Assembly (NCBI RefSeq): GCF_008868125.1
Contig: NZ_WAAQ01000002.1
Span: 744,001 to 808,000 of the forward strand
DNA length: 64,000 bases
Source of the DNA: Microbacterium maritypicum
GTDB lineage: Bacteria; Actinomycetota; Actinomycetes; Actinomycetales; Microbacteriaceae
Direction of reading: 5' to 3'
Shown here: in pieces, positions 1 to 64,000 of the stretch
How positions within the stretch are numbered: position 1 is the first letter of the stretch
Layout: every line of letters begins with the position of its first letter
Program-made: the position numbers and the translations under genes
The notes under the pieces: generated by a model
Databases searched by the model: none
What the model saw: the letters and a program-made list of their open reading frames with translations, nothing else
Told to the model about the DNA's origin: nothing

Positions 1-602
1 AGATGGCAGAGAACCTCAAGGACATCTTCACGGAGGTCATCGTCGCGCCGTCGTTCGAGCCGGCCGCGCTCGAGGTGTTCAAGGCGAAGAAGAACCTGCG
101 TCTGCTGCAGCTGCCCGAGGACTGGCAGCAGGAGCGCATGGATGTGCGCCTCGTCTCCGGCGGACTGCTGCTGCAGGATGCCGACCGCTTCCCGGACGAC
201 ATCGTCTCGGTCGCGAAGAACTGGGAGCTCGTCTCGGGAGAGCGTCCGAGCGACGAGGAGATGGAGAACCTCATCTTCGCCTGGAAGGCGTGCCGCGCGG
301 TCAAGTCGAACGCGATCGTGCTCGCGAAGGACAACGCCACGGTGGGTGTCGGCATGGGCCAGGTCAACCGCGTCGACTCGTGCCGCCTCGCGGTCGAGCG
401 TGCGGGGGAGCGCGCCGCCGGATCGGTCGCGTCGTCCGATGCCTTCTTCCCGTTCGCGGATGGGGCCCAGGTGTTGATCGACGCCGGAGTCACGGCGATC
501 GTGCAGCCGGGTGGCTCGGTGCGCGACGAGGAGGTCGTGGACGCTGCGCGCAAGGCCGGCGTGACGATGTTCTTCACCGGGGAGCGTCACTTCTTCCACT
601 GA
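1..602 (+). CDS. purH: PurH, C-terminal part: AICAR formyltransferase / IMP cyclohydrolase (5' truncated by window edge)
   Basis: Bifunctional enzyme of the last two steps of de novo purine synthesis; only the AICAR transformylase part is present. About 200 residues are visible. The KSNAI motif, the [10 protein letters not shown] segment, [14 protein letters not shown] and the ending GERHFFH are all characteristic of the PurH C-terminus. The frame is open from the first base, so the ATG at position 3 is internal and the gene starts upstream of the window. A long imperfect hairpin follows the stop codon and may terminate transcription. Confidence 0.95.
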
Positions 603-622
603 GCGCTCGCCGCTCGCACGTT

Positions 623-698
623 CGAGACCCACTCGCCACGCCGAGAACATACGCGCCTTTGTGGTCGCGATGGTTCCCGACGAGGCGGGTGGGTCTCG
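623..698. terminator. Long imperfect hairpin between purH and ada
   Basis: The arms begin CGAGACCCAC at 623 and end GTGGGTCTCG at 698. Roughly 26 of 32 positions pair across the two arms, with a loop near CCTTTGTGG. It lies just after purH and before the ada promoter. It could be a terminator or a copy of a palindromic extragenic repeat; the length and imperfect pairing suit a repeat element better than a simple terminator. Confidence 0.45.
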
Positions 699-756
699 TC
701 GTCTCTCTGTCGACGGTCATGTCCGATTTCCGCCAGTCGACGTCGGCGGAGGGTGG

Positions 757-762
757 CAGAGT
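757..762 (+). promoter_or_regulatory. -10 box of leaderless ada-alkA mRNA
   Basis: CAGAGT lies exactly six bases before the ATG at 769. The same CAGAGT-N6-ATG layout precedes the recQ-like gene at 62785. Confidence 0.4.
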
Positions 763-768
763 GGGGGC

Positions 769-2286
769 ATGACCTTCCCCGCGAACGGCTTCGACGAGCG
801 CTACCGTGCGATCAGCGCACGCGACACCCGCTTCGACGGGCAGTTCGTGACGGCCGTGCGCTCGACCGGGATCTATTGCCGCCCGAGCTGCCCTGCACGC
901 ACGCCGAAACCGCAGAACGTGACGTTCTATCCCACGAGCGCCGCCGCGCACGAGGCCGGGTATCGGGCATGCAAGCGGTGTCTGCCTGAAGCCGCGCCCG
1001 GTTCTCCGGCGTGGGACATCCGCGGCGACACCGCCGCGCGTGCGATGCGCCTGATCTCCGACGGCGTCGTCGAGCGCGAGGGCGTCCCGGGGTTGGCCGC
1101 GCGCCTGGGATACTCCAGCAGGCACCTCACGCGCCTGCTCAGCACCGAGCTCGGCGCCGGCCCTCTCGCGTTGGCGAGGGCGCATCGAGCGCACACCGCG
1201 CGGATGCTTCTCGTGGGTACCGACATGCCCATCTCCGACGTCGCCTTCTCCGCCGGTTTCGCCAGCATCCGCCAGTGCAACGACACGATCCGCGAGGTCT
1301 TCGCACTCACACCGGGTGAGCTCAGGGCACGTCGCCGGTCGCACGCGTCGGCGGCACCCGGCGCGATCGACCTCGTGCTGCCGTACCGAGGACCGCTCGA
1401 CGCGAGCGGCATCTTCGCCTGGATGGTGGCGCGCGCCGTCCCCGGGATCGAGGAGGCCACGGCGACGTCGTTCTCCCGGTACCTGCGCATGTCGGGCGGT
1501 CCCGCCTGGTTCGAGGTGCGCCAGGACGAGACGGCGCGCCTGCACCTGCGTGCGCGCGTCGCGCGGCTGGGCGACCTGGCCCCGCTGGTGTCGACGGTGC
1601 GGCGCATCTTCGACCTCGATGCCGACCCCCTCGCGGTCGACGCCGCGCTCTCGGCGCACGTCGAACTGGCCCCTCTCGTAGCGCGCACTCCTGGCATCCG
1701 GGTTCCCGGATCCGCCGATCCGCACGAGATGCTCGTCCGTGCCATGGTCGGGCAGCAGATCACCGTGGTCGCCGCCCGCACGGCGCTCATCGCCCTCGCC
1801 GAGGCTCTCGGGGAGCGCACCGACAGCGGCCTGCTGTTCCCGACCATGACGGCGATCGCCGAGCGCGGTGCCGAGGTGCTGCGTGGACCGGCCGCCCGTA
1901 TCCGCGCCATCACGGGCGCCGCAGCCGCTCTCGCCGACGGGTCCCTGCGGCTGACGGTCGGCGACGACGGCACCGAGCAGCGTGCCGCGCTGCTCGCGAT
2001 GCCGGGTATCGGCCCCTGGACCGCCGACTACGTGCGCATGCGTGTGCTCGGCGATCCCGATGTGCTGCTGCCGGGTGACGTCGCACTGCGCGCCGGCGCG
2101 GTGGCGGCGGGCCTGCCCGGGGAGGCCCGAGCACTCACGGCGTGGTCCGAGCGCACCGCACCGTGGCGCAGCTACCTCAGCGCACACCTCTGGCGCGCCG
2201 CCCCGGTGCGCCCTGCCGCATCTCGGCGCGCATCCGCCGCCCACCCCGCCCCCACCGGCGACACCACGACGAAGGAGACCTCATGA
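769..2286 (+). CDS. alkA: Ada-AlkA fusion: methyl-phosphotriester sensor/activator fused to 3-methyladenine DNA glycosylase
   Basis: Adaptive-response protein of 505 residues with three parts. Residues 1-75 are the Ada zinc domain with Cys37, Cys41, Cys68 and Cys71; the first corresponds to the methyl acceptor that senses phosphotriesters. Residues about 85-180 are an AraC-type DNA-binding region. Residues about 190-490 are an AlkA glycosylase with the helix-hairpin-helix segment [15 protein letters not shown] and an LLPGD motif that places the catalytic Asp. The Ada C-terminal methyltransferase domain is absent; that activity is supplied by ogt, which overlaps the 3' end by four bases (ATGA). 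The start at 769 was chosen because the zinc domain begins there and a -10-like box lies six bases upstream. It probably activates its own operon when methylated. Confidence 0.9.
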
Positions 2287-2780
2287 CCGCCATCCTCCAG
2301 ACCATCGAGACCCCGGACGGCGCTTTCACGATCCTCGCCGACGACCGTCAGCGGGTGCTGGCCTCCGGCTGGACCTCCGACGTCGAGGCGATCCTGGGCC
2401 GGCTGTCCGCTGCGCATCGTCCCGAGGAGTTCCGCGAGGGAGAGACCGATGCCGCAGCCGCCGCACTCGCCTACTACGCGGGCGAACTCTCGGCCATCGA
2501 CGCGGTCGCCGTGAAGCAGTCCGGAACCGCGCTCCAGCTCGCCGGCTGGTCGGCGCTTCGGGCGATCGAGCCGGGCGAGCCGCTGACCTACACGAGCTTC
2601 GCGACACAGCTCGACAACCCTCGGGCCGTGCGGGCGGCGGCGTCCATCTGCGCCCGCAACGCGCCCGCGCTGTTCGTGCCCTGCCATCGCGTGCTGCGTA
2701 CCGACGGCAGCCTCGGCGGATTCGCCTGGGGTCTCGACGTCAAGGAGAGTCTGCTCGCGCGGGAGAGCGCCGGCGTTTGA
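2283..2780 (+). CDS. ogt: Methylated-DNA--[protein]-cysteine S-methyltransferase
   Basis: Suicide repair protein of 165 residues that transfers methyl groups from O6-methylguanine in DNA to its own cysteine. The active-site motif PCHRVL is followed by the usual [20 protein letters not shown] tail. It starts at the ATG inside the ATGA overlap with the ada-alkA fusion gene, so the two are translationally coupled and form one alkylation-repair operon. A hairpin terminator follows at once. Confidence 0.93.
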
Positions 2781-2785
2781 GCCGC

Positions 2786-2817
2786 GGGCACCACGACGGG
2801 TTGTCGTCATGGTGCCC
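2786..2817 (+). terminator. Terminator of ada-alkA-ogt
   Basis: Perfect 8-bp stem GGGCACCA / TGGTGCCC with a nested CGAC / GTCG stem, placed just after the ogt stop codon. Confidence 0.65.
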
Positions 2818-2847
2818 GTCGACGAAGCATCCGCACCGACGCGGCCG

Positions 2848-2853
2848 TAGGCT
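2848..2853 (+). promoter_or_regulatory. -10 box of leaderless dipeptidase mRNA
   Basis: TAGGCT lies exactly six bases before the GTG at 2860, leaving no room for a Shine-Dalgarno sequence. Confidence 0.5.
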
Positions 2854-2859
2854 CGTCCC

Positions 2860-3909
2860 GTGACCGCCAACGATGCACTCGTCCTCCACCGCCGTGCCGT
2901 CGTCGCCGACGCGCACAACGACCTGCTGTGCTCGGTGGCGACCCGCCCCTCGGATGAGTGGTCGGACTACTTCCGTACGCAGTGGCTCCCGCAGCTGCAG
3001 GAGGGCGGTGTGGACCTTCAGGTCCTGCCCGTGTTCATCGACGACGTGTACCGCCCGGAGGGGGCACTGCGTCGCACCTTGCGCATGATCGAAGCCGCCC
3101 ACCGGCTGGCGGAGGGCAACGCGGACGCCGTCGGGCTGTGCCTGGACGGCGATGACATCGACCGCGTGATCGGCGAAGGGCGCATCGCGCTGGTACTCGC
3201 CCTGGAGGGGATGCCCGGAATCGCCGACGACGTCGAGCTGCTGGAGACCGTGCATCGCCTCGGGATCCGGATCGGCGCGGTCGCGCACTTCGGACGCAGC
3301 GCCTTCGCCGACGGCAGCGGCGAAGACGCCGCGGGCAGCAGGCTCACCCGCACCGGAATCCGGGCGCTCGCGGAGATGGAGCGCGTCGGCATGATCTTCG
3401 ACATCAGCCATCTCGGAGCGGGCGGAGTCGACCACGTGCTCGAGATCGCCACACGGCCCGTCATGGCCACGCATTCCTCGGCGCGTGCGCTGTTCGACCA
3501 CCACCGCAACCTGACCGACGCGCAGATCGCCGGGGTCGCGGAGAGCGGGGGAGTCGTGTGCGTCAACTTCTTCGCGCCCTACCTGCACGAGAGCGCCTAC
3601 ACGATCGACACCCTGATCGACCACTTCGAGCGGGTGGTGTCGGTCGCCGGGATCGCGCACGTCGGGATGGGGTCGGACTTCGTCCGCGAGGTGCTCGCGG
3701 ACACGACGGCCCCGTGTTGCGTGCAGACGACGATCGAGGGAGTCCCCGCCGACCGGTACCTCCCAGGACTCGAGGGCCCGACCGGGCTTCCGCTCGTGAC
3801 CGAGGCTCTGCTGCGCCGCGGCTGGCCGGAGGCGGACATCCTCGCCGTGCTGGGCGGCAACCTGCGACGCTTCCTCCGGTCGGAGCTCGCCGTCACCGCC
3901 GGCGCCTGA
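2860..3909 (+). CDS. Membrane dipeptidase-like metallopeptidase (peptidase family M19)
   Basis: Predicted zinc dipeptidase of 349 residues in the renal-dipeptidase family, which hydrolyses dipeptides, often with a D-residue at the C-terminal side. Seen: an N-terminal DAHND metal motif, MATHSSARALFDHHRNLTD around the second metal and substrate site, and HVGMGSDF near the C-terminus. No signal peptide is visible, so it is probably cytoplasmic. The GTG start fits a leaderless mRNA. It stands alone between two terminators. Several D-amino-acid genes lie further along the window, but no operon link exists. Confidence 0.88.
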   Translation: MTANDALVLHRRAVVADAHNDLLCSVATRPSDEWSDYFRTQWLPQLQEGGVDLQVLPVFIDDVYRPEGALRRTLRMIEAAHRLAEGNADAVGLCLDGDDIDRVIGEGRIALVLALEGMPGIADDVELLETVHRLGIRIGAVAHFGRSAFADGSGEDAAGSRLTRTGIRALAEMERVGMIFDISHLGAGGVDHVLEIATRPVMATHSSARALFDHHRNLTDAQIAGVAESGGVVCVNFFAPYLHESAYTIDTLIDHFERVVSVAGIAHVGMGSDFVREVLADTTAPCCVQTTIEGVPADRYLPGLEGPTGLPLVTEALLRRGWPEADILAVLGGNLRRFLRSELAVTAGA

Positions 3910-3911
3910 GC

Positions 3912-3936
3912 GTCGCGAGGTCTCCTTTCTCGCGAC
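3912..3936 (+). terminator. Terminator of the dipeptidase gene
   Basis: Perfect 8-bp stem GTCGCGAG / CTCGCGAC with a 9-base pyrimidine-rich loop, two bases after the stop codon. Confidence 0.6.
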
Positions 3937-3971
3937 CTCGACGATCGCGGCGCAGGAATCGGGAATGACTC

Positions 3972-4001
3972 TTGCTTTCAGCTGGTTCACAGCAATAGGC
4001 T
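3972..4001 (+). promoter_or_regulatory. Promoter of the leader peptide and ABC exporter operon
   Basis: TTGCTT (-35, 3972-3977) and TAGGCT (-10, 3996-4001) are separated by 18 bases. Transcription would start near 4008, about 47 bases before the leader peptide ATG and about 215 bases before the first transporter gene. Confidence 0.5.
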
Positions 4002-4054
4002 GGTGGGCTGTCGCGCCAACCGGACGACATCGCCGAGCCCCTGAGGAGGACACC

Positions 4055-4120
4055 ATGACCACGATCGCCATCGCGCGGATCGCAGCTCTCGGCTCGACCA
4101 CGGCGCGCCCGCTCTCCTAG
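4055..4120 (+). CDS. 21-residue leader peptide upstream of the heterodimeric ABC exporter
   Basis: Short ORF starting MTTIAIARIAAL and ending TTARPLS before a TAG stop. A strong Shine-Dalgarno sequence, GAGGAGGA at 4043-4050, sits four bases upstream of its ATG, better than that of the transporter gene itself. It lies alone in a roughly 210-base leader and is followed by a hairpin at 4144-4177. The layout matches bmrB, the leader peptide of the Bacillus subtilis bmrCD multidrug exporter, where antibiotic-stalled ribosomes change leader folding and relieve attenuation. The function here is inferred from layout; no sequence similarity to BmrB is claimed. Confidence 0.6.
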   Translation: MTTIAIARIAALGSTTARPLS

Positions 4121-4143
4121 AGCCACCCCGCCCCTTCTTCGTC

Positions 4144-4177
4144 GGATGCCGGACTCTGTGAGTCCGCTCTCGCATCC
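4144..4177 (+). promoter_or_regulatory. Hairpin between leader peptide and exporter genes (candidate attenuator)
   Basis: Two nested stems: the inner GGACTC / GAGTCC (4151-4156 with 4160-4165, three-base loop) and the outer GGATGC / GCATCC (4144-4149 with 4172-4177). It starts 24 bases after the leader peptide stop. No U-run follows, as is common in high-GC genomes, so it could act as a terminator or by masking translation of the exporter gene. Confidence 0.5.
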
Positions 4178-4222
4178 GTCCCCTTCCGCACCCGCTGTCC
4201 ATACGAAACTCGTCTGAGAGAC

Positions 4223-6154
4223 ATGTCTTCCTCGCCTTCCGCGCAGAACCCCTCGCCGTCATCGACCCTTTCCACTCCGGCCGCACTGTGGCGCCTGAAG
4301 CCCTTCGTGAAGCCCGTCATCTGGCGGCTCGCCGGCGGTGCCGCCAGCGCGCTCATCGCCGCCGTCATCGCCCTGATGATCCCGATCGTTCTCGAGCAGA
4401 TCATCAGCGGTCCGGTCTACTCCGGTGATCTCAGCGCCATCGTCTGGGGTGCCGTCGCCGTCTTCGCCCTCGCTCTCGGCGAGGCACTGATGGTCTGGCT
4501 GCGACGCCAGTTCGTGCTCAACCCCTCGACCGAGGTCGAGTACAAGATGCGCACCGAGCTCTACTCGCGCCTGCAGACCCTCCCGGTGTCGTTCCACGAC
4601 AGGTGGGGCTCCGGTCAGCTGCTCAGCCGCATGATGCAGGACATCGGCCTCATCCGCCGCTGGCTCGCGTTCGGCCTCGTGCTGCTCGTGGTCAACATCC
4701 TCACGATCATCATCGGATCCGTGCTGCTGTTCCGGTGGCACTGGCTGCTGGGCGTGATCTTCCTGGTGACCGCGATCCCGCTGTGGATCCGCGGCTACCT
4801 GTTCGAGAAGCGCTACGGCGCCCTCACCCGTCGCAGCCAGGATCAGGCCGGTGACCTCGCCACCAGCGTGGAGGAGAGCGTGCACGGCATCCGCGTGCTC
4901 AAGGCGTTCGGGCGCGGCAAGCACGCCCTCAGCCGCTTCAGCCGTCAGGCCGAGACTCTGCGCGAGACCGAGATGAGCAAGGCCGGCGCGATCGCGTCGA
5001 TCTGGTTCTGGCTCGACCTCATGCCGCAGATCGCCTTCGGTCTGAGCCTGATGTCGGGCATCTGGCTGATCTCGGTGGGGCAGATCGACGAGGCGCAGCT
5101 GTTCGCGTTCTTCGCGATGGCGGTCGTGCTGCGCTGGCCCATCGAGTCGATCGGCTTCCTGTTCTCGTTCATGCTCGACGCCCGCACGGCGACCGACCGT
5201 GTGTTCGACATCTTCTCGGAGACCAACACCATCACCGACCCGGAGAACCCGGTGCACATCGGGAACCCCCGCGGAGAGCTCGCGTTCGAGAACGCGCACT
5301 TCCGCTACCAGGATGCGGGCGCCCACGAGCGCGATCTGCTCGACGGCATCGACCTGGTGCTGCGCCCCGGTGAGACCATGGCGCTGGTCGGACTCACCGG
5401 CAGCGGCAAGACCACGCTCACCACGCTGCCCACTCGTCTGTACGACGTGACCGGTGGCAGGGTCACGCTCGACGGCGTCGATGTGCGCGACCTTCCGCTC
5501 GCGGAACTCCGTCAGCACATCGCGATGGCGTTCGAGGACGCGACGCTGTTCTCGGCGACGGTCCGGGAGAACGTGCTCCTCGGCCGTGCCGAGCTCGATG
5601 TGCACAGCGAGGAGGGGGAGCGCGTGCTGCGCGAAGCCCTCGACGTCGCCCAGGCGTCGTTCGTCGATGCGCTGCCCGACGGCGTCGAGACGGTCATCGG
5701 CGAGGAGGGGCTCAGCCTCTCCGGCGGCCAGCGGCAGCGACTCGCCCTCGCTCGCGCGGTGGCGGCGAACCCGAAGGTTCTCGTCCTCGACGACCCGCTG
5801 TCGGCGCTCGACGTCGACACCGAGGCTCTCGTCGAGGAGGCCCTTCGCCACGTGCTCGCCGACACCACGGCCATGATCGTCGCGCACCGGCCATCGACCG
5901 TGGCGCTCGCCGACCGCGTGGCCCTGCTGGAAGCCGGTCGCGTGACGGCGGTGGGCACGCACTCCGAGCTGCTGAAGACGAGCCGGCACTACCGTCACGT
6001 CATCTCCAGCCTGGAGGCGGAGGAGGCGGCGCGGACCGGGGCGATCCCGGTGATCCGCGATGAACAGGCCGAGATCGACGAAGAGGTCCAGGAGGGCCTC
6101 GGGATGCGAGCCGCCGACGAAGACCCGATCACCGAGAAGGAGGTGCAGCGATGA
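4223..6154 (+). CDS. ABC exporter half-transporter, subunit 1 (degenerate ATP site donor)
   Basis: Fused membrane and ATPase protein of 643 residues: six predicted membrane helices in residues about 20-320, then an ATPase domain. Walker A is GLTGSGKT and the signature is LSGGQ. Walker B reads [12 protein letters not shown], with Asp where the catalytic Glu should be; the H-loop is IVAHRPST. Together with subunit 2, whose signature is VSAGQ, this gives one degenerate and one competent ATP site, the pattern of heterodimeric multidrug exporters such as BmrCD and LmrCD. It overlaps subunit 2 by four bases (ATGA). Drug or lipid export is the likely role; the substrate cannot be read from sequence. 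Confidence 0.88.
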
Positions 6155-7965
6155 GCTCCGCCATCACCGGAACCCAGAACGAGGACCGTTCCGAATACAC
6201 CCGTGACGAGAGCAGGGAGATCCGTCGTCGGTCCCTCCGACTGCTCGGATCCCTGGTCAGCCCTCTGAAACCGCGGATCGTGCTGGCCGCCGCGGTGCTG
6301 GTCGTGTCGACCGCTCTGCAGGTCGCCGGCCCCATCCTCATCAGCATCGGCCTCGACCGCGCACTGCCTGCGGCCATCGAACGGGCCGACTGGATGCCGA
6401 CCTTCATGATCGGCGGCATCTACCTGCTGGCGGGAGCCCTGGCCGCCGTCCTGATCGCCTGGTACGTGATCATCGCCGCCAAACTCACCCAGGCGGTGCT
6501 GCTCGATCTGCGCAAGCGCATCTTCCTGCACACCCAGCGCCTCAGCCTGGAGTTCCACGAGTCGTACACGTCTGGCCGCATCATCTCGCGCCAGACGAGT
6601 GACCTCGACTCGATCAAGGAGCTCCTGGACGGCGGCCTGAACGAGCTCGTCTCCGGCGTGCTCTTCGGCCTGTTCACCTTCATCGCCCTGTGCGTGTGGG
6701 ACTGGCAGTCCGGACTCATCCTCGCGATCGGCGGAGTGCCGCTGTTCTTCCTGATGAAGTGGTTCTACTCGCGCTCGCAGCTCGTCTACCGCGAGTCGCG
6801 CGTGATCAGTGCCAAGGTGATCGTGCAGTTCGTCGAGACGATGACCGGCATCCGTGCCGTGAAGGCGTTCCGCAAGGAGCCCCGCAACGACAAGGCGTTC
6901 CAGGAGATCGCGGGCGAGTACCGCGATGTCAACCGTCGCTCGATGCTGCTGTTCGGCACGTTCGAGCCCGGACTCATGGGCGTGGCCGCGCTGGTGCTCG
7001 GCATCGTCGTGCTGTGGGGCGGCATCCGCGTCTCCGAGGGGGCGCTCACGGTCGGTGTGCTGCTGTCCGCCGTGCTGTACGTGCGCAACTTCTTCGCTCC
7101 GATGCAGGAGATCGCCATGTTCCTGAACTCCTACCAGTCGGCGACGGCCGCGCTGGAGAAGGTGTCGGGCGTGCTCGAAGAGGTGCCGACGGTTCCGGAC
7201 CCCGAGAAGCCGGTCGACCTGTGGGAGTCGCGCGGACACATCGAGTTCGACGAGGTGACCTTCGGGTACAACGGCGAGAAGACGATCCTCCCGAACTTCT
7301 CGCTCGACATCCCGGCGGGGCAGACGATCGCCCTGGTGGGAACGACCGGTGCCGGCAAGTCGACGCTCGCCAAGCTCATCTCGCGCTTCTACGACCCCTC
7401 CGAAGGGCGGGTGACCCTCGACGGGGTCGATCTGCGCTCGCTGCACCCGAAGGATCTCCGTCGCGCGATCGTCATGGTCACGCAGGAGGCCTACCTGTTC
7501 AGTGGAACGGTCGCCGACAACATCGCCCTCGGCAAGCCGGAGGCGACGCTCGACGAGATCAAGGCCGCGGCACGCGCCGTGGGGGCCGACGGCTTCATCT
7601 CGTCGCTGCCAGACGGCTACGGCACCGATGTGAACAAGCGCGGTGGGCGGGTCTCGGCCGGTCAGCGCCAGCTCATCTCCTTCGCCAGGGCATTCCTCGC
7701 CGACCCTGCGGTGCTGATCCTCGACGAGGCCACGGCATCGTTGGACATCCCGTCGGAGCGTCTGATCCAGGATGCGCTGCAGACTCTTCTCAAGGACCGG
7801 ACGGCGATCATCATCGCGCACCGACTGTCGACGGTCGCGATCGCCGACCGGGTGCTGGTGATGGAGCACGGCCGCATCATCGAGGACGACACCCCCGCCG
7901 CGCTCATCAGCGGCACCGGGAAGTTCGCGCAGCTGCACGCAGCCTGGCAGGAGACGCTCGTCTGA
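6151..7965 (+). CDS. ABC exporter half-transporter, subunit 2 (catalytic Glu subunit)
   Basis: Second half of the exporter, 604 residues, with six predicted helices then an ATPase domain. Walker A is GTTGAGKS, the signature is VSAGQ instead of LSGGQ, and Walker B is [12 protein letters not shown] with the catalytic Glu; the H-loop is IIAHRLST. The active site is therefore formed by this Walker A/B and the LSGGQ of subunit 1, while the opposite site lacks both the Glu and a good signature. Start codon overlap with subunit 1 gives coupled translation and probably equal amounts. Confidence 0.88.
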
Positions 7966-7970
7966 CCACT

Positions 7971-8040
7971 CCCTCGACGACTGCGGCCATGCCCGACCTC
8001 GCCGGTGCGGCGGGGCCGCCCTGGCCGCAGCGGTCGAGGG
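7971..8040 (+). terminator. Long hairpin after the ABC exporter operon
   Basis: Arms of 19 bases (7971-7989 beginning CCCTCGAC, and 8022-8040 ending GTCGAGGG) pair at 17 positions. The 32-base loop carries a further GC-rich stretch. It starts five bases after the stop codon. Confidence 0.55.
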
Positions 8041-8083
8041 GTGGGCGAGCACCCGTGGGTGAGCGTCGAGCGCGGCGCGTGGG

Positions 8084-8089
8084 TAGCAT
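8084..8089 (+). promoter_or_regulatory. -10 box of leaderless mRNA for the coiled-coil protein
   Basis: TAGCAT lies exactly six bases before the ATG at 8096. The GAGG between them is too close to the ATG to act as a Shine-Dalgarno sequence. Confidence 0.45.
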
Positions 8090-8095
8090 CGAGGT

Positions 8096-8914
8096 ATGGA
8101 CCCGTTGCTGCTCGTCGCCGAGTGGTGGTGGATCGCGCCGACTGCGGTCGCCGCGGGGACGGTGGGTGTGATGGGAATACGTCGTCGCAACAGCACGGTC
8201 AGCGGACGCCGCCTCGCGGTCGACGCCGCGCGTCACGACCTCAGGGAGGCGCAGCTGGCTGCGGCCGAGCGACGCACCGCGTGGAAGATCGCGCGTGCCG
8301 ACCTGGCTCGCGTCACCGCGGAGCGGGCCGCTCAGCGCGCGACCGCCGAACAGGTGGCGGGAGCGCGACGGATGCTCAAGGAGCGCGAGCGCGATGCGAA
8401 GGCCGCCTCGGCGGATGTGCGCGCGCGTCAGGTCCGCCTCAACGCCGCGAGAGCCGCGGTGCCCTCGGCATCGGAGCCTCGCCCCCTGGAGCGTCTGCAC
8501 GCCGCGCATGAGGCCGTGACCGTCCGGTGGATGCGGTACGAGACCGACCCCGCCCTGCAGATCTCCTACCCGGCGATGACCGATGTGAAGCATCCGCAGA
8601 CGGCGGCATACCTCCGCGCCGCAGGTCACGCGGCAGAGATGCGCCGCGCGGCAGCCGGGCGCATCACCCCGGCGGAGTTCGCCGCCTATCGCGATGCCGT
8701 CGCCGACCTGGAGCGTGCCTTCGAGACGGCAGAGCACGCGGCCAAGGTGCAGGCAGGGGAGGCGCCGGAGACGGCGGCGTGGCAGGACGCCGCGCAGGAC
8801 ATGCTCAACCGTTCGGCCGAAGCGATCGATCGGGCCGCCGGCGCTGCCGCCGCGGCGCTGTCGTCGTGGACGAGCCGACGCAAGCCCGGTGGCAAGCCGG
8901 ACGATCGCCCCTGA
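8096..8914 (+). CDS. Unknown membrane-anchored coiled-coil protein
   Basis: 272 residues, not recognised. One membrane segment is predicted at residues about 5-25 (LLLVAEWWWIAPTAVAAGTV), followed by basic residues (GIRRRN), which suggests a cytoplasmic C-terminal domain. Residues about 40-130 are rich in Ala, Arg and Glu with heptad-like spacing and should form a long coiled coil. The C-terminus is basic (SRRKPGGKPDD). It stands alone between the exporter terminator and a convergent acetyltransferase gene. Proteins of this shape are often envelope-associated scaffolds, but no function can be assigned. Confidence 0.75.
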   Translation: MDPLLLVAEWWWIAPTAVAAGTVGVMGIRRRNSTVSGRRLAVDAARHDLREAQLAAAERRTAWKIARADLARVTAERAAQRATAEQVAGARRMLKERERDAKAASADVRARQVRLNAARAAVPSASEPRPLERLHAAHEAVTVRWMRYETDPALQISYPAMTDVKHPQTAAYLRAAGHAAEMRRAAAGRITPAEFAAYRDAVADLERAFETAEHAAKVQAGEAPETAAWQDAAQDMLNRSAEAIDRAAGAAAAALSSWTSRRKPGGKPDDRP

Positions 8915-8970
8915 CACCAGGAGCGCGACGGCGTGAGAGCGCTCCCCTCGATCACCGTGAAGGGCGACGA

Positions 8971-8999
8971 GGTCTCGATGGGGGAGGGGATTCGAGACC
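8971..8999. terminator. Bidirectional terminator between convergent genes
   Basis: Perfect 8-bp stem GGTCTCGA / TCGAGACC with a 13-base G-rich loop, midway between the stop codons of the coiled-coil gene and the acetyltransferase gene. Confidence 0.55.
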
Positions 9000-9011
9000 C
9001 CGCCGCCCGGT

Positions 9012-9470
9012 CTAGGTCGTGACGCGGATCTCGGCGATGACCTCGCCGTAGGCGGTCTCGCCCACGGGAGTGAAGCCGACGCGGTGGAAGAAGGTCTCCG
9101 GCCCGCCCTCGCCGGCCTCGTAGATCACGTTGACGTGGTCGACGCCGCGTTCGCGGGCTTCGTCGACGAGCGCCTCGACGGCGTACCGGCCGACACCGCG
9201 GCCCTGGTCGTCGGCGTCGACGTTGATGCGCCACAGCACGGAGCGGAAGTGCTCCTCCGGTGCTTCGGGGTCGAAGTTGGCGCTCACGAAGCCGACGACC
9301 TCGTTGCGATCCAGGATCACCCGCTGCCAGGAGGTCTGCGGGTTGATGACGGTCGCTGCGATCCCGTACGAGACCGGAGCGAGGAACTGCTCCTGTCCGG
9401 GCTTGAGCGACAGGTTGTTCACGGCGACGATCGTCGCAGCGGAGAGTTCGACCATGCGCAGTTCGGACAT
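9012..9470 (-). CDS. GNAT-family N-acetyltransferase
   Basis: Acetyl-CoA-dependent acetyltransferase of 152 residues, a normal size for a single GNAT domain. The acetyl-CoA loop is seen as VDADDQGRGVGRYAVEAL (Q-x-x-G-x-G type), preceded by the beta strands VVGFVSANF and VLWRINV and followed by FFHRVGFTPVGE. The N-terminal part carries substrate contacts and does not tell which amine is acetylated. It is transcribed away from icd, with its own leaderless promoter. Confidence 0.82.
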   Translation of the reverse strand: MSELRMVELSAATIVAVNNLSLKPGQEQFLAPVSYGIAATVINPQTSWQRVILDRNEVVGFVSANFDPEAPEEHFRSVLWRINVDADDQGRGVGRYAVEALVDEARERGVDHVNVIYEAGEGGPETFFHRVGFTPVGETAYGEVIAEIRVTT

Positions 9471-9476
9471 GGACCC

Positions 9477-9482
9477 AGGCTA
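9477..9482 (-). promoter_or_regulatory. -10 box of leaderless GNAT mRNA
   Basis: On the minus strand TAGCCT is followed by exactly six bases and then the ATG at 9470. Confidence 0.5.
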
Positions 9483-9533
9483 ACCCCTCCGGGCGCACCG
9501 GACACGTTTCAGGGGAACATTTCGCCGTGCTGT

Positions 9534-9559
9534 GGCCGTTCGTCGACATCCGAACGGCC
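9534..9559. repeat. Inverted repeat in the GNAT-icd divergent region
   Basis: Perfect 9-bp arms GGCCGTTCG / CGAACGGCC separated by eight bases. It could be an operator or a hairpin in the icd upstream region; nothing in the sequence decides between these. Confidence 0.4.
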
Positions 9560-9600
9560 ATCGGTCGCAGGCCGGGGCCACGGCGTCAGACCTGCTCAGG

Positions 9601-9618
9601 TATCTTGGTATCGAGACA
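9601..9618. promoter_or_regulatory. Candidate operator upstream of icd
   Basis: An 18-base imperfect palindrome beginning TATCTTGGT and ending ATCGAGACA matches its reverse complement at six of nine positions per half. It lies about 30 bases before the icd start codon, where it could overlap promoter elements. The regulator is unknown. Confidence 0.35.
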
Positions 9619-9646
9619 AATAGCCCCGTGAACGGAGAACCTCCCG

Positions 9647-11866
<2,220 letters not shown>

Positions 11867-11873
11867 CATGAGA

Positions 11874-11907
11874 GAAGGGGGCGGATGCTGCGGCATCCGC
11901 CCCCTTC
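11874..11907 (+). terminator. Terminator of icd
   Basis: Perfect 15-bp stem: GAAGGGGGCGGATGC (11874-11888) pairs with GCATCCGCCCCCTTC (11893-11907) across a four-base TGCG loop, seven bases after the icd stop codon. It is one of the strongest hairpins in the window. The rest of the 182-base gap up to 12048 shows nothing recognisable. Confidence 0.85.
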
Positions 11908-12048
11908 TTCGTACCCGGGCGGCTCCGGGAGACGGCCTGGTGCCATCGGCGAAGGGCGCATCGGTCTCGGAACCGTGCCGCCGTCAGGAGCGCCGCTGGA
12001 CGGCGCTCTCCTCCCGCCGTTCACAGGTCGGCGGGGGAGGAGCGATCG

Positions 12049-13536
12049 TCAGTAGTGGACGGAGACCTCGAGGCCCTGGGGAGACCAGTCGTAGACGTAC
12101 TTGGCGAGGTCGATCGGCAGGTTGACGCAGCCGTGACTCATGCGCTGGCCGAAGTTGTTGTGCCAGTAGGTGCCGTGGAATCCGATGTTCGGAGCGAACC
12201 ACGTGATCCAGGGAACGTCTTCCGTGCAGTACGGAGCGCCTTCGTAGCAGCCCATGTCCTGGATGCGGGTGTGCGCGAAGACCTTGAAGTTGCCGGTGGG
12301 GGTCAGCGTTCCGGGGAGGCCGGTGGAGACGGCCCAGGAGTTCACGACCTCGTTGTTCTCGTAGAGGACGGCCCGCTGCGAGCTCAGGTTGATGTCGATG
12401 CGGCGGAACAGGCTCACCGTCTCGAACGGGGTCTCGGTGACCGTGAGGGCGAACGTGCCGTCGCCGGCCGCGAGCTTGTCGGCGAACTGGTCCGCGATGT
12501 CCGACGTGTCGCCGAGCGCGCGGCCCGCGACGCCCTCCTGCTCCGCGCGGAGCACGTTTCCGGCGGAATCGACGATGTTGGTCGCGTTGACCGGAGCGCG
12601 GTCTACGAGAGCGGGAAGACCGTCGACGGTGGCCTGGATCGCCTGCGGGTCGGCCTCGATGCGCAGCTGCCCGTCGTCGTCGACGACCGAGAGCCAGGAC
12701 GCGGCGACGGCGGGATCGACAGGAACGGTGCGCTCCTCGCCGACGTAGAAGCCGACAGCCGGGAGCATCGTGTTGAGTGTGGACGCGGTGGCCGTGGCGT
12801 CGTCGTCGGAGACGGCGGGCTGGGCCGTGGCGGCGTCGCCCGAGTACTCGAGCGTGGTGCGGCCGTCGCCGACCGCCTCGGTGAAGGCGGCGTTGAGGCC
12901 GGCGACGTCGATCCCGGTGCCGGTCTCCGACGGGGTGATGACGAAGGTGCCGCTGGCGGCGTCGAAGACCACGCCGGCGTCCACGGGGTCGTCGAAGCTC
13001 GTCGGCACTGCGGCGCGCAGTGCCGCGGTCGCCTTCTCGGAATCGAACGCGATCTCCGCCGGTACGGGGTCGCCCATCCAGGCTCCGAGGTTCCAGAGCG
13101 GGTGCTCGGCGAAGGCCGTGTCGGCGAGAGCCGTCGCGTCGACGTTCACACCGAGGTCGGTGCCGGTCAGCACGGTGCCCTCTCCTTCGCCGGTGAGGGT
13201 GACCTCGGTCTCGGCGAGGTGGGCGTTGATGGTGTCGGCCGCGGCGCCCGGGGTCATCCATCCGACGGGGATGCCCGCGACCGTGGTGCCGGGCGCGATG
13301 AGGATCATGGAGGCCGCGCCCGCACCGATCGCGATGACGCCGAGACCCAGACCGATCCAGAGGCCGAGGCGGCGCTTCTTGGGTGACGGTTCGATGGGGG
13401 CCCAGGCGAGGGGCTGTTCGCCGGTGGACGGCGGGACGGTCTCCGTGGGAGCTCCCGTCGGTGCGAGTACTGCGGTGGGCGCGGAGTCATCTCTCTGCGC
13501 CTCGGCTGCGCCCGGCGCAGAAATCAGATCGGTCAC
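12049..13536 (-). CDS. L,D-transpeptidase (YkuD) with N-terminal membrane anchor and peptidoglycan-binding repeats
   Basis: Cell-wall cross-linking enzyme that joins peptidoglycan stems by L,D-transpeptidation outside the membrane. With the GTG at 13536 it has 495 residues. Visible parts are an acidic, proline-rich N-terminus, a basic KKRR and one membrane segment (residues about 57-80), two VanW / PG-binding-4-like regions (about 85-340), and a YkuD domain at the end. The catalytic signature is HGTYWHNNFGQRMSHGCVNL, with the nucleophile Cys in SHGC and the conserved upstream His. The frame stays open to 13608, but the GTG at 13536 follows a GGGGGG-rich ribosome site; the GTG at 13545 is an alternative. 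Confidence 0.9.
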   Translation of the reverse strand: MTDLISAPGAAEAQRDDSAPTAVLAPTGAPTETVPPSTGEQPLAWAPIEPSPKKRRLGLWIGLGLGVIAIGAGAASMILIAPGTTVAGIPVGWMTPGAAADTINAHLAETEVTLTGEGEGTVLTGTDLGVNVDATALADTAFAEHPLWNLGAWMGDPVPAEIAFDSEKATAALRAAVPTSFDDPVDAGVVFDAASGTFVITPSETGTGIDVAGLNAAFTEAVGDGRTTLEYSGDAATAQPAVSDDDATATASTLNTMLPAVGFYVGEERTVPVDPAVAASWLSVVDDDGQLRIEADPQAIQATVDGLPALVDRAPVNATNIVDSAGNVLRAEQEGVAGRALGDTSDIADQFADKLAAGDGTFALTVTETPFETVSLFRRIDINLSSQRAVLYENNEVVNSWAVSTGLPGTLTPTGNFKVFAHTRIQDMGCYEGAPYCTEDVPWITWFAPNIGFHGTYWHNNFGQRMSHGCVNLPIDLAKYVYDWSPQGLEVSVHY

Positions 13537-13598
13537 GAACTTCACCCCCCGGCTCTCAAACGTGTCCTGATGTTCAATGGTACGGGATGGGAGGTAAC

Positions 13599-13632
13599 GG
13601 GGAGGCAACGGTCCGTGATAACGTGCCTCCCC
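13599..13632 (-). terminator. Terminator of ridA
   Basis: Perfect 9-bp stem GGGGAGGCA / TGCCTCCCC (13599-13607 with 13624-13632), 12 bases beyond the ridA stop codon on the minus strand. Confidence 0.6.
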
Positions 13633-13644
13633 GCGTCAGGCCCG

Positions 13645-14049
13645 TCAGTCGATGATGGCGATGCCGTCGATCTCGACCAGCATCTCTTCGCGCGGCAGAC
13701 CGGTGAAGACGGTGGTGCGCGAGGGCAGGACGCCATTCGTGGTGTGCGCGGTCACGAAGGCGCCGTAGGCATCGTTCATGATCGGGAAGTCCTCGCGCTT
13801 GGTCAGGTAGACGCGCAGCATCACCACGTCGTCGAACGTCGCACCGGATGCCTCGACGATCGCCTTCACGTTCTCCAGGGTGCGGGTCGTCTGGGCGGCG
13901 ACGTCGCCGGGGAACAGGTACTCGTTCGTCTTCGGGTCGACGGGACCCTGGCCGGACACCTGCACGAACGGGCCCTTGCGGATCCCCTGCGAGAAGGTGT
14001 GGGCGGGGGCGGGAGCGGCGTCGGTGGAAACTCGGATCTTCGCGGTCAT
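13645..14049 (-). CDS. ridA: RidA-family enamine/imine deaminase
   Basis: Small cytosolic protein of 134 residues that hydrolyses reactive 2-aminoacrylate and related enamines made by PLP dehydratases. Family features seen: FSQGIRKGPFVQVSGQGPVDP near the N-terminus, the conserved Arg in LPSRTTV (the carboxylate-binding Arg of the family) and LVEIDGIAIID at the end. It is divergent from a D-serine-dehydratase-like gene with only 25 bases between the two start codons. That matches its chemistry: the neighbour would release the enamine that RidA clears. Confidence 0.92.
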   Translation of the reverse strand: MTAKIRVSTDAAPAPAHTFSQGIRKGPFVQVSGQGPVDPKTNEYLFPGDVAAQTTRTLENVKAIVEASGATFDDVVMLRVYLTKREDFPIMNDAYGAFVTAHTTNGVLPSRTTVFTGLPREEMLVEIDGIAIID

Positions 14050-14055
14050 GCCGCC

Positions 14056-14061
14056 AGCCTA
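14056..14061 (-). promoter_or_regulatory. -10 box of leaderless ridA mRNA
   Basis: On the minus strand TAGGCT lies exactly six bases before the ridA ATG at 14049. It is directly next to the opposing TAGCCT box of the divergent gene. Confidence 0.5.
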
Positions 14062-14062
14062 G

Positions 14063-14068
14063 TAGCCT
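14063..14068 (+). promoter_or_regulatory. -10 box of leaderless mRNA for the D-serine-dehydratase-like gene
   Basis: TAGCCT lies exactly six bases before the ATG at 14075. With the ridA box it forms a back-to-back pair inside a 25-base intergenic region. Confidence 0.5.
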
Positions 14069-14074
14069 TGTTAG

Positions 14075-15292
14075 ATGCCTCTACAAATTCCGGATCCCGT
14101 TCTCGGCGCCTGGACGAAGGGCTTCCCGGCGCGTGCTGCGGGCCTCCGACTCTCGGAGGTGGCCGACGCCGATCTGCACCTCTCCGACCTGGTCACCCCG
14201 GTGTTGACGGTGCACGAGGACGCCCTCACCCACAACGAGGAGACCGTCTTCGCCTGGGCGCGGGAGCAGGGGGTGCTGCTCGCCCCGCACGGCAAGACCA
14301 CCATGGCCCCCGCGCTGTGGCAGCGGCTGCTCGACGCCGGTGCCTGGGGGATCTCGGTCGCCACGCCCTGGCAGGCCGAGGTGGCCATCGACGCCGGCGT
14401 CTCGACCGTGCTGATCGCCAACGCGGTCACGGACCCGGCCGCGGTGCGGCGGCTGGGAGAGCTGCTCGCCGCCGATGAGGGACTGCGCGTGCTGTGCTGG
14501 GCGGACTCGCTCGCAGGCACCGCGATCCTCGCGAAGGAGATGCGCGACGCCGCGCGGCCGCTGGATGTGCTGGTCGAGCTCGGCGGGGCGCACGGTCGTA
14601 CCGGGGCGCGCACCGTGGAGGAGGGAGTGCGGATCGCGCAGGCGCTCTCCGCCGCGCCCGGCCTGCGGCTCGCGGGTGTCACGGGATACGAAGGACCGTT
14701 CGGTCCGGACCGCAGCGAGGCCTCCGTCGCCGCCGTCGATGCTTACCTGCGGACGCTCGTCGAACTGCACACGCGCCTGGACTATCCCGACGATGTGCGC
14801 CCGGTGCTCAGCGCCGGTGGCAGCTCCTTCCCCGATCGCGCCGCAGCGGTGCTCTCCGAGGCGGCAGCCGATGCCGATGTCGTGCTGCGCTCCGGTGCCT
14901 TCCAGATCCACGACGACGGCTTCTACTCCCGGATGTCCCCGTTCGGCCCGCTCACCGGGACCGCGCCGCTCCGTTCGGCGATGCACGCCTGGTCACGAGT
15001 GGTGTCACAGCCGGAGCACGGCCTCGCGCTGCTCGACGCGGGCCGACGCGACGTGCCGTTCGACCTCGACCTGCCTGCTCCGCAGAGCGTCGCGGGCGAG
15101 GTCACCGCGCTGAACGATCAGCACGCGTTCCTGCGTCTCGCGGACGATGCGACGGTCGCCGTCGGCGATGTCGTGCGGCTGGGACTCTCGCACCCCTGCA
15201 CGGCCTTCGACAAGTGGCGGGTGGTCGCGGTGATCGACGACCCCGACGCCGCCGACCCCCGGGTGATCGGAGCGGTGGCGACATGCTTCTGA
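14075..15292 (+). CDS. Fold-type III PLP enzyme, D-serine dehydratase / D-threonine aldolase family
   Basis: Predicted PLP enzyme of 405 residues acting on a D-amino acid or 2-amino sugar acid. The PLP lysine is in APHGKTTMAP, followed by an alanine-racemase-like barrel (WGISVATPWQAEVAIDAG). Near the C-terminus SHPCTAFDKW holds the His-x-Cys pair that binds zinc in eukaryotic-type D-serine dehydratase. Known relatives eliminate ammonia from D-serine or D-threonine, cleave D-threonine, or dehydrate D-glucosaminate, so the substrate is open. It overlaps the downstream deacylase-hexosaminidase gene by ten bases and is divergent from ridA, which suggests that it consumes what the deacylase releases and that RidA removes its enamine product. 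Confidence 0.82.
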   Translation: MPLQIPDPVLGAWTKGFPARAAGLRLSEVADADLHLSDLVTPVLTVHEDALTHNEETVFAWAREQGVLLAPHGKTTMAPALWQRLLDAGAWGISVATPWQAEVAIDAGVSTVLIANAVTDPAAVRRLGELLAADEGLRVLCWADSLAGTAILAKEMRDAARPLDVLVELGGAHGRTGARTVEEGVRIAQALSAAPGLRLAGVTGYEGPFGPDRSEASVAAVDAYLRTLVELHTRLDYPDDVRPVLSAGGSSFPDRAAAVLSEAAADADVVLRSGAFQIHDDGFYSRMSPFGPLTGTAPLRSAMHAWSRVVSQPEHGLALLDAGRRDVPFDLDLPAPQSVAGEVTALNDQHAFLRLADDATVAVGDVVRLGLSHPCTAFDKWRVVAVIDDPDAADPRVIGAVATCF

Positions 15293-18200
15293 GCGCGCAC
15301 AAGGCTGCGGCCGGGCTCGTACGGGTCTATCGCGGAGCCACCGTCATCGACGGCACGGGGGCGCCGCGGTACGTCGCCGACGTCGCCGTGGAGGGGGCGA
15401 GAGTCGTCGCGATCCTCCCCGACGGCGCGGAGGGGTCCGAGCTCGAACTCCCCGACGGCGCCGTGGAGATCGCGGCCTCCGGGCTCGTGCTGGCCCCGGG
15501 TTTCATCGACATGCACGCGCACAGCGAACTCGCCGTGCTGAGCGGTGCGGCCCACGACGCGAAGATCCGCCAGGGCGTCACGACAGAGGTGCTCGGCCAG
15601 GACGGCCTCGGCTACGCACCCCTCGATGATGCCGCGGCCGCCGTCATCCCGGCGCAGATCGCGGGGTGGAACGGGATGCCTGCACAGGCGCCGTGGCGGA
15701 CGATGGACGATCTGCTCGCGGCGATCGACGCTGCGGCCGTCGCGAACGCTGCGGTCCTCGTCCCGCAGGGGAATCTGCGGATGATGGTCGTCGGTCATGA
15801 GAACCGTCCCGCGACGTCGACCGAGATCTCCGCGATGGCCGATCTGCTGGGAGAGGCACTGGATGCGGGAGCGTTCGGCATGTCGAGCGGCCTCACCTAC
15901 ACCCCGGGGATGTACGCCGACACGGCGGAGCTCGAAGCCCTGTGCCGCGTCGTCGCCGAACGCGGCGGATACTGGGCGCCGCACACGCGCAGCTACGGGG
16001 GCGCGGCGCTCGAGGCGTACCGGGAGGCGCTCGAGATCGGACGTCGGACCGGCTGCCCGGTGCATCTCACGCACGCCACCATGAACTTCGCCCCGAACCG
16101 GGGTCGCGCGCAGGAACTGCTGGCCCTGATCGATGAGGCGATCGCGGACGGCGTGGACGTGACGCTGGACACCTATCCCTACCTCCCCGGCGCCACCACG
16201 CTCTCCGCGCTGCTGCCGAGCCGGCTGGCAGCGGGCGGCGATCTGCTGGGGGCCATCGCAGCCCTCGACGCCGCAGGCAGGGAAGCCGTGCGCGTGGAGC
16301 TCGAGGAGATCGGCTGCGACGGCTTCCACGGCGAGAAGGCCGATTGGACGCAGATCCAGATCTCCGGCACGGCGAACCCCGCCCTCGCCGCTCTCGTCGG
16401 ACGCACGATCGCCGAGATCTCGACCACGACCGGTCGCCGTGCCGTCGACGTGGTGCTCGACACGATCCTCGAGGACGCCGGCGCCACGGGCATCCTCATG
16501 CACATCGGCGATGAGGAGAACGTTCGCGCGATCATGCGCCACCCGCAGCACTCGGGTGGCAGCGACGGGATCCTGATCGGCGCCCGGCCGCATCCGCGTG
16601 GGCGCGGCACGTTCCCGCGGTACCTCGGGCACTACGTGCGTGAGCTCGGCATCCTCACCTGGGAGGAGGCCGTCCGTCACCTGGCCGGGACCCCGGCGAG
16701 GCGGCTGGGGCTGGATCGCGGCGACGCTCCTCGCGGAATCGTCAGACAGGGGGCGACCGCCGACCTGGTGCTGTTCGACCCGGAGACCGTCGCGGCGGGG
16801 GCGACGTTCGAGGCGCCTCTCACCGCCCCGAGCGGCATCGTGGAGGTGCTGGTCGGCGGCGTGCCGGTGGTGTCGGACGGCGACGTGACCGGCCTCACCC
16901 CCGGACGTGCGCTGCGGATGCCGCCGCCTGCGCACCGCGCGACGGTACCTCGTGTCGAGGCCGTCATCGATCCGGCCCTTCCCGCCTTCGTGTGGACGGC
17001 CCGGACGCCGATCCTCGCCACTGCCGATCTCGCCGCCTCCGTGGCGCGGCTGGGCGGCGGCGGGGGAGGAGGCGACACCGAGCTGCCGCCGATCCGTCTG
17101 TGCGTGGACGAGACCCTCGGTGCCGAGGCCGCAGCGGCGGGCCGTATCGCCGATGAAGCCTTCCGCGTGAGCGTGAGCGGCGCCGGCATCGAGGTCAGGG
17201 GGGCGAGTCCGGTCGGAGTGTTCCGGGGCGTCACCACGCTGCGACAGCTCAGGGACCCCGAGGCTTCGACGGCGGTGATCCCCACCGGCGTCTGGGAGGG
17301 GGCGCCCGCCTACAGCTGGCGCGGGACGATGCTCGACGTCGCCAGGCACTTCCGCACGGTCGACGACGTCCGCCGTCTGATCGATCTGCTCGCCGACCAT
17401 CACCTCAACGTCCTGCATCTGCACCTCACCGACGATCAGGGCTGGCGCTTCGAGGTGCCGGGCTTCCCTCGGCTCACCGAGGTGGGCGCGCGCCGCGAGG
17501 CGACGCAGCTCGGGCACGGGCCGCTCTCGACGGTCGAGGTCGGCGTGCACGAGGGCTTCTACACGACCGCGCAGCTGCGCGAGCTCGTCGCCTACGCGCG
17601 CGAGCGATTCGTGACCCTGGTACCCGAGGTCGAGCTTCCCGGGCACATCCAGGCGGGCCTGGCGGCCTACCCCGAACTCGGCAACGTCGACGTCGGGGAG
17701 CCGATCCTCTCCGCCTGGGAGCGCTTCGGGGTGAACCCCCGCACCCTCGCTCCGACGGATGCCGCGCTGGCGTTCGGGCGGGCGGCGATCGATGCCCTGT
17801 GCGACGTGTTCGACTCGGAGTGGATCGGGATCGGCGGCGACGAGGTGCCGGTGACCGAGTGGGCCCAGAGCCCCGCGGCCGCCGAGCGGATGCGACAGCT
17901 CGGGCTCGGCACTCCGCACGACGTGCAGCCGTGGTTCACGGCGCATTTCGTCGCGCACGTCCGTGCTCGCGGTCGCGTCGCCCTCGCCTGGGACGAGGTC
18001 CTCGAGGGGGATGTCCCCGAGGGGGTGCGCATCCTCGCGTGGCGTGGTCCCGCCGCGATGCGCGAGGCGCTCCGTCGTGGCATCGAGGTCGTGGCGTGCC
18101 CCGATCTCGAGGTGTACCTCGACTACCCGCAGTCGGATTCGGAGGAGGAGCCGATCAGGGTCGGCCCGCCGCTGTCGATCGAGCGCGCCTACACGTTGCG

Positions 18201-18555
18201 CGTCGAGGACGGCGCGGTCGGGGGACAGGCGAACGTGTGGAGCGAGCATCTGCCGTCCAGGGATCGCGTCGATTTCGCGATGTTCCCGCGTCTGTCGGCG
18301 ATCGCCGAGAGGCTCTGGGAGGGCGGGGACGCGGCGCCGTATGCCGACTTCGGACGGCGTCTGCCGACGCACCTGCGCCGGCTCGCCGCGGCAGGGGTGC
18401 GGTATCGTCCCCTTGACGGGCCGGAGCCCGGACAGCGCCGCCCCGGCGTGCCGGGGAAGCCACTCACGATCGAGGCTCGGGAGCAGATCGTCGCGGGGCT
18501 CGTGGAGCGTCTCATCGAGCGCTCGAAGACGGTCGTCGCCGACGACCCGAAGTAA
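15283..18555 (+). CDS. Fusion of N-acyl-D-amino-acid deacylase and GH20 beta-N-acetylhexosaminidase
   Basis: One uninterrupted frame of 1090 residues. Residues about 1-555 are a D-aminoacylase-like amidohydrolase: His78 and His80 in DMHAHSE are metal ligands, LTHAT and GGSDG supply further ones, and the usual GNCG cysteine motif reads GQDG. Residues about 565-690 are a GH20 accessory domain containing a run of seven glycines (591-597). Residues about 690-1080 are the GH20 barrel with LHLHLTDDQGWR and the catalytic pair Asp853-Glu854 in GGDEVP. No signal peptide is seen, so substrates must be imported. The start overlaps the preceding gene by ten bases. Expected roles are removing N-acyl groups from D-amino compounds and cleaving terminal GlcNAc; the pairing suggests one imported glycoconjugate, possibly a wall or chitin fragment. 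This is inference. Confidence 0.85.
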   Translation: MLLSAHKAAAGLVRVYRGATVIDGTGAPRYVADVAVEGARVVAILPDGAEGSELELPDGAVEIAASGLVLAPGFIDMHAHSELAVLSGAAHDAKIRQGVTTEVLGQDGLGYAPLDDAAAAVIPAQIAGWNGMPAQAPWRTMDDLLAAIDAAAVANAAVLVPQGNLRMMVVGHENRPATSTEISAMADLLGEALDAGAFGMSSGLTYTPGMYADTAELEALCRVVAERGGYWAPHTRSYGGAALEAYREALEIGRRTGCPVHLTHATMNFAPNRGRAQELLALIDEAIADGVDVTLDTYPYLPGATTLSALLPSRLAAGGDLLGAIAALDAAGREAVRVELEEIGCDGFHGEKADWTQIQISGTANPALAALVGRTIAEISTTTGRRAVDVVLDTILEDAGATGILMHIGDEENVRAIMRHPQHSGGSDGILIGARPHPRGRGTFPRYLGHYVRELGILTWEEAVRHLAGTPARRLGLDRGDAPRGIVRQGATADLVLFDPETVAAGATFEAPLTAPSGIVEVLVGGVPVVSDGDVTGLTPGRALRMPPPAHRATVPRVEAVIDPALPAFVWTARTPILATADLAASVARLGGGGGGGDTELPPIRLCVDETLGAEAAAAGRIADEAFRVSVSGAGIEVRGASPVGVFRGVTTLRQLRDPEASTAVIPTGVWEGAPAYSWRGTMLDVARHFRTVDDVRRLIDLLADHHLNVLHLHLTDDQGWRFEVPGFPRLTEVGARREATQLGHGPLSTVEVGVHEGFYTTAQLRELVAYARERFVTLVPEVELPGHIQAGLAAYPELGNVDVGEPILSAWERFGVNPRTLAPTDAALAFGRAAIDALCDVFDSEWIGIGGDEVPVTEWAQSPAAAERMRQLGLGTPHDVQPWFTAHFVAHVRARGRVALAWDEVLEGDVPEGVRILAWRGPAAMREALRRGIEVVACPDLEVYLDYPQSDSEEEPIRVGPPLSIERAYTLRVEDGAVGGQANVWSEHLPSRDRVDFAMFPRLSAIAERLWEGGDAAPYADFGRRLPTHLRRLAAAGVRYRPLDGPEPGQRRPGVPGKPLTIEAREQIVAGLVERLIERSKTVVADDPK

Positions 18556-18572
18556 TGTAACGTTTCGGTAAC

Positions 18573-18598
18573 CCTCCTCGCGCGTCCGCGAGCGGAGG
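18573..18598 (+). terminator. Terminator after the deacylase-hexosaminidase gene
   Basis: Stem CTCGCG / CGCGAG (18577-18582 with 18587-18592), extended by CCTC / GAGG across a two-base bulge. A run of five Ts follows at 18607-18611. Confidence 0.6.
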
Positions 18599-18608
18599 TT
18601 GCGCAATT

Positions 18609-18633
18609 TTTGTTCGTAAGGTCTACTAACAAA
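18609..18633. promoter_or_regulatory. ROK-type operator at the start of the ROK repressor gene
   Basis: Inverted repeat TTTGTTCGTA, five bases, TACTAACAAA; the arms match at nine of ten positions. The shape and bases resemble NagC/ROK operators. It ends one base before the ATG at 18635 and covers a possible -10 box (TAAGGT, 18617-18622), so a bound repressor would block both transcription and start-codon access. Autoregulation is inferred. Confidence 0.6.
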
Positions 18634-18634
18634 C

Positions 18635-19822
18635 ATGTCCGTTTCGGATGAACAGCGTTCCGCATCGCCGTCAGAGTACGTCGGTGCGAATGCGCACGCC
18701 TTCGGCCCAGGGCGCCACCTGCGCTCGCGATCCAAGGTGCTGCCCGAGCACGCCCGCGGTCATAACCGCGCCCTGGTCCTGCAGACTCTGTACCACGCAG
18801 GGGCGATGAGTCGCGCCGACCTCTCCCGGGAGACGGGGCTCACCCGGGTCACCATCTCCGACCTGGTCGCCGAGTTCATCGCCGATGGGATCGTCATCGA
18901 GATGGGCGTGCGCGAGGCCGTCGGCCCGGGCAAGCCGCCCATCCTCATCGACATCGACCGGTTCGGTCACCAAATCGTCGGTCTCGATCTCTCCGGACCC
19001 GACGCCTTCACCGGCGCGGTGCTGAGCCTCGACGGCGACGTGCTCGAACGACGTGCGGTGCCGCGTCCGCAGTCGCCCGACGGCGAGGCGGCGTACGCAG
19101 CCCTCCGGGAGCTCGCGCAGACCCTGGTCGCCGCATCCACCCAACCGCTGCTCGGCGTGGGTATCGGCACCCCGGGTGTCGTGCGCCCTGACGGCCTCGT
19201 CCTCAGCTCTCCCAACCTCGGCTGGACGAACTTCCCGCTCGAGGCGAAGCTCGGCGTCGATCTCGACCTGCCAGTGCTCGCGCGCAACGACGCCAACGCG
19301 GCGGTGCTCGCCGAGTACACCTTCGGCGATGCGAAAGCCGACTTCATGCTCATCAAGATCGGCAAGGGCGTGGGAGCCGGCCTCATCACCGGCAGCCAGC
19401 CGCTGCTGGGCAGCCGCTTCGCGGCGGGCGAGATCGGGCACGTGGTCGTCGGAACCGACGGCGGACCCCGTTGCGCGTGCGGAAAGGACGGCTGTCTCGA
19501 GGCGTGGCTCAGCGTCAGCCGCCTCGGTGCGGCGATCGCGGCGGAACCCGATGCGCGCGACGAGATCCTCCGCGATGCCGGAACGCGCATGGCGATCGCC
19601 ATCGCTCCGATCGTCGCGGCCCTCGACCTCTCCGAGGTCGTGCTCTCCGGACCTGCCGATCTGCTCGACGGCATCCTGATCGATGCCGCGATCGAGACTC
19701 TGCACGCTCGCACCCTCGAGGGTGTTTTCGAAGACGTCGTGGTGCGCCTGACGCACCAGGAGGACATCGTCCTGCGGGGAGCCGCGGTCATGGTGCTTTC
19801 CGGGCAGCTGGGAGTGTCGTGA
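18635..19822 (+). CDS. ROK-family transcriptional regulator (NagC/XylR type)
   Basis: Sugar-responsive repressor of 395 residues. A winged helix-turn-helix is at residues about 42-95 (ALVLQTLYHAGAMSRADLSR onward), followed by a ROK domain. The sugar-kinase phosphate loop is degenerate (DLSGPDAF instead of D-x-G-G-T), as expected for a regulator. The zinc-binding CACGKDGC segment is intact. It precedes a ROK kinase and nagB, so GlcNAc, GlcN or a phosphate of either is the probable signal. An inverted repeat directly before its ATG suggests autoregulation. The mRNA may be leaderless, because only an AAGG 14 bases upstream could act as a ribosome site. Confidence 0.85.
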   Translation: MSVSDEQRSASPSEYVGANAHAFGPGRHLRSRSKVLPEHARGHNRALVLQTLYHAGAMSRADLSRETGLTRVTISDLVAEFIADGIVIEMGVREAVGPGKPPILIDIDRFGHQIVGLDLSGPDAFTGAVLSLDGDVLERRAVPRPQSPDGEAAYAALRELAQTLVAASTQPLLGVGIGTPGVVRPDGLVLSSPNLGWTNFPLEAKLGVDLDLPVLARNDANAAVLAEYTFGDAKADFMLIKIGKGVGAGLITGSQPLLGSRFAAGEIGHVVVGTDGGPRCACGKDGCLEAWLSVSRLGAAIAAEPDARDEILRDAGTRMAIAIAPIVAALDLSEVVLSGPADLLDGILIDAAIETLHARTLEGVFEDVVVRLTHQEDIVLRGAAVMVLSGQLGVS

Positions 19823-19865
19823 TCGTCACCTCCACCCGCACCGGCACGACGGGCAGCGACATCCG

Positions 19866-20831
19866 ATGACGGGTGCAGACACGGCCGACCGCTCCGGTCG
19901 GCAGATTCGAGTGGGCCTGGACGTCGGCGGCACCAAGATCGACGCGGTGGCCGTCGACCCCTCCGGTCACATCCGCGGACGGCTGCGACGACCCACCGGA
20001 TGGGGCGATGACGCCGTCGTCGAGAGCATCGTGATGGCCGTGACGGCGCTCGCCGACGAGAGCGGATTCCCCCTCGCCGACGTCGGCTCCGTCGGCATCG
20101 GCATCCCGGGGCTCGTCGACGCCGAGGCCGGGCGGGTGGATCACGCGGTCAACCTCGGTGTGGAGTCCCTGGACCTCGCCGAGAAGGCCGAACGCGCGCT
20201 CGGCGTGCCCTTCCGGGTGGAGAACGACGTGAAGGCCGCAGCCCTCGGCGCTGCGGTGCTGAGCGGGATCGCCGGCTCCATGGCGTATCTGAACCTCGGA
20301 ACGGGCGTCGCCGCCGGCATCGTGATCGATGGGCGCATCTGGCGTGGCGCTCGGGGAACGGCCGGCGAGGTCGGTCACCTCTCCGTCGACCCGCACGGAC
20401 GCCTGTGCGGTTGCGGACAGCACGGATGCGTCGAGACCTTCTGCGGCGGCGGTGCTCTGGCCAAGGCCTGGGGACGCCCGGGTGCGCTGCCGATCAGGGA
20501 CATCTTCGACGCGGCGGACGCCGGCGATCCGCTGGCGCTCTCGCTTCGCGACGACCTGTACCACGGAGCCGCAGCCGCCGTGCGCGTGCTCGTGCTCTCC
20601 GCCGACGTCGAGACGGTGGTCATCGGGGGAGGGCTCACGGCTCTCGGTGACCGGCTCGAGAACGGCATCCGCGCGGCGCTGCACGCCGGCGCCGAGGCGT
20701 CACCGTTCATGCGGTCGCTCCGCTTGGATGAGAGAATCGAACTGCTCCCGGCGGGGTCTCCCGCCGCCGCATTCGGCGCCGCACTGGTCGGCGCCTCCAT
20801 CACCGAGAAGGAGATCGTTCCGCATGGCTGA
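19866..20831 (+). CDS. ROK-family sugar kinase, probably N-acetylglucosamine or glucosamine kinase
   Basis: ATP-dependent hexose or amino-sugar kinase of 321 residues. The phosphate loop is intact (GLDVGGTKIDAVAVD), the catalytic region is VENDVKAAALGA, and the zinc motif with the sugar-binding Glu and His is GEVGHLSVDPHGRLCGCGQH. It lies between the ROK regulator and nagB and overlaps nagB by eight bases. That makes phosphorylation of GlcNAc or glucosamine to the 6-phosphate the best guess, feeding NagA and NagB; glucokinase is the main alternative. Confidence 0.82.
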   Translation: MTGADTADRSGRQIRVGLDVGGTKIDAVAVDPSGHIRGRLRRPTGWGDDAVVESIVMAVTALADESGFPLADVGSVGIGIPGLVDAEAGRVDHAVNLGVESLDLAEKAERALGVPFRVENDVKAAALGAAVLSGIAGSMAYLNLGTGVAAGIVIDGRIWRGARGTAGEVGHLSVDPHGRLCGCGQHGCVETFCGGGALAKAWGRPGALPIRDIFDAADAGDPLALSLRDDLYHGAAAAVRVLVLSADVETVVIGGGLTALGDRLENGIRAALHAGAEASPFMRSLRLDERIELLPAGSPAAAFGAALVGASITEKEIVPHG

Positions 20832-21603
20832 GGTCGTCATCGTCGAGAATGCCGAGGCCGCCGGCGCTTTGGTCGCCACCGAGATCGTGGAGCTGATCGC
20901 CCGTCGTCCCGACGCGGTCCTCGGCCTCGCGACCGGATCGACCCCGCTGCCGGTGTACCAGGCGCTCCGCTCCCAGCTCGCGGGTCGCGACGTCTCCCAG
21001 GTGCGCGGCTTCGCCCTCGACGAGTACGTCGGCATCGACCCCGCGCACCCGGAGAGCTACCGCTCCGTCATCACGCGTGAGGTCGTCGAGCCGCTCGGAC
21101 TCGACCCGCAGCGCATCCATGTCCCCAACGGCGCGCAGGCGACGATCCAGCACGCCGGGGACGACTACGAAGCGGCCATCGACGCCGCAGGCGGTGTCGA
21201 TCTGCAGATCCTCGGTATCGGCACGGACGGGCACATCGGCTTCAACGAGCCCGGATCGTCGTTCGCGTCGCGCACTCGCGTGAAGACGCTCACGGAGCAG
21301 ACCCGCGAGGACAACGCTCGCTTCTTCGACTCGATCGACGACGTGCCCATGCACTGCATCACGCAGGGGCTCGGGACGATCCTGAAGGCGCGTCACCTGG
21401 TGCTGCTCGCCTTCGGCGAGGGGAAGGCCGCAGCCGTCGCCGGCGCGGTCGAGGGGCCGCTCACGGCGTTGCTGCCCGGTTCCGCGATCCAGCTGCACCC
21501 GCACGCGACGATCGTGGTCGACGAAGCCGCAGCTTCGCGCCTCGCGCTCGCGGACTACTACCGCTACACGTTCGCGAACAAGCCTTCCTGGCAGGGCATC
21601 TGA
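20824..21603 (+). CDS. nagB: Glucosamine-6-phosphate deaminase
   Basis: Converts glucosamine 6-phosphate to fructose 6-phosphate and ammonia, the entry of amino sugars into glycolysis. The 259 residues match the normal length. Seen: GLATGSTPLPVYQAL (phosphate loop), LDEYVG with the catalytic Asp, and GTDGHIGFNEPGSSF with the ring-opening His region. The start overlaps the kinase gene by eight bases, so the two are probably coupled. NagA, the preceding step, is encoded about 5 kb further on in another operon. Confidence 0.95.
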   Translation: MAEVVIVENAEAAGALVATEIVELIARRPDAVLGLATGSTPLPVYQALRSQLAGRDVSQVRGFALDEYVGIDPAHPESYRSVITREVVEPLGLDPQRIHVPNGAQATIQHAGDDYEAAIDAAGGVDLQILGIGTDGHIGFNEPGSSFASRTRVKTLTEQTREDNARFFDSIDDVPMHCITQGLGTILKARHLVLLAFGEGKAAAVAGAVEGPLTALLPGSAIQLHPHATIVVDEAAASRLALADYYRYTFANKPSWQGI

Positions 21604-21615
21604 CACCTGCCCGAC

Positions 21616-21652
21616 GCCTGGCCCGCGCTCAGCCCGCCGACGCGGGCCAGGC
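21616..21652. terminator. Bidirectional terminator between nagB and the NUDIX gene
   Basis: Perfect 12-bp stem GCCTGGCCCGCG / CGCGGGCCAGGC with a 13-base loop. It sits between the convergent genes and its distal arm overlaps the last codons of the NUDIX gene. Confidence 0.65.
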
Positions 21653-22036
21653 GATCGGGAGCAGGTGCTCGACGCTCAGGGGCGCCAGCGGGAGTGTGGC
21701 GATGTCGTCCGGGGTGATCCAGCGCAGTTCGGCGAGCTCGGCTTGGACCGTGACCGCCCGGGGATCGACGGACGTCGCGAACGCTTCGGCGATGACGCGG
21801 TGACCCGGCTCGTTCGCGGCCGCGGACACGAAAGAGCCCAGCGGCTGGAGATCGGCCTCGTCGAGCTCCAGCCCCAGCTCTTCGTGGAGCTCGCGGATCA
21901 GCGTCTGCGCCGCGGACTCGCCGGCCTCGGGCTTGCCACCCGGCTGCATGAACATGCTCGTGCCCTGCTTGCGGACCACGAGCACTCGTCCGGCCTCGTC
22001 GACGATCACGGCCGCGCTCACATGGATGTCAGGCAT
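21629..22036 (-). CDS. NUDIX hydrolase
   Basis: Predicted nucleoside-diphosphate-linked pyrophosphatase of 135 residues. The NUDIX box is complete: GGKPEAGESAAQTLIRELHE followed by ELGL. The start chosen is MPDIHVSAAVIVD; it overlaps the end of the upstream oxidase gene by eight bases, and the longer open frame before it does not look coding. The terminal segment WITPDDIATLPLAP is typical of small housecleaning NUDIX enzymes. The substrate is unknown. Confidence 0.85.
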   Translation of the reverse strand: MPDIHVSAAVIVDEAGRVLVVRKQGTSMFMQPGGKPEAGESAAQTLIRELHEELGLELDEADLQPLGSFVSAAANEPGHRVIAEAFATSVDPRAVTVQAELAELRWITPDDIATLPLAPLSVEHLLPIAWPASAG

Positions 22037-23393
22037 CGAGGCTGAACACCTTTCCGGGGTTGAGGATGCCGAGGGGATCGAACACGGCGGCGATCTGACG
22101 CTGAAGCTGCCATTGGTCATCGCCCAGCTCATCGACGAGCCATCGGCGTTTCAGGACGCCGATGCCGTGCTCGCCCGTCAGGGTGCCCCCGAGACGGATC
22201 GCGGCGCGGAAGAGATCATCGGCCGCCGCCCAGACGTGCGGCGGGGTCTCCGGCCCGTCGAAGATGAAGTTCGGGTGCAGATTGCCGTCGCCGGCGTGGG
22301 CAACCGTCGGGATGGTGATGCCGTACTCGCGTTCGATGCGCGCGATCTCGTCGAACATCGCCGGCATGGCGCTGCGGGGCACCGACACGTCTTCGATCAG
22401 CGTCGTTCCCAGCGAGGCCATCGCCGCGTGCATAGACCGCCGGATGGCGAGGAGGCGCTCGCCCTCGACACGGTCGTGGGAGACGACCGTCTCGCCGTCG
22501 TGGGCGCGCAGGATCGCGGCGATCGTGTCCGCCTCTTCAGCGGCAGCCGGCCCATCGGTCTGGATGGCCAGCTGGGCCGTGCCCGCAGACGGGACGGGGA
22601 GGGCAAGCAGGGCGTGCACGGCCGCGAGGCTGGCGGCATCCATCAGCTCCATGATCGCCGGTTGCACGCCCGCCGCCGTCACGGCGGCGGAGGCCGCGGC
22701 GGCACTGCGCACTCCGGGGAAGGTCGCGGTGACGGTGCAGGTCTCGCCGGGCACGAGCCTGCGCAGCTTGAGGGTGGCTCCGACCACGACGCCCAGTGTG
22801 CCTTCCGAGCCGACGATCAAGGCGGTGAGGTCCAGGCCGGTCACGCCTTTGACGCTGCGGTGACCGAGGTGCAGCAGCCGGCCGTCGGCGAGGACGAGGT
22901 CGACGCCGAGCACCGCGTCGCGCACCACTCCGTACTTGGCGCACAGCAGACCGCCGGCGCCCGTAGCGATGTTGCCGCCGACGGTGGAGATGTCGCGGCT
23001 GGCGGGATCCGGAGCCCACCAGAGACCGTGCGTGGCGAGTTCGGCATTGAGGTCGGCGTTCAGGATGCCGGGTTCGACGACGGCGAGCAGGTCGTCCGGG
23101 CGGATCTCGCTGATCGCGGTCATCCGCCGCAGCGACAGCACGATCTCGCCCGCCCCGGCGTTCGCGGCTCCCGCGAGTCCGGTACCGGCGCCGCGAACCA
23201 CGACCGGTGTGCGCGTGGCCGTCGCGATGCGCATGGTCTGCTGCACGTCTTCGACACGCTCGGCGTGGACGACGGCGAGAGGTCGCCCCGCAGCGGCGTG
23301 GCCGGAACGATCTGCTCTGGCATCCTCGAGCGATGCCTCATCGGTGTCGACGAGCGCGCCGAGGGACTCCTGCAGGAGTGACAGTACGCTCAC
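22029..23393 (-). CDS. FAD-linked oxidase, GlcD / D-2-hydroxyacid dehydrogenase family
   Basis: Flavoprotein of 454 residues in the glycolate oxidase subunit GlcD and D-lactate dehydrogenase family. The FAD-binding PCMH domain carries VVVRGAGTGLAGAANAG and STVGGNIATGAGG. The C-terminal cap carries VAHAGDGNLHPN, GGTLTGEHGIGVLK and the closing FDPLGILNPGKVF. Such enzymes oxidise D-2-hydroxy acids such as D-lactate or glycolate and pass electrons to the respiratory chain or another acceptor. Given the nearby amino-sugar genes, D-lactate from muramic acid is a possible substrate, but that is speculation. It overlaps the NUDIX gene. Confidence 0.87.
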   Translation of the reverse strand: MSVLSLLQESLGALVDTDEASLEDARADRSGHAAAGRPLAVVHAERVEDVQQTMRIATATRTPVVVRGAGTGLAGAANAGAGEIVLSLRRMTAISEIRPDDLLAVVEPGILNADLNAELATHGLWWAPDPASRDISTVGGNIATGAGGLLCAKYGVVRDAVLGVDLVLADGRLLHLGHRSVKGVTGLDLTALIVGSEGTLGVVVGATLKLRRLVPGETCTVTATFPGVRSAAAASAAVTAAGVQPAIMELMDAASLAAVHALLALPVPSAGTAQLAIQTDGPAAAEEADTIAAILRAHDGETVVSHDRVEGERLLAIRRSMHAAMASLGTTLIEDVSVPRSAMPAMFDEIARIEREYGITIPTVAHAGDGNLHPNFIFDGPETPPHVWAAADDLFRAAIRLGGTLTGEHGIGVLKRRWLVDELGDDQWQLQRQIAAVFDPLGILNPGKVFSLDA

Positions 23394-23417
23394 GACAGTG
23401 CGCTCACGAGGGGAACC

Positions 23418-23789
23418 TCACGACAGCGCGCGTCGACCGCTGAGCACGCCGGCGACCACGGCGACGAGGGCGAATGCGGTGCCGATCAGTGCCTGTCCCA
23501 TCGACCACCACGCGATCGTGACGCCGACGTAGATCAGCAGCTCGACGGCTGCGCGCAGGAAGGGGTGCACACGCAGCACCGGGCGCGGCGAGAGGAACAG
23601 CGCCCAGACCAGGATCACGACGACGGGCGCTCCGACACCGATGACGATGTTCCAGGGAAGATCCCAGCTCGCGAAGCCCCACAGAGCGAGAGAGGCCACG
23701 GCGACGACGAGGACGACGGCGCGGACGATGTCGAGAGCGGTGATGACCGGACGCTCGACGCCGGGAACAGGAGCGGGATCCGAGGGCAT
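23418..23789 (-). CDS. Small four-helix membrane protein, YrdB-like (DUF2568)
   Basis: 123 residues with four predicted membrane helices, separated by short loops (ALDIVRAVVLVVAVASLALWG; WNIVIGVGAPVVVILVWALF; AAVELLIYVGVTIAWW; ALIGTAFALVAVVAGVLSG). The layout, including the Pro-rich loop LSPRPV and the ASWDLPWN segment, resembles the YrdB / DUF2568 family, whose function is unknown. It has its own leaderless promoter, whose TAG is also the stop codon of the upstream sigma gene. Confidence 0.72.
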   Translation of the reverse strand: MPSDPAPVPGVERPVITALDIVRAVVLVVAVASLALWGFASWDLPWNIVIGVGAPVVVILVWALFLSPRPVLRVHPFLRAAVELLIYVGVTIAWWSMGQALIGTAFALVAVVAGVLSGRRALS

Positions 23790-23795
23790 GGATCC

Positions 23796-23801
23796 AGTCT
23801 A
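23796..23801 (-). promoter_or_regulatory. -10 box of leaderless mRNA for the YrdB-like gene
   Basis: On the minus strand TAGACT lies exactly six bases before the ATG at 23789. Its first three bases are the stop codon of the sigma-fusion gene. Confidence 0.5.
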
Positions 23802-25847
23802 TTCGGCGACGGGGGAGTCCTCGGTCGGGACGGCGCCCGCCTCGACGGGCGCGGCGACATCGGCGACCTTGGTCGTGATCGGCTCCTGCCCCACGGGAGC
23901 GGGAATCACCGGCTCGGCCACGACGGGTGCGGCCACGACGGGTGCGGCCACGACGGGTGCGACCTCGACGGGTGCGACCTCTGCCGGTGCGACCTCTGCC
24001 GGAGCTTCGTCGACGGGTGCGACCTCTGCGGGAGCATCGGTCGTGATGACGACATCGTCGACAGGAGCGGAGCTGACCGGGTTCTCATCGACGGGAGTCT
24101 GGTCGCTCTCCGTCGGGTCCTCCTCGACCGGACCCTCTTCGATCGGGATCTCGATGCCGGGGCGGTTGGGCTGCAGCGCGAGGAGAGTGGTGTCCGCGAA
24201 GGGCGCGTCGCCCGTATCGAGGACGTACCGGAAGGTGACCTTCGTCGAAGCGGCGAAGTAGTACTGGAACAGGCCGGGGCGCAGGTCGATCGCACCCGCT
24301 CCGGAGTCGTCGAGCACGATCGTGTCACCCCCGCCGAGGCTGCCGTCGAGAAGCGCTTCGACCGTCGCGCCTGGTGCGCCGGTGATCGGCACGCGGTAGT
24401 GCACGGTCAGCTCGTCGAAGACGATCGTCGCGGTCGTCCAGGTCGGCGCTTCCGTGGGAACACCGGGGTCGACGGGCTCGACGGGCTTCTCGGGCTCGAC
24501 CGGCTTCGTCGGTTCGACGGGGGCCGTGGGCGGGGTCGTGACGGGTGGCGGTGTGACGGCCGGTGCGGACGACGGATCCTGTCCTGGCTCCGCCTGATCG
24601 TCGGTCGGGGGCGCGGGCGCCTCCTCCGGCACGATGACGGGCGTTTCGATGATGACGGGCTCGTCGAGGCTCATCTTCTCGTCGGGACCGACGTCCGCCG
24701 AGATCGAGGACGGGTCTTCGTCCCCGGCGTTCGGGAGCGAGGTCGCGGGATCGGCTCCGGCGAGTCCGGGGATGATCGTGGAGGCGGCGACGACGCCAGC
24801 GACGACCAGTGCGGCCGAGCCCACGCCGACGAGTGCACCGATCCCGGTGAACACCCCGCCCGCCGCGCCGGCACCGGCGCCGGCGGAAGAGCCCGCCGTG
24901 CCGCCTGCCGAGCCGCCGGCGCCGGAACCTGAACCGCCCGAAGCGGCGAGGCCCGTCGCGGCGTGCGTGACACCGGGGTCCCCGGCGAAGACGGCACCCG
25001 GAATGCTCGACGGCATGGCCGCCAGAGCGACGATGGGCGTGCCCGCACCCTGCAGCGTGGCGAGGTAGCCTGCGGCACCGGTGACGCCGAGCACGAGAGG
25101 CAGCAGCACCAGGGCGAGACGCTTGGAGACGTCTTTCGCCTCGGCGGCGACGATCATGCATCGGGCGCACTCGTCGAGGTGGAGCTCGAGTCGCTTGTGA
25201 TCGCGGGTGCTGAGGTTGCCGCGAGAATAGGCGCCGAGGTGCTCGATGGTCCACTGGCATTCGGAGCCGTCTTCGGCGCTGCGCAGATGCGCCTGGATCC
25301 AGGCTTCACGAAGGCCTTCACGCGCACGGAACGCCAACTGCGACACGGCGCCGGCCTTCATCCCGAGGAGGGGCCCGACCTCCTGCGGCTTCATCTGCTC
25401 GATCTCGGTGTACCAGAGCACCTCCTGCCAGCGGCTGGGGAGACTGCGGAAGGCCTGCGCGGTGAGGCTGCGATCGAGCGCCTCGCTCGCCGCCTGGTCG
25501 GTGGTGTCGGGGTCGGCGACGGTGTCGAGTTCGTCGATCGCGGTCTCGCGACGAGCACGTCCCCACCCTGCCGCCGTGTTGCGGATGCTCGTGAAGAGGT
25601 AGGCGCGGAAGGAGCCGTTGGGGCCGCCGCCCTTGATGATCGCCTGATAGATGCGCGTGTAGGACTCCTGCACGAGGTCATCGGGATCGATGGAGGAGGT
25701 GACCGAGCGCGCCACGGAGAGCCCCGACGGGTAATGCCGTCTCCAGAGTTCACCGAACGCCTCCGTGTCTCCCGAACGGGTGCGGAGGATCAGGTCGGCG
25801 TCGCCGATCGTTTCGTCGTGAGTCGTGTTCTCTTCGTGCACAATCAT
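23799..25847 (-). CDS. Membrane-tethered ECF-type sigma factor fused to a zinc anti-sigma domain and an extracytoplasmic tail
   Basis: 682 residues in one frame. Residues about 15-90 are sigma region 2 (DPDDLVQESYTRIYQ) and 130-190 are region 4 (LPSRWQEVLWYTEIEQMKPQ onward). Residues about 200-240 are a zinc anti-sigma motif, with the HLDECARC arrangement H-x3-C-x2-C. Two membrane segments follow (about 245-270 and 330-365), separated by a Gly/Ser/Ala-rich stretch. The rest is a Pro/Glu-rich stalk, a small beta-rich domain (TATIVFDELTVHYRVPITG onward) and an Ala-Pro-Val repeat tail. The DNA-binding part is thus locked to its own anti-sigma domain and to the membrane, so release may need proteolysis or an external signal. 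It resembles sigma-ZAS fusions known in actinobacteria. Its upstream region shares a promoter-like block with the repeated RNA units next door. Confidence 0.85.
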   Translation of the reverse strand: MIVHEENTTHDETIGDADLILRTRSGDTEAFGELWRRHYPSGLSVARSVTSSIDPDDLVQESYTRIYQAIIKGGGPNGSFRAYLFTSIRNTAAGWGRARRETAIDELDTVADPDTTDQAASEALDRSLTAQAFRSLPSRWQEVLWYTEIEQMKPQEVGPLLGMKAGAVSQLAFRAREGLREAWIQAHLRSAEDGSECQWTIEHLGAYSRGNLSTRDHKRLELHLDECARCMIVAAEAKDVSKRLALVLLPLVLGVTGAAGYLATLQGAGTPIVALAAMPSSIPGAVFAGDPGVTHAATGLAASGGSGSGAGGSAGGTAGSSAGAGAGAAGGVFTGIGALVGVGSAALVVAGVVAASTIIPGLAGADPATSLPNAGDEDPSSISADVGPDEKMSLDEPVIIETPVIVPEEAPAPPTDDQAEPGQDPSSAPAVTPPPVTTPPTAPVEPTKPVEPEKPVEPVDPGVPTEAPTWTTATIVFDELTVHYRVPITGAPGATVEALLDGSLGGGDTIVLDDSGAGAIDLRPGLFQYYFAASTKVTFRYVLDTGDAPFADTTLLALQPNRPGIEIPIEEGPVEEDPTESDQTPVDENPVSSAPVDDVVITTDAPAEVAPVDEAPAEVAPAEVAPVEVAPVVAAPVVAAPVVAEPVIPAPVGQEPITTKVADVAAPVEAGAVPTEDSPVAE
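23916..24035 (-). repeat. Eight tandem 15-bp units in the sigma-fusion tail
   Basis: Eight consecutive in-frame 15-base units, most reading GGCCACGACGGGTGC or GACCTCTGCCGGTGC on the plus strand. They encode a five-residue repeat of the APVVA / APAEV kind. Copy number changes here would keep the frame and alter the length of the surface tail. Confidence 0.75.
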
Positions 25848-25884
25848 CCATCTGTCGCCGGGCGCGGGTGCGCCTCTACGGGAA

Positions 25885-25921
25885 GAGACGCATGAGAGCG
25901 CCTCTCATCACGCGACTTCTC
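25885..25921 (-). promoter_or_regulatory. Candidate autoregulated ECF promoter of the sigma-fusion gene
   Basis: On the minus strand GAGAAGTCGCGTGATGA (25921-25905) is followed by 14 bases and CGTCTC (25890-25885), then TTCCCGTAGAGGC. The same block with the same 14-base spacing occurs on the plus strand at 26047 and 26296. The CGTC core is typical of ECF -10 elements. Transcription would begin about 30 bases before the sigma ATG. Confidence 0.6.
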
Positions 25922-26046
25922 CATTCTCTCGCGAATCTCCCAGGGAAGCCACCCTCTCCGCGAACTCCAAGCCGATGCCCGGGTTCGCGCGAGGGGGCCT
26001 CCGGCGGCGTCTGCAGACGGTATCCGAAACTCCTTCGAAGATTTTC

Positions 26047-26083
26047 GAGAAGTCGCGTAATGAATCGGGAGGGGCGTCGTCTC
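26047..26083 (+). promoter_or_regulatory. ECF-type promoter of repeat RNA, copy 1
   Basis: GAGAAGTCGCGTAATGA at 26047-26063, 14 bases, then CGTCTC at 26078-26083 and ATCCCATAGAGAC. It matches the block upstream of the adjacent sigma-fusion gene, so that sigma factor is the obvious candidate to read it. Confidence 0.55.
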
Positions 26084-26088
26084 ATCCC

Positions 26089-26250
26089 ATAGAGACAGCC
26101 GTGAGGATCCCACCGGGGGGCGGGATCCAGGCACTGGTGCGGGGGGTATTCGCGCCGGTCGGGCGGGTCGGGAGCCTCGGGGGAGGAGAGCCCGGCCGCC
26201 CGTCTCACGAGGGGGAATGAGGCCGCCGATCTGGGGAACGGCGGCCTCCC
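26089..26250 (+). ncRNA. Candidate small RNA, copy 1 (about 162 nt)
   Basis: Predicted transcript from the ECF-type promoter to the hairpin terminator at 26219-26248. Internal stems are GGATCCC / GGGATCC (26105-26111 with 26122-26128, loop with six Gs) and CGGGCGG / CCGCCCG (26160-26166 with 26196-26202), enclosing a purine-rich GGGGGAGGAGAG. A 39-codon GTG frame (26101-26220) exists but has no ribosome site. Its stop codon is the only transcribed base change between copies, so coding is unlikely. Read on the minus strand the loops are C-rich (CCCCCC twice), reminiscent of actinobacterial 6C RNA, but promoter and terminator order favour the plus strand. Confidence 0.5.
26219..26248 (+). terminator. 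Terminator of repeat RNA, copy 1
   Basis: Perfect 10-bp stem GAGGCCGCCG / CGGCGGCCTC with a ten-base loop, followed by CCACACGTTTCG. Confidence 0.65.
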
Positions 26251-26276
26251 ACACGTTTCGATCCGAGGATCGGGAT

Positions 26277-26303
26277 GACTTCTCGAAAGATTTTCGAGAA
26301 GTC
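26277..26303. repeat. Perfect 27-base palindrome at the -35 region of copy 2
   Basis: Arms GACTTCTCGAAA and TTTCGAGAAGTC flank the loop GAT. The right arm runs into the conserved GAGAAGTC of the promoter block. Copy 1 has only a decayed left arm (about 7 of 11 positions). It may be an operator or an RNA hairpin. Confidence 0.6.
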
Positions 26304-26332
26304 GCGTAATGAATCGGGATGAGCATCGTCTC
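26296..26332 (+). promoter_or_regulatory. ECF-type promoter of repeat RNA, copy 2
   Basis: GAGAAGTCGCGTAATGA at 26296-26312, 14 bases, then CGTCTC at 26327-26332. The two conserved blocks are identical to copy 1, while three of the 14 spacer bases differ, which is what selection on promoter elements would leave. Confidence 0.55.
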
Positions 26333-26337
26333 ATCCC

Positions 26338-26499
26338 ATAGAGACAGCCGTGAGGATCCCACCGGGGGGCGGGATCCAGGCACTGGTGCGGGGGGTATTC
26401 GCGCCGGTCGGGCGGGTCGGGAGCCTCGGGGGAGGAGAGCCCGGCCGCCCGTCTCACGAGGGGGAACGAGGCCGCCGATCTGGGGAACGGCGGCCTCCC
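26338..26499 (+). ncRNA. Candidate small RNA, copy 2 (about 162 nt)
   Basis: Predicted twin of the first RNA, differing by one transcribed base (T26218 in copy 1, C26467 here). It has the same internal stems and ends at the hairpin 26468-26497. Read-through beyond the terminator would be antisense to the 3' end of nagA. Confidence 0.5.
26468..26497 (+). terminator. Terminator of repeat RNA copy 2, facing nagA
   Basis: Perfect 10-bp stem GAGGCCGCCG / CGGCGGCCTC. Being symmetrical it can also stop nagA transcription arriving on the minus strand. Confidence 0.65.
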
Positions 26500-26558
26500 G
26501 CCCCATCACACACGTATGACCGGAGAGCGCAGAGCTGCGCGTCGCGCGCGGCGCCGTC

Positions 26559-27731
26559 TCAGACGAGCAGCCGTGGTCCTGACCACACGCGCGCGACGCG
26601 CAGATCCGCATCCAGAAGCACGGCATCGCCGAGCATTCCGGTGGTCAGGCTGCCGAGGGATGCATCGCGTCCGATCGCACGCGCCGGTGTCTGCGTGAGT
26701 GCGCGAACGGCTTCGGGAAGCGCCACTCCCGCCTGCACGGCGCGCTGCAGGGCCACGTCCTGCGTGAGCGTGGAGCCGGCGATCGACCCGGTGTCATCGG
26801 CCCTCGCTACGCCGTTCTCGACCGTGACGCTCACGGCCCCGAGGTCGTAGTGGCCGTCGGCGCTGCCCGCAGCCGCCATCGCATCGGTGATCAGTGCCAC
26901 GCGTGCGGGTGCGGAGTCGAACACGAGCTTGACGACGTGCGGATCGAGGTGCACGTTGTCGGCGATGGCCTCGAGCACCACCCGGTGATCGGCTGCCGCT
27001 GCCAGCACCGGTCCAGGAGCACGGTGATGGATGCCCGGCATCGCGTTGAACGCGTGGGTGAGGATGGAGGCCCCCGCCTCGAAGGCGGCGACGGCCATCG
27101 TGGCGTCCGCATCCGTGTGGCCGACGGCAGCGGCCGAGCCCGCGGCCACGATCTGCCTGATCGCGTCGAGCCCGCCGGGCAGCTCCGGCGCGATCGTGAT
27201 CTGGCGGACGGTGCCGCGTCCGGCATCGAGCAGGAGGGCGACATCCGCCGCCGTCGGGTGACGCAGCAGCGACGGTTCGTGCGCGCCGTGGTGCCCGGGG
27301 TCGAGGAACGGGCCCTCGAGGTGCGAACCCAGGATGTCCGCATCCGTCTCGGTGAGATCGGCGATGAGCGCGACACTGCGGGCGAGCGACTCAAGGGGCG
27401 CCGTGACGAGCGAGATGACAGCGCGGGTGGTGCCGTGCGCACGATGCATCTCGCGCCCGGTGCGGATCGCCTCCACGCCGTCGTCGAATGCGGCGCCGGC
27501 GCCGCCGTGGCCGTGGATGTCGACGAATCCGGGAGTGAGCAGGGCGCCGGGACCGGCGAGGGCCACCGCATCGACGACCTCATCCGCCGCGGTCCACTCC
27601 GATCCCGTCCCGCGGCCGGTGACGACGCCGTCCTGGATGCGGACCCAGCCGTCCTCGACGATGTCGCCGCCGTCGACGATCCGTGCGGAGTGGATGACCA
27701 GCGAACCGGTCGCGGAGGAGTGGGTGATCAA
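26559..27731 (-). CDS. nagA: N-acetylglucosamine-6-phosphate deacetylase
   Basis: Removes acetate from GlcNAc 6-phosphate to give GlcN 6-phosphate, the substrate of NagB. The 390 residues are normal. Seen: PGFVDIHGHGGAG (metal His pair), the metal-binding HLEGPFLD, VGHTDAD, LTHAFNAMPGIHHRAPG, and ITDAMAAAG with the catalytic Asp. Its start overlaps the end of the upstream GH20 gene by four bases, so hexosaminidase and deacetylase are coupled. The 3' end faces the twin RNA units. Confidence 0.94.
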   Translation of the reverse strand: MITHSSATGSLVIHSARIVDGGDIVEDGWVRIQDGVVTGRGTGSEWTAADEVVDAVALAGPGALLTPGFVDIHGHGGAGAAFDDGVEAIRTGREMHRAHGTTRAVISLVTAPLESLARSVALIADLTETDADILGSHLEGPFLDPGHHGAHEPSLLRHPTAADVALLLDAGRGTVRQITIAPELPGGLDAIRQIVAAGSAAAVGHTDADATMAVAAFEAGASILTHAFNAMPGIHHRAPGPVLAAAADHRVVLEAIADNVHLDPHVVKLVFDSAPARVALITDAMAAAGSADGHYDLGAVSVTVENGVARADDTGSIAGSTLTQDVALQRAVQAGVALPEAVRALTQTPARAIGRDASLGSLTTGMLGDAVLLDADLRVARVWSGPRLLV

Positions 27732-29239
27732 CGTGCGCTCCAGGGGATCTCGTCTGCGGGATGGAAGTCGATCCCCTCAGCTTTCCACAGCGGAGCGAGG
27801 GCGCCGACGCGCACGCGGAAGGACTCCCATACGCGTTCGGGCGCTTCTCTCGGCGACCAGGCGACCTCGGCCTGAGCCGCCGCACGGGGGAACACCAGCT
27901 GTTCGACCTCGCCGAGCGTGCGGGTGGTCTCGGACCAGAGCGGGGCCTCGACGCCGAGGATCGCGGCGTCCGGCACGTCGAGGACGGCTGTCGGCTCCCA
28001 CTCGTAGGCGGAGCGGACGTCGATGATCCCCGCCCAGGTGAGGCCGAGGGGGAAGTCCTCCGTGTACTTCATGTCGAGGTAGGTGACGTCAGCCGCCGAC
28101 ATGATGAGGGCGCCTCCGCGCTCGACGAAGTGCGCGGCCTCCTCGGCATGCGTGCCCTCGGGGGTGGTCTTGCCCCAGTACTGTCCGACGGTTCCCTCGG
28201 CGATGTTCGTCGCGGATCCCATCTCATGCCAGGCCATCGGGATCTTGCCCGCTTCCACGACGATCGCGGTCGCGCGCTCGGCGAAGAGGTCGAAGTCGGC
28301 CTGGGGCGTGCCGAGGGATTCGTCGCCGCCGATGTGGATGTACGCACCCGGGGTCATCTCGGCCAGCTCTTGGACGACATCGCGCACGAAGTCGTAGGTG
28401 CGCTCCTCGTGGATGCGGACGCTGGAGTGGCCGACGCCCCAGCCCAGGTACGTCTCGCCGGCGACGGGCAGCGGCTGGCCGAGCCGCGCGGAATCCGCGA
28501 TGAGGTTGTCGTTCAGCACCGGCGCCTCGACGAGCTCGGGGTAGGCCACACCGATCGCGTGGGTGTGACCAGGCAGGTCGATCTCGGGGATCACGATCAT
28601 GTGACGCGAAGCGGCGTACGCCACGATCTCCCGGTAGTCGGCCTTGGTGTAGAAACCGCCGGGGTCGCCGCCCACCGATGTCGCGGAGGCCCGTTCCGTC
28701 AGCAGCGGCCAGGCGTCGATGTGCACGCGCCACCCCTGGTCGTCGCTCAGGTGCAGGTGCAGGTGGTTGAACTTGAGGGAGCTCGTGCTGTCGATGAACT
28801 TCTTCACGTCGCCGACGCCGAAGAAGTGCCGGGCCACGTCGAGCATGACGCCCCGTCGCGGGAAGCGCGGCGAGTCCGCGACATCGGCGCCGAGCAGGGC
28901 CCAGCCGGAGTCGTCCTGTCGCAGCAGCTGCAGCAGCGTCTGCACGCCGTAGAAGAGCCCTGGCTCGTCGGCGCCGACGATGATCGCACGCTCGCCGATC
29001 TCGAGCGTGTACCCCTCCGGCGCCGAGGAGCCGTGGTCGATCAGCAGCTCGATCTCGCCGGAGCTCCCGTCGGAGGTGGAGAGGCGGATGCCGGTGCGGC
29101 GCTCGACCGCGTCGATCAGCTGGGCGGCAGCGGGGGAGGAGCCGTGCACACGCGTCGTCGCGGTGATCGGCATCCGTCCTTCTCGCGTGGTGGCGGACAC
29201 AGGCGCTGGCACGAGCGGAAGAGGATGAGGAAGGACCAT
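27728..29239 (-). CDS. GH20 beta-N-acetylhexosaminidase
   Basis: Exo-hexosaminidase of 503 residues releasing terminal GlcNAc or GalNAc. Residues about 1-120 form the GH20 accessory domain (PLVPAPVSATTREG onward). The barrel carries NHLHLHLSDDQGWRVHID and the catalytic Asp-Glu in HIGGDESL. No signal peptide is visible, so it is probably cytoplasmic and acts on imported oligosaccharides. The ATG at 29239 was chosen because the accessory domain begins there and TAGGTT lies six bases upstream (leaderless). A later ATG at 29172 behind an AAGGA would cut that domain. Confidence 0.9.
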   Translation of the reverse strand: MVLPHPLPLVPAPVSATTREGRMPITATTRVHGSSPAAAQLIDAVERRTGIRLSTSDGSSGEIELLIDHGSSAPEGYTLEIGERAIIVGADEPGLFYGVQTLLQLLRQDDSGWALLGADVADSPRFPRRGVMLDVARHFFGVGDVKKFIDSTSSLKFNHLHLHLSDDQGWRVHIDAWPLLTERASATSVGGDPGGFYTKADYREIVAYAASRHMIVIPEIDLPGHTHAIGVAYPELVEAPVLNDNLIADSARLGQPLPVAGETYLGWGVGHSSVRIHEERTYDFVRDVVQELAEMTPGAYIHIGGDESLGTPQADFDLFAERATAIVVEAGKIPMAWHEMGSATNIAEGTVGQYWGKTTPEGTHAEEAAHFVERGGALIMSAADVTYLDMKYTEDFPLGLTWAGIIDVRSAYEWEPTAVLDVPDAAILGVEAPLWSETTRTLGEVEQLVFPRAAAQAEVAWSPREAPERVWESFRVRVGALAPLWKAEGIDFHPADEIPWSAR

Positions 29240-29245
29240 GAACAA

Positions 29246-29251
29246 AACCTA
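29246..29251 (-). promoter_or_regulatory. -10 box of leaderless GH20-nagA mRNA
   Basis: On the minus strand TAGGTT lies exactly six bases before the ATG at 29239. The spacer TTGTTC resembles half of the ROK operator found at 18609. Confidence 0.45.
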
Positions 29252-29340
29252 CCCGTCGGCATCGCTCAGGGGAATGGCGGAAGTCGAATCGATTCTGCGA
29301 CGATCGTGGACACGCCGGCGTGCGGGGTCGTCGCATCGGC

Positions 29341-29346
29341 TATGCT
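29341..29346 (+). promoter_or_regulatory. -10 box upstream of the ZTP riboswitch
   Basis: TATGCT sits seven bases before the predicted 5' end of the riboswitch. No clear -35 box is seen. Confidence 0.45.
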
Positions 29347-29352
29347 CGTAGA

Positions 29353-29427
29353 CGTCGCGACTGGCGTCTGGGTGGACTACCACCGGGGAGCGACTGACCA
29401 CGGAATTCGACCGCGCGCCTGGGCCGA
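29353..29427 (+). ncRNA. ZTP (pfl) riboswitch upstream of glyA-folD
   Basis: The ZTP aptamer parts are visible in order: CGCGACTGGCG, GGGTGGACTACCACCGG, GGAGCGACTGACCACGG, a short linker, and the 3' element CGCCTGGGCC that forms the pseudoknot. ZTP/ZMP signals folate shortage, and genes controlled are typically glyA, folD and purH, exactly the two genes that follow. It lies about 40 bases upstream of the glyA start; the control mechanism (transcription or translation) is not obvious. Confidence 0.85.
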
Positions 29428-29468
29428 TAGGAACACCCCTTTCGAATCCGTTGTCAAAGGAGCACGTC

Positions 29469-30743
29469 ATGACCGACCGTTACTTCAACGCCCCGCTTTC
29501 CGAAGTCGACCCCGAGATCGCCGAGGTCCTGGATCGCGAGTTGACGCGCCAGCAGACCTTCCTCGAGATGATCGCCTCGGAGAACTTCGTGCCCGTCTCG
29601 ATCCTGCAGTCGCAGGGCTCGGTGCTCACGAACAAGTACGCCGAGGGCTACCCCGGACGCCGGTACTACGGCGGCTGCGAAGAGGTTGACGTCGCGGAGT
29701 CCCTCGCGATCGAGCGGGCGAAGAGTCTCTTCGGCGCCGAGTTCGCGAACGTGCAGCCGCACTCCGGTGCGTCGGCGAACGCGGCGGTCCTGCATGCGAT
29801 CGCGCGCCCCGGCGACACCCTGCTCGGCCTGTCGCTGGACCAGGGCGGCCACCTGACGCACGGCATGAAGATCAACTTCTCCGGTCGCCTGTACGACATC
29901 GTCGCCTACGGCGTCGACCCCGAGACCTCGACGATCGATATGGCCGAGGTGCGCCGTCTCGCGATCGAGCACAAGCCGAAGGTCATCATCGCCGGATGGT
30001 CGGCTTACCCCCGCACGATGGACTTCGCGGCCTTCCGCGCGATCGCCGACGAGGTCGGTGCGCTGCTCTGGGTCGACATGGCGCACTTCGCCGGTCTGGT
30101 CGCCGCTGGTCTGCACCCGAACCCGGTGCCGCATGCCCACGTCGTCTCCTCGACCGTGCACAAGACGATCGGTGGTCCGCGCTCGGGCTTCATCCTCACC
30201 AACGACGCAGATCTCGCCAAGAAGATCAACACCGCGGTGTTCCCCGGTCAGCAGGGCGGCCCGCTCATGCACGTGATCGCCGCGAAGGCGACGGCGTTCA
30301 AGCTCGCAGCCACCCCCGAGTTCAAGGAGCGCCAGGAGCGCGTGCTGCGTGGCGCGAAGCTCATCGCGGAGCGCCTGTCGCAGCAGGATGTGAAGGACGC
30401 CGGCATCGCGGTGCGCTCCGGCGGCACCGACGTGCACCTGGTGCTGGTCGACCTGCGCGACGCCGAGATCGACGGCAAGCAGGCCGAAGACCTGCTGCAC
30501 GACATCCACATCACGGTGAACCGCAACGCCGTCCCGAACGACCCGCGCCCGCCGATGGTCACCTCCGGTCTGCGCATCGGCACCCCGGCGCTCGCGACCC
30601 GCGGCTTCGGCGACACCGAGTTCACCGAGGTCGCCGACATCATCGCGCTCGCGCTGCTTCCCGGCGCTGACGTCGAGTCGCTGCGCGCTCGCGTCGACGC
30701 CCTCGCCGCCGCGTTCCCGCTCTACCCCGACCTGCAGCAGTGA
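29469..30743 (+). CDS. glyA: Serine hydroxymethyltransferase
   Basis: PLP enzyme that interconverts serine and glycine with tetrahydrofolate, supplying one-carbon units. The 424 residues are typical. Seen: [44 protein letters not shown] and the PLP lysine in [13 protein letters not shown]. The ATG at 29469 follows a strong AAAGGAG site (29456-29462). A ZTP riboswitch precedes it, and folD overlaps its stop codon by four bases (GTGA). Confidence 0.97.
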
Positions 30744-31618
30744 CCGCGAAGATCCTCGACGGGAAGGCGGCGTCCGCCGCGATCCGTGCCGAGCTGACCG
30801 AACGCGTGGCCGCACTCAAGGCGCGAGGGATCACGCCGGGCATCGCGACCGTGCTCGTGGGCGCCGACCCGGCCTCGCAGCTCTACGTGGGCATGAAGCA
30901 CCGGCAGTCCGAGGCGATCGGGATGAACTCGATCCAACGCGAGCTGCCCGCCGACGCCACGCAGGCCGACGTCGAAGCTCTGATCGACGAACTCAACGCC
31001 GACCCCGCGTGCCACGGGTACATCGTGCAGCTGCCGCTGCCGAAGCACCTCGACACCGATGCGATCCTGGAGCGGATCGACCCGGCGAAGGATGCCGATG
31101 GTCTGCACCCGACCAACCTCGGGCGTCTGGTGCTCAACGTCAACGGACCCATCCACACCCCGCTGCCGTGCACACCGCGAGGGGTGATCGAGCTGCTGCT
31201 GCGCAACGACTACGACCTCAAGGGGAAGCATGTCGTCGTGGTCGGCCGCGGGGTGACGATCGGCCGCTCGATCGGGCTGCTGCTCACGCGACGCGACCTG
31301 AACGCCACGGTCACGCTCACGCACACCGGAACCGTCGACATGCCGCGCTACCTGCGAGAGGCCGATGTGATCGTCGCCGCGGCCGGGGTGAAGCATCTGA
31401 TCCGCGCCGAAGACGTCAAGCCCGGTGCCGCCGTGCTCGACGTCGGCGTGACGCGAGAGACCGACCCCGAGACCGGGAAGAGCCTGGTGTTCGGCGACGT
31501 CGCCCCCGACGTCGCCGACGTCGCCGGGTACATCTCCCCGAACCCGGGAGGCGTGGGCCCGATGACGGTCGCGCTGCTCATGACGAACGTCGTGGAAGCG
31601 GCCGAGCGGATCGCCTGA
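30740..31618 (+). CDS. folD: Bifunctional methylenetetrahydrofolate dehydrogenase / methenyltetrahydrofolate cyclohydrolase
   Basis: Interconverts 5,10-methylene- and 10-formyl-THF with NADP, feeding purine synthesis. The 292 residues are normal. Seen: [17 protein letters not shown] with the active-site Tyr and Lys, [23 protein letters not shown] and the nucleotide-binding [14 protein letters not shown]. The GTG start overlaps the glyA stop. The ZTP riboswitch upstream would control both genes. Confidence 0.96.
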
Positions 31619-31642
31619 CGTCAGCGCGCGCGCACCGCATGC

Positions 31643-31680
31643 GAAAGGCGCCCGTCCTCCTCGGAGGATGGGCGCCTTTC
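31643..31680. terminator. Terminator of glyA-folD
   Basis: Outer 11-bp stem GAAAGGCGCCC / GGGCGCCTTTC with an inner TCCTCC / GGAGGA stem. It lies between convergent genes and can serve both. Confidence 0.8.
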
Positions 31681-31741
31681 CACGTTCGCAGCCGGTCTGT
31701 CGCGCGCCCGGTTCAGCCGGGTTCGGGTCGGCTCTTCGCAC

Positions 31742-32299
31742 TCAGCCCAGTTCGTCGAGCATGCGCCGCTGCTCGGGTGTGAGACCGTCGTCGAGCTCAT
31801 CGCGCGCGGCGCGTGTCTCTGGCGCCTCCGCCGCGGCGGCGGTCGGAGACGCCGTCTTCGTCTCGCCACCCTTCACCCGCGCCTGCACCGAGTCGTAGAT
31901 CTCTCCCGCCTTGGCGCGGAGCCGGTCGTCGATCTGGTCGTAGATCATCCATCCGAACAGCAGCGCGAGCGGCGGCAGCACGAACGCCCAGAAGCCGGAG
32001 GCGCGCACACCGCTCAGCCACACCGTGAGTACCCAGACGATCAGCTCGACCAGATACACCAGCACGTACTGCACGACCTTCTCGCCGGTCTTGGTGCGCT
32101 CGGCGGCCGACTTCGCCGCCGACCTGCGGAAGGCTCCGGCGAGCAGGGGCTTCACGAACAGGGCGGCGAGGGTCAGGATGACGGATGCCCACAGGGCGTT
32201 GAACCCGACCGAGACGCCCGGCAGCAGCAGGCCGATCACCAGCAGTGCGGCGACATTGAACACGTAGAGCGCGGCGAACCGGACGATTCCGTTCTTCAT
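31742..32299 (-). CDS. Unknown four-helix membrane protein with charged C-terminal tail
   Basis: 185 residues, not recognised. Four predicted membrane helices fall in residues about 5-125 (FAALYVFNVAALLVIGLLLP; LWASVILTLAALFVKPLL; VQYVLVYLVELIVWVLTVWL; FWAFVLPPLALLFGWMIY). The remaining 60 residues are charged and Ala-rich (YDQIDDRLRAKAGEIYDSVQ onward) and end EQRRMLDELG. The start at 32299 was chosen where the hydrophobic sequence begins; GATTCT six bases upstream may be the -10 box of a leaderless mRNA. Confidence 0.72.
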   Translation of the reverse strand: MKNGIVRFAALYVFNVAALLVIGLLLPGVSVGFNALWASVILTLAALFVKPLLAGAFRRSAAKSAAERTKTGEKVVQYVLVYLVELIVWVLTVWLSGVRASGFWAFVLPPLALLFGWMIYDQIDDRLRAKAGEIYDSVQARVKGGETKTASPTAAAAEAPETRAARDELDDGLTPEQRRMLDELG

Positions 32300-32331
32300 G
32301 CGACCAGAATCCCACATCCTCCCGCGGAGGA

Positions 32332-33054
32332 TCAGCCCTGCGCGTGCAGCGTGCTCTCGATCCCGCTGATGCGTGCCTGCTCGTCGAAGCGGAAGGTCGC
32401 GGTGCCCGTGGCATCGGAGACATCGGCGCCGGAGAACGCCTCGTCGGTCCAGGCGAGGGTCCAACCCGCGAGTCGGGCGAGGTCCCAGACGGAAGTGCGC
32501 GCATCGGGGAGGCTGATGCCCGAGAGGACACGGGGCAGCGCCATGACCGCATCCGCCACGGTGAGCGGTGCCAGCGGAGCATCGAGCACGAACACCGCAC
32601 GGGTTCCGTTGCCGACCGGGGCGGAGTAGTAGGGGGAGCGTCCGGTGAGCTCGACCGCGACGGCACCGACCGTGTGCGCGGCCTGCGCGATCCAGTCGTC
32701 GTCGCCCGAGACCTCGGCGGGGAACGGCACCTCGGGAGCGGTCAGCTCGGCGATCCCGTGCTCGTTGCCGTAGGCCTGCAGCTGCGCTGCGACACCCTGT
32801 GCGTCGCCGCTCGGGTGCGCCCAGGCCCACAGGAGCGAGCGGGGCCCGGGGGCGATCGTCGCGATCAGGTGCGCGCGCGCCACGAGCTGCCGCGACGGGT
32901 CGGCGTCGGCCGTGAAGGTGAGGGTGCCCGCGGCCAGGTCCGCGTCCCAGCGGTGCTCGCCGAGGGCGTCGGCGGCTGCGGAGAGAGCGTCCTGACGGAG
33001 CGCGACGAAGAGGGCGGCACGGTCGGCGAGGGGCTGGAGCGCGGCGAAGGTCAT
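32332..33054 (-). CDS. Hypothetical protein of DUF6882 type
   Basis: 240 residues resembling the DUF6882 family of unknown function, which has a WAWA-like motif (here RSLLWAWAHP) in the middle of a beta-rich fold. No membrane segment, signal peptide or catalytic motif is seen. Minus-strand GAGACT lies six bases upstream of the ATG, again the leaderless layout. Its neighbour at 31742 is on the same strand but separated by 32 bases and may be a separate unit. Confidence 0.6.
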   Translation of the reverse strand: MTFAALQPLADRAALFVALRQDALSAAADALGEHRWDADLAAGTLTFTADADPSRQLVARAHLIATIAPGPRSLLWAWAHPSGDAQGVAAQLQAYGNEHGIAELTAPEVPFPAEVSGDDDWIAQAAHTVGAVAVELTGRSPYYSAPVGNGTRAVFVLDAPLAPLTVADAVMALPRVLSGISLPDARTSVWDLARLAGWTLAWTDEAFSGADVSDATGTATFRFDEQARISGIESTLHAQG

Positions 33055-33136
33055 GCCGACAGTCTCGCGGTCGATGCTATGAATCCGCTAGTTCAGGCGT
33101 TGCCTGCCCCAGGCCGCAGGCGCACGACCCCGCGGA

Positions 33137-33937
33137 TCAGTAGCTGGCGCGGGAGCCGCCGTCTGCCGAGGTGAAGCGCGCGGCGAGAGCCTCGGAGGCG
33201 CGGGCGAGCAGCGCCACATCCGCTCCGACCGCCACGAAGTCGGCGCCCGCGGCGAGGTAGGCGTCGGCGGCTGCCGGGTCGAACGCGTTCACGCCCACGG
33301 CCTTGCCAGCGGACTTGACCGCGGCGAAGACCCTCTCGACCGCGGCCGTGACATCGGGGTGGGTCTGCTGACCCAGCAGGCCCATCGACGCGGACAGATC
33401 GGAGGGGCCGACGAACACCGCGTCGACGCCGTCGACCGCGGCGATGTCGGCTGCGGCCTCGACGCCCGCTGCCGTCTCGATCTGCACCGTGAGGGAGACG
33501 TGCTGCGCGGACTCCTGCAGGTACTGATCGACACGGTTCCAGCGCGCGCTGCGGGCCAGAGCACTGCCCACGCCGCGCACGCCCTCCGGCGGGTACCGCG
33601 TCGCGGACACCGCGGCGCGGGCCTCGTCGGCCGACGACACCATCGGCACGATCAGGTTCTGGGCCCCGAGGTCGAGGACCTGCTTGATCGCGACGGTGTC
33701 GTTCGACGGCACCCGCACGAGCGGGGCGATCGGGTACGCGGCGACAGCCTGCAGCTGCACGAGCACGGAATCGAGCGTGTTCGCCGAGTGCTCCATGTCG
33801 ATCAGCAGCCAGTCCAGTCCCGACCCCGCGGCGACCTCGGCGAGCAGCGGGCTGCCGGAGCAGACCCACATGCCCACGAACGCTCGATCGGAGGCCGCGA
33901 GCTGCTCACGGAACGAGGGGTCTAGACGAAGCGGCAT
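33137..33937 (-). CDS. hpaI: HpaI: 4-hydroxy-2-oxoheptanedioate (HHED) aldolase
   Basis: Class II metal aldolase of 266 residues that splits 4-hydroxy-2-oxoheptanedioate into pyruvate and succinate semialdehyde, the last step of homoprotocatechuate degradation. Seen: DWLLIDMEHS, RVPSNDTVAIKQVLDLGAQ, VQIETAAGVEA with the metal Glu, and VFVGPSDLSASMG. It is the last gene of the hpa run and overlaps hpaH by 16 bases. The ATG at 33937 matches the family N-terminus; a further ATG at 33967 is possible. Confidence 0.92.
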   Translation of the reverse strand: MPLRLDPSFREQLAASDRAFVGMWVCSGSPLLAEVAAGSGLDWLLIDMEHSANTLDSVLVQLQAVAAYPIAPLVRVPSNDTVAIKQVLDLGAQNLIVPMVSSADEARAAVSATRYPPEGVRGVGSALARSARWNRVDQYLQESAQHVSLTVQIETAAGVEAAADIAAVDGVDAVFVGPSDLSASMGLLGQQTHPDVTAAVERVFAAVKSAGKAVGVNAFDPAAADAYLAAGADFVAVGADVALLARASEALAARFTSADGGSRASY

Positions 33938-34707
33938 GCAATTGTTCCCATCGGTCCGTAATCGCACAGCACTTCATCGCCGCGCGACACCCACATCGGG
34001 CGTGTGAACGATCCTGCCAGGATGATCTCCCCGGCCTCGAGACGCGCGCCGTGCTGATGGAACTTGTTCGCGAGCCACGCGACCCCGGTCGCCGGGTGGC
34101 CGAGCACTCCGGCGGCGACGCCGGTCTCCTCGATCTCGCCGTTGCGGGAGAGCACGCCGGGAACCCAGCGCAGATCGATCTCGTCGGGGCGCCGGTGCAC
34201 CGTGCCGAGCACCATCGCTCCGTACGCGGCGTTGTCGCTGATCGTGTCGACGATCGTGCGGCCCTCCAGCTCGATGTGCGAGTTCAGCACCTCGAGCGCC
34301 GGCACGGCGTAGTCGATCGCCGCCAGGGCATCCTCGAGGGTGCAGTCCGGGCCCTCCAGCGGGGTCTTCAGCACGAAGGCGAGTTCGACCTCGATGCGCA
34401 CGTTCGAGAAGTGATCGACCGGGATCTCGGAGCCGGACTCGTACACGGTGTCGTCGAACATCACGCCGTAGTCCGGCTCGGTGATGCCCGTGGCCTGCTG
34501 CATCGCCTTGGACGTCAGCCCGATCTTGCGGCCGACGAGCCGGCGACCCGCGGCGATCTGGGAGTCCCTCCAGACACCCTGGATCGCGTAGGAGTCCTCG
34601 ACCGTGGCCTCCGGGTACCGCGCCGTGATGCGCGGGATCACCGCGTGCGTGCGGTCGGCCTCCGCGAGCTCCGCCGCGATCTGCGTGATCGTGTCTGCTG
34701 ACAGCAT
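33922..34707 (-). CDS. hpaH: HpaH: 2-oxo-hept-4-ene-1,7-dioate hydratase
   Basis: Hydratase of 261 residues in the MhpD / HpcG family, adding water to 2-oxohept-4-ene-1,7-dioate to give the HpaI substrate. Seen: [38 protein letters not shown] with the metal Glu pair, and AGSFTRPM. Its ATG lies nine bases after the hpaD stop, behind an AGGAGG that overlaps that stop codon. Confidence 0.92.
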
Positions 34708-34716
34708 CCGTGCCTC

Positions 34717-35880
34717 CTAGAGCTGGTGGCCCAGCTTGTACTCGCCCTGCTTGTACTCGGGCATGTCCTTGTCGTCGTCCGCTCGCGTGTACGAGAAGCC
34801 GTCGGCGCCGATGGTCACCGCCATCTCGCTGGAGTCGGTGCGGGCGACCACCGGCTGAGGGTTGCCGTCGAGGTCGAGCACCAGCGACGCATCCGTGTAC
34901 CAGGACGGGACGACGGGGTTCCCCCACCAGTCGCGGCGCTGGTTGTCGTGCACATCCCAGGTGATGACCGGGTTGTCGGGGTCGCCGGTGTAGTAGTCCT
35001 GCGTGTACACCTCGACGCGGTGCCCGTCGGGGTCGCGCAGGTAGAGGTAGAACGCGTTCGAGACGCCGTGGCGGCCGGGACCGCGCTCGATCGAGTCGGA
35101 GCGGCGCAGGGCTCCGAGCTTGTCGCAGATGGCGAGGATGTTGTGCTTCTCATGCGTGGCGAAGCACACGTGGTGCATGCGGGGTCCGTCGCCGCCGGTC
35201 ATGGCGGTGTCGTGCACGGTGGGCTTGCGGCGCATCCAGGCGGCGTAGACGGTGCCCTCCTCGTCCTGGATATCCTCCGTGACGCGGAAGCCGAGGTCCT
35301 GCATGAACCCCACGGCACGCGGTACGTCGGGGGTGACCTGGTTGAAGTGGTCCAGGCGCACCAGCTCGCCGGGGATGTGCAGGTCGTAGCGCCACGACAT
35401 CCGCTCGACGTGCTCGGTGGCGTAGAAGAACTCGTACGGGAAGCCGAGCGGGTCGACCACGCGCACCGAGTCGCCGATGCCCTTGACGAAGCCGTTCTCG
35501 TTGCGGCGCACGTCGCAGCCGAGCTCCGTGTAGAACTCGACGGCGCGGTCGAGGTCTTCGGGCGTGCGGACCCGGTACGAGAAGGCGGCCACGGCGGCGA
35601 TCGGGCCCTTGCGCAGCACCAGGTTGTGGTGGATGAACTCCTCGGTCGAACGCAGATAGATCGCCTCGTCGTCCTCCGCGGTGACGTAGAGCCCCAGGAC
35701 GTCGACGTAGAACTGGCGGGAGGCGGCGAGGTCGGTGACCACGAGCTCCATGTACGCGCAGCGGAGGATGTCTGGCGGCGAGCTCTGCGGCGTCGCGATC
35801 GGGTTGTCCGAGCGGATCGGCGCCTCCTGGGAGACGTAGAAGCCCGAGGAGGTCAGAGTCATGTCGTCGCGGTGTGTCAT
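34717..35880 (-). CDS. hpaD: HpaD: homoprotocatechuate 2,3-dioxygenase (extradiol, type I)
   Basis: Ring-cleaving enzyme of 387 residues, of the two-domain vicinal-oxygen-chelate type known from Brevibacterium. The metal ligands appear to be His in RLDHFNQVTPD, His in RMHHVCFATHE and Glu in HRVEVYTQDYYTG. It opens 3,4-dihydroxyphenylacetate between C2 and C3 to give 5-carboxymethyl-2-hydroxymuconate semialdehyde, the HpaE substrate. The ATG at 35880 is preceded by AAGGACG; a second ATG six codons on is possible. A 16-bp perfect hairpin separates it from hpaE. Confidence 0.93.
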   Translation of the reverse strand: MTHRDDMTLTSSGFYVSQEAPIRSDNPIATPQSSPPDILRCAYMELVVTDLAASRQFYVDVLGLYVTAEDDEAIYLRSTEEFIHHNLVLRKGPIAAVAAFSYRVRTPEDLDRAVEFYTELGCDVRRNENGFVKGIGDSVRVVDPLGFPYEFFYATEHVERMSWRYDLHIPGELVRLDHFNQVTPDVPRAVGFMQDLGFRVTEDIQDEEGTVYAAWMRRKPTVHDTAMTGGDGPRMHHVCFATHEKHNILAICDKLGALRRSDSIERGPGRHGVSNAFYLYLRDPDGHRVEVYTQDYYTGDPDNPVITWDVHDNQRRDWWGNPVVPSWYTDASLVLDLDGNPQPVVARTDSSEMAVTIGADGFSYTRADDDKDMPEYKQGEYKLGHQL

Positions 35881-35900
35881 GTCAGCGTCCTTGCGTGAGG

Positions 35901-35961
35901 GTTCCGGTCGCACTTTCTGTCGCATCCGCGTCGGCGGGGCGGCACAAAGTGCGACCGGAAC
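35901..35961. repeat. 16-bp perfect inverted repeat between hpaE and hpaD
   Basis: GTTCCGGTCGCACTTT (35901-35916) pairs fully with AAAGTGCGACCGGAAC (35946-35961); the 29-base spacer has further partial pairing. It lies inside the hpa operon in the transcript. It could be a palindromic extragenic repeat, an mRNA stabiliser for hpaE, or an internal attenuator. Confidence 0.75.
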
Positions 35962-35973
35962 GAGACAGTGGGG

Positions 35974-37473
35974 TCAGTTCTTGCCGAAGGTCGGGTTGTG
36001 GGAGTGGGCCGCGAGCGTGATGTGCACGCTCTGCTGGTCGGTGTAGAAGTCGATCGAGCGGTAGCCGCCCTCGTGACCGAGGCCCGAGGCCTTCACGCCG
36101 CCGAACGGCGTGCGCAGGTCCCGCACGTTGTTGCTGTTCAGCCACACCATGCCGGCCTCGACCGACTGCGCGAAGTTGTGCGCGCGCTTGAGGTCGTTCG
36201 TCCAGATGTAGGCGGCGAGCCCGTACTTGGTGTTGTTCGCGAGCGAGAGCGCCTCCTCGTCGGAGTCGAAGGGCGTGATCGCCACGACGGGGCCGAAGAT
36301 CTCTTCCTGGAAGATACGGGCGTCGGGGGAGACGTCGGCGAACACGGTCGGTGCGACGAAGTTGCCCTCCTCGAAGCCCTCGGGGCGACCGCCACCGGCG
36401 ACCAGGCGGCCCTCGGTCTTGCCGATCTCGACGTAGCTCATGACCTTGTCGTAGTGCTCGGGGTGCACGAGCGCGCCGACCTCGGTGGCCGGGTCGTGCG
36501 GGTAGCCGACCTTGACCCGCTTCGCCTGCGCGGCGTAGCGCTCGACGAACTCCTCGTAGATCGAGCGCTCGACCAGGATGCGGGAGCCGGCGGTGCAGCG
36601 CTCGCCGTTGAGGGAGAAGACGCCGAAGATCGTGGCGTCGACTGCGGCCTCGAGGTCGGCGTCGGCGAAGACCACAGCGGGCGACTTGCCACCGAGCTCC
36701 ATCGACAGGCCCTTGAGGAACGGGGCGGCATTGCCGAAGATGATCTGTCCGGTGCGGCTCTCGCCCGTGAACGAGATGAGCGGCACATCGGGGTGCTTCA
36801 CGAGCGCGTCGCCCGCGTCTTCGCCGAGACCGTTCACGAGGTTGAAGACGCCCTTGGGCAGCCCCGCCTCCTCGAAGATGCCGGCCCACAGGGATGCCGA
36901 CAGCGGCGTGAACTCGGCCGGCTTGAGCACGACCGTGTTGCCGGTCGCGAGTGCGGGCCCGAGCTTCCACGACTCGAGCATGAACGGCGTGTTCCACGGC
37001 GTGATGAGGCCGGCGACACCGATCGGCTTGCGGTTGACGTAGTTCATCTGCTTGCCCGGCACCTTGAAGGCGTCGTCGGACTGCGCGACGATCAGGTCGG
37101 CGAAGAACCGGAAGTTCTCGGCGGCGCGGCGGGCCTGTCCCAGCGCCTGCGTGATCGGCAGGCCGGAGTCGTACGACTCGAGCTCGGCCAGGCGTGCGTC
37201 GCGGGACTCGACGATGTCGGCGATCCGGTGCAGCACCCGCGAGCGCTCGCGGGGGAGCATCCGCGGCCAGGGGCCCTCGTTGAACGCGCGCGTGGCTGCC
37301 GCGACGGCGAGTTCGATGTCGGCCTTCTTGCCGGCGGCGGCGGTCGTGTAGGTCTGGTTGGTGACCGGATCCAGCACGTCGAACGTGTCGCCGTCGACGG
37401 AATCGACGAACGCGCCGTCGATGTAGTGCTGGATGTGGTCGGGGAGGTCGGCGGGGATGCGCGAATCGGTCAT
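35974..37473 (-). CDS. hpaE: HpaE: 5-carboxymethyl-2-hydroxymuconate-semialdehyde dehydrogenase
   Basis: NAD-dependent aldehyde dehydrogenase of 499 residues, oxidising the product of HpaD. Seen: ITPWNTPFMLESWKLGPALA, the general-base Glu in LSMELGGKSP, the nucleophile Cys in NGERCTAGSR, and EEIFGPVVAI. The start overlaps the end of the GntR regulator gene by four bases. The hpa context makes HpaE much more likely than other members of this broad family. Confidence 0.92.
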   Translation of the reverse strand: MTDSRIPADLPDHIQHYIDGAFVDSVDGDTFDVLDPVTNQTYTTAAAGKKADIELAVAAATRAFNEGPWPRMLPRERSRVLHRIADIVESRDARLAELESYDSGLPITQALGQARRAAENFRFFADLIVAQSDDAFKVPGKQMNYVNRKPIGVAGLITPWNTPFMLESWKLGPALATGNTVVLKPAEFTPLSASLWAGIFEEAGLPKGVFNLVNGLGEDAGDALVKHPDVPLISFTGESRTGQIIFGNAAPFLKGLSMELGGKSPAVVFADADLEAAVDATIFGVFSLNGERCTAGSRILVERSIYEEFVERYAAQAKRVKVGYPHDPATEVGALVHPEHYDKVMSYVEIGKTEGRLVAGGGRPEGFEEGNFVAPTVFADVSPDARIFQEEIFGPVVAITPFDSDEEALSLANNTKYGLAAYIWTNDLKRAHNFAQSVEAGMVWLNSNNVRDLRTPFGGVKASGLGHEGGYRSIDFYTDQQSVHITLAAHSHNPTFGKN

Positions 37474-38153
37474 GAGGTTTCTCCGGTCGTCTGGGCGGAA
37501 CGGGTGTGCAGTGCGTCGAGGAACGCGTCCATCGTGCGCCAGCGGTGGTTGCGGGCGGCGAGTTCGATCTCGAGCGGGTCGGCGCCCGCGCGGATGAGGT
37601 CGAGGATCTCGGTGTGCTCCTCGACCGAGTGCTGGGCGCGTCCGGGGATCGATGCGAAAGTCGTGTCGCGGATGGCGGAGAGCCGCGACCAGCCGCGGTG
37701 CACGAGGTCGAGCAGGTGAGGGTTGGGGCACGGCTCGAACAGCACCGAGTGGAACTGGCGGTTGAGCTCGGTGAAGGCGTGGGCGTCGAGATGATCGAGC
37801 ATCTGCGCCATCCGCTCGTTGATACGGGCGGCCTCCTCGAGAGCGTCCTCGTCGAGCAGGGGAGCCGAGAGCGCGGTGGCGCAGCCCTCGACCAGGCCGA
37901 GCGTCTGCATGGTGTGCGCGTACTCGCTCTCGTCGACGAGGGTCACCCGCGCTCCGACGTTGCGCTCGAACGTCACGAGTCCCTCGGCTTCGAGGCGGCG
38001 GATCGCCTCGCGCACGGGGACGACGCTCATCTTCAGATCCTCGGCGATGGAACCCAGCACCAGCCGGTAGCCGGGGCTGAACATGTGCCCCGTGATCCGC
38101 GAACGGAGCCACTCGTACGCGACCTCGGACTTGCTGGCCGTCGTCGTGGTCAT
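37470..38153 (-). CDS. GntR-family (FCD) regulator of the hpa genes
   Basis: Repressor of 227 residues: an N-terminal winged helix-turn-helix (VAYEWLRSRITGHMFSPGYR onward, then VPVREAIRRLEAEGLV) and an all-helical FCD effector domain with metal-type His residues (FTELNRQFHSVLF; ARNHRWRTMDAF). It lies inside the operon it probably controls, overlapping the genes on both sides by four bases. The AT-rich palindrome at 39681 in the divergent control region is its best candidate operator, and a pathway intermediate the likely inducer. Confidence 0.88.
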   Translation of the reverse strand: MTTTTASKSEVAYEWLRSRITGHMFSPGYRLVLGSIAEDLKMSVVPVREAIRRLEAEGLVTFERNVGARVTLVDESEYAHTMQTLGLVEGCATALSAPLLDEDALEEAARINERMAQMLDHLDAHAFTELNRQFHSVLFEPCPNPHLLDLVHRGWSRLSAIRDTTFASIPGRAQHSVEEHTEILDLIRAGADPLEIELAARNHRWRTMDAFLDALHTRSAQTTGETS

Positions 38154-39619
38154 CGCGTGCTCCGGTGGGCCGTGGCCTCCTCGTAGCGGGCGCGCCACTC
38201 GGCGTTCAGGGGGAACAGGCCGTCGACGGGGTGACCTGCGGCGACCTGCTCGGCGATCCAGGCGTCTTCGATCTCCTGCGCGACGGCGCTGGCGGCGACC
38301 TCGGCGGCCAGGGCCGGCGGGATCACGATCACTCCGTCGCTGTCGCCGACGATGATGTCTCCGGGCTGCACGGTCGCACCGCCGCAGGAGATCGTGACAT
38401 CCACGTCCCACGGCACGTGCTTGCGGCCGAGCACGGAGGGGTGCGCGCCCTGCGAGAACACGGGGAGTCCGATCTCGGCGACCGCGTCGAAGTCGCGTAC
38501 GCCGCCATCGGTGACGACCCCGGCGGCGCCGCGGACCTTCGCGCGCAGGGCGAGGATGTCGCCGAGGGTGCCGGTCGTGGCATCGCCTCGGGCCTCGATG
38601 ACGATGATCTCGCCGTCTTCCACGGCATCGAACGCGCGCTTCTGCGCGTTGTAGCCGCCGCCGTGCGCGGCGAAGAGGTCTTCGCGGAAGGGCACGAAGC
38701 GCAGCGTCTTGGCGGTGCCGACGATCTTGCTGCCGGTGATGTTCGCCGACACCCCGTCGATGAAGCAGGAGTGGTGTCCGCGCTTGCGGAGCTGGGCCGA
38801 GAGACCGGCCGTCGGGGCGGCGAGGAGCTGGGCGCGCAGTTCGGGGGAGAGGGCAGGAGCCTTCTCGACGGGAGGCAGGCCCGCCTCTTCGCGAGACCCC
38901 CAGGCCTCGGTGCGCTGCAGGTCGTCGACGGCGGGGAGCGATCCGATCTCGCCGTCGAAAGGGGTCTCGCCCTGCGTGACGGTGGTGACGAGGCGTCCGG
39001 ACGTGGGGGCGCCGGGGGCATCCGGGGCGTCCACCTCGATCTCGACGACGTCGCCGGGGACGATGACCGATGAGCCCGCGGGGGTTCCGGTGAGGATCAC
39101 GTCGCCCGGTTCGAGGGTGAAGTGCTGGGAGAGGTCGGCGACGAGCTGCGCGAGCGGGAAGATGAGCCCGGCGGTGGTGTCGTCCTGGCGGAGCTCGCCG
39201 TTCACCCAGGCGCGCACCCGGAGGGCCGCAGGGTCGACGGTGCGGGCATCGATCAGGTCGGGACCGAGCGGCGTGTAGCCGTCGCCGCCCTTGGAGCGGA
39301 CGTTGGAGCCCTTGTCGTTCGCGCGCAGGTCGTACAGTCCGAGGTCGTTCGAGGCGGTGACCCACCCCACGTGCGCCCAGGCCTCGTCGAGCGAGACGCG
39401 GCGCGCGGCCGTGCCGATCACGAGGGCGATCTCCCCTTCGAAGGCGAGCAGCTCCGTGCCGGCCGGTCGCTCGACCGTGCCTCCGGAGGCGCCGACGGAA
39501 CTGGCCGGCTTGAAGAAGTACGAGGGCGAGGCGGGGCGTCTGCCGCGCTGATCGGCGCGTGAGGCATAGCTCAGATGGATCGCGATGATCTTGCCGGGGC
39601 GGTCGATTGTGTCCGTCAC
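38150..39619 (-). CDS. Fusion of FAH-type HpaG isomerase/decarboxylase domain with an RraA-like domain
   Basis: 489 residues with two domains. Residues about 1-235 are a fumarylacetoacetate-hydrolase domain with FEGEIALVIG (metal Glu), VTASNDLGLYDLR, KGSNVRSKGGDGYTPLGPDL and ILTGTPAGS, as in the halves of HpaG. Residues about 270-489 are an RraA-like domain with GGYNAQKRAF and VVTDGGVRDFDAV; relatives include oxaloacetate decarboxylases and HMG aldolases. Classical HpaG has two FAH halves, one decarboxylating and one isomerising, so here RraA may replace one half. The GTG at 39619 follows a GAGGAGG site. No HpaF isomerase gene is seen in the window. Confidence 0.85.
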   Translation of the reverse strand: MTDTIDRPGKIIAIHLSYASRADQRGRRPASPSYFFKPASSVGASGGTVERPAGTELLAFEGEIALVIGTAARRVSLDEAWAHVGWVTASNDLGLYDLRANDKGSNVRSKGGDGYTPLGPDLIDARTVDPAALRVRAWVNGELRQDDTTAGLIFPLAQLVADLSQHFTLEPGDVILTGTPAGSSVIVPGDVVEIEVDAPDAPGAPTSGRLVTTVTQGETPFDGEIGSLPAVDDLQRTEAWGSREEAGLPPVEKAPALSPELRAQLLAAPTAGLSAQLRKRGHHSCFIDGVSANITGSKIVGTAKTLRFVPFREDLFAAHGGGYNAQKRAFDAVEDGEIIVIEARGDATTGTLGDILALRAKVRGAAGVVTDGGVRDFDAVAEIGLPVFSQGAHPSVLGRKHVPWDVDVTISCGGATVQPGDIIVGDSDGVIVIPPALAAEVAASAVAQEIEDAWIAEQVAAGHPVDGLFPLNAEWRARYEEATAHRSTR

Positions 39620-39680
39620 GGGGCGCCTCCTCGCGCTCGTCTGCGTTGTCGTGCGGGACGCCTTGTGCGTCGTATTCGAA

Positions 39681-39692
39681 ATCATATATCAT
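39681..39692. promoter_or_regulatory. AT-rich palindrome in the hpa divergent control region
   Basis: ATCATATATCAT is symmetrical except at positions 3 and 10 and stands out in this GC-rich DNA. On the minus strand it holds TATGAT, a good -10 box, 18 bases from TTGCCG. A GntR-FCD repressor bound here would block the FAH-RraA operon; transporter control is also possible. Confidence 0.5.
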
Positions 39693-39772
39693 CGGTTCAC
39701 CCCTCGGCAAGCACTTCGGATCCATTCCGCTGCACGCCGTGACAATGCGGTCACAACCAAAGGAGACACCCC

Positions 39773-41152
39773 ATGAGCGGGCAGTCACAGGCTGGGTTCA
39801 CGCCCACCGGAACCATCGCGACGGCGGCCGATCGACGCCGCGTCGTGTTCGCCACCGTCGTCGGCACCACGGTCGAGTGGTACGACTTCTTCATCTACGC
39901 GACGGCCGTCGGGCTCGTCTTCGGCCAGCTCTTCTTCGCCCCGCTCGGCGAGAACAGCGCCCTGATCGGCTTCGCTACGGTCGGCGTCAGCTTCCTGTTC
40001 CGCCCCCTCGGCGCGTTCCTCGCCGGGCACTACGGCGACAAGCTCGGGCGCAAGACCGTGCTGATGTGGACGCTGATCCTGATGGGCGCCGCGACCGCGC
40101 TCATCGGTCTGCTGCCCACGTACGAGACGATCGGCATCATGGCGCCGATCATGCTGGTGCTGCTGCGCATCGTCCAGGGCATCTCGGCGGGCGGTGAATG
40201 GGGCGGCGCGGTGCTGATGGCCGTCGAGCACGCTCCTCGCCGCAAGCGCGGCATCTTCGGGGCGTCTCCGCAGATCGGCGTGCCCCTCGGTCTGCTGCTC
40301 GCCTCCGGTGTGATGGCGCTGATGACGGTGATCGCCCCCGGCGACCAGTTCCTCGCCTGGGGCTGGCGTGTGCCGTTCCTGCTCAGCGTCGTGCTGATCC
40401 TCGTCGGCTACTACGTGCGCCGCAAGGTCGAGGAGAGCCCCGTCTTCACCGAGCTCTCGGCCCGCAAGGAGAAGGCGCGGATGCCGATCGCTCAGCTGTT
40501 CCGCAAGCACCTGCTGCTCGTGATCATCGCCGCATTCGTCTTCGCCGGCAACAACGCCGTGGGCTACATGACCACCGGCGGGTACATCCAGGGCTACGCC
40601 ACGAACCCGGAGGGGCCGATCGGCCTGGAGCGGGGCCCGGTCCTCTGGGCCGTCGCCGGATCCGCGGTCACCTGGCTGCTCACGACGCTCCTCGCCGGCT
40701 GGCTGTCCGACCGCATCGGCCGTCGCACGACGTACGTCATCGGCTGGGTGCTGCAGCTGGTCGGTGTCTTCACGCTCTTCCCGCTCGTCAACACGGGCGA
40801 GATCGGTCTGCTGTTCGCCGGGCTCGCGATCCTCACGATCGGTCTCGGCTTCACGTACGGACCGCAGGCGGCGCTGTACGCCGAGCTGTTCCCGGCGAGC
40901 ATCCGCTTCTCCGGCGTCTCGATCTCGTACGCCATCGGCGCGATCGCCGGTGGGGCCTTCGCGCCGACCATCGCCACGGCCATCGTGAGCGCCACCGGGT
41001 CGACCCAGGCCGTCACCTGGTACCTCGCGGGCATGACCGTGCTCGGTCTCATCGCCACACTGCTCTTGCGCGACCGCTCGGGCATCCCGCTCGGACCGGA
41101 TCACGAGGAGGAGCAGTCCGTCAGCCCGATCTACGGACTCGCGAAGGCCTGA
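39773..41152 (+). CDS. MFS transporter, metabolite:H+ symporter (MHS) family
   Basis: Proton symporter of 459 residues with 12 predicted membrane helices. MHS-family marks: TTVEWYDFFIYATAVGLVFG near the N-terminus, GHYGDKLGRKTVL in the first cytoplasmic loop, RIVQGISAGGEWGGAVLMAV, and GWLSDRIGRRTTYV in the middle loop. It has its own AAAGGAG site and is divergent from the FAH-RraA gene with a shared control region. It probably imports hydroxyphenylacetate or a related aromatic acid; the substrate is inferred from context only. Confidence 0.88.
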   Translation: MSGQSQAGFTPTGTIATAADRRRVVFATVVGTTVEWYDFFIYATAVGLVFGQLFFAPLGENSALIGFATVGVSFLFRPLGAFLAGHYGDKLGRKTVLMWTLILMGAATALIGLLPTYETIGIMAPIMLVLLRIVQGISAGGEWGGAVLMAVEHAPRRKRGIFGASPQIGVPLGLLLASGVMALMTVIAPGDQFLAWGWRVPFLLSVVLILVGYYVRRKVEESPVFTELSARKEKARMPIAQLFRKHLLLVIIAAFVFAGNNAVGYMTTGGYIQGYATNPEGPIGLERGPVLWAVAGSAVTWLLTTLLAGWLSDRIGRRTTYVIGWVLQLVGVFTLFPLVNTGEIGLLFAGLAILTIGLGFTYGPQAALYAELFPASIRFSGVSISYAIGAIAGGAFAPTIATAIVSATGSTQAVTWYLAGMTVLGLIATLLLRDRSGIPLGPDHEEEQSVSPIYGLAKA

Positions 41153-41169
41153 TTCTCCGGAGTCACCCG

Positions 41170-41213
41170 AACGCGTGAGCACGTCCCCCTCTGGGTGGGC
41201 GTGCTCACGCGTT
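41170..41213. terminator. Bidirectional terminator between MFS and IclR genes
   Basis: Perfect 14-bp stem AACGCGTGAGCACG / CGTGCTCACGCGTT with a 16-base loop, between convergent genes. Confidence 0.8.
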
Positions 41214-41223
41214 GTCGCGGCGG

Positions 41224-41934
41224 TCAGCCGTCGAGGGATTCGCGGATGACGGATGCCGAGCGCTGCAGCCGCCCGGCGATCTCGGCGTCGTCCAGGTCGG
41301 TGGCCACGTGCACGACCGCGATCGCGGCGGGGCGCTGGCCGCGCAGGGCGAGGGGGACGGCGACGGACTGCACGGTGGGGATGACCTCATCGTGGCTCGT
41401 CGCATATCCGCGGCTCCGGGTCGCCTCCACATCGGCGGGCAGTGACGACGGCGCCGCTTCGGGCCACTCGTGCTCGGGGAGTTGCGCGAGGATCGCCTTG
41501 CCGGGAGCTCCGACCGTCACCGGGTGGCGGGCGCCGGGGCGCTGGGCGACGCTCGCGACGGCGTGGCGGGGCTCGACGCTCGCCAGCGTGATGCACTCCT
41601 CGCCGTCGAGTACGGCGAGGAAGCAGGTCATCCCCAGCTCGTTGGCGATCGCGGTGAGCTCGGGGAGGGCCTCGGCCTGCAGATCGTGGGCGACTCCGGC
41701 CGCGAGTGCCGCCATGCGCGCGCCGAGGCTCACGGCGCCGGACGCGTCTCGGGAGACGAGCCCGTGGTCTTCGAGGGTGCGCAGCAGGCGATAGGCGATC
41801 GAGCGGTGAACGCCCAGGCGCGAGGCGATCTCGTCGATCGTGAGGGGGCCGCGTGCGTCGGCCAGCACCTCGAGGATGCGGATGCCGCGGCTGAGGGTCT
41901 GCGAGGCGGGGGAGGCGGCGGTGTTCTCGGGCAT
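41224..41934 (-). CDS. IclR-family transcriptional regulator
   Basis: 236 residues: an N-terminal winged helix (GIRILEVLADARGPLTIDEI onward, then VHRSIAYRLLRTLEDHGLV) and a C-terminal effector domain (GMTCFLAVLDGEECITLASV; RHPVTVGAPGKAIL). It is divergent from an aromatic hydroxylase gene across a region with two identical-type palindromes, so it probably controls that gene and itself, responding to the aromatic substrate. Confidence 0.9.
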   Translation of the reverse strand: MPENTAASPASQTLSRGIRILEVLADARGPLTIDEIASRLGVHRSIAYRLLRTLEDHGLVSRDASGAVSLGARMAALAAGVAHDLQAEALPELTAIANELGMTCFLAVLDGEECITLASVEPRHAVASVAQRPGARHPVTVGAPGKAILAQLPEHEWPEAAPSSLPADVEATRSRGYATSHDEVIPTVQSVAVPLALRGQRPAAIAVVHVATDLDDAEIAGRLQRSASVIRESLDG

Positions 41935-41977
41935 GCGGGCGCTCCCTTGCGATCGCGGACGGCGAGGTTTAGGCTGT

Positions 41978-42012
41978 GTTCAATAGTAGAACTCTGTGTT
42001 CGAATATAGAAC
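41978..42012. promoter_or_regulatory. Double operator between IclR and hydroxylase genes
   Basis: Two 15-base palindromes of the form GTTC-N7-GAAC, at 41978-41992 and 41998-42012, both preceded by TGT. Their centres are 20 bases apart, about two helix turns, so two dimers would bind on one face. TAGGCT at 41970-41975 could be the -10 box of the hydroxylase gene, placing its start site inside the first palindrome. Confidence 0.65.
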
Positions 42013-42080
42013 ACGCGGGTTCAGGATGCAAGACCCGACAGGCAACACCCGACGAAGAAGTCCGGAAGGAATCGACGACG

Positions 42081-43952
42081 ATGCAGTTCCACCACCACGG
42101 CTACGTCTCCGCTGACCCGCGCGTGCAGGACGCCGCCGGTATCGGCGCCGCGCGCTCCGCCGACCTTCCCGACCAGATCGACGTGCTCATCGTCGGATCG
42201 GGGCCGGCGGGAATGCTCCTCGCGGCCCAGATGGCGCAGTACCCCGGCATCTCCACGCGCATCATCGAGAAGCGCGACGGCCGCCTCCCGCTCGGCCAGG
42301 CCGATGGCATCCAGCCGCGCAGTGTCGAGACGTTCCAGGCGTTCGGGTTCGCCGAGCGGATCATCGCCGAGGCCTACAACATCGGCTGGATGAACTTCTG
42401 GGGGCCGAACCCCGACAAGCGCGACGAGATCGTCCGCACCTCCCGCACGTCCGACTACGCCTACGACATCTGCGAGTTCCCGCACCTGATCGTCAACCAG
42501 GCGCGAGTGCTGGACTACTTTGCCGAGGCCGCGGCGAACGGCCCCGGACGGATCGTGCCCGACTACGGGGTCGAGTTCACCGGTCTCACGGTCCACGACA
42601 CGGGGGAGTACCCCGTGGAGGTGGGGATCCGCTACGTCGCCGGCGAGCGGGCAGGAGAGGCGAGGACCATCCGCGCCAAGTTCGTCGTGGGGTGCGACGG
42701 TGCCCGCAGCGGTGTGCGCCAGGCCATCGGGCGCACGCACGTGGGCGCCTCGGCCGCGCACGCCTGGGGCGTCATGGACGTGCTCGTCAACACCGACTTC
42801 CCGGACTGGCGCACCAAGTGCGCCATCAACTCTGAGGCGGGCAACATCCTGCACATCCCGCGCGAGGGTGGCTACCTCTCGCGCATGTACATCGACCTCG
42901 GCGAGGTCGCGGACGACGACGATCACCGGGTGCGGCAGACGCCCATCGAGGAGATCATCCGTCGCGCCAACGAGATCCTGCACCCGTACACGCTCGACGT
43001 GCGCGAGGTCGCCTGGCACAGCGTGTACGAGGTCGGACACCGCGTCACCGACGGCTTCGACGATGTGATCGACGGGTCGGGGCGGACGCCGCGCGTGTTC
43101 CTCACCGGAGACGCCTGCCACACGCACAGCGCCAAGGCGGGCCAGGGCATGAACGTGTCCATGCAGGACGGCTTCAACCTCGGTTGGAAGCTAGGCTCGG
43201 TGCTCACCGGACGCGCGTCCGAAGACCTGCTGGCCACGTACGGCGCCGAACGGCGGCCCGTGGCGCAGCAGTTGATCGACTTCGACCGCGAGTGGTCGAG
43301 CCTGATGGCCCGAAAGCCCGAGGAGATCTCCGACCCCAACGAGCTGGCCACCTACTACCTTGCGACGGCCGAGTTCCCGTCCGGATTCATGACGCAGTAC
43401 ACCTCGTCGATGATCACCGGGTCCGACACGCACCAGTCCCTCGCCCCGGGATATCCGCTGGGCAAGCGTTTCAAGTCGGCTGAGGTCGTGCGGGTCGGCG
43501 ACGGCAACGTGGTGCACCTCGGACACCACGCGAAGGCCGACGGACGCTGGCGCGTCTACGCCTTCGGCGACCGCACCGGCGACGCGCTCGCCGCGTGGGC
43601 CGAGAAGGCCGAGCCCCTGTTCGCGCGCTTCACCCCGGCGGACGCCGATGTCGATGCGGTCTTCGATGTGAAGGCCGTCTACCAGCAGCCGTTCGAGGAG
43701 ATCGAGGTCACCTCGGCGCCCGCGCTGTTCCAGCCGAAGACCGGCCCCCTCGGACTCACCGACTGGGAGAAGGTCTACGCCGCAGGCCCCAGCAAGTGGA
43801 CCGAGACCGACATCTTCGCCGCGCGCGAGCTCTCCCGCGACGGCGTCGTGATCGTGGTGCGCCCCGACCAGTACGTGGCGGCGATCCTTCCGCTCGACGA
43901 CACGACCGAGCTGGCCGCGTTCCTCGAGGGGGCGCTGCTGCCTGCACGCTGA
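42081..43952 (+). CDS. FAD-dependent aromatic hydroxylase, phenol / 3-hydroxybenzoate monooxygenase type
   Basis: NAD(P)H-dependent flavin hydroxylase of 623 residues. Seen: the FAD fingerprint VLIVGSGPAGMLLAAQMA, the DG motif VVGCDGARSGVR, the GD motif FLTGDACHTHSAKAGQGMN, and a C-terminal thioredoxin-like domain (about 440-623) typical of the PheA / MobA group. The long N-terminal part and the ADGIQPRSVE segment fit 3-hydroxybenzoate 4-monooxygenase or phenol 2-monooxygenase. Next to the hpa genes it may add a second hydroxyl to a hydroxylated aromatic acid. The ATG at 42081 follows GGAAGGA. Confidence 0.85.
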   Translation: MQFHHHGYVSADPRVQDAAGIGAARSADLPDQIDVLIVGSGPAGMLLAAQMAQYPGISTRIIEKRDGRLPLGQADGIQPRSVETFQAFGFAERIIAEAYNIGWMNFWGPNPDKRDEIVRTSRTSDYAYDICEFPHLIVNQARVLDYFAEAAANGPGRIVPDYGVEFTGLTVHDTGEYPVEVGIRYVAGERAGEARTIRAKFVVGCDGARSGVRQAIGRTHVGASAAHAWGVMDVLVNTDFPDWRTKCAINSEAGNILHIPREGGYLSRMYIDLGEVADDDDHRVRQTPIEEIIRRANEILHPYTLDVREVAWHSVYEVGHRVTDGFDDVIDGSGRTPRVFLTGDACHTHSAKAGQGMNVSMQDGFNLGWKLGSVLTGRASEDLLATYGAERRPVAQQLIDFDREWSSLMARKPEEISDPNELATYYLATAEFPSGFMTQYTSSMITGSDTHQSLAPGYPLGKRFKSAEVVRVGDGNVVHLGHHAKADGRWRVYAFGDRTGDALAAWAEKAEPLFARFTPADADVDAVFDVKAVYQQPFEEIEVTSAPALFQPKTGPLGLTDWEKVYAAGPSKWTETDIFAARELSRDGVVIVVRPDQYVAAILPLDDTTELAAFLEGALLPAR

Positions 43953-43956
43953 CCCG

Positions 43957-43986
43957 TCCTCGACATGACACGTGTCATGTCGAGGA
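43957..43986. promoter_or_regulatory. 30-bp perfect palindrome upstream of the DrrAB-like exporter
   Basis: The half-site TCCTCGACATGACAC is followed directly by its exact reverse complement, with no spacer. It begins five bases after the hydroxylase stop and ends 50 bases before the exporter ATG. The CATGAC / GTCATG core resembles sites of NarL-type response regulators, and such a regulator is encoded in this operon. It could also terminate the hydroxylase transcript. Confidence 0.6.
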
Positions 43987-44036
43987 GATGACACTGCCCT
44001 CCGGTCTCCTCGCCCTCGGCGGAGGAGGCTGGAGGC

Positions 44037-45011
44037 ATGAACAACACCTCCGTGGACGGGTCGGTGACGCGGGCCACCGCTCGACCGGTATCCGCCGCCC
44101 CGATCGATGACCCCGTGGTGCTCGAACTGAGCGCCGTGAAACGACACTTCGGCACCGGCGACCGCCGCGTGCAGGCCGTCGACGGGGTGGACCTGTCGAT
44201 CCGGCGCGGGGAGGTCGTCGCACTGCTGGGACCCAACGGCGCGGGCAAGACCACCACGCTCGACATGCTGCTGGGGCTCACGCAACCCAGCAGCGGCACC
44301 GTGCGGGTGCTCGGCGTCGCACCGGAGCGCGCCACCTCGAGCGGAGCGATCGGGGCGGTGCTGCAGACCGGCGGGCTCCTGGGCGACCTGACCGTCGGCG
44401 AGACCGTGCGCCTCATCGCCTCTCTTCACGGTGCGCAGGCTCTCGGCAGAGTGGACGAGGTCCTCGCCAGAGCCGACCTGGAGCACCTCGCCCGCCGCCG
44501 GGTGTCGAAGTGCTCCGGGGGGGAGCAGCAGCGCGTGAAGTTCGCGCTCGCGATGGTCTCCGACCCCGACATCCTGGTGCTCGACGAGCCCACCGCGGGT
44601 ATGGATGTCACGGCACGCCGCCATTTCTGGGACGTCATGCGTGCGGATGCGGATGCCGGACGCACGATCATCTTCGCCACCCACTATCTCGAGGAGGCGG
44701 AGCAGTTCGCGCGCCGAACCGTGGTGATGCACCGGGGGACCGTGGTCGCGGACGCCCCCACGGCGCTGCTGCGGGCCAGTCTCGGCGAGCGGACCGTCTC
44801 GGCGACGGTCGACGAGGGCGCGGCGACCCTCGTCGCGACCTTGAGCGCGACCGACGGCGTCGTCGCCGTGCGACTCGACGGAGATCGTCTCAGCCTGCGC
44901 GCCGCGGATTCCGATGCCGCCGCCCGCATCCTGCTCGAAGGCGGCGCCCACGACCTGGAGATCGCCGCCCCCACTCTGGAAACCGCCTTCACTGCTCTGA
45001 CGGAGAACTGA
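44037..45011 (+). CDS. ABC transporter ATP-binding protein, DrrA type
   Basis: ATPase of 324 residues for a drug or lipid exporter. Seen: Walker A LLGPNGAGKTTTLDMLLG, the Q-loop in VLQTGGLL, signature CSGGEQQR (Cys in place of the usual Leu), Walker B ILVLDEPTAGMDV and the switch His in IFATHYLEEAE. A C-terminal extension of about 90 residues is typical of DrrA / NodI-type ATPases. A GGAGG site precedes the ATG. The permease gene starts one base after its stop. Confidence 0.9.
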   Translation: MNNTSVDGSVTRATARPVSAAPIDDPVVLELSAVKRHFGTGDRRVQAVDGVDLSIRRGEVVALLGPNGAGKTTTLDMLLGLTQPSSGTVRVLGVAPERATSSGAIGAVLQTGGLLGDLTVGETVRLIASLHGAQALGRVDEVLARADLEHLARRRVSKCSGGEQQRVKFALAMVSDPDILVLDEPTAGMDVTARRHFWDVMRADADAGRTIIFATHYLEEAEQFARRTVVMHRGTVVADAPTALLRASLGERTVSATVDEGAATLVATLSATDGVVAVRLDGDRLSLRAADSDAAARILLEGGAHDLEIAAPTLETAFTALTEN

Positions 45012-45012
45012 C

Positions 45013-45768
45013 ATGCTCGTCTCACCCACCATGCTGCGTATCGAAGGCGTCCGCCAGCTGCGCAACCCCTACACGCTCGCGTTCACCCTGGCGATGCCGG
45101 TCGCGATGTACCTGCTGTTCGGCGCCGGGATGGGGTACGGCTCGCTCTCCGCCGGCCACGGGAACGTCTCGTTCTACGTGATGACCTCGATGGCCGCCTA
45201 CGGCACGGCGGTCGCGATGAGCTCGCTCACATCGCTCGCCGCGACCGAGGCGAAGCAGGGCTGGGGGCGCCAACTCGCCATGACCCCGCTGACCACCGCC
45301 GGATACGCGCTGACGAAGCTGCTCACGGCCGTGACCTTCGCGGCGCTGGCGCTGGTGGCGGTGTTCGCCGCCGGGATGATGACCGGTGCGCAGGTGGAAG
45401 ACGGCTGGCGCTGGGTCGCGACGGCGGGCATCATCCTCGGGATCGGCCTCATGTACGGACTGTTCGGGCTCGGCGTCGGGCTGTTCTTCAGCTCGGACTC
45501 GGCAGCGGCTCTCGCCTCGATCTCAATGACGTTCTTCGCGTTCTTCGGCAACGTGTTCATGCCGCTCGACGGCGTGATGCTCGACATCGCCCGATTCACG
45601 CCTCTGTACGGCTTCGTCGCCCTGAGCCGGTGGCCGCTCACCGACGGGGTGCTCACGACAGGACAGACCGACCCGCTGTGGATGCTGTTCCTCAACGTCG
45701 TCGTTTGGCTCGCGCTGTTCGCCCTGCTGGTCATGATGGGCATGAAGCGCTCCAGGGCGCGGCAGTAG
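45013..45768 (+). CDS. ABC-2 type permease, DrrB partner
   Basis: 251 residues with six predicted membrane helices (for example LAFTLAMPVAMYLLFGAGMG; AALALVAVFAAGMMTGA; ILGIGLMYGLFGLGVGLFF; LFLNVVVWLALFALLVMMGM). The family's conserved loop FFGNVFMPLDGVMLDIARFTP is present before the last helix. It forms the membrane channel for the ATPase encoded one base upstream. The operon continues with a sensor kinase and a response regulator, the usual set for exporters that answer membrane or antibiotic stress. Confidence 0.88.
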   Translation: MLVSPTMLRIEGVRQLRNPYTLAFTLAMPVAMYLLFGAGMGYGSLSAGHGNVSFYVMTSMAAYGTAVAMSSLTSLAATEAKQGWGRQLAMTPLTTAGYALTKLLTAVTFAALALVAVFAAGMMTGAQVEDGWRWVATAGIILGIGLMYGLFGLGVGLFFSSDSAAALASISMTFFAFFGNVFMPLDGVMLDIARFTPLYGFVALSRWPLTDGVLTTGQTDPLWMLFLNVVVWLALFALLVMMGMKRSRARQ

Positions 45769-45784
45769 CGGTGCGCGACGACAG

Positions 45785-45790
45785 TAGGTT
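45785..45790 (+). promoter_or_regulatory. -10 box of leaderless histidine kinase mRNA
   Basis: TAGGTT lies exactly six bases before the ATG at 45797, so the kinase and regulator can be made independently of the exporter. Confidence 0.5.
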
Positions 45791-45796
45791 GGACGG

Positions 45797-46906
45797 ATGA
45801 CGCCACACGCGAAGCGCGAGACGAACAGCGCCACGGGGAAAGACCCGTGGGCGCGGTTCGGGTGGCTGATGGCCGTGATCTGGCTCGTCTTCCTGGTGTA
45901 TCCGGTGATCGCGCTCCTGCGATCCGAAGCGCCGCCGGCCTGGGTGATCGTGGGCTGGGTCGCCCTGGTCGCGTTCATCGTGCTGTACGTCACCGGCTTC
46001 ATGCACGGCATGCGCGGTGGCGGGGGACTCGGACGTACGCCGTCGACACGGCAGTGGATCACGTTCGCAGCGCTCATCCTGTGCGCACTGCTCTCGGTAC
46101 CGGCGGAGGGCGGATCGGCGCTCAGCTTCCTGCCGTTCGTGATGTCCTTCGCCTCGTACGGTCTGACGCGTGCGTGGCATTGGATCACGACCGTCGCGGC
46201 GGTCGTGGTCACGGCGCTGTGCGTGTTCCTGCTTCCCGGCGGGATGAGCTACCTTTCGATCCTCGCGATCGTGGCGCTTCTCGGAGTGGTCAACACGGTG
46301 TCGACCTGGCTCATCCTGCGCTCGGCGGAAGCGGAGCGGCTCGGCCTCGAGCTGGCGACGAGCGAGGGGCGCGAGGCCGTGGCCCGTGACGTGCACGATC
46401 TGATCGGTCACTCCCTGACGGTCGTCGGCCTCAAGGCGCAACTGGTGCGGCGGCTGATGGACTCCGATCCGGAACGCGCCAAGGCCGAGCTCGCCGACAT
46501 CGAGCGGCTCACGGCGGAGGCGATCGCCGGGGTCCGCTCGACGGTGGCGGGAGCGCGGGTGACCACGCTCGTCGAACAGCTCGCGTCTTCTCGGGACTCG
46601 TTCCGCGCGGCCGACATCGAGATGCAGGTCGAGGGGGAGCCGAGCGCCCTGTCGCCGGTGCAGGCGATCACCGCGAGCTGGATTCTCCGCGAGGCGACGA
46701 CCAACACCCTCAGGCATGCGCGGGCGCAGACGGTGCGGGTGCGGTTGCTGCCGGGGCGGCTGGTGGTGGAGGACGACGGGGTGGGCATCGGTGCGGCCGA
46801 AGGCAACGGCATCCGCGGCATGCGCGAGCGCGCGGCGGCTGCGGGCGCGGCGTTCGCGCTCGGCGCGACGGAAGACGCGGGCGCGCGCGTGCAGGTGACG
46901 TGGTGA
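45797..46906 (+). CDS. Sensor histidine kinase, DesK / HisKA_3 type
   Basis: 369 residues with six predicted membrane helices in residues about 15-170, no large external domain, then a cytoplasmic kinase. The phospho-acceptor box is AVARDVHDLIGHSLTVVGLK, and the ATP-binding part carries REATTNTLRHARA and VEDDGVGIGAAEGNGIRGMR. This shape, as in DesK and LnrJ-type kinases, senses the state of the membrane or an agent in it. Its stop overlaps the regulator's start by four bases. It probably controls the exporter genes through the palindrome at 43957. Confidence 0.9.
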   Translation: MTPHAKRETNSATGKDPWARFGWLMAVIWLVFLVYPVIALLRSEAPPAWVIVGWVALVAFIVLYVTGFMHGMRGGGGLGRTPSTRQWITFAALILCALLSVPAEGGSALSFLPFVMSFASYGLTRAWHWITTVAAVVVTALCVFLLPGGMSYLSILAIVALLGVVNTVSTWLILRSAEAERLGLELATSEGREAVARDVHDLIGHSLTVVGLKAQLVRRLMDSDPERAKAELADIERLTAEAIAGVRSTVAGARVTTLVEQLASSRDSFRAADIEMQVEGEPSALSPVQAITASWILREATTNTLRHARAQTVRVRLLPGRLVVEDDGVGIGAAEGNGIRGMRERAAAAGAAFALGATEDAGARVQVTW

Positions 46907-47529
46907 GCGTTTCGGCCGGTGACACCATCCGGTTGCTGATCGCCGACGACCAGGCGCTCGTGCGCGGCGCGCTGGGGGCGCTGCTCGAACTCGAGCCCGA
47001 CCTCACCGTGGTCGGCATGGCCGCGGATGGCGCGGAGGCTGTGCGACTCGCGGAAGAGCTTCGTCCTGATGTGTGTCTGATGGACATCCAGATGCCGGGG
47101 ATGGACGGGGTGGAGGCGACGCGACGCATCAGGCAGGCGAGCGCGGGGACGCGCGTGCTCGTGGTGACGACGTTCGCGCGCCCCGGCTACCTGCGCTCCG
47201 CCTTGGATGCCGGAGCGAGCGGTTTCATCGTGAAGGACACCCCTGCCGAGGAGCTCGCCGAAGCCGTGCGGCGCGTGCGGTCGGGACTGCGGGTGCTGGA
47301 TCCGGTGCTCGCCGCCGACAGTCTGTTCGACGGCGCGAACCCGTTGAGCGACCGGGAGCGGGAGGTGTTGCGTCTCGCCGCGGACGGGCGCTCCGCCGCC
47401 GCGATCGCCTCCGAGGTGTTCCTGTCGGCGGGAACCGTGCGAAACCACCTCTCGGCGGCGATCGGGAAGACAGGGGCGGCGAACCGGGCGCAGGCCGTGC
47501 GGATCGCTCAGGACAAGGGATGGATCTGA
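46903..47529 (+). CDS. Response regulator, NarL/FixJ type
   Basis: 208 residues: a receiver domain (RLLIADDQALVRGALG with the acidic pair, phospho-acceptor Asp in PDVCLMDIQMPGMDG, conserved Lys in FIVKDTPAEELAEAVR) and a LuxR-type helix-turn-helix (LSDREREVLRLAADGRSAAA onward). The GTG at 46903 was chosen because it forms the GTGA overlap with the kinase gene; a GTG one codon earlier is possible. It is the partner of the kinase and the likely ligand of the 30-bp palindrome upstream of the exporter. Confidence 0.92.
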   Translation: MSVSAGDTIRLLIADDQALVRGALGALLELEPDLTVVGMAADGAEAVRLAEELRPDVCLMDIQMPGMDGVEATRRIRQASAGTRVLVVTTFARPGYLRSALDAGASGFIVKDTPAEELAEAVRRVRSGLRVLDPVLAADSLFDGANPLSDREREVLRLAADGRSAAAIASEVFLSAGTVRNHLSAAIGKTGAANRAQAVRIAQDKGWI

Positions 47530-47613
47530 CGCCGCTTCGGTGTGGCGGGACGTCGGCGGCCGCGCGTACGGTGGACGCCGACGGGCGACGACGCCCGACA
47601 GGAGGAGTGCGTG

Positions 47614-47988
47614 ATGGACTGGAAGATCGAGCTCATCTTCGTGCCGGTCACCGATGTGGACCGCTCGAAGCAGTTCTACGAGAAGATCGGCTTCACCGCC
47701 GACTGGGATCAGACGCCGACCGAGGGACTGCGCTTCGTGCAGATGACACCACCGGGCTCGGCATGCTCGATCGCGTTCGGCACGGGGCTGGGCATCGACC
47801 TCGAACCGGGCACGCAGAACACGATCCAGGTCGTGGTGCCGGATGCCGACGAGGCGCTGGCGCATCTGCAGGGCCTCGGCGTGGAGGCACGCGGCGTGCA
47901 GGACCTCGACTGGGGGCGGTTCGTGTCCTTCGACGATCCGGACGGCAACTCCTGGACGCTGCAGGAGCTTCCTGACTACGGCGCCTAG
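47614..47988 (+). CDS. Glyoxalase / VOC-family protein
   Basis: Single-domain vicinal-oxygen-chelate protein of 124 residues (IELIFVPVTDVDRSKQFYEK; FVQMTPPGSACSIAFG; WGRFVSFDDPDGNSWTLQEL). Such proteins may be lyases, isomerases, dioxygenase subunits or drug-binding proteins; none can be chosen here. The ATG at 47614 stands six bases after an AGGAGGAG site. Its stop TAG overlaps the stop of the convergent VOC gene, so the two genes share bases 47985-47988. Confidence 0.82.
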   Translation: MDWKIELIFVPVTDVDRSKQFYEKIGFTADWDQTPTEGLRFVQMTPPGSACSIAFGTGLGIDLEPGTQNTIQVVVPDADEALAHLQGLGVEARGVQDLDWGRFVSFDDPDGNSWTLQELPDYGA

Positions 47989-48380
47989 ACGACCACGTCC
48001 GCGACGATCTCGATCTTGAAGCCTGCGGCGTTCTCGAGCCAGCCGGCGTAGTGCCGGTCGCCACCGGCGTGCGGGTAGCGGTCCGTGTAGAGCGGGTGCC
48101 AGCCGTGGGCGGGCGCCTCGGCCATGATCGCATCGACCGCGTCGCGGGCACCGCCGTGGAACGCGAGGTGGTTGAGGCCGGCGCGTCGGCGATCGTGTGC
48201 GGCGTGTGACAGGTTCGGCGACGTCGTGAGGGTGAGGTAGGCGTCGCCGGCCATCCAGGACTCCCCGCCGGGCCACTCGCCGTCGAGCGTGAAGCCGAGC
48301 CGGCCCAGCACCCAGCGCCACTGCGCGCGCACCTCATCGAGGTCGGCGATCCACAGTTCGACGTGATGGAGACCCGGCAT
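47985..48380 (-). CDS. VOC-family protein, second copy (divergent sequence)
   Basis: 131 residues of the same fold, starting MPGLHHVELWIADLDEVRAQ with the metal-type His and ending AAGFKIEIVADVVV with the metal-type Glu. It resembles actinobacterial glyoxalase-like proteins, sometimes annotated as fosfomycin- or bleomycin-resistance-like, but nothing proves such a role. Minus-strand CAGACT lies six bases before its ATG (leaderless layout). Confidence 0.8.
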   Translation of the reverse strand: MPGLHHVELWIADLDEVRAQWRWVLGRLGFTLDGEWPGGESWMAGDAYLTLTTSPNLSHAAHDRRRAGLNHLAFHGGARDAVDAIMAEAPAHGWHPLYTDRYPHAGGDRHYAGWLENAAGFKIEIVADVVV

Positions 48381-48386
48381 CGTCCG

Positions 48387-48392
48387 AGTCTG
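48387..48392 (-). promoter_or_regulatory. -10 box of leaderless VOC mRNA
   Basis: On the minus strand CAGACT lies exactly six bases before the ATG at 48380. Confidence 0.4.
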
Positions 48393-48419
48393 CCAGGTGA
48401 AGGGCCGGCGACGGATGCG

Positions 48420-50069
48420 TCAGGAATTCACGCGGATGATCTCCTGCTGGTACGGCGCGATGACGTCGCCCGAGATGCGCAGGTCGAGCAGCAGGAAGCG
48501 TCGCGTCGCCGTGTCCTCCTCGGCCCAGCTCGCGAGGCGGTCGAGGTCGGAGAGCGTACGCACGACGACGCCCTCGGCTCCCACGGCCGCGCCGAACGCG
48601 GCGAAGTCGACCTCGGGGATGCGCATCGGGCCCTCCGCCAGCCCCTTGAGGCCGTAGAGGTTCACCTCGGCTCCGTAGGCCGCGTCGTTCCAGACCACGG
48701 CCATGCCGCGGCCGCCGGCCGCGCGCACGGCGGACTCCAGATCGGCGATCGCCATGAGTCCGCCGCCGTCACCGGAGGTGAGCACCACGGTCGACTCGCG
48801 CCGTGCCAGGGCCGCGCCCACGACGCTCGGCCATCCCTGTCCGATCGACTGGAACGCCGTGCCGACCATCATCATGCGGTCGGGAGCCGCAACCGGCCAG
48901 TACATGTTCGCCCACCCGATGAAGTGCCCGCCGTCGGAGACCACCACGCGGTCTTCCGGCAGCAGCTCGGCGATGCGTCGGGCGGCCGAGCGCGGGTCGA
49001 GCCGTCCGTCGGGAGCGAGGTCGTCGCCGGCGTCGTACGTGCGCGCGGCGGCGACGTCGACCGTCTCACGCCAGGGGTGCGCCGACCCGGCTGTACCGAT
49101 CCGGGCCACGAGCTCCTCTGCGGCGAGCCGGGCGTCGGCACGCACGAAGCCTCCGACGTGCGCGTGCGTCGCCGCCGGTGCCGTGTCGATCTGGAAGACG
49201 CGGGTGCCCGGCGCGAACAGCTCACCGAAACGCATCGTGAACTGGTTCAGTGCGGCGCCGAACACGACGGCGACATCGGCGGAGCGCACGAGCTCCATCG
49301 CACCGTCGGCACCGAAGCCGCCGGTCACGCCGAGGTCGTACCGCGTGTCGGGGAAGACCCCGCGGCCGAGAGCCGAGGAAGCCGTGAGCGCGCCGGTCGC
49401 TGCGGCCAGCTCTCCCAGTGCGGAGCTCGCTCCGGACAACCATGCTCCGCGACCGGCCAGCAGGAAAGGCCGCTCGGCGCCGGCCAGAGCGGCGGCGATC
49501 TCGTCGAGCATCGCGTCGGCGAATTCACCGCGCGGGGCGAGAGGTGCGGGGATGCGCGGCGACGGCGCCTCCGGCACCTCGCCGGCCTCGAGAGCTGCGA
49601 CGTCATACGGGATCGCGAGGACGACCGGCACCCGGTAGGTGAGGGCGTGCTCGATCGCGATGACGGTGGTGGCGGCGGCATCGGCCCGCCCGACGGTATA
49701 GGTGCGGGCGCCCACGGCGGAGGCGAGAGCGATCTGGTCGACATCCCACGGGCGGGGACCGGAGGTGGGTTCGTCACCGACCACGAGCACGAGAGGCACG
49801 TGCGCCTGCACGGCCTCTGCGAGCGCGGTCAGGGTGTTCGTGAAACCGGCGCCGTACGTCGACGTGCCCGCGGCGATGCGGCCGGACGCGCGGAAGTGGG
49901 CGTCGGCGGCGACCACGGCACCCTGTTCGTGGCGCACAGCGGTGAACACGGCATCCGTCTGCGTCTCGATCGCGTCGAGGAAGTAGGCGTTGCCGTTGCC
50001 CATCACGCCGAAGACGGCGTCGATGTGCTGAGCGAGGGTGAGGGCGACGTGCGCGGAGACGGTGGGCAT
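48420..50069 (-). CDS. Thiamine-diphosphate enzyme, acetolactate synthase / decarboxylase-like
   Basis: 549 residues in three domains: a PYR domain with the catalytic Glu in VRHEQGAVVAADA, a middle domain, and a PP domain with the ThDP-Mg motif VVLTSGDGGGLMAIADLESA ending in VVWNDAAYG. Large acetolactate synthase subunits are similar but have conserved residues not obvious here, so benzoylformate decarboxylase, sulfoacetaldehyde or other 2-oxo acid enzymes remain possible. AAAGG precedes the ATG. It is a single gene with no clear partner. Upstream, 50070-50232 holds only short hairpins. Confidence 0.82.
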   Translation of the reverse strand: MPTVSAHVALTLAQHIDAVFGVMGNGNAYFLDAIETQTDAVFTAVRHEQGAVVAADAHFRASGRIAAGTSTYGAGFTNTLTALAEAVQAHVPLVLVVGDEPTSGPRPWDVDQIALASAVGARTYTVGRADAAATTVIAIEHALTYRVPVVLAIPYDVAALEAGEVPEAPSPRIPAPLAPRGEFADAMLDEIAAALAGAERPFLLAGRGAWLSGASSALGELAAATGALTASSALGRGVFPDTRYDLGVTGGFGADGAMELVRSADVAVVFGAALNQFTMRFGELFAPGTRVFQIDTAPAATHAHVGGFVRADARLAAEELVARIGTAGSAHPWRETVDVAAARTYDAGDDLAPDGRLDPRSAARRIAELLPEDRVVVSDGGHFIGWANMYWPVAAPDRMMMVGTAFQSIGQGWPSVVGAALARRESTVVLTSGDGGGLMAIADLESAVRAAGGRGMAVVWNDAAYGAEVNLYGLKGLAEGPMRIPEVDFAAFGAAVGAEGVVVRTLSDLDRLASWAEEDTATRRFLLLDLRISGDVIAPYQQEIIRVNS

Positions 50070-50220
50070 GCGAAAGCCTTTCGAGACAGGGACGGAGGAA
50101 CTGCGGGATCCGTATGTGTCTCGCCTCCGCGTCTTCGCGAAGTGCTTCGTGCCTCTTTTTCAGGCACCGGCCGGGCCGGACCCGCTCAGTCTACCGGCGG
50201 GGGAGCAGCGCAGGATGCGG

Positions 50221-50226
50221 GAGAAT
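50221..50226 (+). promoter_or_regulatory. -10 box of leaderless phosphoribosyltransferase mRNA
   Basis: GAGAAT lies exactly six bases before the ATG at 50233. Confidence 0.4.
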
Positions 50227-50232
50227 GCAGGA

Positions 50233-50742
50233 ATGACTGATGCAGAGATCGAGCGCGAGACACTCACCTGGGACGGCTTCGGGGCGGCGACGCGCGATCT
50301 CGCGCGCGACATCCTCGACAGCGGTTTCCTGCCGGAGGTCGTCGTCGCGATCGCGCGTGGCGGTCTGCTCCCCGCCGGGGCGATCGCGTACGGACTCGGC
50401 GCCAAGAACTGCGGGGCTATCAACGTCGAGTTCTACACCGGGATCGGCACTGTGCTCGACGCCCCAGAGGTTCTGCCTCCCGAGCTCGACATGGCCTATC
50501 TCGACGGCCGCCGGGTGCTGCTCGTCGACGATGTCGCCGACTCGGGTCGCACACTCGCGCTCGCCGTGCAGCTGCTGAAGGAGAAGGGCGCCGACGTGCG
50601 CTCGGTCACGATCTACACCAAGCCCTCCACGATCATCCAGCCCGACTTCGCGTGGAAGGACACCGATCTGTGGATCGACTTCCCGTGGTCTTTCCGCGGG
50701 ACGGTCCGCGAAGAAGACCAGGGCCTCGCGCCGTCAGCGTGA
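50233..50742 (+). CDS. Type I phosphoribosyltransferase (purine-type)
   Basis: 169 residues with the PRPP motif RVLLVDDVADSGRTLALAV and the N-terminal VVAIARGGLLPAGAIAYGLG loop. The length and the late WIDFPW segment resemble xanthine/hypoxanthine-guanine phosphoribosyltransferases of actinobacteria and archaea (Gpt-like), used in purine salvage. The exact base cannot be read. The start at 50233 was chosen over earlier ATGs because the conserved sequence begins there and a leaderless promoter fits. Confidence 0.85.
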   Translation: MTDAEIERETLTWDGFGAATRDLARDILDSGFLPEVVVAIARGGLLPAGAIAYGLGAKNCGAINVEFYTGIGTVLDAPEVLPPELDMAYLDGRRVLLVDDVADSGRTLALAVQLLKEKGADVRSVTIYTKPSTIIQPDFAWKDTDLWIDFPWSFRGTVREEDQGLAPSA

Positions 50743-50752
50743 GGCCGGCGGG

Positions 50753-52276
50753 TCAGCCGCGCAGCAGGGAGCGCAGCGTCTGGATCGTGTCGGCCTCGGC
50801 CGGCGACTTGTCCTGCCGGTAGCCCTTCACCCGGGCGAATCGCAGGGCGACGCCCCCGGGATATCGCGGTGAGCGCTGCACGCCGTCGACCGCGATCTCC
50901 ACGACGAGTTCGGGGCGCAGGAACACGGTGGACGCCGTGCGGTGCGACTCATGCCCGGGGAATTCGGCGGTCTGCCACCGCAGGAGCTCGTCGGTGAGGC
51001 CCTTGAAGGTCTTTCCGACCATGACGTAGCCGTCGGCGTCGCCGAATTCTCCCGAGGGATCACGGGCGCCCAGGTGGAGGTTCGAGAGCCAGCCGCGGCG
51101 GCGGCCGGAGCCCCACTCCGCCCCGAGCACGACCAGATCGAAGGTCAGCACCGGTTTGACCTTCACCCAGGACTTGCCGCGCCGACCGGCGGCGTACGGC
51201 GCATCCACGGCCTTGATCACGACGCCTTCGTGTCCGGCGGCGAGAGCATCGCGCGACAGCTGCTCGGCGGCATCCGCATCGTCGGTGACGATGCCCGGCA
51301 TCCGCCAGTCGCCGACCACGCGTTCGAGCTCGGCCAGACGGACGGAGAGCGGTTCGTCGATCAGGTCGCGCCCGTCGACGTGCAGCACGTCGAAGAACCA
51401 CGGTCGCAGCACGAGCTCGCGCGACACATCGGCACCGAACCGCGACATGGTCTCCTGGAACGGGCGCGGCCCGCCGTCTTCGTCGAGCGACAGCGTCTCG
51501 CCGTCGAGGATGACGTCGTGCGCCGGGAGAGCGCGCACGATCTCGACGATCTCGGGCACGCGGTGCGTGATGTCGGCCAGGCTCCGCGTGTAGACGCCGA
51601 CCTCGTCGCCGTGCCGATGCACCTGGATGCGGGCGCCGTCGAGCTTGTACTCGACAGAGGCCCGGCCGGTGACCTCCAGCGCGGCAGAGGGCGTCGCAGC
51701 CGTCGCGGCCAGCATGGGCAGAACCGGGCGCCCGACCCGCAGGCCCACCGCCTCGAGGTCGCCTTCGTCTCCGGTGAGTGCGACGCGGGCGGTCTCGCCG
51801 AGGTCGCCCGAGAGCATGGCCGCGCGCCGGACGATGGCCGCAGGGTGGTCGGCGGCCCGCGCGATGGCATCGAGGAGCACGCCCGAGAGGGCGCCGGTGC
51901 GCAGCTCGCCGAGCATCGCGCGGGCGAGGAAGTCCCACTCCGCGGACGTGGCGCGAGAGGCGAGGTCGCCGAGGATCCCGCTGCGGGCTGCCGCCGAGCC
52001 GGAACCGGAGGTCGCGGCCAGCGCGTCGAGCGCGGCATCGACATCGCCGACGCTCAGCGTGGGATCGACGGCGTGTGCGATCTCGATCGCTGTGAGTCCG
52101 CGCCATCCGACGCCGAGCCGGCCCTGGCGCGGTGACGCGAGCAGCAGCCCCATCAGCGCGGGCAGCTCGGCCGGATCCGCGCGCACGAGCAGCTCGGCGA
52201 GGGAGTCGATCTTGGCGAGCCTCGACGATGTGGCTCCGACGCGGTCGGCGGTGGTGACGAGCTCAGCGAGCATCAT
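50753..52276 (-). CDS. ATP-dependent DNA ligase
   Basis: 507 residues with the full ligase layout: an N-terminal helical DNA-binding domain (about 1-190), a nucleotidyltransferase domain with the adenylated Lys in EYKLDGARIQVHR and the motifs VILDGETLSL and EGVVIKAVDAPYAAGRRGKS, and a C-terminal OB domain (VVEIAVDGVQRSPRYPGGVA). Its size and layout match mycobacterial LigB, a non-essential extra ligase beside the NAD-dependent LigA, probably in repair. Its mRNA appears leaderless (GACAAT six bases before the ATG). Confidence 0.93.
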   Translation of the reverse strand: MMLAELVTTADRVGATSSRLAKIDSLAELLVRADPAELPALMGLLLASPRQGRLGVGWRGLTAIEIAHAVDPTLSVGDVDAALDALAATSGSGSAAARSGILGDLASRATSAEWDFLARAMLGELRTGALSGVLLDAIARAADHPAAIVRRAAMLSGDLGETARVALTGDEGDLEAVGLRVGRPVLPMLAATAATPSAALEVTGRASVEYKLDGARIQVHRHGDEVGVYTRSLADITHRVPEIVEIVRALPAHDVILDGETLSLDEDGGPRPFQETMSRFGADVSRELVLRPWFFDVLHVDGRDLIDEPLSVRLAELERVVGDWRMPGIVTDDADAAEQLSRDALAAGHEGVVIKAVDAPYAAGRRGKSWVKVKPVLTFDLVVLGAEWGSGRRRGWLSNLHLGARDPSGEFGDADGYVMVGKTFKGLTDELLRWQTAEFPGHESHRTASTVFLRPELVVEIAVDGVQRSPRYPGGVALRFARVKGYRQDKSPAEADTIQTLRSLLRG

Positions 52277-52282
52277 GTGGGC

Positions 52283-52288
52283 ATTGTC
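52283..52288 (-). promoter_or_regulatory. -10 box of leaderless DNA ligase mRNA
   Basis: On the minus strand GACAAT lies exactly six bases before the ATG at 52276. Confidence 0.4.
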
Positions 52289-52386
52289 GCACCGGGGCCG
52301 GACATCCGCATCCTGGTCGACCGCCCGGGTGAGCCGCGGGGTAGCCCCGTCAAGAATGTCCGAGGCCGCATGTCACAATGAGTCGC

Positions 52387-52788
52387 ATGATCGTCGAGAC
52401 CGCAACGCTGGGCAGTCGTGCGGTTGGGGAGACCCTCACGATCCACGAGCTCGACGGCCGTCGCTCCCTTCGTGCTCTGCTGCGGCCGCTGGTCGCGCAG
52501 GGGCTCGCCGCCTACGACGCGCATCGGTCTCGTTCGGCACTGCTGCAGATCCTCACTCCGGTCGATTTGATCGAGGGTGCGGAGACGGGCCGTTATGGCC
52601 GTGAGCCGCGAGCCCTCCCTGCGGCTCCGACGCTCGACGCCGCCCACGCGCGCGCCGTCGAGGCCTTTGCAGACGAGCTCTTCCTCGCCTTTCTTGACGA
52701 TCTCCGGATCACCGACCTCGACGACATCGTCACGATCGAACCGCATTCCCGGCTCCGGCTGGTGCGACTGGTCGCGCTGACGGGATAG
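52387..52788 (+). CDS. Small unknown protein paired with the DUF4132-type gene
   Basis: 133 residues, not recognised. It begins MIVETATLGSRAVGETLTIH and is rich in Leu and charged residues, without membrane segments or cysteines. It ends eight bases before the start of the 1600-residue gene, so the two form an operon and may act together. An ATG nine bases upstream (52378) is also open; 52387 was preferred because CACAAT lies seven bases before it, close to the leaderless layout of other genes here. Confidence 0.65.
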   Translation: MIVETATLGSRAVGETLTIHELDGRRSLRALLRPLVAQGLAAYDAHRSRSALLQILTPVDLIEGAETGRYGREPRALPAAPTLDAAHARAVEAFADELFLAFLDDLRITDLDDIVTIEPHSRLRLVRLVALTG

Positions 52789-52796
52789 GGAATCAG

Positions 52797-55700
52797 TTGT
52801 TGACCGCCGAACAGGCCCACGAAGAACTGCAGAAGAAGTGCTCCTGTGATCACAACGGTCGACGCCCGATCCGCGCGAGCGGCATGGTGGCACCACGTCT
52901 CGCTCGACGCATCGCGGAGAATCTGAACGATCGGTCGGGAGACTTCGACGCCGTCGTCCGTGAGGAGCTCAAGCAGCAAGCGGCGGCACTCGCCACCGAA
53001 CTCGATCAACTCTCCGACGGGAAGCTCCGTAAGGTCCTCGTCGCGCTGTGCCCTCCGCTCGGAACCGAGCTGGCCGCCTGGTGGGAGCGGGCGAGGTCCG
53101 AGCGCTCCGCCGACACGCTGTCGTCGAGGTGGGTGACGCTCGACACGCTGCTGAGGCACGTCAACCACTACCCGCATCCGGTCGAGTGGCAGGCGACCTG
53201 GCTGCTGTACTTCGGGGAGTACACGCCGCTGGGCGAGGTCTTCGCCTCGGTGCTCGACGCCGGGAATCCCGAGGTGCGACGCATCCTCATCGACAGCCTC
53301 GAAGGCACGCATCCGGTCGGCGGCCCGTCACGGGAGGGTTATCGGGCGCTGCTGGCGGCGAATGACCCGGCGGCGTGGGAGTTCGTCGGCAGGCAGCTGC
53401 TGGAGGCCGGGCGGGCCGAGGGGCTGCGTCAGACGATCCTCGAAGCGGCGCCCGCCGGTCACCCCGATGCGTTCGCGTTTCTGCTCGAGCTCATCGTCGA
53501 GAACGACCTCGTGCGGTTCTCCAGCACGATCCATGCGCTCTCAGGGTGGACGCGGGAGACGCTCGACACCCGGCGATCCGCTCAGGCTGCCGAAGCCCTC
53601 GCGACGCTCGCGACGGTCACGCGAACCCCTCCCTCGACCGAGCAGCTGCGTACCGGTTCGCGAACCGAGGCATTCCTCGGCCTGTGGGCGCTCGCATTCC
53701 GCGACATCGAGGCGACCATCGCCGCAGCCTCCGTGCTCCTGGCCGAACCCGATGCGGGGAAGCGCCTCGCCGCGGCGCGGATCCTCGTCATGCTCGCTCG
53801 CCCCGCCGCCGCCGATGTTCTCGTGACGGCCTTCGCGGATGGAGATCTCGCGGTGCTGCGCACCGCGCTGGGGGCCTGGTGGGTCGACGGTGGCTTCGTG
53901 CGCGGGCCGGCTCCGCTCTCGGAGGGAGCCCTCTCCGTGCTGCGAGAGCGCGTGCACCAGGTAGGGGTTTCGCAGAACATCGACACGGGAATCCTGGCTT
54001 CTCGCATCGAGGCTCTGAAGCGGTCGGACCTCGTCGACCTCCTCACGGCGGCTTCCGGCCCCGATGAGATCGACCTCACGATCGCCTCGGCGGACGCGCG
54101 CCGCTACGCGGTGGCGAAGTTCGCCAAAGACCCCACCAAGTACCGTGCGGAGCTCTTCACCCTTGCGCTGGACGTCTCCTGGCATGTGCGCACCTCGGCA
54201 CGCGTCGCCCTCGAGATCGATGAGATCACCGGTGAGGAGGCGCTGCTGCTCGAGAAGGCTCTGACGCGCAAGACCGACGACATCCGCAAGACGGCGCTCC
54301 AGCTTCTCCAGAAGCAGGGTCCCGACGCTGTCGAGGCGACGCTGGCGCGCCTGCGCGCCGGGAAGCCCGAGCAGCGGCGCGCGGCCGATGAGCTGGCGCA
54401 GCTCGCGGGGCTCACGGAGAGCGGGGCTGGAACCGCGCAGGCGGCATCGACGTCACCGAGGGACCCAGCTGCGCAGGACGAGCCCACCGGCGCGCTCCGC
54501 TCCGACGCGACGACGACCCCCACGGGCACTGCACAGCTGCCCGCTCTTCTCCACTACGGTGTCGAAGATCGCACGCCGGCCGTGCGGCCGATCGCGCCCC
54601 CGACATCACGATGGGCGATCTACCACCCAGGGGCGCGACGCATCTGGCAGTCGCTGGGCGCCTGGCTCGACGAGCACGCAAGTGTCGAGGTGCACACTCC
54701 CGGCGGCGTCGAACTCCTCTCCAACGTCAAGGGCGTCGCGCGCAACGAGGACGGTTCAATGCCGCTCGAGGCTCTCGTGGAACCGTGGTGGGAGCGCATC
54801 AGCGCGGACCTGGTGGACGGCGGGGTCGAGCTCGACCTTCTGCGGCTGCTCTCAGCGGGCACCTATCCACTGGCGAGACAGGTCATCGGTGATCTCGGGG
54901 AGGAGGTCAACCCGTCGACTCGATCGCTCCGCCTCTCGTTGATCGAGCATCTGGCTCGTCGAGAGCGGAGGTCGACGTGGGTGGATCCTGTGCTCGACCT
55001 GATCGATCTGGAGGCCTCCCAGCTGCCGGTCGAGGAGCTGATCGGACCGCGGAACGTGCAGATCCTATCGAATCGTCATGCCGGGGTCGATCCCCGCGAG
55101 AGCGCCGGCGCGACCAGGTCGGCGCTCGGCTCCTTGGATCCTGCCGCGCTCGATGACGGGCAGCTCGACCGGCTGTGGCGGACGCTCCGCTTCATCGACG
55201 AACCGGAGGGCGTCGTCGATCAGTGGAGCGGAGAGCGGATCGAGCTCTCTCCGCTATCTCGCTGGCATCCGGCCAAGGTCGTCGTCGACCAGCCTTTCCG
55301 GTTCCGGCCGCCGCTGAGATTCGTGATCGAGGCGTTCGAGCGCGGCATCGCCAGCCGCGCCGATCTCATCGACCACGTCGTCACGCATCCGTCGCTGAAC
55401 TGCGAGCTCAATGTCATCGAACCCAATCCGCTGGCGCTGTTCAGTCGGATCACCTCGGCGAGCCCGCAGGTGCAGAGACTGGTCGAACAGGTGCAGCGTG
55501 CAGTGGTCGACCTCGAACTGCCACGTGGCGAGTTCCCGACGCCGAACTCGGTCATGGCGATGGCCCTGCAGCGGGCGACCGGCGCCGAGAGCCTGGTCGC
55601 GGTACTGCAGGCGCTCGGGCGTCGTCCCTTCGTGCGCCGCTATCTGTACGTCTCGGATCGCGACGGTGTCTTGTCCCACCTGGTGCGGATTCACACTCCC

Positions 55701-57599
55701 GGGGCGGACGAGACCGTCGAATCGGTGGGCCGAGCTTTTGCCGGCTCGAAGATCCCGGAGAGCCGCATCGTCGAGACCGCGATGTACGCCCCGCAGTGGG
55801 CGGAGCTGTTCGAGCAGCACCTCGGGTGGCCGGGGTTCGCCTCAGCGGTCTGGTGGGTCCATGCGCACACCCCTGCGGACTTTTATGAGATCAAGGGGTG
55901 GGTCCGTACGGAGAGAGCGAGCGAGATCCACCGGCGCACACCGGTGACCGACGAGGACCGCGAGGTCGGCAGTGCCGACGTCCAGTGGTTCGCGCGGATG
56001 CACGCAGAGCTGGGCGACGACCGTCTCGACCGCGTGCTCAAGGCGGCGAAATATGCCTCGACCGCCGGGCAGCAGAAGCAAGCGGAGCTGTTCGCGAACG
56101 TGCTGCGAGGCAGGACCGGCGAAGACGAGCTGCTCACTCGCATGCACGAAAAGCGTCACCAGGACGCCGTCCGCGCGTATGGTCTACTGCCGCTGTCGGG
56201 CGATTCGGATGAAGTCCTGCGCCGCTACGAGGTGCTGCGCGGTTTCGTCCGCTCGGGGAAGACGTCAGGACCGCAGCGTCGTGCGACCGAGACGGCCGCC
56301 GTGCACACCGCGCTGGAGAACCTCGCGCGGGCGGCCGGATACCGTGACCCGCAACGTCTGACGTGGGCGATGGAGGCGAGGACCGCCGCAGACCTCGGCC
56401 GCGGTGCCGTCACTGCCGTCGACGGCGACGTGACGGTGAGCCTGAGCATCGACGATCTGGGCATGCCGGTCATCGAGGTCGACCGCGCCGGGAAGCCGCT
56501 CGCCGCGGTGCCTGCCAAGAGCCGCAAGGTGGAAGGCATCACCGCTCTGACTGTCCGCGCTCGCGAACTCAAGAAGCAGGCGCAGCGGATGCGCGAGTCG
56601 CTCGAGGCCGCCTGCGTCGTCGGCGACGTGATCGACGCCGAAGAGCTTTCCCTTCTGCAGTCGCACCCCATTCTGGGACGGATGCTTCCCGAGCTGGTGA
56701 TGGTCGACGGCGAGGGCCGAGCCGGATTCCTCAGCGCCGGGGGAGACGAGCTCATCCTGGCCGATGAGTCGGTGATCCGTGCGGTCGGTGGTCTGCGCAT
56801 CGCTCACCCGCTCGATCTGCTGACGAGCGGCGATTGGCCCGACCTGCAGCACGCGGTCATGACACGCGGTCGGCCGCAGCCGTTCAAGCAGCTCTTCCGC
56901 GAGCTGTACGTGCTCAATGAGAACGAGCAGGCAGAGCAGGGGATCTCCTCGCGGAGGTATGTGGGCCACCAGCTCGACTCTCGCCGCGCTGCCGGACTCT
57001 TCGCTGCCCGCGGCTGGGTGCGCGATCACGGGCTCGGCTACGAGCGCACATTCCACAACGAACGGATCATCGCGTTCTGCAACACCTCTGGTGGTTGGGG
57101 GACTCCGGGCGAGGTCGAGGAGGCCGTGACCGACGACGTCCGGTTCGGGAATGTCGGTTCGCGTCTCGCGATCCCGCTGTCGGAGGTCCCACCGCGGGTG
57201 TTCTCCGAGACGATGCGAGACCTCGATCTCGTGGTGTCGGTCGCGCATGTGAGCGGTGTCGACCCGCAGAGCTCGGAGTCGACCATCGAGCTGAGAGCGC
57301 GCATCGTCGATGAGACGTGCCGGCTCCTCGGAATGCGCAACGTCGAGGCCGACGGGCATCACGTGCGCATCAAGGGAGCGCTGGGCACCTACTCGGTGCA
57401 CCTCGGATCGGGCATCGTGCATCGCATCCCGGGGGACACGCTGTTCATCATCCCGGTGAGCGCGCAACACCGCGGGCGCGTCTTCCTCCCATTCGTCGAC
57501 GACGATCCGCGTACGGCGGAGATCGTTTCGAAGGTCGTGATGCTGTCCGCCGACGACAAGATCAAGGACCCGACGATCCTGCGTCAGCTGGTGCGCTGA
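52797..57599 (+). CDS. Giant HEAT-repeat protein of the DUF4132 group
   Basis: 1600 residues. Residues about 60-560 are helical, HEAT-like repeats (for example AGKRLAAARILVMLARPAAADVL; SWHVRTSARVALEIDEI). A low-complexity Ala/Thr/Pro stretch follows near 560-600. The C-terminal 600 residues resemble the DUF4132 / DUF7737 region, including RELYVLNENEQ, RAAGLFAARGWV and a final VHLGSGIVHRIPGD and DDKIKDPTILRQL. A CSCDH motif lies near the N-terminus. Start is a TTG at 52797 (or the next codon, also TTG) behind AGGGA. E. coli relatives (YehI/MolR) lie beside MoxR-ATPase and VWA genes, which are absent here. Function unknown. Confidence 0.85.
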   Translation: MLTAEQAHEELQKKCSCDHNGRRPIRASGMVAPRLARRIAENLNDRSGDFDAVVREELKQQAAALATELDQLSDGKLRKVLVALCPPLGTELAAWWERARSERSADTLSSRWVTLDTLLRHVNHYPHPVEWQATWLLYFGEYTPLGEVFASVLDAGNPEVRRILIDSLEGTHPVGGPSREGYRALLAANDPAAWEFVGRQLLEAGRAEGLRQTILEAAPAGHPDAFAFLLELIVENDLVRFSSTIHALSGWTRETLDTRRSAQAAEALATLATVTRTPPSTEQLRTGSRTEAFLGLWALAFRDIEATIAAASVLLAEPDAGKRLAAARILVMLARPAAADVLVTAFADGDLAVLRTALGAWWVDGGFVRGPAPLSEGALSVLRERVHQVGVSQNIDTGILASRIEALKRSDLVDLLTAASGPDEIDLTIASADARRYAVAKFAKDPTKYRAELFTLALDVSWHVRTSARVALEIDEITGEEALLLEKALTRKTDDIRKTALQLLQKQGPDAVEATLARLRAGKPEQRRAADELAQLAGLTESGAGTAQAASTSPRDPAAQDEPTGALRSDATTTPTGTAQLPALLHYGVEDRTPAVRPIAPPTSRWAIYHPGARRIWQSLGAWLDEHASVEVHTPGGVELLSNVKGVARNEDGSMPLEALVEPWWERISADLVDGGVELDLLRLLSAGTYPLARQVIGDLGEEVNPSTRSLRLSLIEHLARRERRSTWVDPVLDLIDLEASQLPVEELIGPRNVQILSNRHAGVDPRESAGATRSALGSLDPAALDDGQLDRLWRTLRFIDEPEGVVDQWSGERIELSPLSRWHPAKVVVDQPFRFRPPLRFVIEAFERGIASRADLIDHVVTHPSLNCELNVIEPNPLALFSRITSASPQVQRLVEQVQRAVVDLELPRGEFPTPNSVMAMALQRATGAESLVAVLQALGRRPFVRRYLYVSDRDGVLSHLVRIHTPGADETVESVGRAFAGSKIPESRIVETAMYAPQWAELFEQHLGWPGFASAVWWVHAHTPADFYEIKGWVRTERASEIHRRTPVTDEDREVGSADVQWFARMHAELGDDRLDRVLKAAKYASTAGQQKQAELFANVLRGRTGEDELLTRMHEKRHQDAVRAYGLLPLSGDSDEVLRRYEVLRGFVRSGKTSGPQRRATETAAVHTALENLARAAGYRDPQRLTWAMEARTAADLGRGAVTAVDGDVTVSLSIDDLGMPVIEVDRAGKPLAAVPAKSRKVEGITALTVRARELKKQAQRMRESLEAACVVGDVIDAEELSLLQSHPILGRMLPELVMVDGEGRAGFLSAGGDELILADESVIRAVGGLRIAHPLDLLTSGDWPDLQHAVMTRGRPQPFKQLFRELYVLNENEQAEQGISSRRYVGHQLDSRRAAGLFAARGWVRDHGLGYERTFHNERIIAFCNTSGGWGTPGEVEEAVTDDVRFGNVGSRLAIPLSEVPPRVFSETMRDLDLVVSVAHVSGVDPQSSESTIELRARIVDETCRLLGMRNVEADGHHVRIKGALGTYSVHLGSGIVHRIPGDTLFIIPVSAQHRGRVFLPFVDDDPRTAEIVSKVVMLSADDKIKDPTILRQLVR

Positions 57600-57608
57600 C
57601 CGGCGCGC

Positions 57609-58379
57609 TCAGCGCCCGTGGAAGACAGGCGTGCGCTTCTCCTGGAAGGCCGCGAACCCTTCGCGGTAGTCATCGGTGTCGCACAGTGCGGCCTGTGCGG
57701 CGTTCTCGATGCCGACCGCGTCCCACAGCGCGAGCCGCTCGTCGCGGATACGGGCGATGAGCTCCTTGCTCGCGAGGAACGCCGCCGTCGCGCCGCGGGC
57801 AGCGGTGGCTGCGGCATCGGTCGTCGCCTGCACGACCTCGTCATCGGGGAAGACGCGCGAGAACAGGCCGGAGGCCACGGCCTCGGCGCCGCTCATGAGG
57901 CGCCCCGTGTAGATCAGGTCGAGTGTCTTGTGCGCCCCCAGCCGGTCGAGGAACAGGGAGTGTCCACCTGAGTCGAGGGTCGCGCCGAGTGCGGCGAACG
58001 GGGACCCGATCTTGGCCGACTCCGCGACGTACACGACGTCCGTCGCGATGAGCAGCCCGAGTCCGACCCCGAGGCAGGCGCCGTGCGCGACGGCGAACGT
58101 CGGTGCGGGGAAGCGCGCCATGCGCTGCAGCAGCGGGGTGACGAGGCCGCCGAGATAGCCGAGCACATCGTCGCCCCGAGGGTCGACCCCCGAGATGTCC
58201 CGCCCGGCGCAGAACGCGCGCCCTTCGCCGCGGAGCACGAGGGCGCGCACACCGGCGCTCTCCGCGGCCTCGTAGGCGGCATCCAGATCCGCCAGGGCCC
58301 TCTCGTCGAGCGCGTTCAGCTTCGACGGTGCGTTCAGGACGATCGTCGCGACGTCGTCGGCGATGGCGAGGTCGATCAT
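57609..58379 (-). CDS. Enoyl-CoA hydratase/isomerase of the paa operon
   Basis: 256-residue crotonase-fold enzyme with the oxyanion loops LRGEGRAFCAGRDIS and FAVAHGACLGVGLGLLIATD. It lies 13 bases after paaE on the same strand, so it belongs to the phenylacetate route. It may be the ring-opening isomerase PaaG or hydratase PaaF; the usual catalytic Glu pair is not clear (GSPFAALGATLDSG), which fits an isomerase-like PaaG better. The assignment between the two is tentative. Confidence 0.78.
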   Translation of the reverse strand: MIDLAIADDVATIVLNAPSKLNALDERALADLDAAYEAAESAGVRALVLRGEGRAFCAGRDISGVDPRGDDVLGYLGGLVTPLLQRMARFPAPTFAVAHGACLGVGLGLLIATDVVYVAESAKIGSPFAALGATLDSGGHSLFLDRLGAHKTLDLIYTGRLMSGAEAVASGLFSRVFPDDEVVQATTDAAATAARGATAAFLASKELIARIRDERLALWDAVGIENAAQAALCDTDDYREGFAAFQEKRTPVFHGR

Positions 58380-58392
58380 GGGGGCCTCCGGG

Positions 58393-59556
58393 TCAGACGT
58401 CGTAGTCCACGACCACGCGGTCGCTGGTCGGATGGGACTGGCAGGTGAGCACGAATCCGCGCTCGAGCTCGTCGGGCTCCAGGGCGTAGTTCTCGGTCAT
58501 GGTCACGCTGCCCTCGATCACGCGGGCACGGCAGGTGCCGCAGACACCGCCCGCACACGCGAACGGCGCATCGGGCCGCACGCGCAGTGCCGCGTTGAGC
58601 ACCGACTCGTGCGCGTCGACCGGGCTCTCCACGGTCGAGGAGACGCCGTCGAGCGTGACCTCGATGCGCACGGTCTTCTCGCCGGCGCGCACCTGCACGG
58701 GTCGGGCCGCGCGAGCCGGTTCGTCGCCGGTGGTGAACAGTTCGAAGCGGATGTGCGAGCGCTCGACCCCGACGTCGGCCAGCACCTCGCGGCAGAGGTC
58801 GACCAGGGCGAGCGGTCCGCACAGGAACCACTCGTCGACGCTCGACGGCGGGATCAGCGTGCCGAGGATCGTGCGCAGCTTCTCCTCGTCGATCCGCCCG
58901 GAGAGCACCGGAGCCGCCCGCTGCTCGCGGGAGAGCACATGGTGCAGCACGAGTCGGGTCGGGTAGCGGTCCTTGAGGTCGGCGAGGTCTTCGAGGAACA
59001 TCACGTCGAGCGTGGCCCTGTTCGTGTACAGCAGTGTGAACCGCGACGTCTCGGACCGCGTCAGCACCGTGTGGGCGAGCGCCATCAGCGGCGTGATGCC
59101 GGAGCCGGCGGCGATGCCCACCACGTGGCGGTCGTCGAGGTCGTCGAGCGCCGAGGTGAACGTGCCCTGCGGGCTCATCACGTCGATCTCGAATCCGGCG
59201 TGCAGGCCGGTCTGCGCCCAGGTCGAGAAGAGTCCGCCCTCGTCGCGCTTCACGGCGACGCTCAACCGGGTGTCCTGTCCGTCGTCGCGGTGCTCCGGCG
59301 CACGGCACAGCGAGTAGGAGCGCCGCACCTCGACGCCGTCGAGGGTGGTGCGCAGCGCGACGTACTGGCCGGGAAGATGGTCGTACTCGTCGGCGAGTGC
59401 GGCGGGCACGGTGAACGTCACCTCGACCGCGTCGTCGGTGAGTGGGCGCACGTCTTCGACGGTGAGGGTGTGGAAGCGGGCGCGCGTGCGCGGAGCGGCC
59501 GCGCGCGGCGTCGTCGCACGCGGGAGGGAAACCGGCGCGGAGGTGAAGAGCGACAT
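58393..59556 (-). CDS. paaE: PaaE: reductase of phenylacetyl-CoA 1,2-epoxidase
   Basis: 387 residues passing electrons from NADPH to the diiron epoxidase. The first two-thirds is a ferredoxin-reductase module (FAD motif RRSYSLCRAPE; GIAAGSGITPLMALAHTVL for NADP). The last 90 residues are a plant-type 2Fe-2S domain with CAGGVCGTC and a final Cys in FVLTCQSHP. It starts one base after paaD ends. Confidence 0.93.
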   Translation of the reverse strand: MSLFTSAPVSLPRATTPRAAAPRTRARFHTLTVEDVRPLTDDAVEVTFTVPAALADEYDHLPGQYVALRTTLDGVEVRRSYSLCRAPEHRDDGQDTRLSVAVKRDEGGLFSTWAQTGLHAGFEIDVMSPQGTFTSALDDLDDRHVVGIAAGSGITPLMALAHTVLTRSETSRFTLLYTNRATLDVMFLEDLADLKDRYPTRLVLHHVLSREQRAAPVLSGRIDEEKLRTILGTLIPPSSVDEWFLCGPLALVDLCREVLADVGVERSHIRFELFTTGDEPARAARPVQVRAGEKTVRIEVTLDGVSSTVESPVDAHESVLNAALRVRPDAPFACAGGVCGTCRARVIEGSVTMTENYALEPDELERGFVLTCQSHPTSDRVVVDYDV

Positions 59557-59557
59557 G

Positions 59558-60052
59558 TCAGTGCACCTTGAAGTGATCGAAGGGCTCGAGGCAGGCGCGG
59601 CACTCGAACAGCGCCTTGCACGAGGTCGAGCCGAAGTGGGAGACCTCGTGGGTGTCGAGCGACCCGCAACGAGGGCAGCGCACGCTCAGCGAGAGGCGGA
59701 TGGGGCCGGTCGAGACGGCAGCCCGGCCGGAGGGCGGCGCGATGCCGTAGGCCGCGAGCTTGGTCTTGCCTGCCTCCGTCATCCAGTCCGTGGTCCAGGC
59801 GGGGGAGAGGACAAGGCGCACCTCGACCTCGTCGAAGCCGGCGGCGGTGAGGGCGAGGATCACGTCGTCGCGGATCGTGTCCATCGCGGGACAACCGCTG
59901 TAGGTCGGGGTGATGTCGACGTGGACGCTGGTGCCGTCGACCTCGACCGCACGGAGAACGCCGAGGTCCTCGATCGTGAGGACGGGCACCTCGGGGTCGG
60001 GGACGGAGGCGGCGATCCGCCAGGCGGCCTGCGTCGGGGTGAGGGTCACCAT
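59558..60052 (-). CDS. paaD: PaaD: assembly/maturation factor of the epoxidase
   Basis: 164 residues of the MIP18/SufT-like family, probably helping iron-sulfur or diiron assembly of the Paa epoxidase. The N-terminal part is the DUF59-like fold (VPDPEVPVLTIEDLGVLRAV; YSGCPAMDTIRDDV). The C-terminus is a four-Cys zinc ribbon (CPRCGS and CKALFECRACLEPFD). It overlaps paaC by seven bases. Confidence 0.92.
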   Translation of the reverse strand: MVTLTPTQAAWRIAASVPDPEVPVLTIEDLGVLRAVEVDGTSVHVDITPTYSGCPAMDTIRDDVILALTAAGFDEVEVRLVLSPAWTTDWMTEAGKTKLAAYGIAPPSGRAAVSTGPIRLSLSVRCPRCGSLDTHEVSHFGSTSCKALFECRACLEPFDHFKVH

Positions 60053-60909
60053 GTCGCCCCCGGATGCCGTCGGGCGAGCACCTGCATCTCGGCCAGGATG
60101 TGTCCGAGCGGCGTCGCGTGCGCGCCGTCGCGCCCACCCGCCGACGAGGACATGACGGCGGGAACCGACACGTCCGCCTCGGCGAACACGGTGTCGACCA
60201 CGCGGTCGAACGCGGGGCGCAGGCTCGAGGGCCGCGCGGCCGCATCTCCGAGCCGGTCGATCAGGTCGTCGTCGCGGAACAGCTCGTCGACGTACGGCCA
60301 GACGTCACCGATCGCCCGGATGATGCGGGTGCGGGACTCCTCGGTGCCGCCGGCGAGTCGCAGCATCCACTGCACGGCGTGATCGCGGTGGTAGTCGACC
60401 TCCTTGAGCGACTTCTCGGCGATCGCGGCGAAGGTCTCGTCGCTGCTGGCGCGCAGGGCCGAGTACAGCTCGAACATGTAGGTGGCCACCACGAACTGCC
60501 GCGCGATGGTCTGGGCGAAGTCGCCATTGGGCTGCTGCACGATCCAGGCGCAGCGGAACTCGGGCTCGTCGCGGAAGAAGGCGAGATCGTCTTCGCTGCG
60601 GCCGTCGTACGAGCCGGCATAGTGCAGGAAGGAGCGTGCGTGGCCGAGCAGGTCGAGCGCGATGTTGCCCAGGGCCACGTCCTCCTCCAGCTCGGGGGCG
60701 CGCGAGATCCAGGCGCCCAGCTGCTGGGACAGGATGAGCGCGTCATCGCCGAGGCGCAGTGCATACTCGGCGATGTCGGCCGACGCGGCGACCGCGCCGG
60801 TGCCGGAGAGCTCCTGCGAGAGGCTGATCTCGTCGACGGAGACGTCGCCGTGGATGTCGCCGTGGACGTCGGTGCCCTCGTGCGCGGTGGTCGGGTGCGG
60901 TGCGCTCAC
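60046..60909 (-). CDS. paaC: PaaC: structural subunit of phenylacetyl-CoA epoxidase
   Basis: 287 residues, ferritin-like helical fold, partner of PaaA without a full diiron site. Seen: LGDDALILSQQLGAWISRAP, NIALDLLGHARSFLHYAG and EVDYHRDHAVQWMLRLAGG. The GTG at 60909 forms a GTGA overlap with the paaB stop; an His/Asp-rich segment (EGTDVHGDIHGDVSVDE) precedes the conserved part, so a later start cannot be excluded. Confidence 0.93.
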   Translation of the reverse strand: MSAPHPTTAHEGTDVHGDIHGDVSVDEISLSQELSGTGAVAASADIAEYALRLGDDALILSQQLGAWISRAPELEEDVALGNIALDLLGHARSFLHYAGSYDGRSEDDLAFFRDEPEFRCAWIVQQPNGDFAQTIARQFVVATYMFELYSALRASSDETFAAIAEKSLKEVDYHRDHAVQWMLRLAGGTEESRTRIIRAIGDVWPYVDELFRDDDLIDRLGDAAARPSSLRPAFDRVVDTVFAEADVSVPAVMSSSAGGRDGAHATPLGHILAEMQVLARRHPGATW

Positions 60910-61211
60910 AGGTGCGGCACTCCCTCGGAGGCCGTGTAGTACACGGCGTGGCGGTAGTTCTTGCCGGCGGGGCTCTCGAAGTACGCGCCCTTGGCGTCCG
61001 GGTCGCTCGTGGTGATCGCGTCTGCCGGCGCGACCCAGATCGAGACGCCCTCGCCGCGGCGCGTGTAGAGGTCGCGGGCATTGCGGATCGCCATCTCGGC
61101 GTCCGGCGCGTGCAGCGAGCCGACGTGCACGTGGCTGAGGCCCCGGTTCGCGCGCACGAAGACCTCCCACAGGGGCCAGGGTTCGCGCTCGTCTGCTCCC
61201 GGCGTCGCCAT
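60906..61211 (-). CDS. paaB: PaaB: small subunit of phenylacetyl-CoA epoxidase
   Basis: 101-residue non-catalytic subunit needed for complex formation. It is typical throughout: WPLWEVFVRANRGLSHVHVG, ARDLYTRRGEGVSIWVAPA and the end YYTASEGVPHL. Its ATG overlaps the paaA stop codon, which marks tight coupling in the complex operon. Confidence 0.94.
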   Translation of the reverse strand: MATPGADEREPWPLWEVFVRANRGLSHVHVGSLHAPDAEMAIRNARDLYTRRGEGVSIWVAPADAITTSDPDAKGAYFESPAGKNYRHAVYYTASEGVPHL

Positions 61212-62185
61212 CACGCCACCGCCTTCGTCTTGAGGGACTGCTTGCGCGCGTACTCGGCCGCGGCCTCGCGCACCCAGGCGCCCTCTTCGTGCGCGGTGCG
61301 GCGCCGTTCGAGACGCTCGGCATTGCACGGTCCGTTGCCGCGCACCACCTCGAAGAACTCGTCCCAATCGATCTCGCCGATCACGTACTGGCCCGTCTCC
61401 TCGTCGAAGCGCAGGTCGGGGTCGGGCAGGGTCACGCCGAGGATCTCGGCCTGGGGCACGAGCATGCCGACGAACCGCTGACGCAGCTCGTCGTTCGAGA
61501 ACCGCTTGATCTTCCACTTCATCGACTGCGCCGAGTTGGGGGACTGGTCATCGGGCGGCCCGAACATCGCGAGACTCGGCCAGTACCAGCGGTTCACCGC
61601 ATCCTGGGCCATCGCGCGCTGCTCCTCGCTGCCCTGCATGAGGGTCAGCAGGATCTCGAAGCCCTGGCGCTGGTGGAACGACTCCTCTTTGCAGACCCGC
61701 ACCATGGCGCGCCCGTACGGGCCGTACGACGCCCGGCACAGCGGCACCTGGTTGCAGATCGCGGCGCCGTCGACGAGCCAGCCGATCGCGCCCATGTCCG
61801 CCCAGGTCGGGGTGGGGTAGTTGAAGATCGACGAGTACTTCGCCTTGCCGCTGATGAGCTGATCCATCATCTCGTCGCGCGTGGTGCCCAGGGTCTGCGC
61901 TGCGGAGTAGAGGTAGAGGCCGTGGCCGGCCTCGTCCTGCACCTTCGCCATCAGGATCGCCTTGCGCTTGAGGCTCGGCGCGCGCGTGATCCAGTTTCCC
62001 TCCGGCTGCATGCCGATGATCTCGGAGTGCGCGTGCTGGGAGATCTGCCGGACCAGCGTCTTGCGATACGCCTCCGGCATCCAGTCGCGCGGCTCGATGC
62101 GCTGCTCGTTGGCGATGAGCTCGTCGAAGAGACGTTCCTCATCGGAGATCTCGCCCACCAGGGACAGGTCTGCGGCACTGGTCAT
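61211..62185 (-). CDS. paaA: PaaA: catalytic diiron subunit of phenylacetyl-CoA epoxidase
   Basis: 324 residues; turns phenylacetyl-CoA into the 1,2-epoxide with O2. The diiron carboxylate and His ligands lie in [17 protein letters not shown] and [13 protein letters not shown]. It is the first gene of the run, with GAGGAG seven bases before its ATG and a 22-base palindrome further upstream. The later pathway genes (paaK, paaZ, paaH, paaJ) are not in the window. Confidence 0.95.
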
Positions 62186-62213
62186 CGTCGACTCCTCGGC
62201 ATCCGGTCAACTT

Positions 62214-62235
62214 TACTGACCGATCGTTAGGTAAT
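62214..62235. promoter_or_regulatory. Palindrome upstream of paaA, candidate TetR/PaaR-type operator
   Basis: A 22-base palindrome runs from TTAC to GTAA around a central CGATCG, matching at 8 of 11 positions per half. It lies in the paaA leader region. TetR-type PaaR repressors control paa genes in many actinobacteria; the regulator itself is not in the window. Confidence 0.5.
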
Positions 62236-62272
62236 TCTGACACAGAGGACGGTCGGATTCAAGGCGCGACTC

Positions 62273-62692
62273 TCAATGCGAGCGGGAGATCAGCTCCAGG
62301 AGGGCTCGCCCGTAGGCCTCGGAGGGGTCGGGATGCTCGAATGCGAGCGCATCTCCGTCGATCTCGATGTCGACCCGGAAGGTGTCGTCGAGGCGCACCA
62401 GTGCGCGGAAGGTGCCCCGGAGCAGGTCGCGCAGCTGATCCTCCCTCGGCAGCCACACCGCATCCGCGAGCGTGACCGCGTCGAGAGCCCACTCGGTGGT
62501 CCCGTTGAACGCCAGGTCGGTGCCGCTCGGAGTCTGTCGGGCCTCGATCGTCATCTCGCTGACGGTGAAGACCTCGGCCTCCGCCTCGAGTTCCACATCG
62601 TCCGGCAGGTCGAGCTGGAAGCGATCGCCCTCCGCGGGGTGCCAGACGAGTCCGCGGTCTCGCAGGGCGACGGCGAGCTCACGTGTGATCAT
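62273..62692 (-). CDS. Unknown small soluble protein
   Basis: 139 residues, not recognised. Predicted as alternating beta strands with an acidic middle (DDVELEAEAEVF) and no membrane segment, cysteine cluster or catalytic motif. It is divergent from the recQ-like gene, with a leaderless layout (TAGCGT six bases before its ATG) on each side of the 92-base gap. Confidence 0.7.
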   Translation of the reverse strand: MITRELAVALRDRGLVWHPAEGDRFQLDLPDDVELEAEAEVFTVSEMTIEARQTPSGTDLAFNGTTEWALDAVTLADAVWLPREDQLRDLLRGTFRALVRLDDTFRVDIEIDGDALAFEHPDPSEAYGRALLELISRSH

Positions 62693-62698
62693 GTCCTC

Positions 62699-62704
62699 AC
62701 GCTA
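62699..62704 (-). promoter_or_regulatory. -10 box of leaderless mRNA for the small unknown protein
   Basis: On the minus strand TAGCGT lies exactly six bases before the ATG at 62692. Confidence 0.45.
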
Positions 62705-62772
62705 GACGAACGGACGCGCCCAGGGGCCGGCGAACCTGGGGATGCCGCCACCGGGGTGTCGGCGGGGTGGGG

Positions 62773-62778
62773 CAGAGT
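62773..62778 (+). promoter_or_regulatory. -10 box of leaderless recQ-like mRNA
   Basis: CAGAGT lies exactly six bases before the ATG at 62785, the same hexamer and spacing as at the ada gene. Confidence 0.4.
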
Positions 62779-62784
62779 GGGAAC

Positions 62785-64000
62785 ATGACCTCCGTAGCCT
62801 CTACCGACACTCGCGAGGCCGCCCGCGCGGCGCTGCGCGAGCTCGTCGGCCGCTCAGACGCCGACTTCCACGACGGCCAGTACGAGGCGATCGAGGCGCT
62901 CGTCGAAGGGCGCCGCCGCGCGCTGGTGGCGCAGCGCACCGGCTGGGGCAAGTCGGCGGTCTATTTCGTCGCGACGCTGCTGCTGCGGCGTCAGGGGGCG
63001 GGGCCGACCGTGCTCGTGTCGCCGCTGCTGGCGCTCATGCGCGACCAGATCGCGGCCGCCGAGCGTGCAGGGGTGCGTGCGGTCGCGATCAACTCCACCA
63101 ATGCGCACGAGTGGACCGACGTGCTCGGGCAGCTCGACCGCGACGAGGTCGACGTCCTGCTGGTCTCGCCGGAGAGGCTCAACAACCCGGCCTTCCGTGA
63201 GCAGCAGCTGCCGGCGCTCGTTCGCCGCATCGGGATGCTCGTCGTCGACGAGGCGCACTGCATCAGCGACTGGGGCCACGATTTCCGCCCCGACTACCGG
63301 CGGCTGCGCGACCTGATCGCCCAGATGCCCGCCGATGTGCCGGTGCTCGCGACCACCGCGACGGCGAACAGCCGGGTCGTGGCGGATGTGGCGGAGCAGC
63401 TCGGCAGCCTCCAGGCGGGTGGCGATCTGCGCGGCGATTCCGGAGCAGAGCCGGTGCTCACGATCCGCGGACCGCTCGCGCGTACCTCGCTGCGCCTCGG
63501 CGTGCTGCGCCTGCGCGATTCGGCGAGCCGCCTCGCGTGGCTGCTGAGCCACCTCGACGATCTTCCCGGTTCCGGCATCATCTACACGCTGACCGTCGCG
63601 GCTGCCGTCGACACCGCCCGCCTGCTGCGAGATCACGGGCACGACGTGCGGGCCTACACCGGGCAGACCGACACCGAGGAGCGCGCCGAGTCCGAGGGCA
63701 TGCTCAAGCGCAACGAGGTCAAGGCTCTGGTCGCCACGAGCGCGCTGGGCATGGGCTTCGACAAACCCGATCTGGGATTCGTGCTGCACCTCGGAGCGCC
63801 GTCGTCTCCCGTGGCGTACTACCAGCAGGTGGGTCGTGCCGGCCGTGCGAGTGAGAGCGCCGACGTGCTGCTGCTGCCGGGGGTCGAAGACCGCGACATC
63901 TGGCACTACTTCGCGACGGCCTCGATGCCGGATCGGGAACGCGCGGAGCGAGTGATCGACGCGCTCGGCGATGCGCCGATCTCGACGCCGGCGCTCGAGG
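62785..64000 (+). CDS. RecQ-like DEAD/DEAH-box DNA helicase, 3' truncated by window edge
   Basis: 405 residues are visible and the frame is open to the last base. Seen in order: the Gln motif near HDGQYEAIEAL, Walker A QRTGWGKSAVYF, motif II VVDEAHCISDWGHDFRPDYRRL with the RecQ-type CISDWGHDFR loop, motif III LATTATA, motif V ATSALGMGFDKPDL and motif VI YYQQVGRAGRAS. It unwinds DNA in repair or recombination. Actinobacterial members of this group often have long C-terminal extensions, which lie beyond the window. The mRNA appears leaderless. Confidence 0.92.
   Translation, partial: MTSVASTDTREAARAALRELVGRSDADFHDGQYEAIEALVEGRRRALVAQRTGWGKSAVYFVATLLLRRQGAGPTVLVSPLLALMRDQIAAAERAGVRAVAINSTNAHEWTDVLGQLDRDEVDVLLVSPERLNNPAFREQQLPALVRRIGMLVVDEAHCISDWGHDFRPDYRRLRDLIAQMPADVPVLATTATANSRVVADVAEQLGSLQAGGDLRGDSGAEPVLTIRGPLARTSLRLGVLRLRDSASRLAWLLSHLDDLPGSGIIYTLTVAAAVDTARLLRDHGHDVRAYTGQTDTEERAESEGMLKRNEVKALVATSALGMGFDKPDLGFVLHLGAPSSPVAYYQQVGRAGRASESADVLLLPGVEDRDIWHYFATASMPDRERAERVIDALGDAPISTPALE

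Follow-up and report, generated by a model that had tools for sequence, protein, structure and literature searches.

Predicted structured RNAs with G-rich loops adjoin a putative membrane-tethered ECF sigma factor in Microbacterium and share its promoter element

The window, the whole stretch of DNA analysed here, comprises 64,000 nucleotides of Microbacterium maritypicum (assembly GCF_008868125.1, contig NZ_WAAQ01000002.1, positions 744,001 to 808,000). Between nagA and a gene for an ECF-type sigma factor it carries two 213-bp units, both on the plus strand, at 26038-26250 (copy 1) and 26287-26499 (copy 2). An earlier reading made from the letters alone (the sequence-only reading) had described these units as nearly identical, with four differing bases, and direct comparison bears this out: the mismatches fall at 26071/26320, 26073/26322, 26076/26325 and 26218/26467 (copy 1/copy 2), the fourth changing TGA to CGA, so that the stop codon of the only GTG-started frame of copy 1 is indeed lost in copy 2. 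The units are 98% identical to each other, or 79% once their flanks are counted, and the repeat similarity reaches slightly upstream of them as a 222-nt family at 26029 and 26278 (96%). A DNA search of the 3.67-Mb genome at E<=0.001 found no copy beyond these two. The coordinates of the features of this region are collected in Table 1. Two perfectly matching 12-bp arms around a 3-nt loop form an inverted repeat (GACTTCTCGAAA-GAT-TTTCGAGAAGTC, 26277-26303) that overlaps the upstream edge of the second promoter; by eye the repeat is not clearly conserved, whereas AT-rich blocks are frequent at the corresponding position of other units. Elsewhere in the window a ZMP/ZTP riboswitch (RF01750, 29347-29431, plus strand, 50.7 bits) lies directly upstream of an ORF, named glyA-like by eye, that starts near 29451.

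Table 1. Features of the region between the sigma factor gene and nagA (window coordinates).
Feature	Position	Strand	Description
ECF sigma factor gene	23799-25847	-	682 aa; sigma factor fused to zf-HC2 anti-sigma-like domain, long tail
Promoter of sigma gene	25885..25913	-	GCGTGATG 25906-25913, 15-nt spacer, CGTCTC 25885-25890
Promoter of RNA copy 1	26055..26083	+	GCGTAATG 26055-26062, 15-nt spacer, CGTCTC 26078-26083
Small RNA copy 1 (predicted)	26088-26250	+	covariance model R1 match 26088-26248, 152.1 bits; covariation
Final hairpin, copy 1	26219-26248	+	terminator-like; 10-bp stem, loop region CTGGGGA
Promoter of RNA copy 2	26304..26332	+	GCGTAATG 26304-26311, 15-nt spacer, CGTCTC 26327-26332
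Small RNA copy 2 (predicted)	26337-26499	+	fold, covariation, P1 permutation test, model match 26337-26497
Helix P1, copy 2	26341-26345/26451-26455	+	
H1, copy 2	26354-26377	+	loop GGGG 26364-26367
H2, copy 2	26382-26408	+	
H3, copy 2	26410-26450	+	loop GGGG 26428-26431
G-rich linker, copy 2	26456-26467	+	
Final hairpin, copy 2	26468-26497	+	
nagA	26559-27731	-	TIGR00221

The sigma protein matches Sigma70_r2, TIGR02937 (sigma70-ECF) and zf-HC2; sigma region 4 scores below the Pfam cut-off (20.7 vs 25.7 bits) yet is covered by TIGR02937. Hydrophobic peaks, the sole basis on which its membrane helices are predicted, occur at residues 244-262 and 336-354, with a third, Ala/Val/Pro-rich peak near 624-648. 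Since sigma domains, zf-HC2 domain and hydrophobic segments share one chain, the earlier description of a membrane-tethered sigma factor is a fair one. When the sigma gene is compared, M. maritypicum and M. oxydans are among the closest relatives that bear a name, and both carry the locus. The N-terminal part of the protein (240 aa) has matches at E<=1e-40 in 266 of 366 Microbacterium genomes, and homologues of the sigma half are found at E<=1e-30 in 38 of the 85 genera sampled in the family, a count that includes the genus itself and paralogues; the best homologue outside the genus shows 68% identity.

The body of copy 2 folds on the plus strand at -96.3 kcal/mol (z = -4.3), and none of 200 shuffles folded equally low. 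From the fetched loci 124 full units were aligned and reduced to 72 non-redundant ones, of which 45 form alignment A1, the units left out being mainly the more divergent and degenerate; A1 gave the covariance model R1, which matches copy 2 at 150.4 bits by construction, since copy 2 heads the alignment. The modelled RNA is a branched structure, in which helix P1 closes H1, H2 and H3, followed by a final hairpin and bearing several unpaired G-tracts. In a 43-pair structure, which excludes 12 of 55 pairs (five outer P1 pairs and seven that are poorly aligned), 95.0% of cells are paired against 88.7% in shuffles and the covariation score is 0.284 against 0.164, in each case with 0 of 500 shuffles as high, although kinship alone can lift these two measures above all shuffles. 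The counts of changed pairs and pair types are much less open to this effect, and both sides have changed in 27 pairs, against 12.4 +- 2.0 after shuffling (0/500 as high). Sliding the partner by one to three columns lowers pairing to 37-63%. P1, judged separately, has a mean score of 13.0 against 12.26 +- 0.25 when permuted, a small margin that 1 of 300 permutations equalled; it reads GAGAC/GUCUC in copy 2 and UGAGAGC/GCUCUCA, CGGAGC/GCUCCG and others elsewhere. The structured body with internal stems that had been proposed is thus upheld by the fold and by covarying pairs.

Because G·U outnumbers A·C, the plus strand is the RNA: among the 43 pairs the counts are 134 and 28, or 85 and 26 once the reference's own G·U pairs are removed. 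Larger and partly misaligned pair sets also favour the plus strand, less strongly, with G·U:A·C ratios of 213:90, of 142:81 for the pairs common to both folds, and of 142:118 for the pairs of the minus-strand fold. Near-invariant G-runs occupy three hairpin loops (CACCGGGGGGCGG, CCTCGGGGGAGGAG and CTGGGGA), the loop letters being nearly invariant while the stems vary, and the 45 sequences hold on average 4.2 largely unpaired G-tracts of at least four residues per RNA, compared with 0.70 in mononucleotide shuffles. The units had also been said to end in a perfect 10-bp terminator stem. Both copies do have this stem (26219-26228/26239-26248 in copy 1, 26468-26477/26488-26497 in copy 2), yet it is not followed by a T-run (U-tract), and we therefore call the final hairpin terminator-like rather than a terminator.

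A protein product was considered and rejected. Internal stops interrupt the three plus-strand frames in 27, 22 and 21 of the 45 aligned sequences and the minus-strand frames in 10, 22 and 12, so that none of the six frames is open in every sequence, and the spacing of the invariant loops varies by non-multiples of 3. A conserved frame in related genomes would have spoken for a protein, and none was kept open throughout; compensatory changes, the plus-strand G·U excess, the loop spacing and the stops that part of the sequences have in every frame all agree with the earlier suggestion that the product is probably RNA.

By DNA search, relatives of the unit turned up in 123 of the 366 Microbacterium genomes, with short matches among the weakest rows. 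The covariance-model search of related genomes that had been suggested as a check recovered the family at E<=0.001 in 125 of the 366 (119 of the 340 good ones). In a family-wide sample of 249 genomes from 85 genera, at least four of the genomes belonging to the window's genus, R1 matched two genomes, both Microbacterium, and none in the 84 other genera; both genome searches used stricter Infernal filters, which lose some weak matches. In this sample the RNA does not occur beyond a single genus. Sigma homologues are frequent outside it, without the RNA in the same sample and under the same filters. Known RNA families were set aside, as Rfam at gathering and permissive thresholds gave nothing above its cut-off in the intergenic region, the best score there being 23.5 bits for asX1 against a cut-off of 70, and a search of 20 related loci returned a ZTP riboswitch only. 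A mobile or dispersed repeat was likewise rejected: the genome holds just two copies, and most loci are fixed between the sigma gene and nagA.

The twin arrangement is not conserved. Of 108 loci with full units, a single unit is present at 92 and a pair at 16; second units truncated by the end of a contig, such as that at L006, do not enter this split. In 13 of the 16 double loci the copies have diverged to 45-71% identity, flanks included, and in several species a unit is closer to its counterpart in another species than to its own twin. The twin copies are incidental. At least five genomes (G336, G335, G237, G125 and G178) carry an extra copy with neither sigma gene nor nagA within about 1.5 kb, at the second loci L069, L070, L089, L097 and L108. 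At the four second loci examined, the RNA lies downstream of an alpha/beta-hydrolase-like gene, between it and a gene on the opposite strand, which is peptidase-like in three cases and different in L069; these genes were named by eye. These units keep promoter, body and final hairpin, and since complete units thus occur away from the sigma gene, the unit is autonomous. A few more weak second matches to R1 were seen, for example at G286:C2, G295:C15 and G197:C5.

The promoter-like block that had been noted in each copy is real and of ECF type. It consists of GCGTAATG (R variants allowed), exactly 15 nt and C[G/A]TCTC in 123 of 124 RNA units; spacings from 11 to 19 were checked and only 15 was found, and the remaining unit has an altered -10. 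The second base of the -10 is G in 110 of the 123 units and A in 13. ECF promoters typically have AAC in the -35 and CGT in the -10 element (PMC8103513); here the CGT is present, whereas AAC is absent from the -35 element. From the -10 element, the RNA of copy 1 would start at about 26088-26091. Of the 104 loci that bear the sigma gene, 82 have the same element in front of it, always with a 15-nt spacer, which is a sign of autoregulation, and a profile built from the RNA units matches the opposite-strand sigma-promoter site in about 80 loci (81 promoter-end matches were counted, of which the one in L107 belongs to an RNA unit). In the other 22 loci the sigma promoter falls outside the pattern, several differing by one or two bases when inspected by eye. 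Upstream of the sigma -35, at about 25921-25933 on the minus strand, lies a GAGAATGG block, judged by eye to be conserved and present at other loci too, which might serve as the -10 element of an additional promoter of housekeeping type.

Genome-wide, the strict motif CGCGTRATG-N13..17-CRTCTC occurs at three sites in the 3.67-Mb genome, those of the sigma gene and both RNAs, and its reversed control at none. A looser form (any base before GCGT, spacer 14-16) gives six sites, again with none in the control; one of the three extra sites, L191, is at the start of a plus-strand ORF. Allowing up to two mismatches raises the number of sites to 47, but the control then has 20, and many of these weak sites are therefore noise. 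Across the genus the looser pattern occurs in 256 of 366 genomes, counts that we do not take as evidence because genomes negative for the RNA match as well.

RNA and sigma factor are closely linked. RNA units or pieces were found at 110 loci, 104 of which hold the adjoining sigma gene, and the other six are the five second loci and one contig edge. Among named GTDB sigma loci, R1 matches 58 of 80 at E<=0.01, upstream of the sigma gene and on the opposite strand. When the tables were compared by eye, sigma (E<=1e-40) was present in 124 of 125 RNA-positive genomes, the exception being G193, whose RNA lies at a contig edge, so that this is the one match to R1 among the 100 genomes without a sigma match at that threshold. 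Conversely, 142 of 266 sigma-positive genomes, compared in the same way, show no R1 match. Twenty such R1-negative sigma loci were fetched; all 20 have the sigma gene and 19 a nagA match, and a search at the level of the locus gave a match at E<=1 in 15, six of them at E<=0.001 (L163, 57.1 bits; L153, 40.5; L160, 31.9; L148, 31.8; L157, 27.1; L155, 26.9). Loci L149, L150, L156, L161 and L164 gave none at E<=1, although L150 and L156 have profile matches. In the more distantly related members of the genus, then, the RNA either has diverged or is missing. The sequence-only reading had joined twin RNAs and tethered sigma factor in one regulatory module; the common promoter strengthens the module, and the twin part falls away.

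Other genes may belong to the same regulon. Twenty sites of the same form, chosen by eye as examples among the matches listed and not as a count, comprise five at sigma loci and 15 elsewhere. In L170 the site precedes the gene of a secreted protein that bears SpaA_3 and DUF7507 domains, and L187 looks similar by eye; the sites in L172, L185 and L175 precede short ORFs that by eye resemble membrane proteins, and those in L168, L176 and L178 precede strong folds without a clear ORF. L176 (genome G043) holds, close to its promoter at 1499(-), a structured segment that differs in sequence yet again shows the hairpin loops CCGGGGGG and CTGGGGA; this segment is probably a paralogous RNA, and genes nearby have apparent signal sequences. 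In the window's genome one-mismatch sites lie upstream of two surface-protein-like ORFs whose start codons were chosen by eye, both frames being open further upstream: L229:1925-3577(-), SpaA/pilin-like, with a SpaA domain and an LPXTG-anchor match above cut-off, and L230:1547-3073(+), with a Big_8 Ig domain and an anchor seen by eye and in a domain-model match below cut-off.

The same genome contains, at L228:930-3701 (-), an ECF-type sigma gene, a SipW-like signal peptidase and two SipW/TasA-type secreted proteins, and both secreted-protein genes have GTTATGAA...CGTCTC upstream, which resembles the element of the sigma gene and the RNAs. These SipW/TasA-like genes (L195/L196) were considered as targets of the window's sigma factor and not adopted, because a separate ECF-type sigma gene is beside them. 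The L196 leader contains CCCCAGA and CCCCGG, complementary by eye to two of the RNA loops.

On this evidence we consider it probable that the locus encodes an ECF sigma factor which activates its own gene and has, as its best-matching targets, regulatory RNAs with G-rich loops and about four unpaired G-tracts each, comparable to RpoE with MicA and RybB or to EcfG with GsrN. According to this model, both units would be read on the plus strand by RNA polymerase carrying the adjoining sigma factor, as the promoter evidence suggests. The sigma factor would be kept inactive at the membrane through its fused zinc-finger and transmembrane part; an envelope signal would free the sigma part, by analogy with ECF52/53, and the freed sigma would activate its own gene and the RNAs from the best-matching promoters in the genome. 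The G-rich loops may then pair with C-rich stretches of mRNA, as the conservation of the loops and the precedents of MicA/RybB and GsrN suggest, and would do so without Hfq, for which a search of the window's genome (PF17209) gave no match. Such pairing might shift the expression of envelope, surface or secreted proteins, as MicA and RybB do under RpoE. The regulator probably acts partly via RNA and not through proteins alone, since RNA genes appear to be switched on by the membrane-anchored regulator next to them.

A more far-reaching version is offered tentatively, as a possibility. The tethered sigma factor might have the RNA family as its main conserved output, with further RNAs or surface proteins recruited in some species, and the RNAs might work through their G-loops, either by pairing at several sites with C-tracts in Hfq-free, high-GC bacteria or as a G-tract scaffold or quadruplex for a protein. 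We know of no described small RNA with a G-loop mechanism of this kind. If the RNAs do act through their G-tracts, they would be the mirror image of the C-rich-loop RNAs GsrN and 6C RNA and an instance of Hfq-free mRNA regulation in GC-rich bacteria. Sigma factors of this kind are widespread in the family, and the promoter element together with the covariance model makes the regulon testable at once.

The features that suggest pairing with mRNA could also be read in other ways. The RNA might serve as a protein-binding decoy or scaffold of the CsrB/RsmZ type with its invariant G-rich loops as protein sites, and near-invariant loops on varying stems would suit protein recognition as well; CsrA itself is encoded in the window's genome (74.3 bits). 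However, the many loop GGA motifs of CsrB/RsmZ were not found: each RNA holds on average 0.98 unpaired GGA, no more than the 1.15 of mononucleotide shuffles, and ANGGA falls below its shuffled level (0.36 against 0.66), though GGA in total is commoner (6.2 vs 4.6). CsrA is for these reasons an unlikely partner, and a decoy, kept only as a rival reading, seems to us improbable. The csrA gene (L311:1402-1653, minus strand) adjoins an ORF named flhA-like by eye. The divergent neighbour, the common promoter element, the conserved synteny and a strict motif search that yields nothing but the sigma gene and the two RNAs would also fit an RNA without a wider regulon, which pairs with the leader of the sigma mRNA and so controls only the factor that switches it on. 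Yet by eye the H1 loop is complementary to just 6 nt of the sigma leader, a match not kept in all leaders, and copies of the RNA also lie far from the sigma gene, which leaves this reading little probability.

Two further alternatives concern strand and regulator. The element could serve another ECF sigma factor, the adjoining one being merely co-regulated with the RNAs, and a candidate exists in the ECF-type gene at L228:930-1592 beside the SipW/TasA-like genes and their similar upstream sites; but with the sigma gene adjoining the RNA at nearly all loci (104 of 110) we regard this as very unlikely. A functional minus strand, with C-rich loops and forming part of a long nagA-sigma leader comparable with 6C RNA, might be imagined from the fact that this strand folds almost equally well against shuffles (z -4.0). 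The RNA promoter, however, has the same orientation relative to the RNA as the sigma promoter has relative to its gene, the genome has no RF01066 match (in control genomes 1 of 14 matched, below cut-off), and the counts of G·U and A·C among the 43 pairs led us to reject the minus strand, which we find scarcely credible. The reading we prefer remains that of an autoregulated sigma factor acting through plus-strand RNAs.

Several parts of this arrangement have counterparts in described systems. The layout of the sigma protein agrees with that of the fused anti-sigma factors of groups ECF48, ECF52 and ECF53, which combine sigma regions 2 and 4, a zinc finger, one or two membrane helices and a long extension (PMC8999054); by domain matches and hydropathy, the ECF52/53-type set of regions 2 and 4, zinc finger and membrane helix is found here in one chain. 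Proteolytic release is expected rather than shown for ECF48/53, one ECF52 member being best understood, and that paper does not use the term small RNA (PMC8999054). Available literature on Microbacterium small RNAs, ECF sigma factors and RNA-seq, and on ECF53 in Actinobacteria, yielded no description of the present system.

In E. coli and Salmonella the strongest promoters of RpoE, an ECF envelope-stress sigma factor, drive MicA and RybB (PMC7602753, PMC8103513). The likeness lies in the best promoters of an ECF factor leading to small RNAs, here two side by side. MicA and RybB depend on Hfq, of which the Microbacterium genome shows no match, and the two Microbacterium RNAs are near-identical, their genes adjoining the sigma gene. 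To our knowledge, the genes for MicA and RybB are not adjacent to their sigma gene. The actinobacterial 6C RNA (RF01066; PMC9569102) also has homopolymer loops, but these are C-rich, and no RF01066 match above the gathering score was found in the window or the genome. A further parallel is GsrN of Caulobacter, a small RNA under the ECF factor EcfG/SigT whose predicted homologues are typically near core regulator genes, including that of its sigma factor, whose sequence matches are limited to one family, and in which a homopolymer loop is the most conserved part (PMC5869019). ECF control (predicted here), a gene near the sigma gene and a conserved homopolymer loop are common to both RNAs. GsrN, however, binds G-rich mRNA sites through a loop of six C residues, whereas the Microbacterium loops are G-rich, and the Microbacterium sigma factor, unlike that of GsrN, is a tethered fusion. 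Because small RNAs under ECF factors, even adjoining them, have already been described, the circuit is of a known kind, and the Microbacterium locus adds to it a new RNA family, arranged in a new way.
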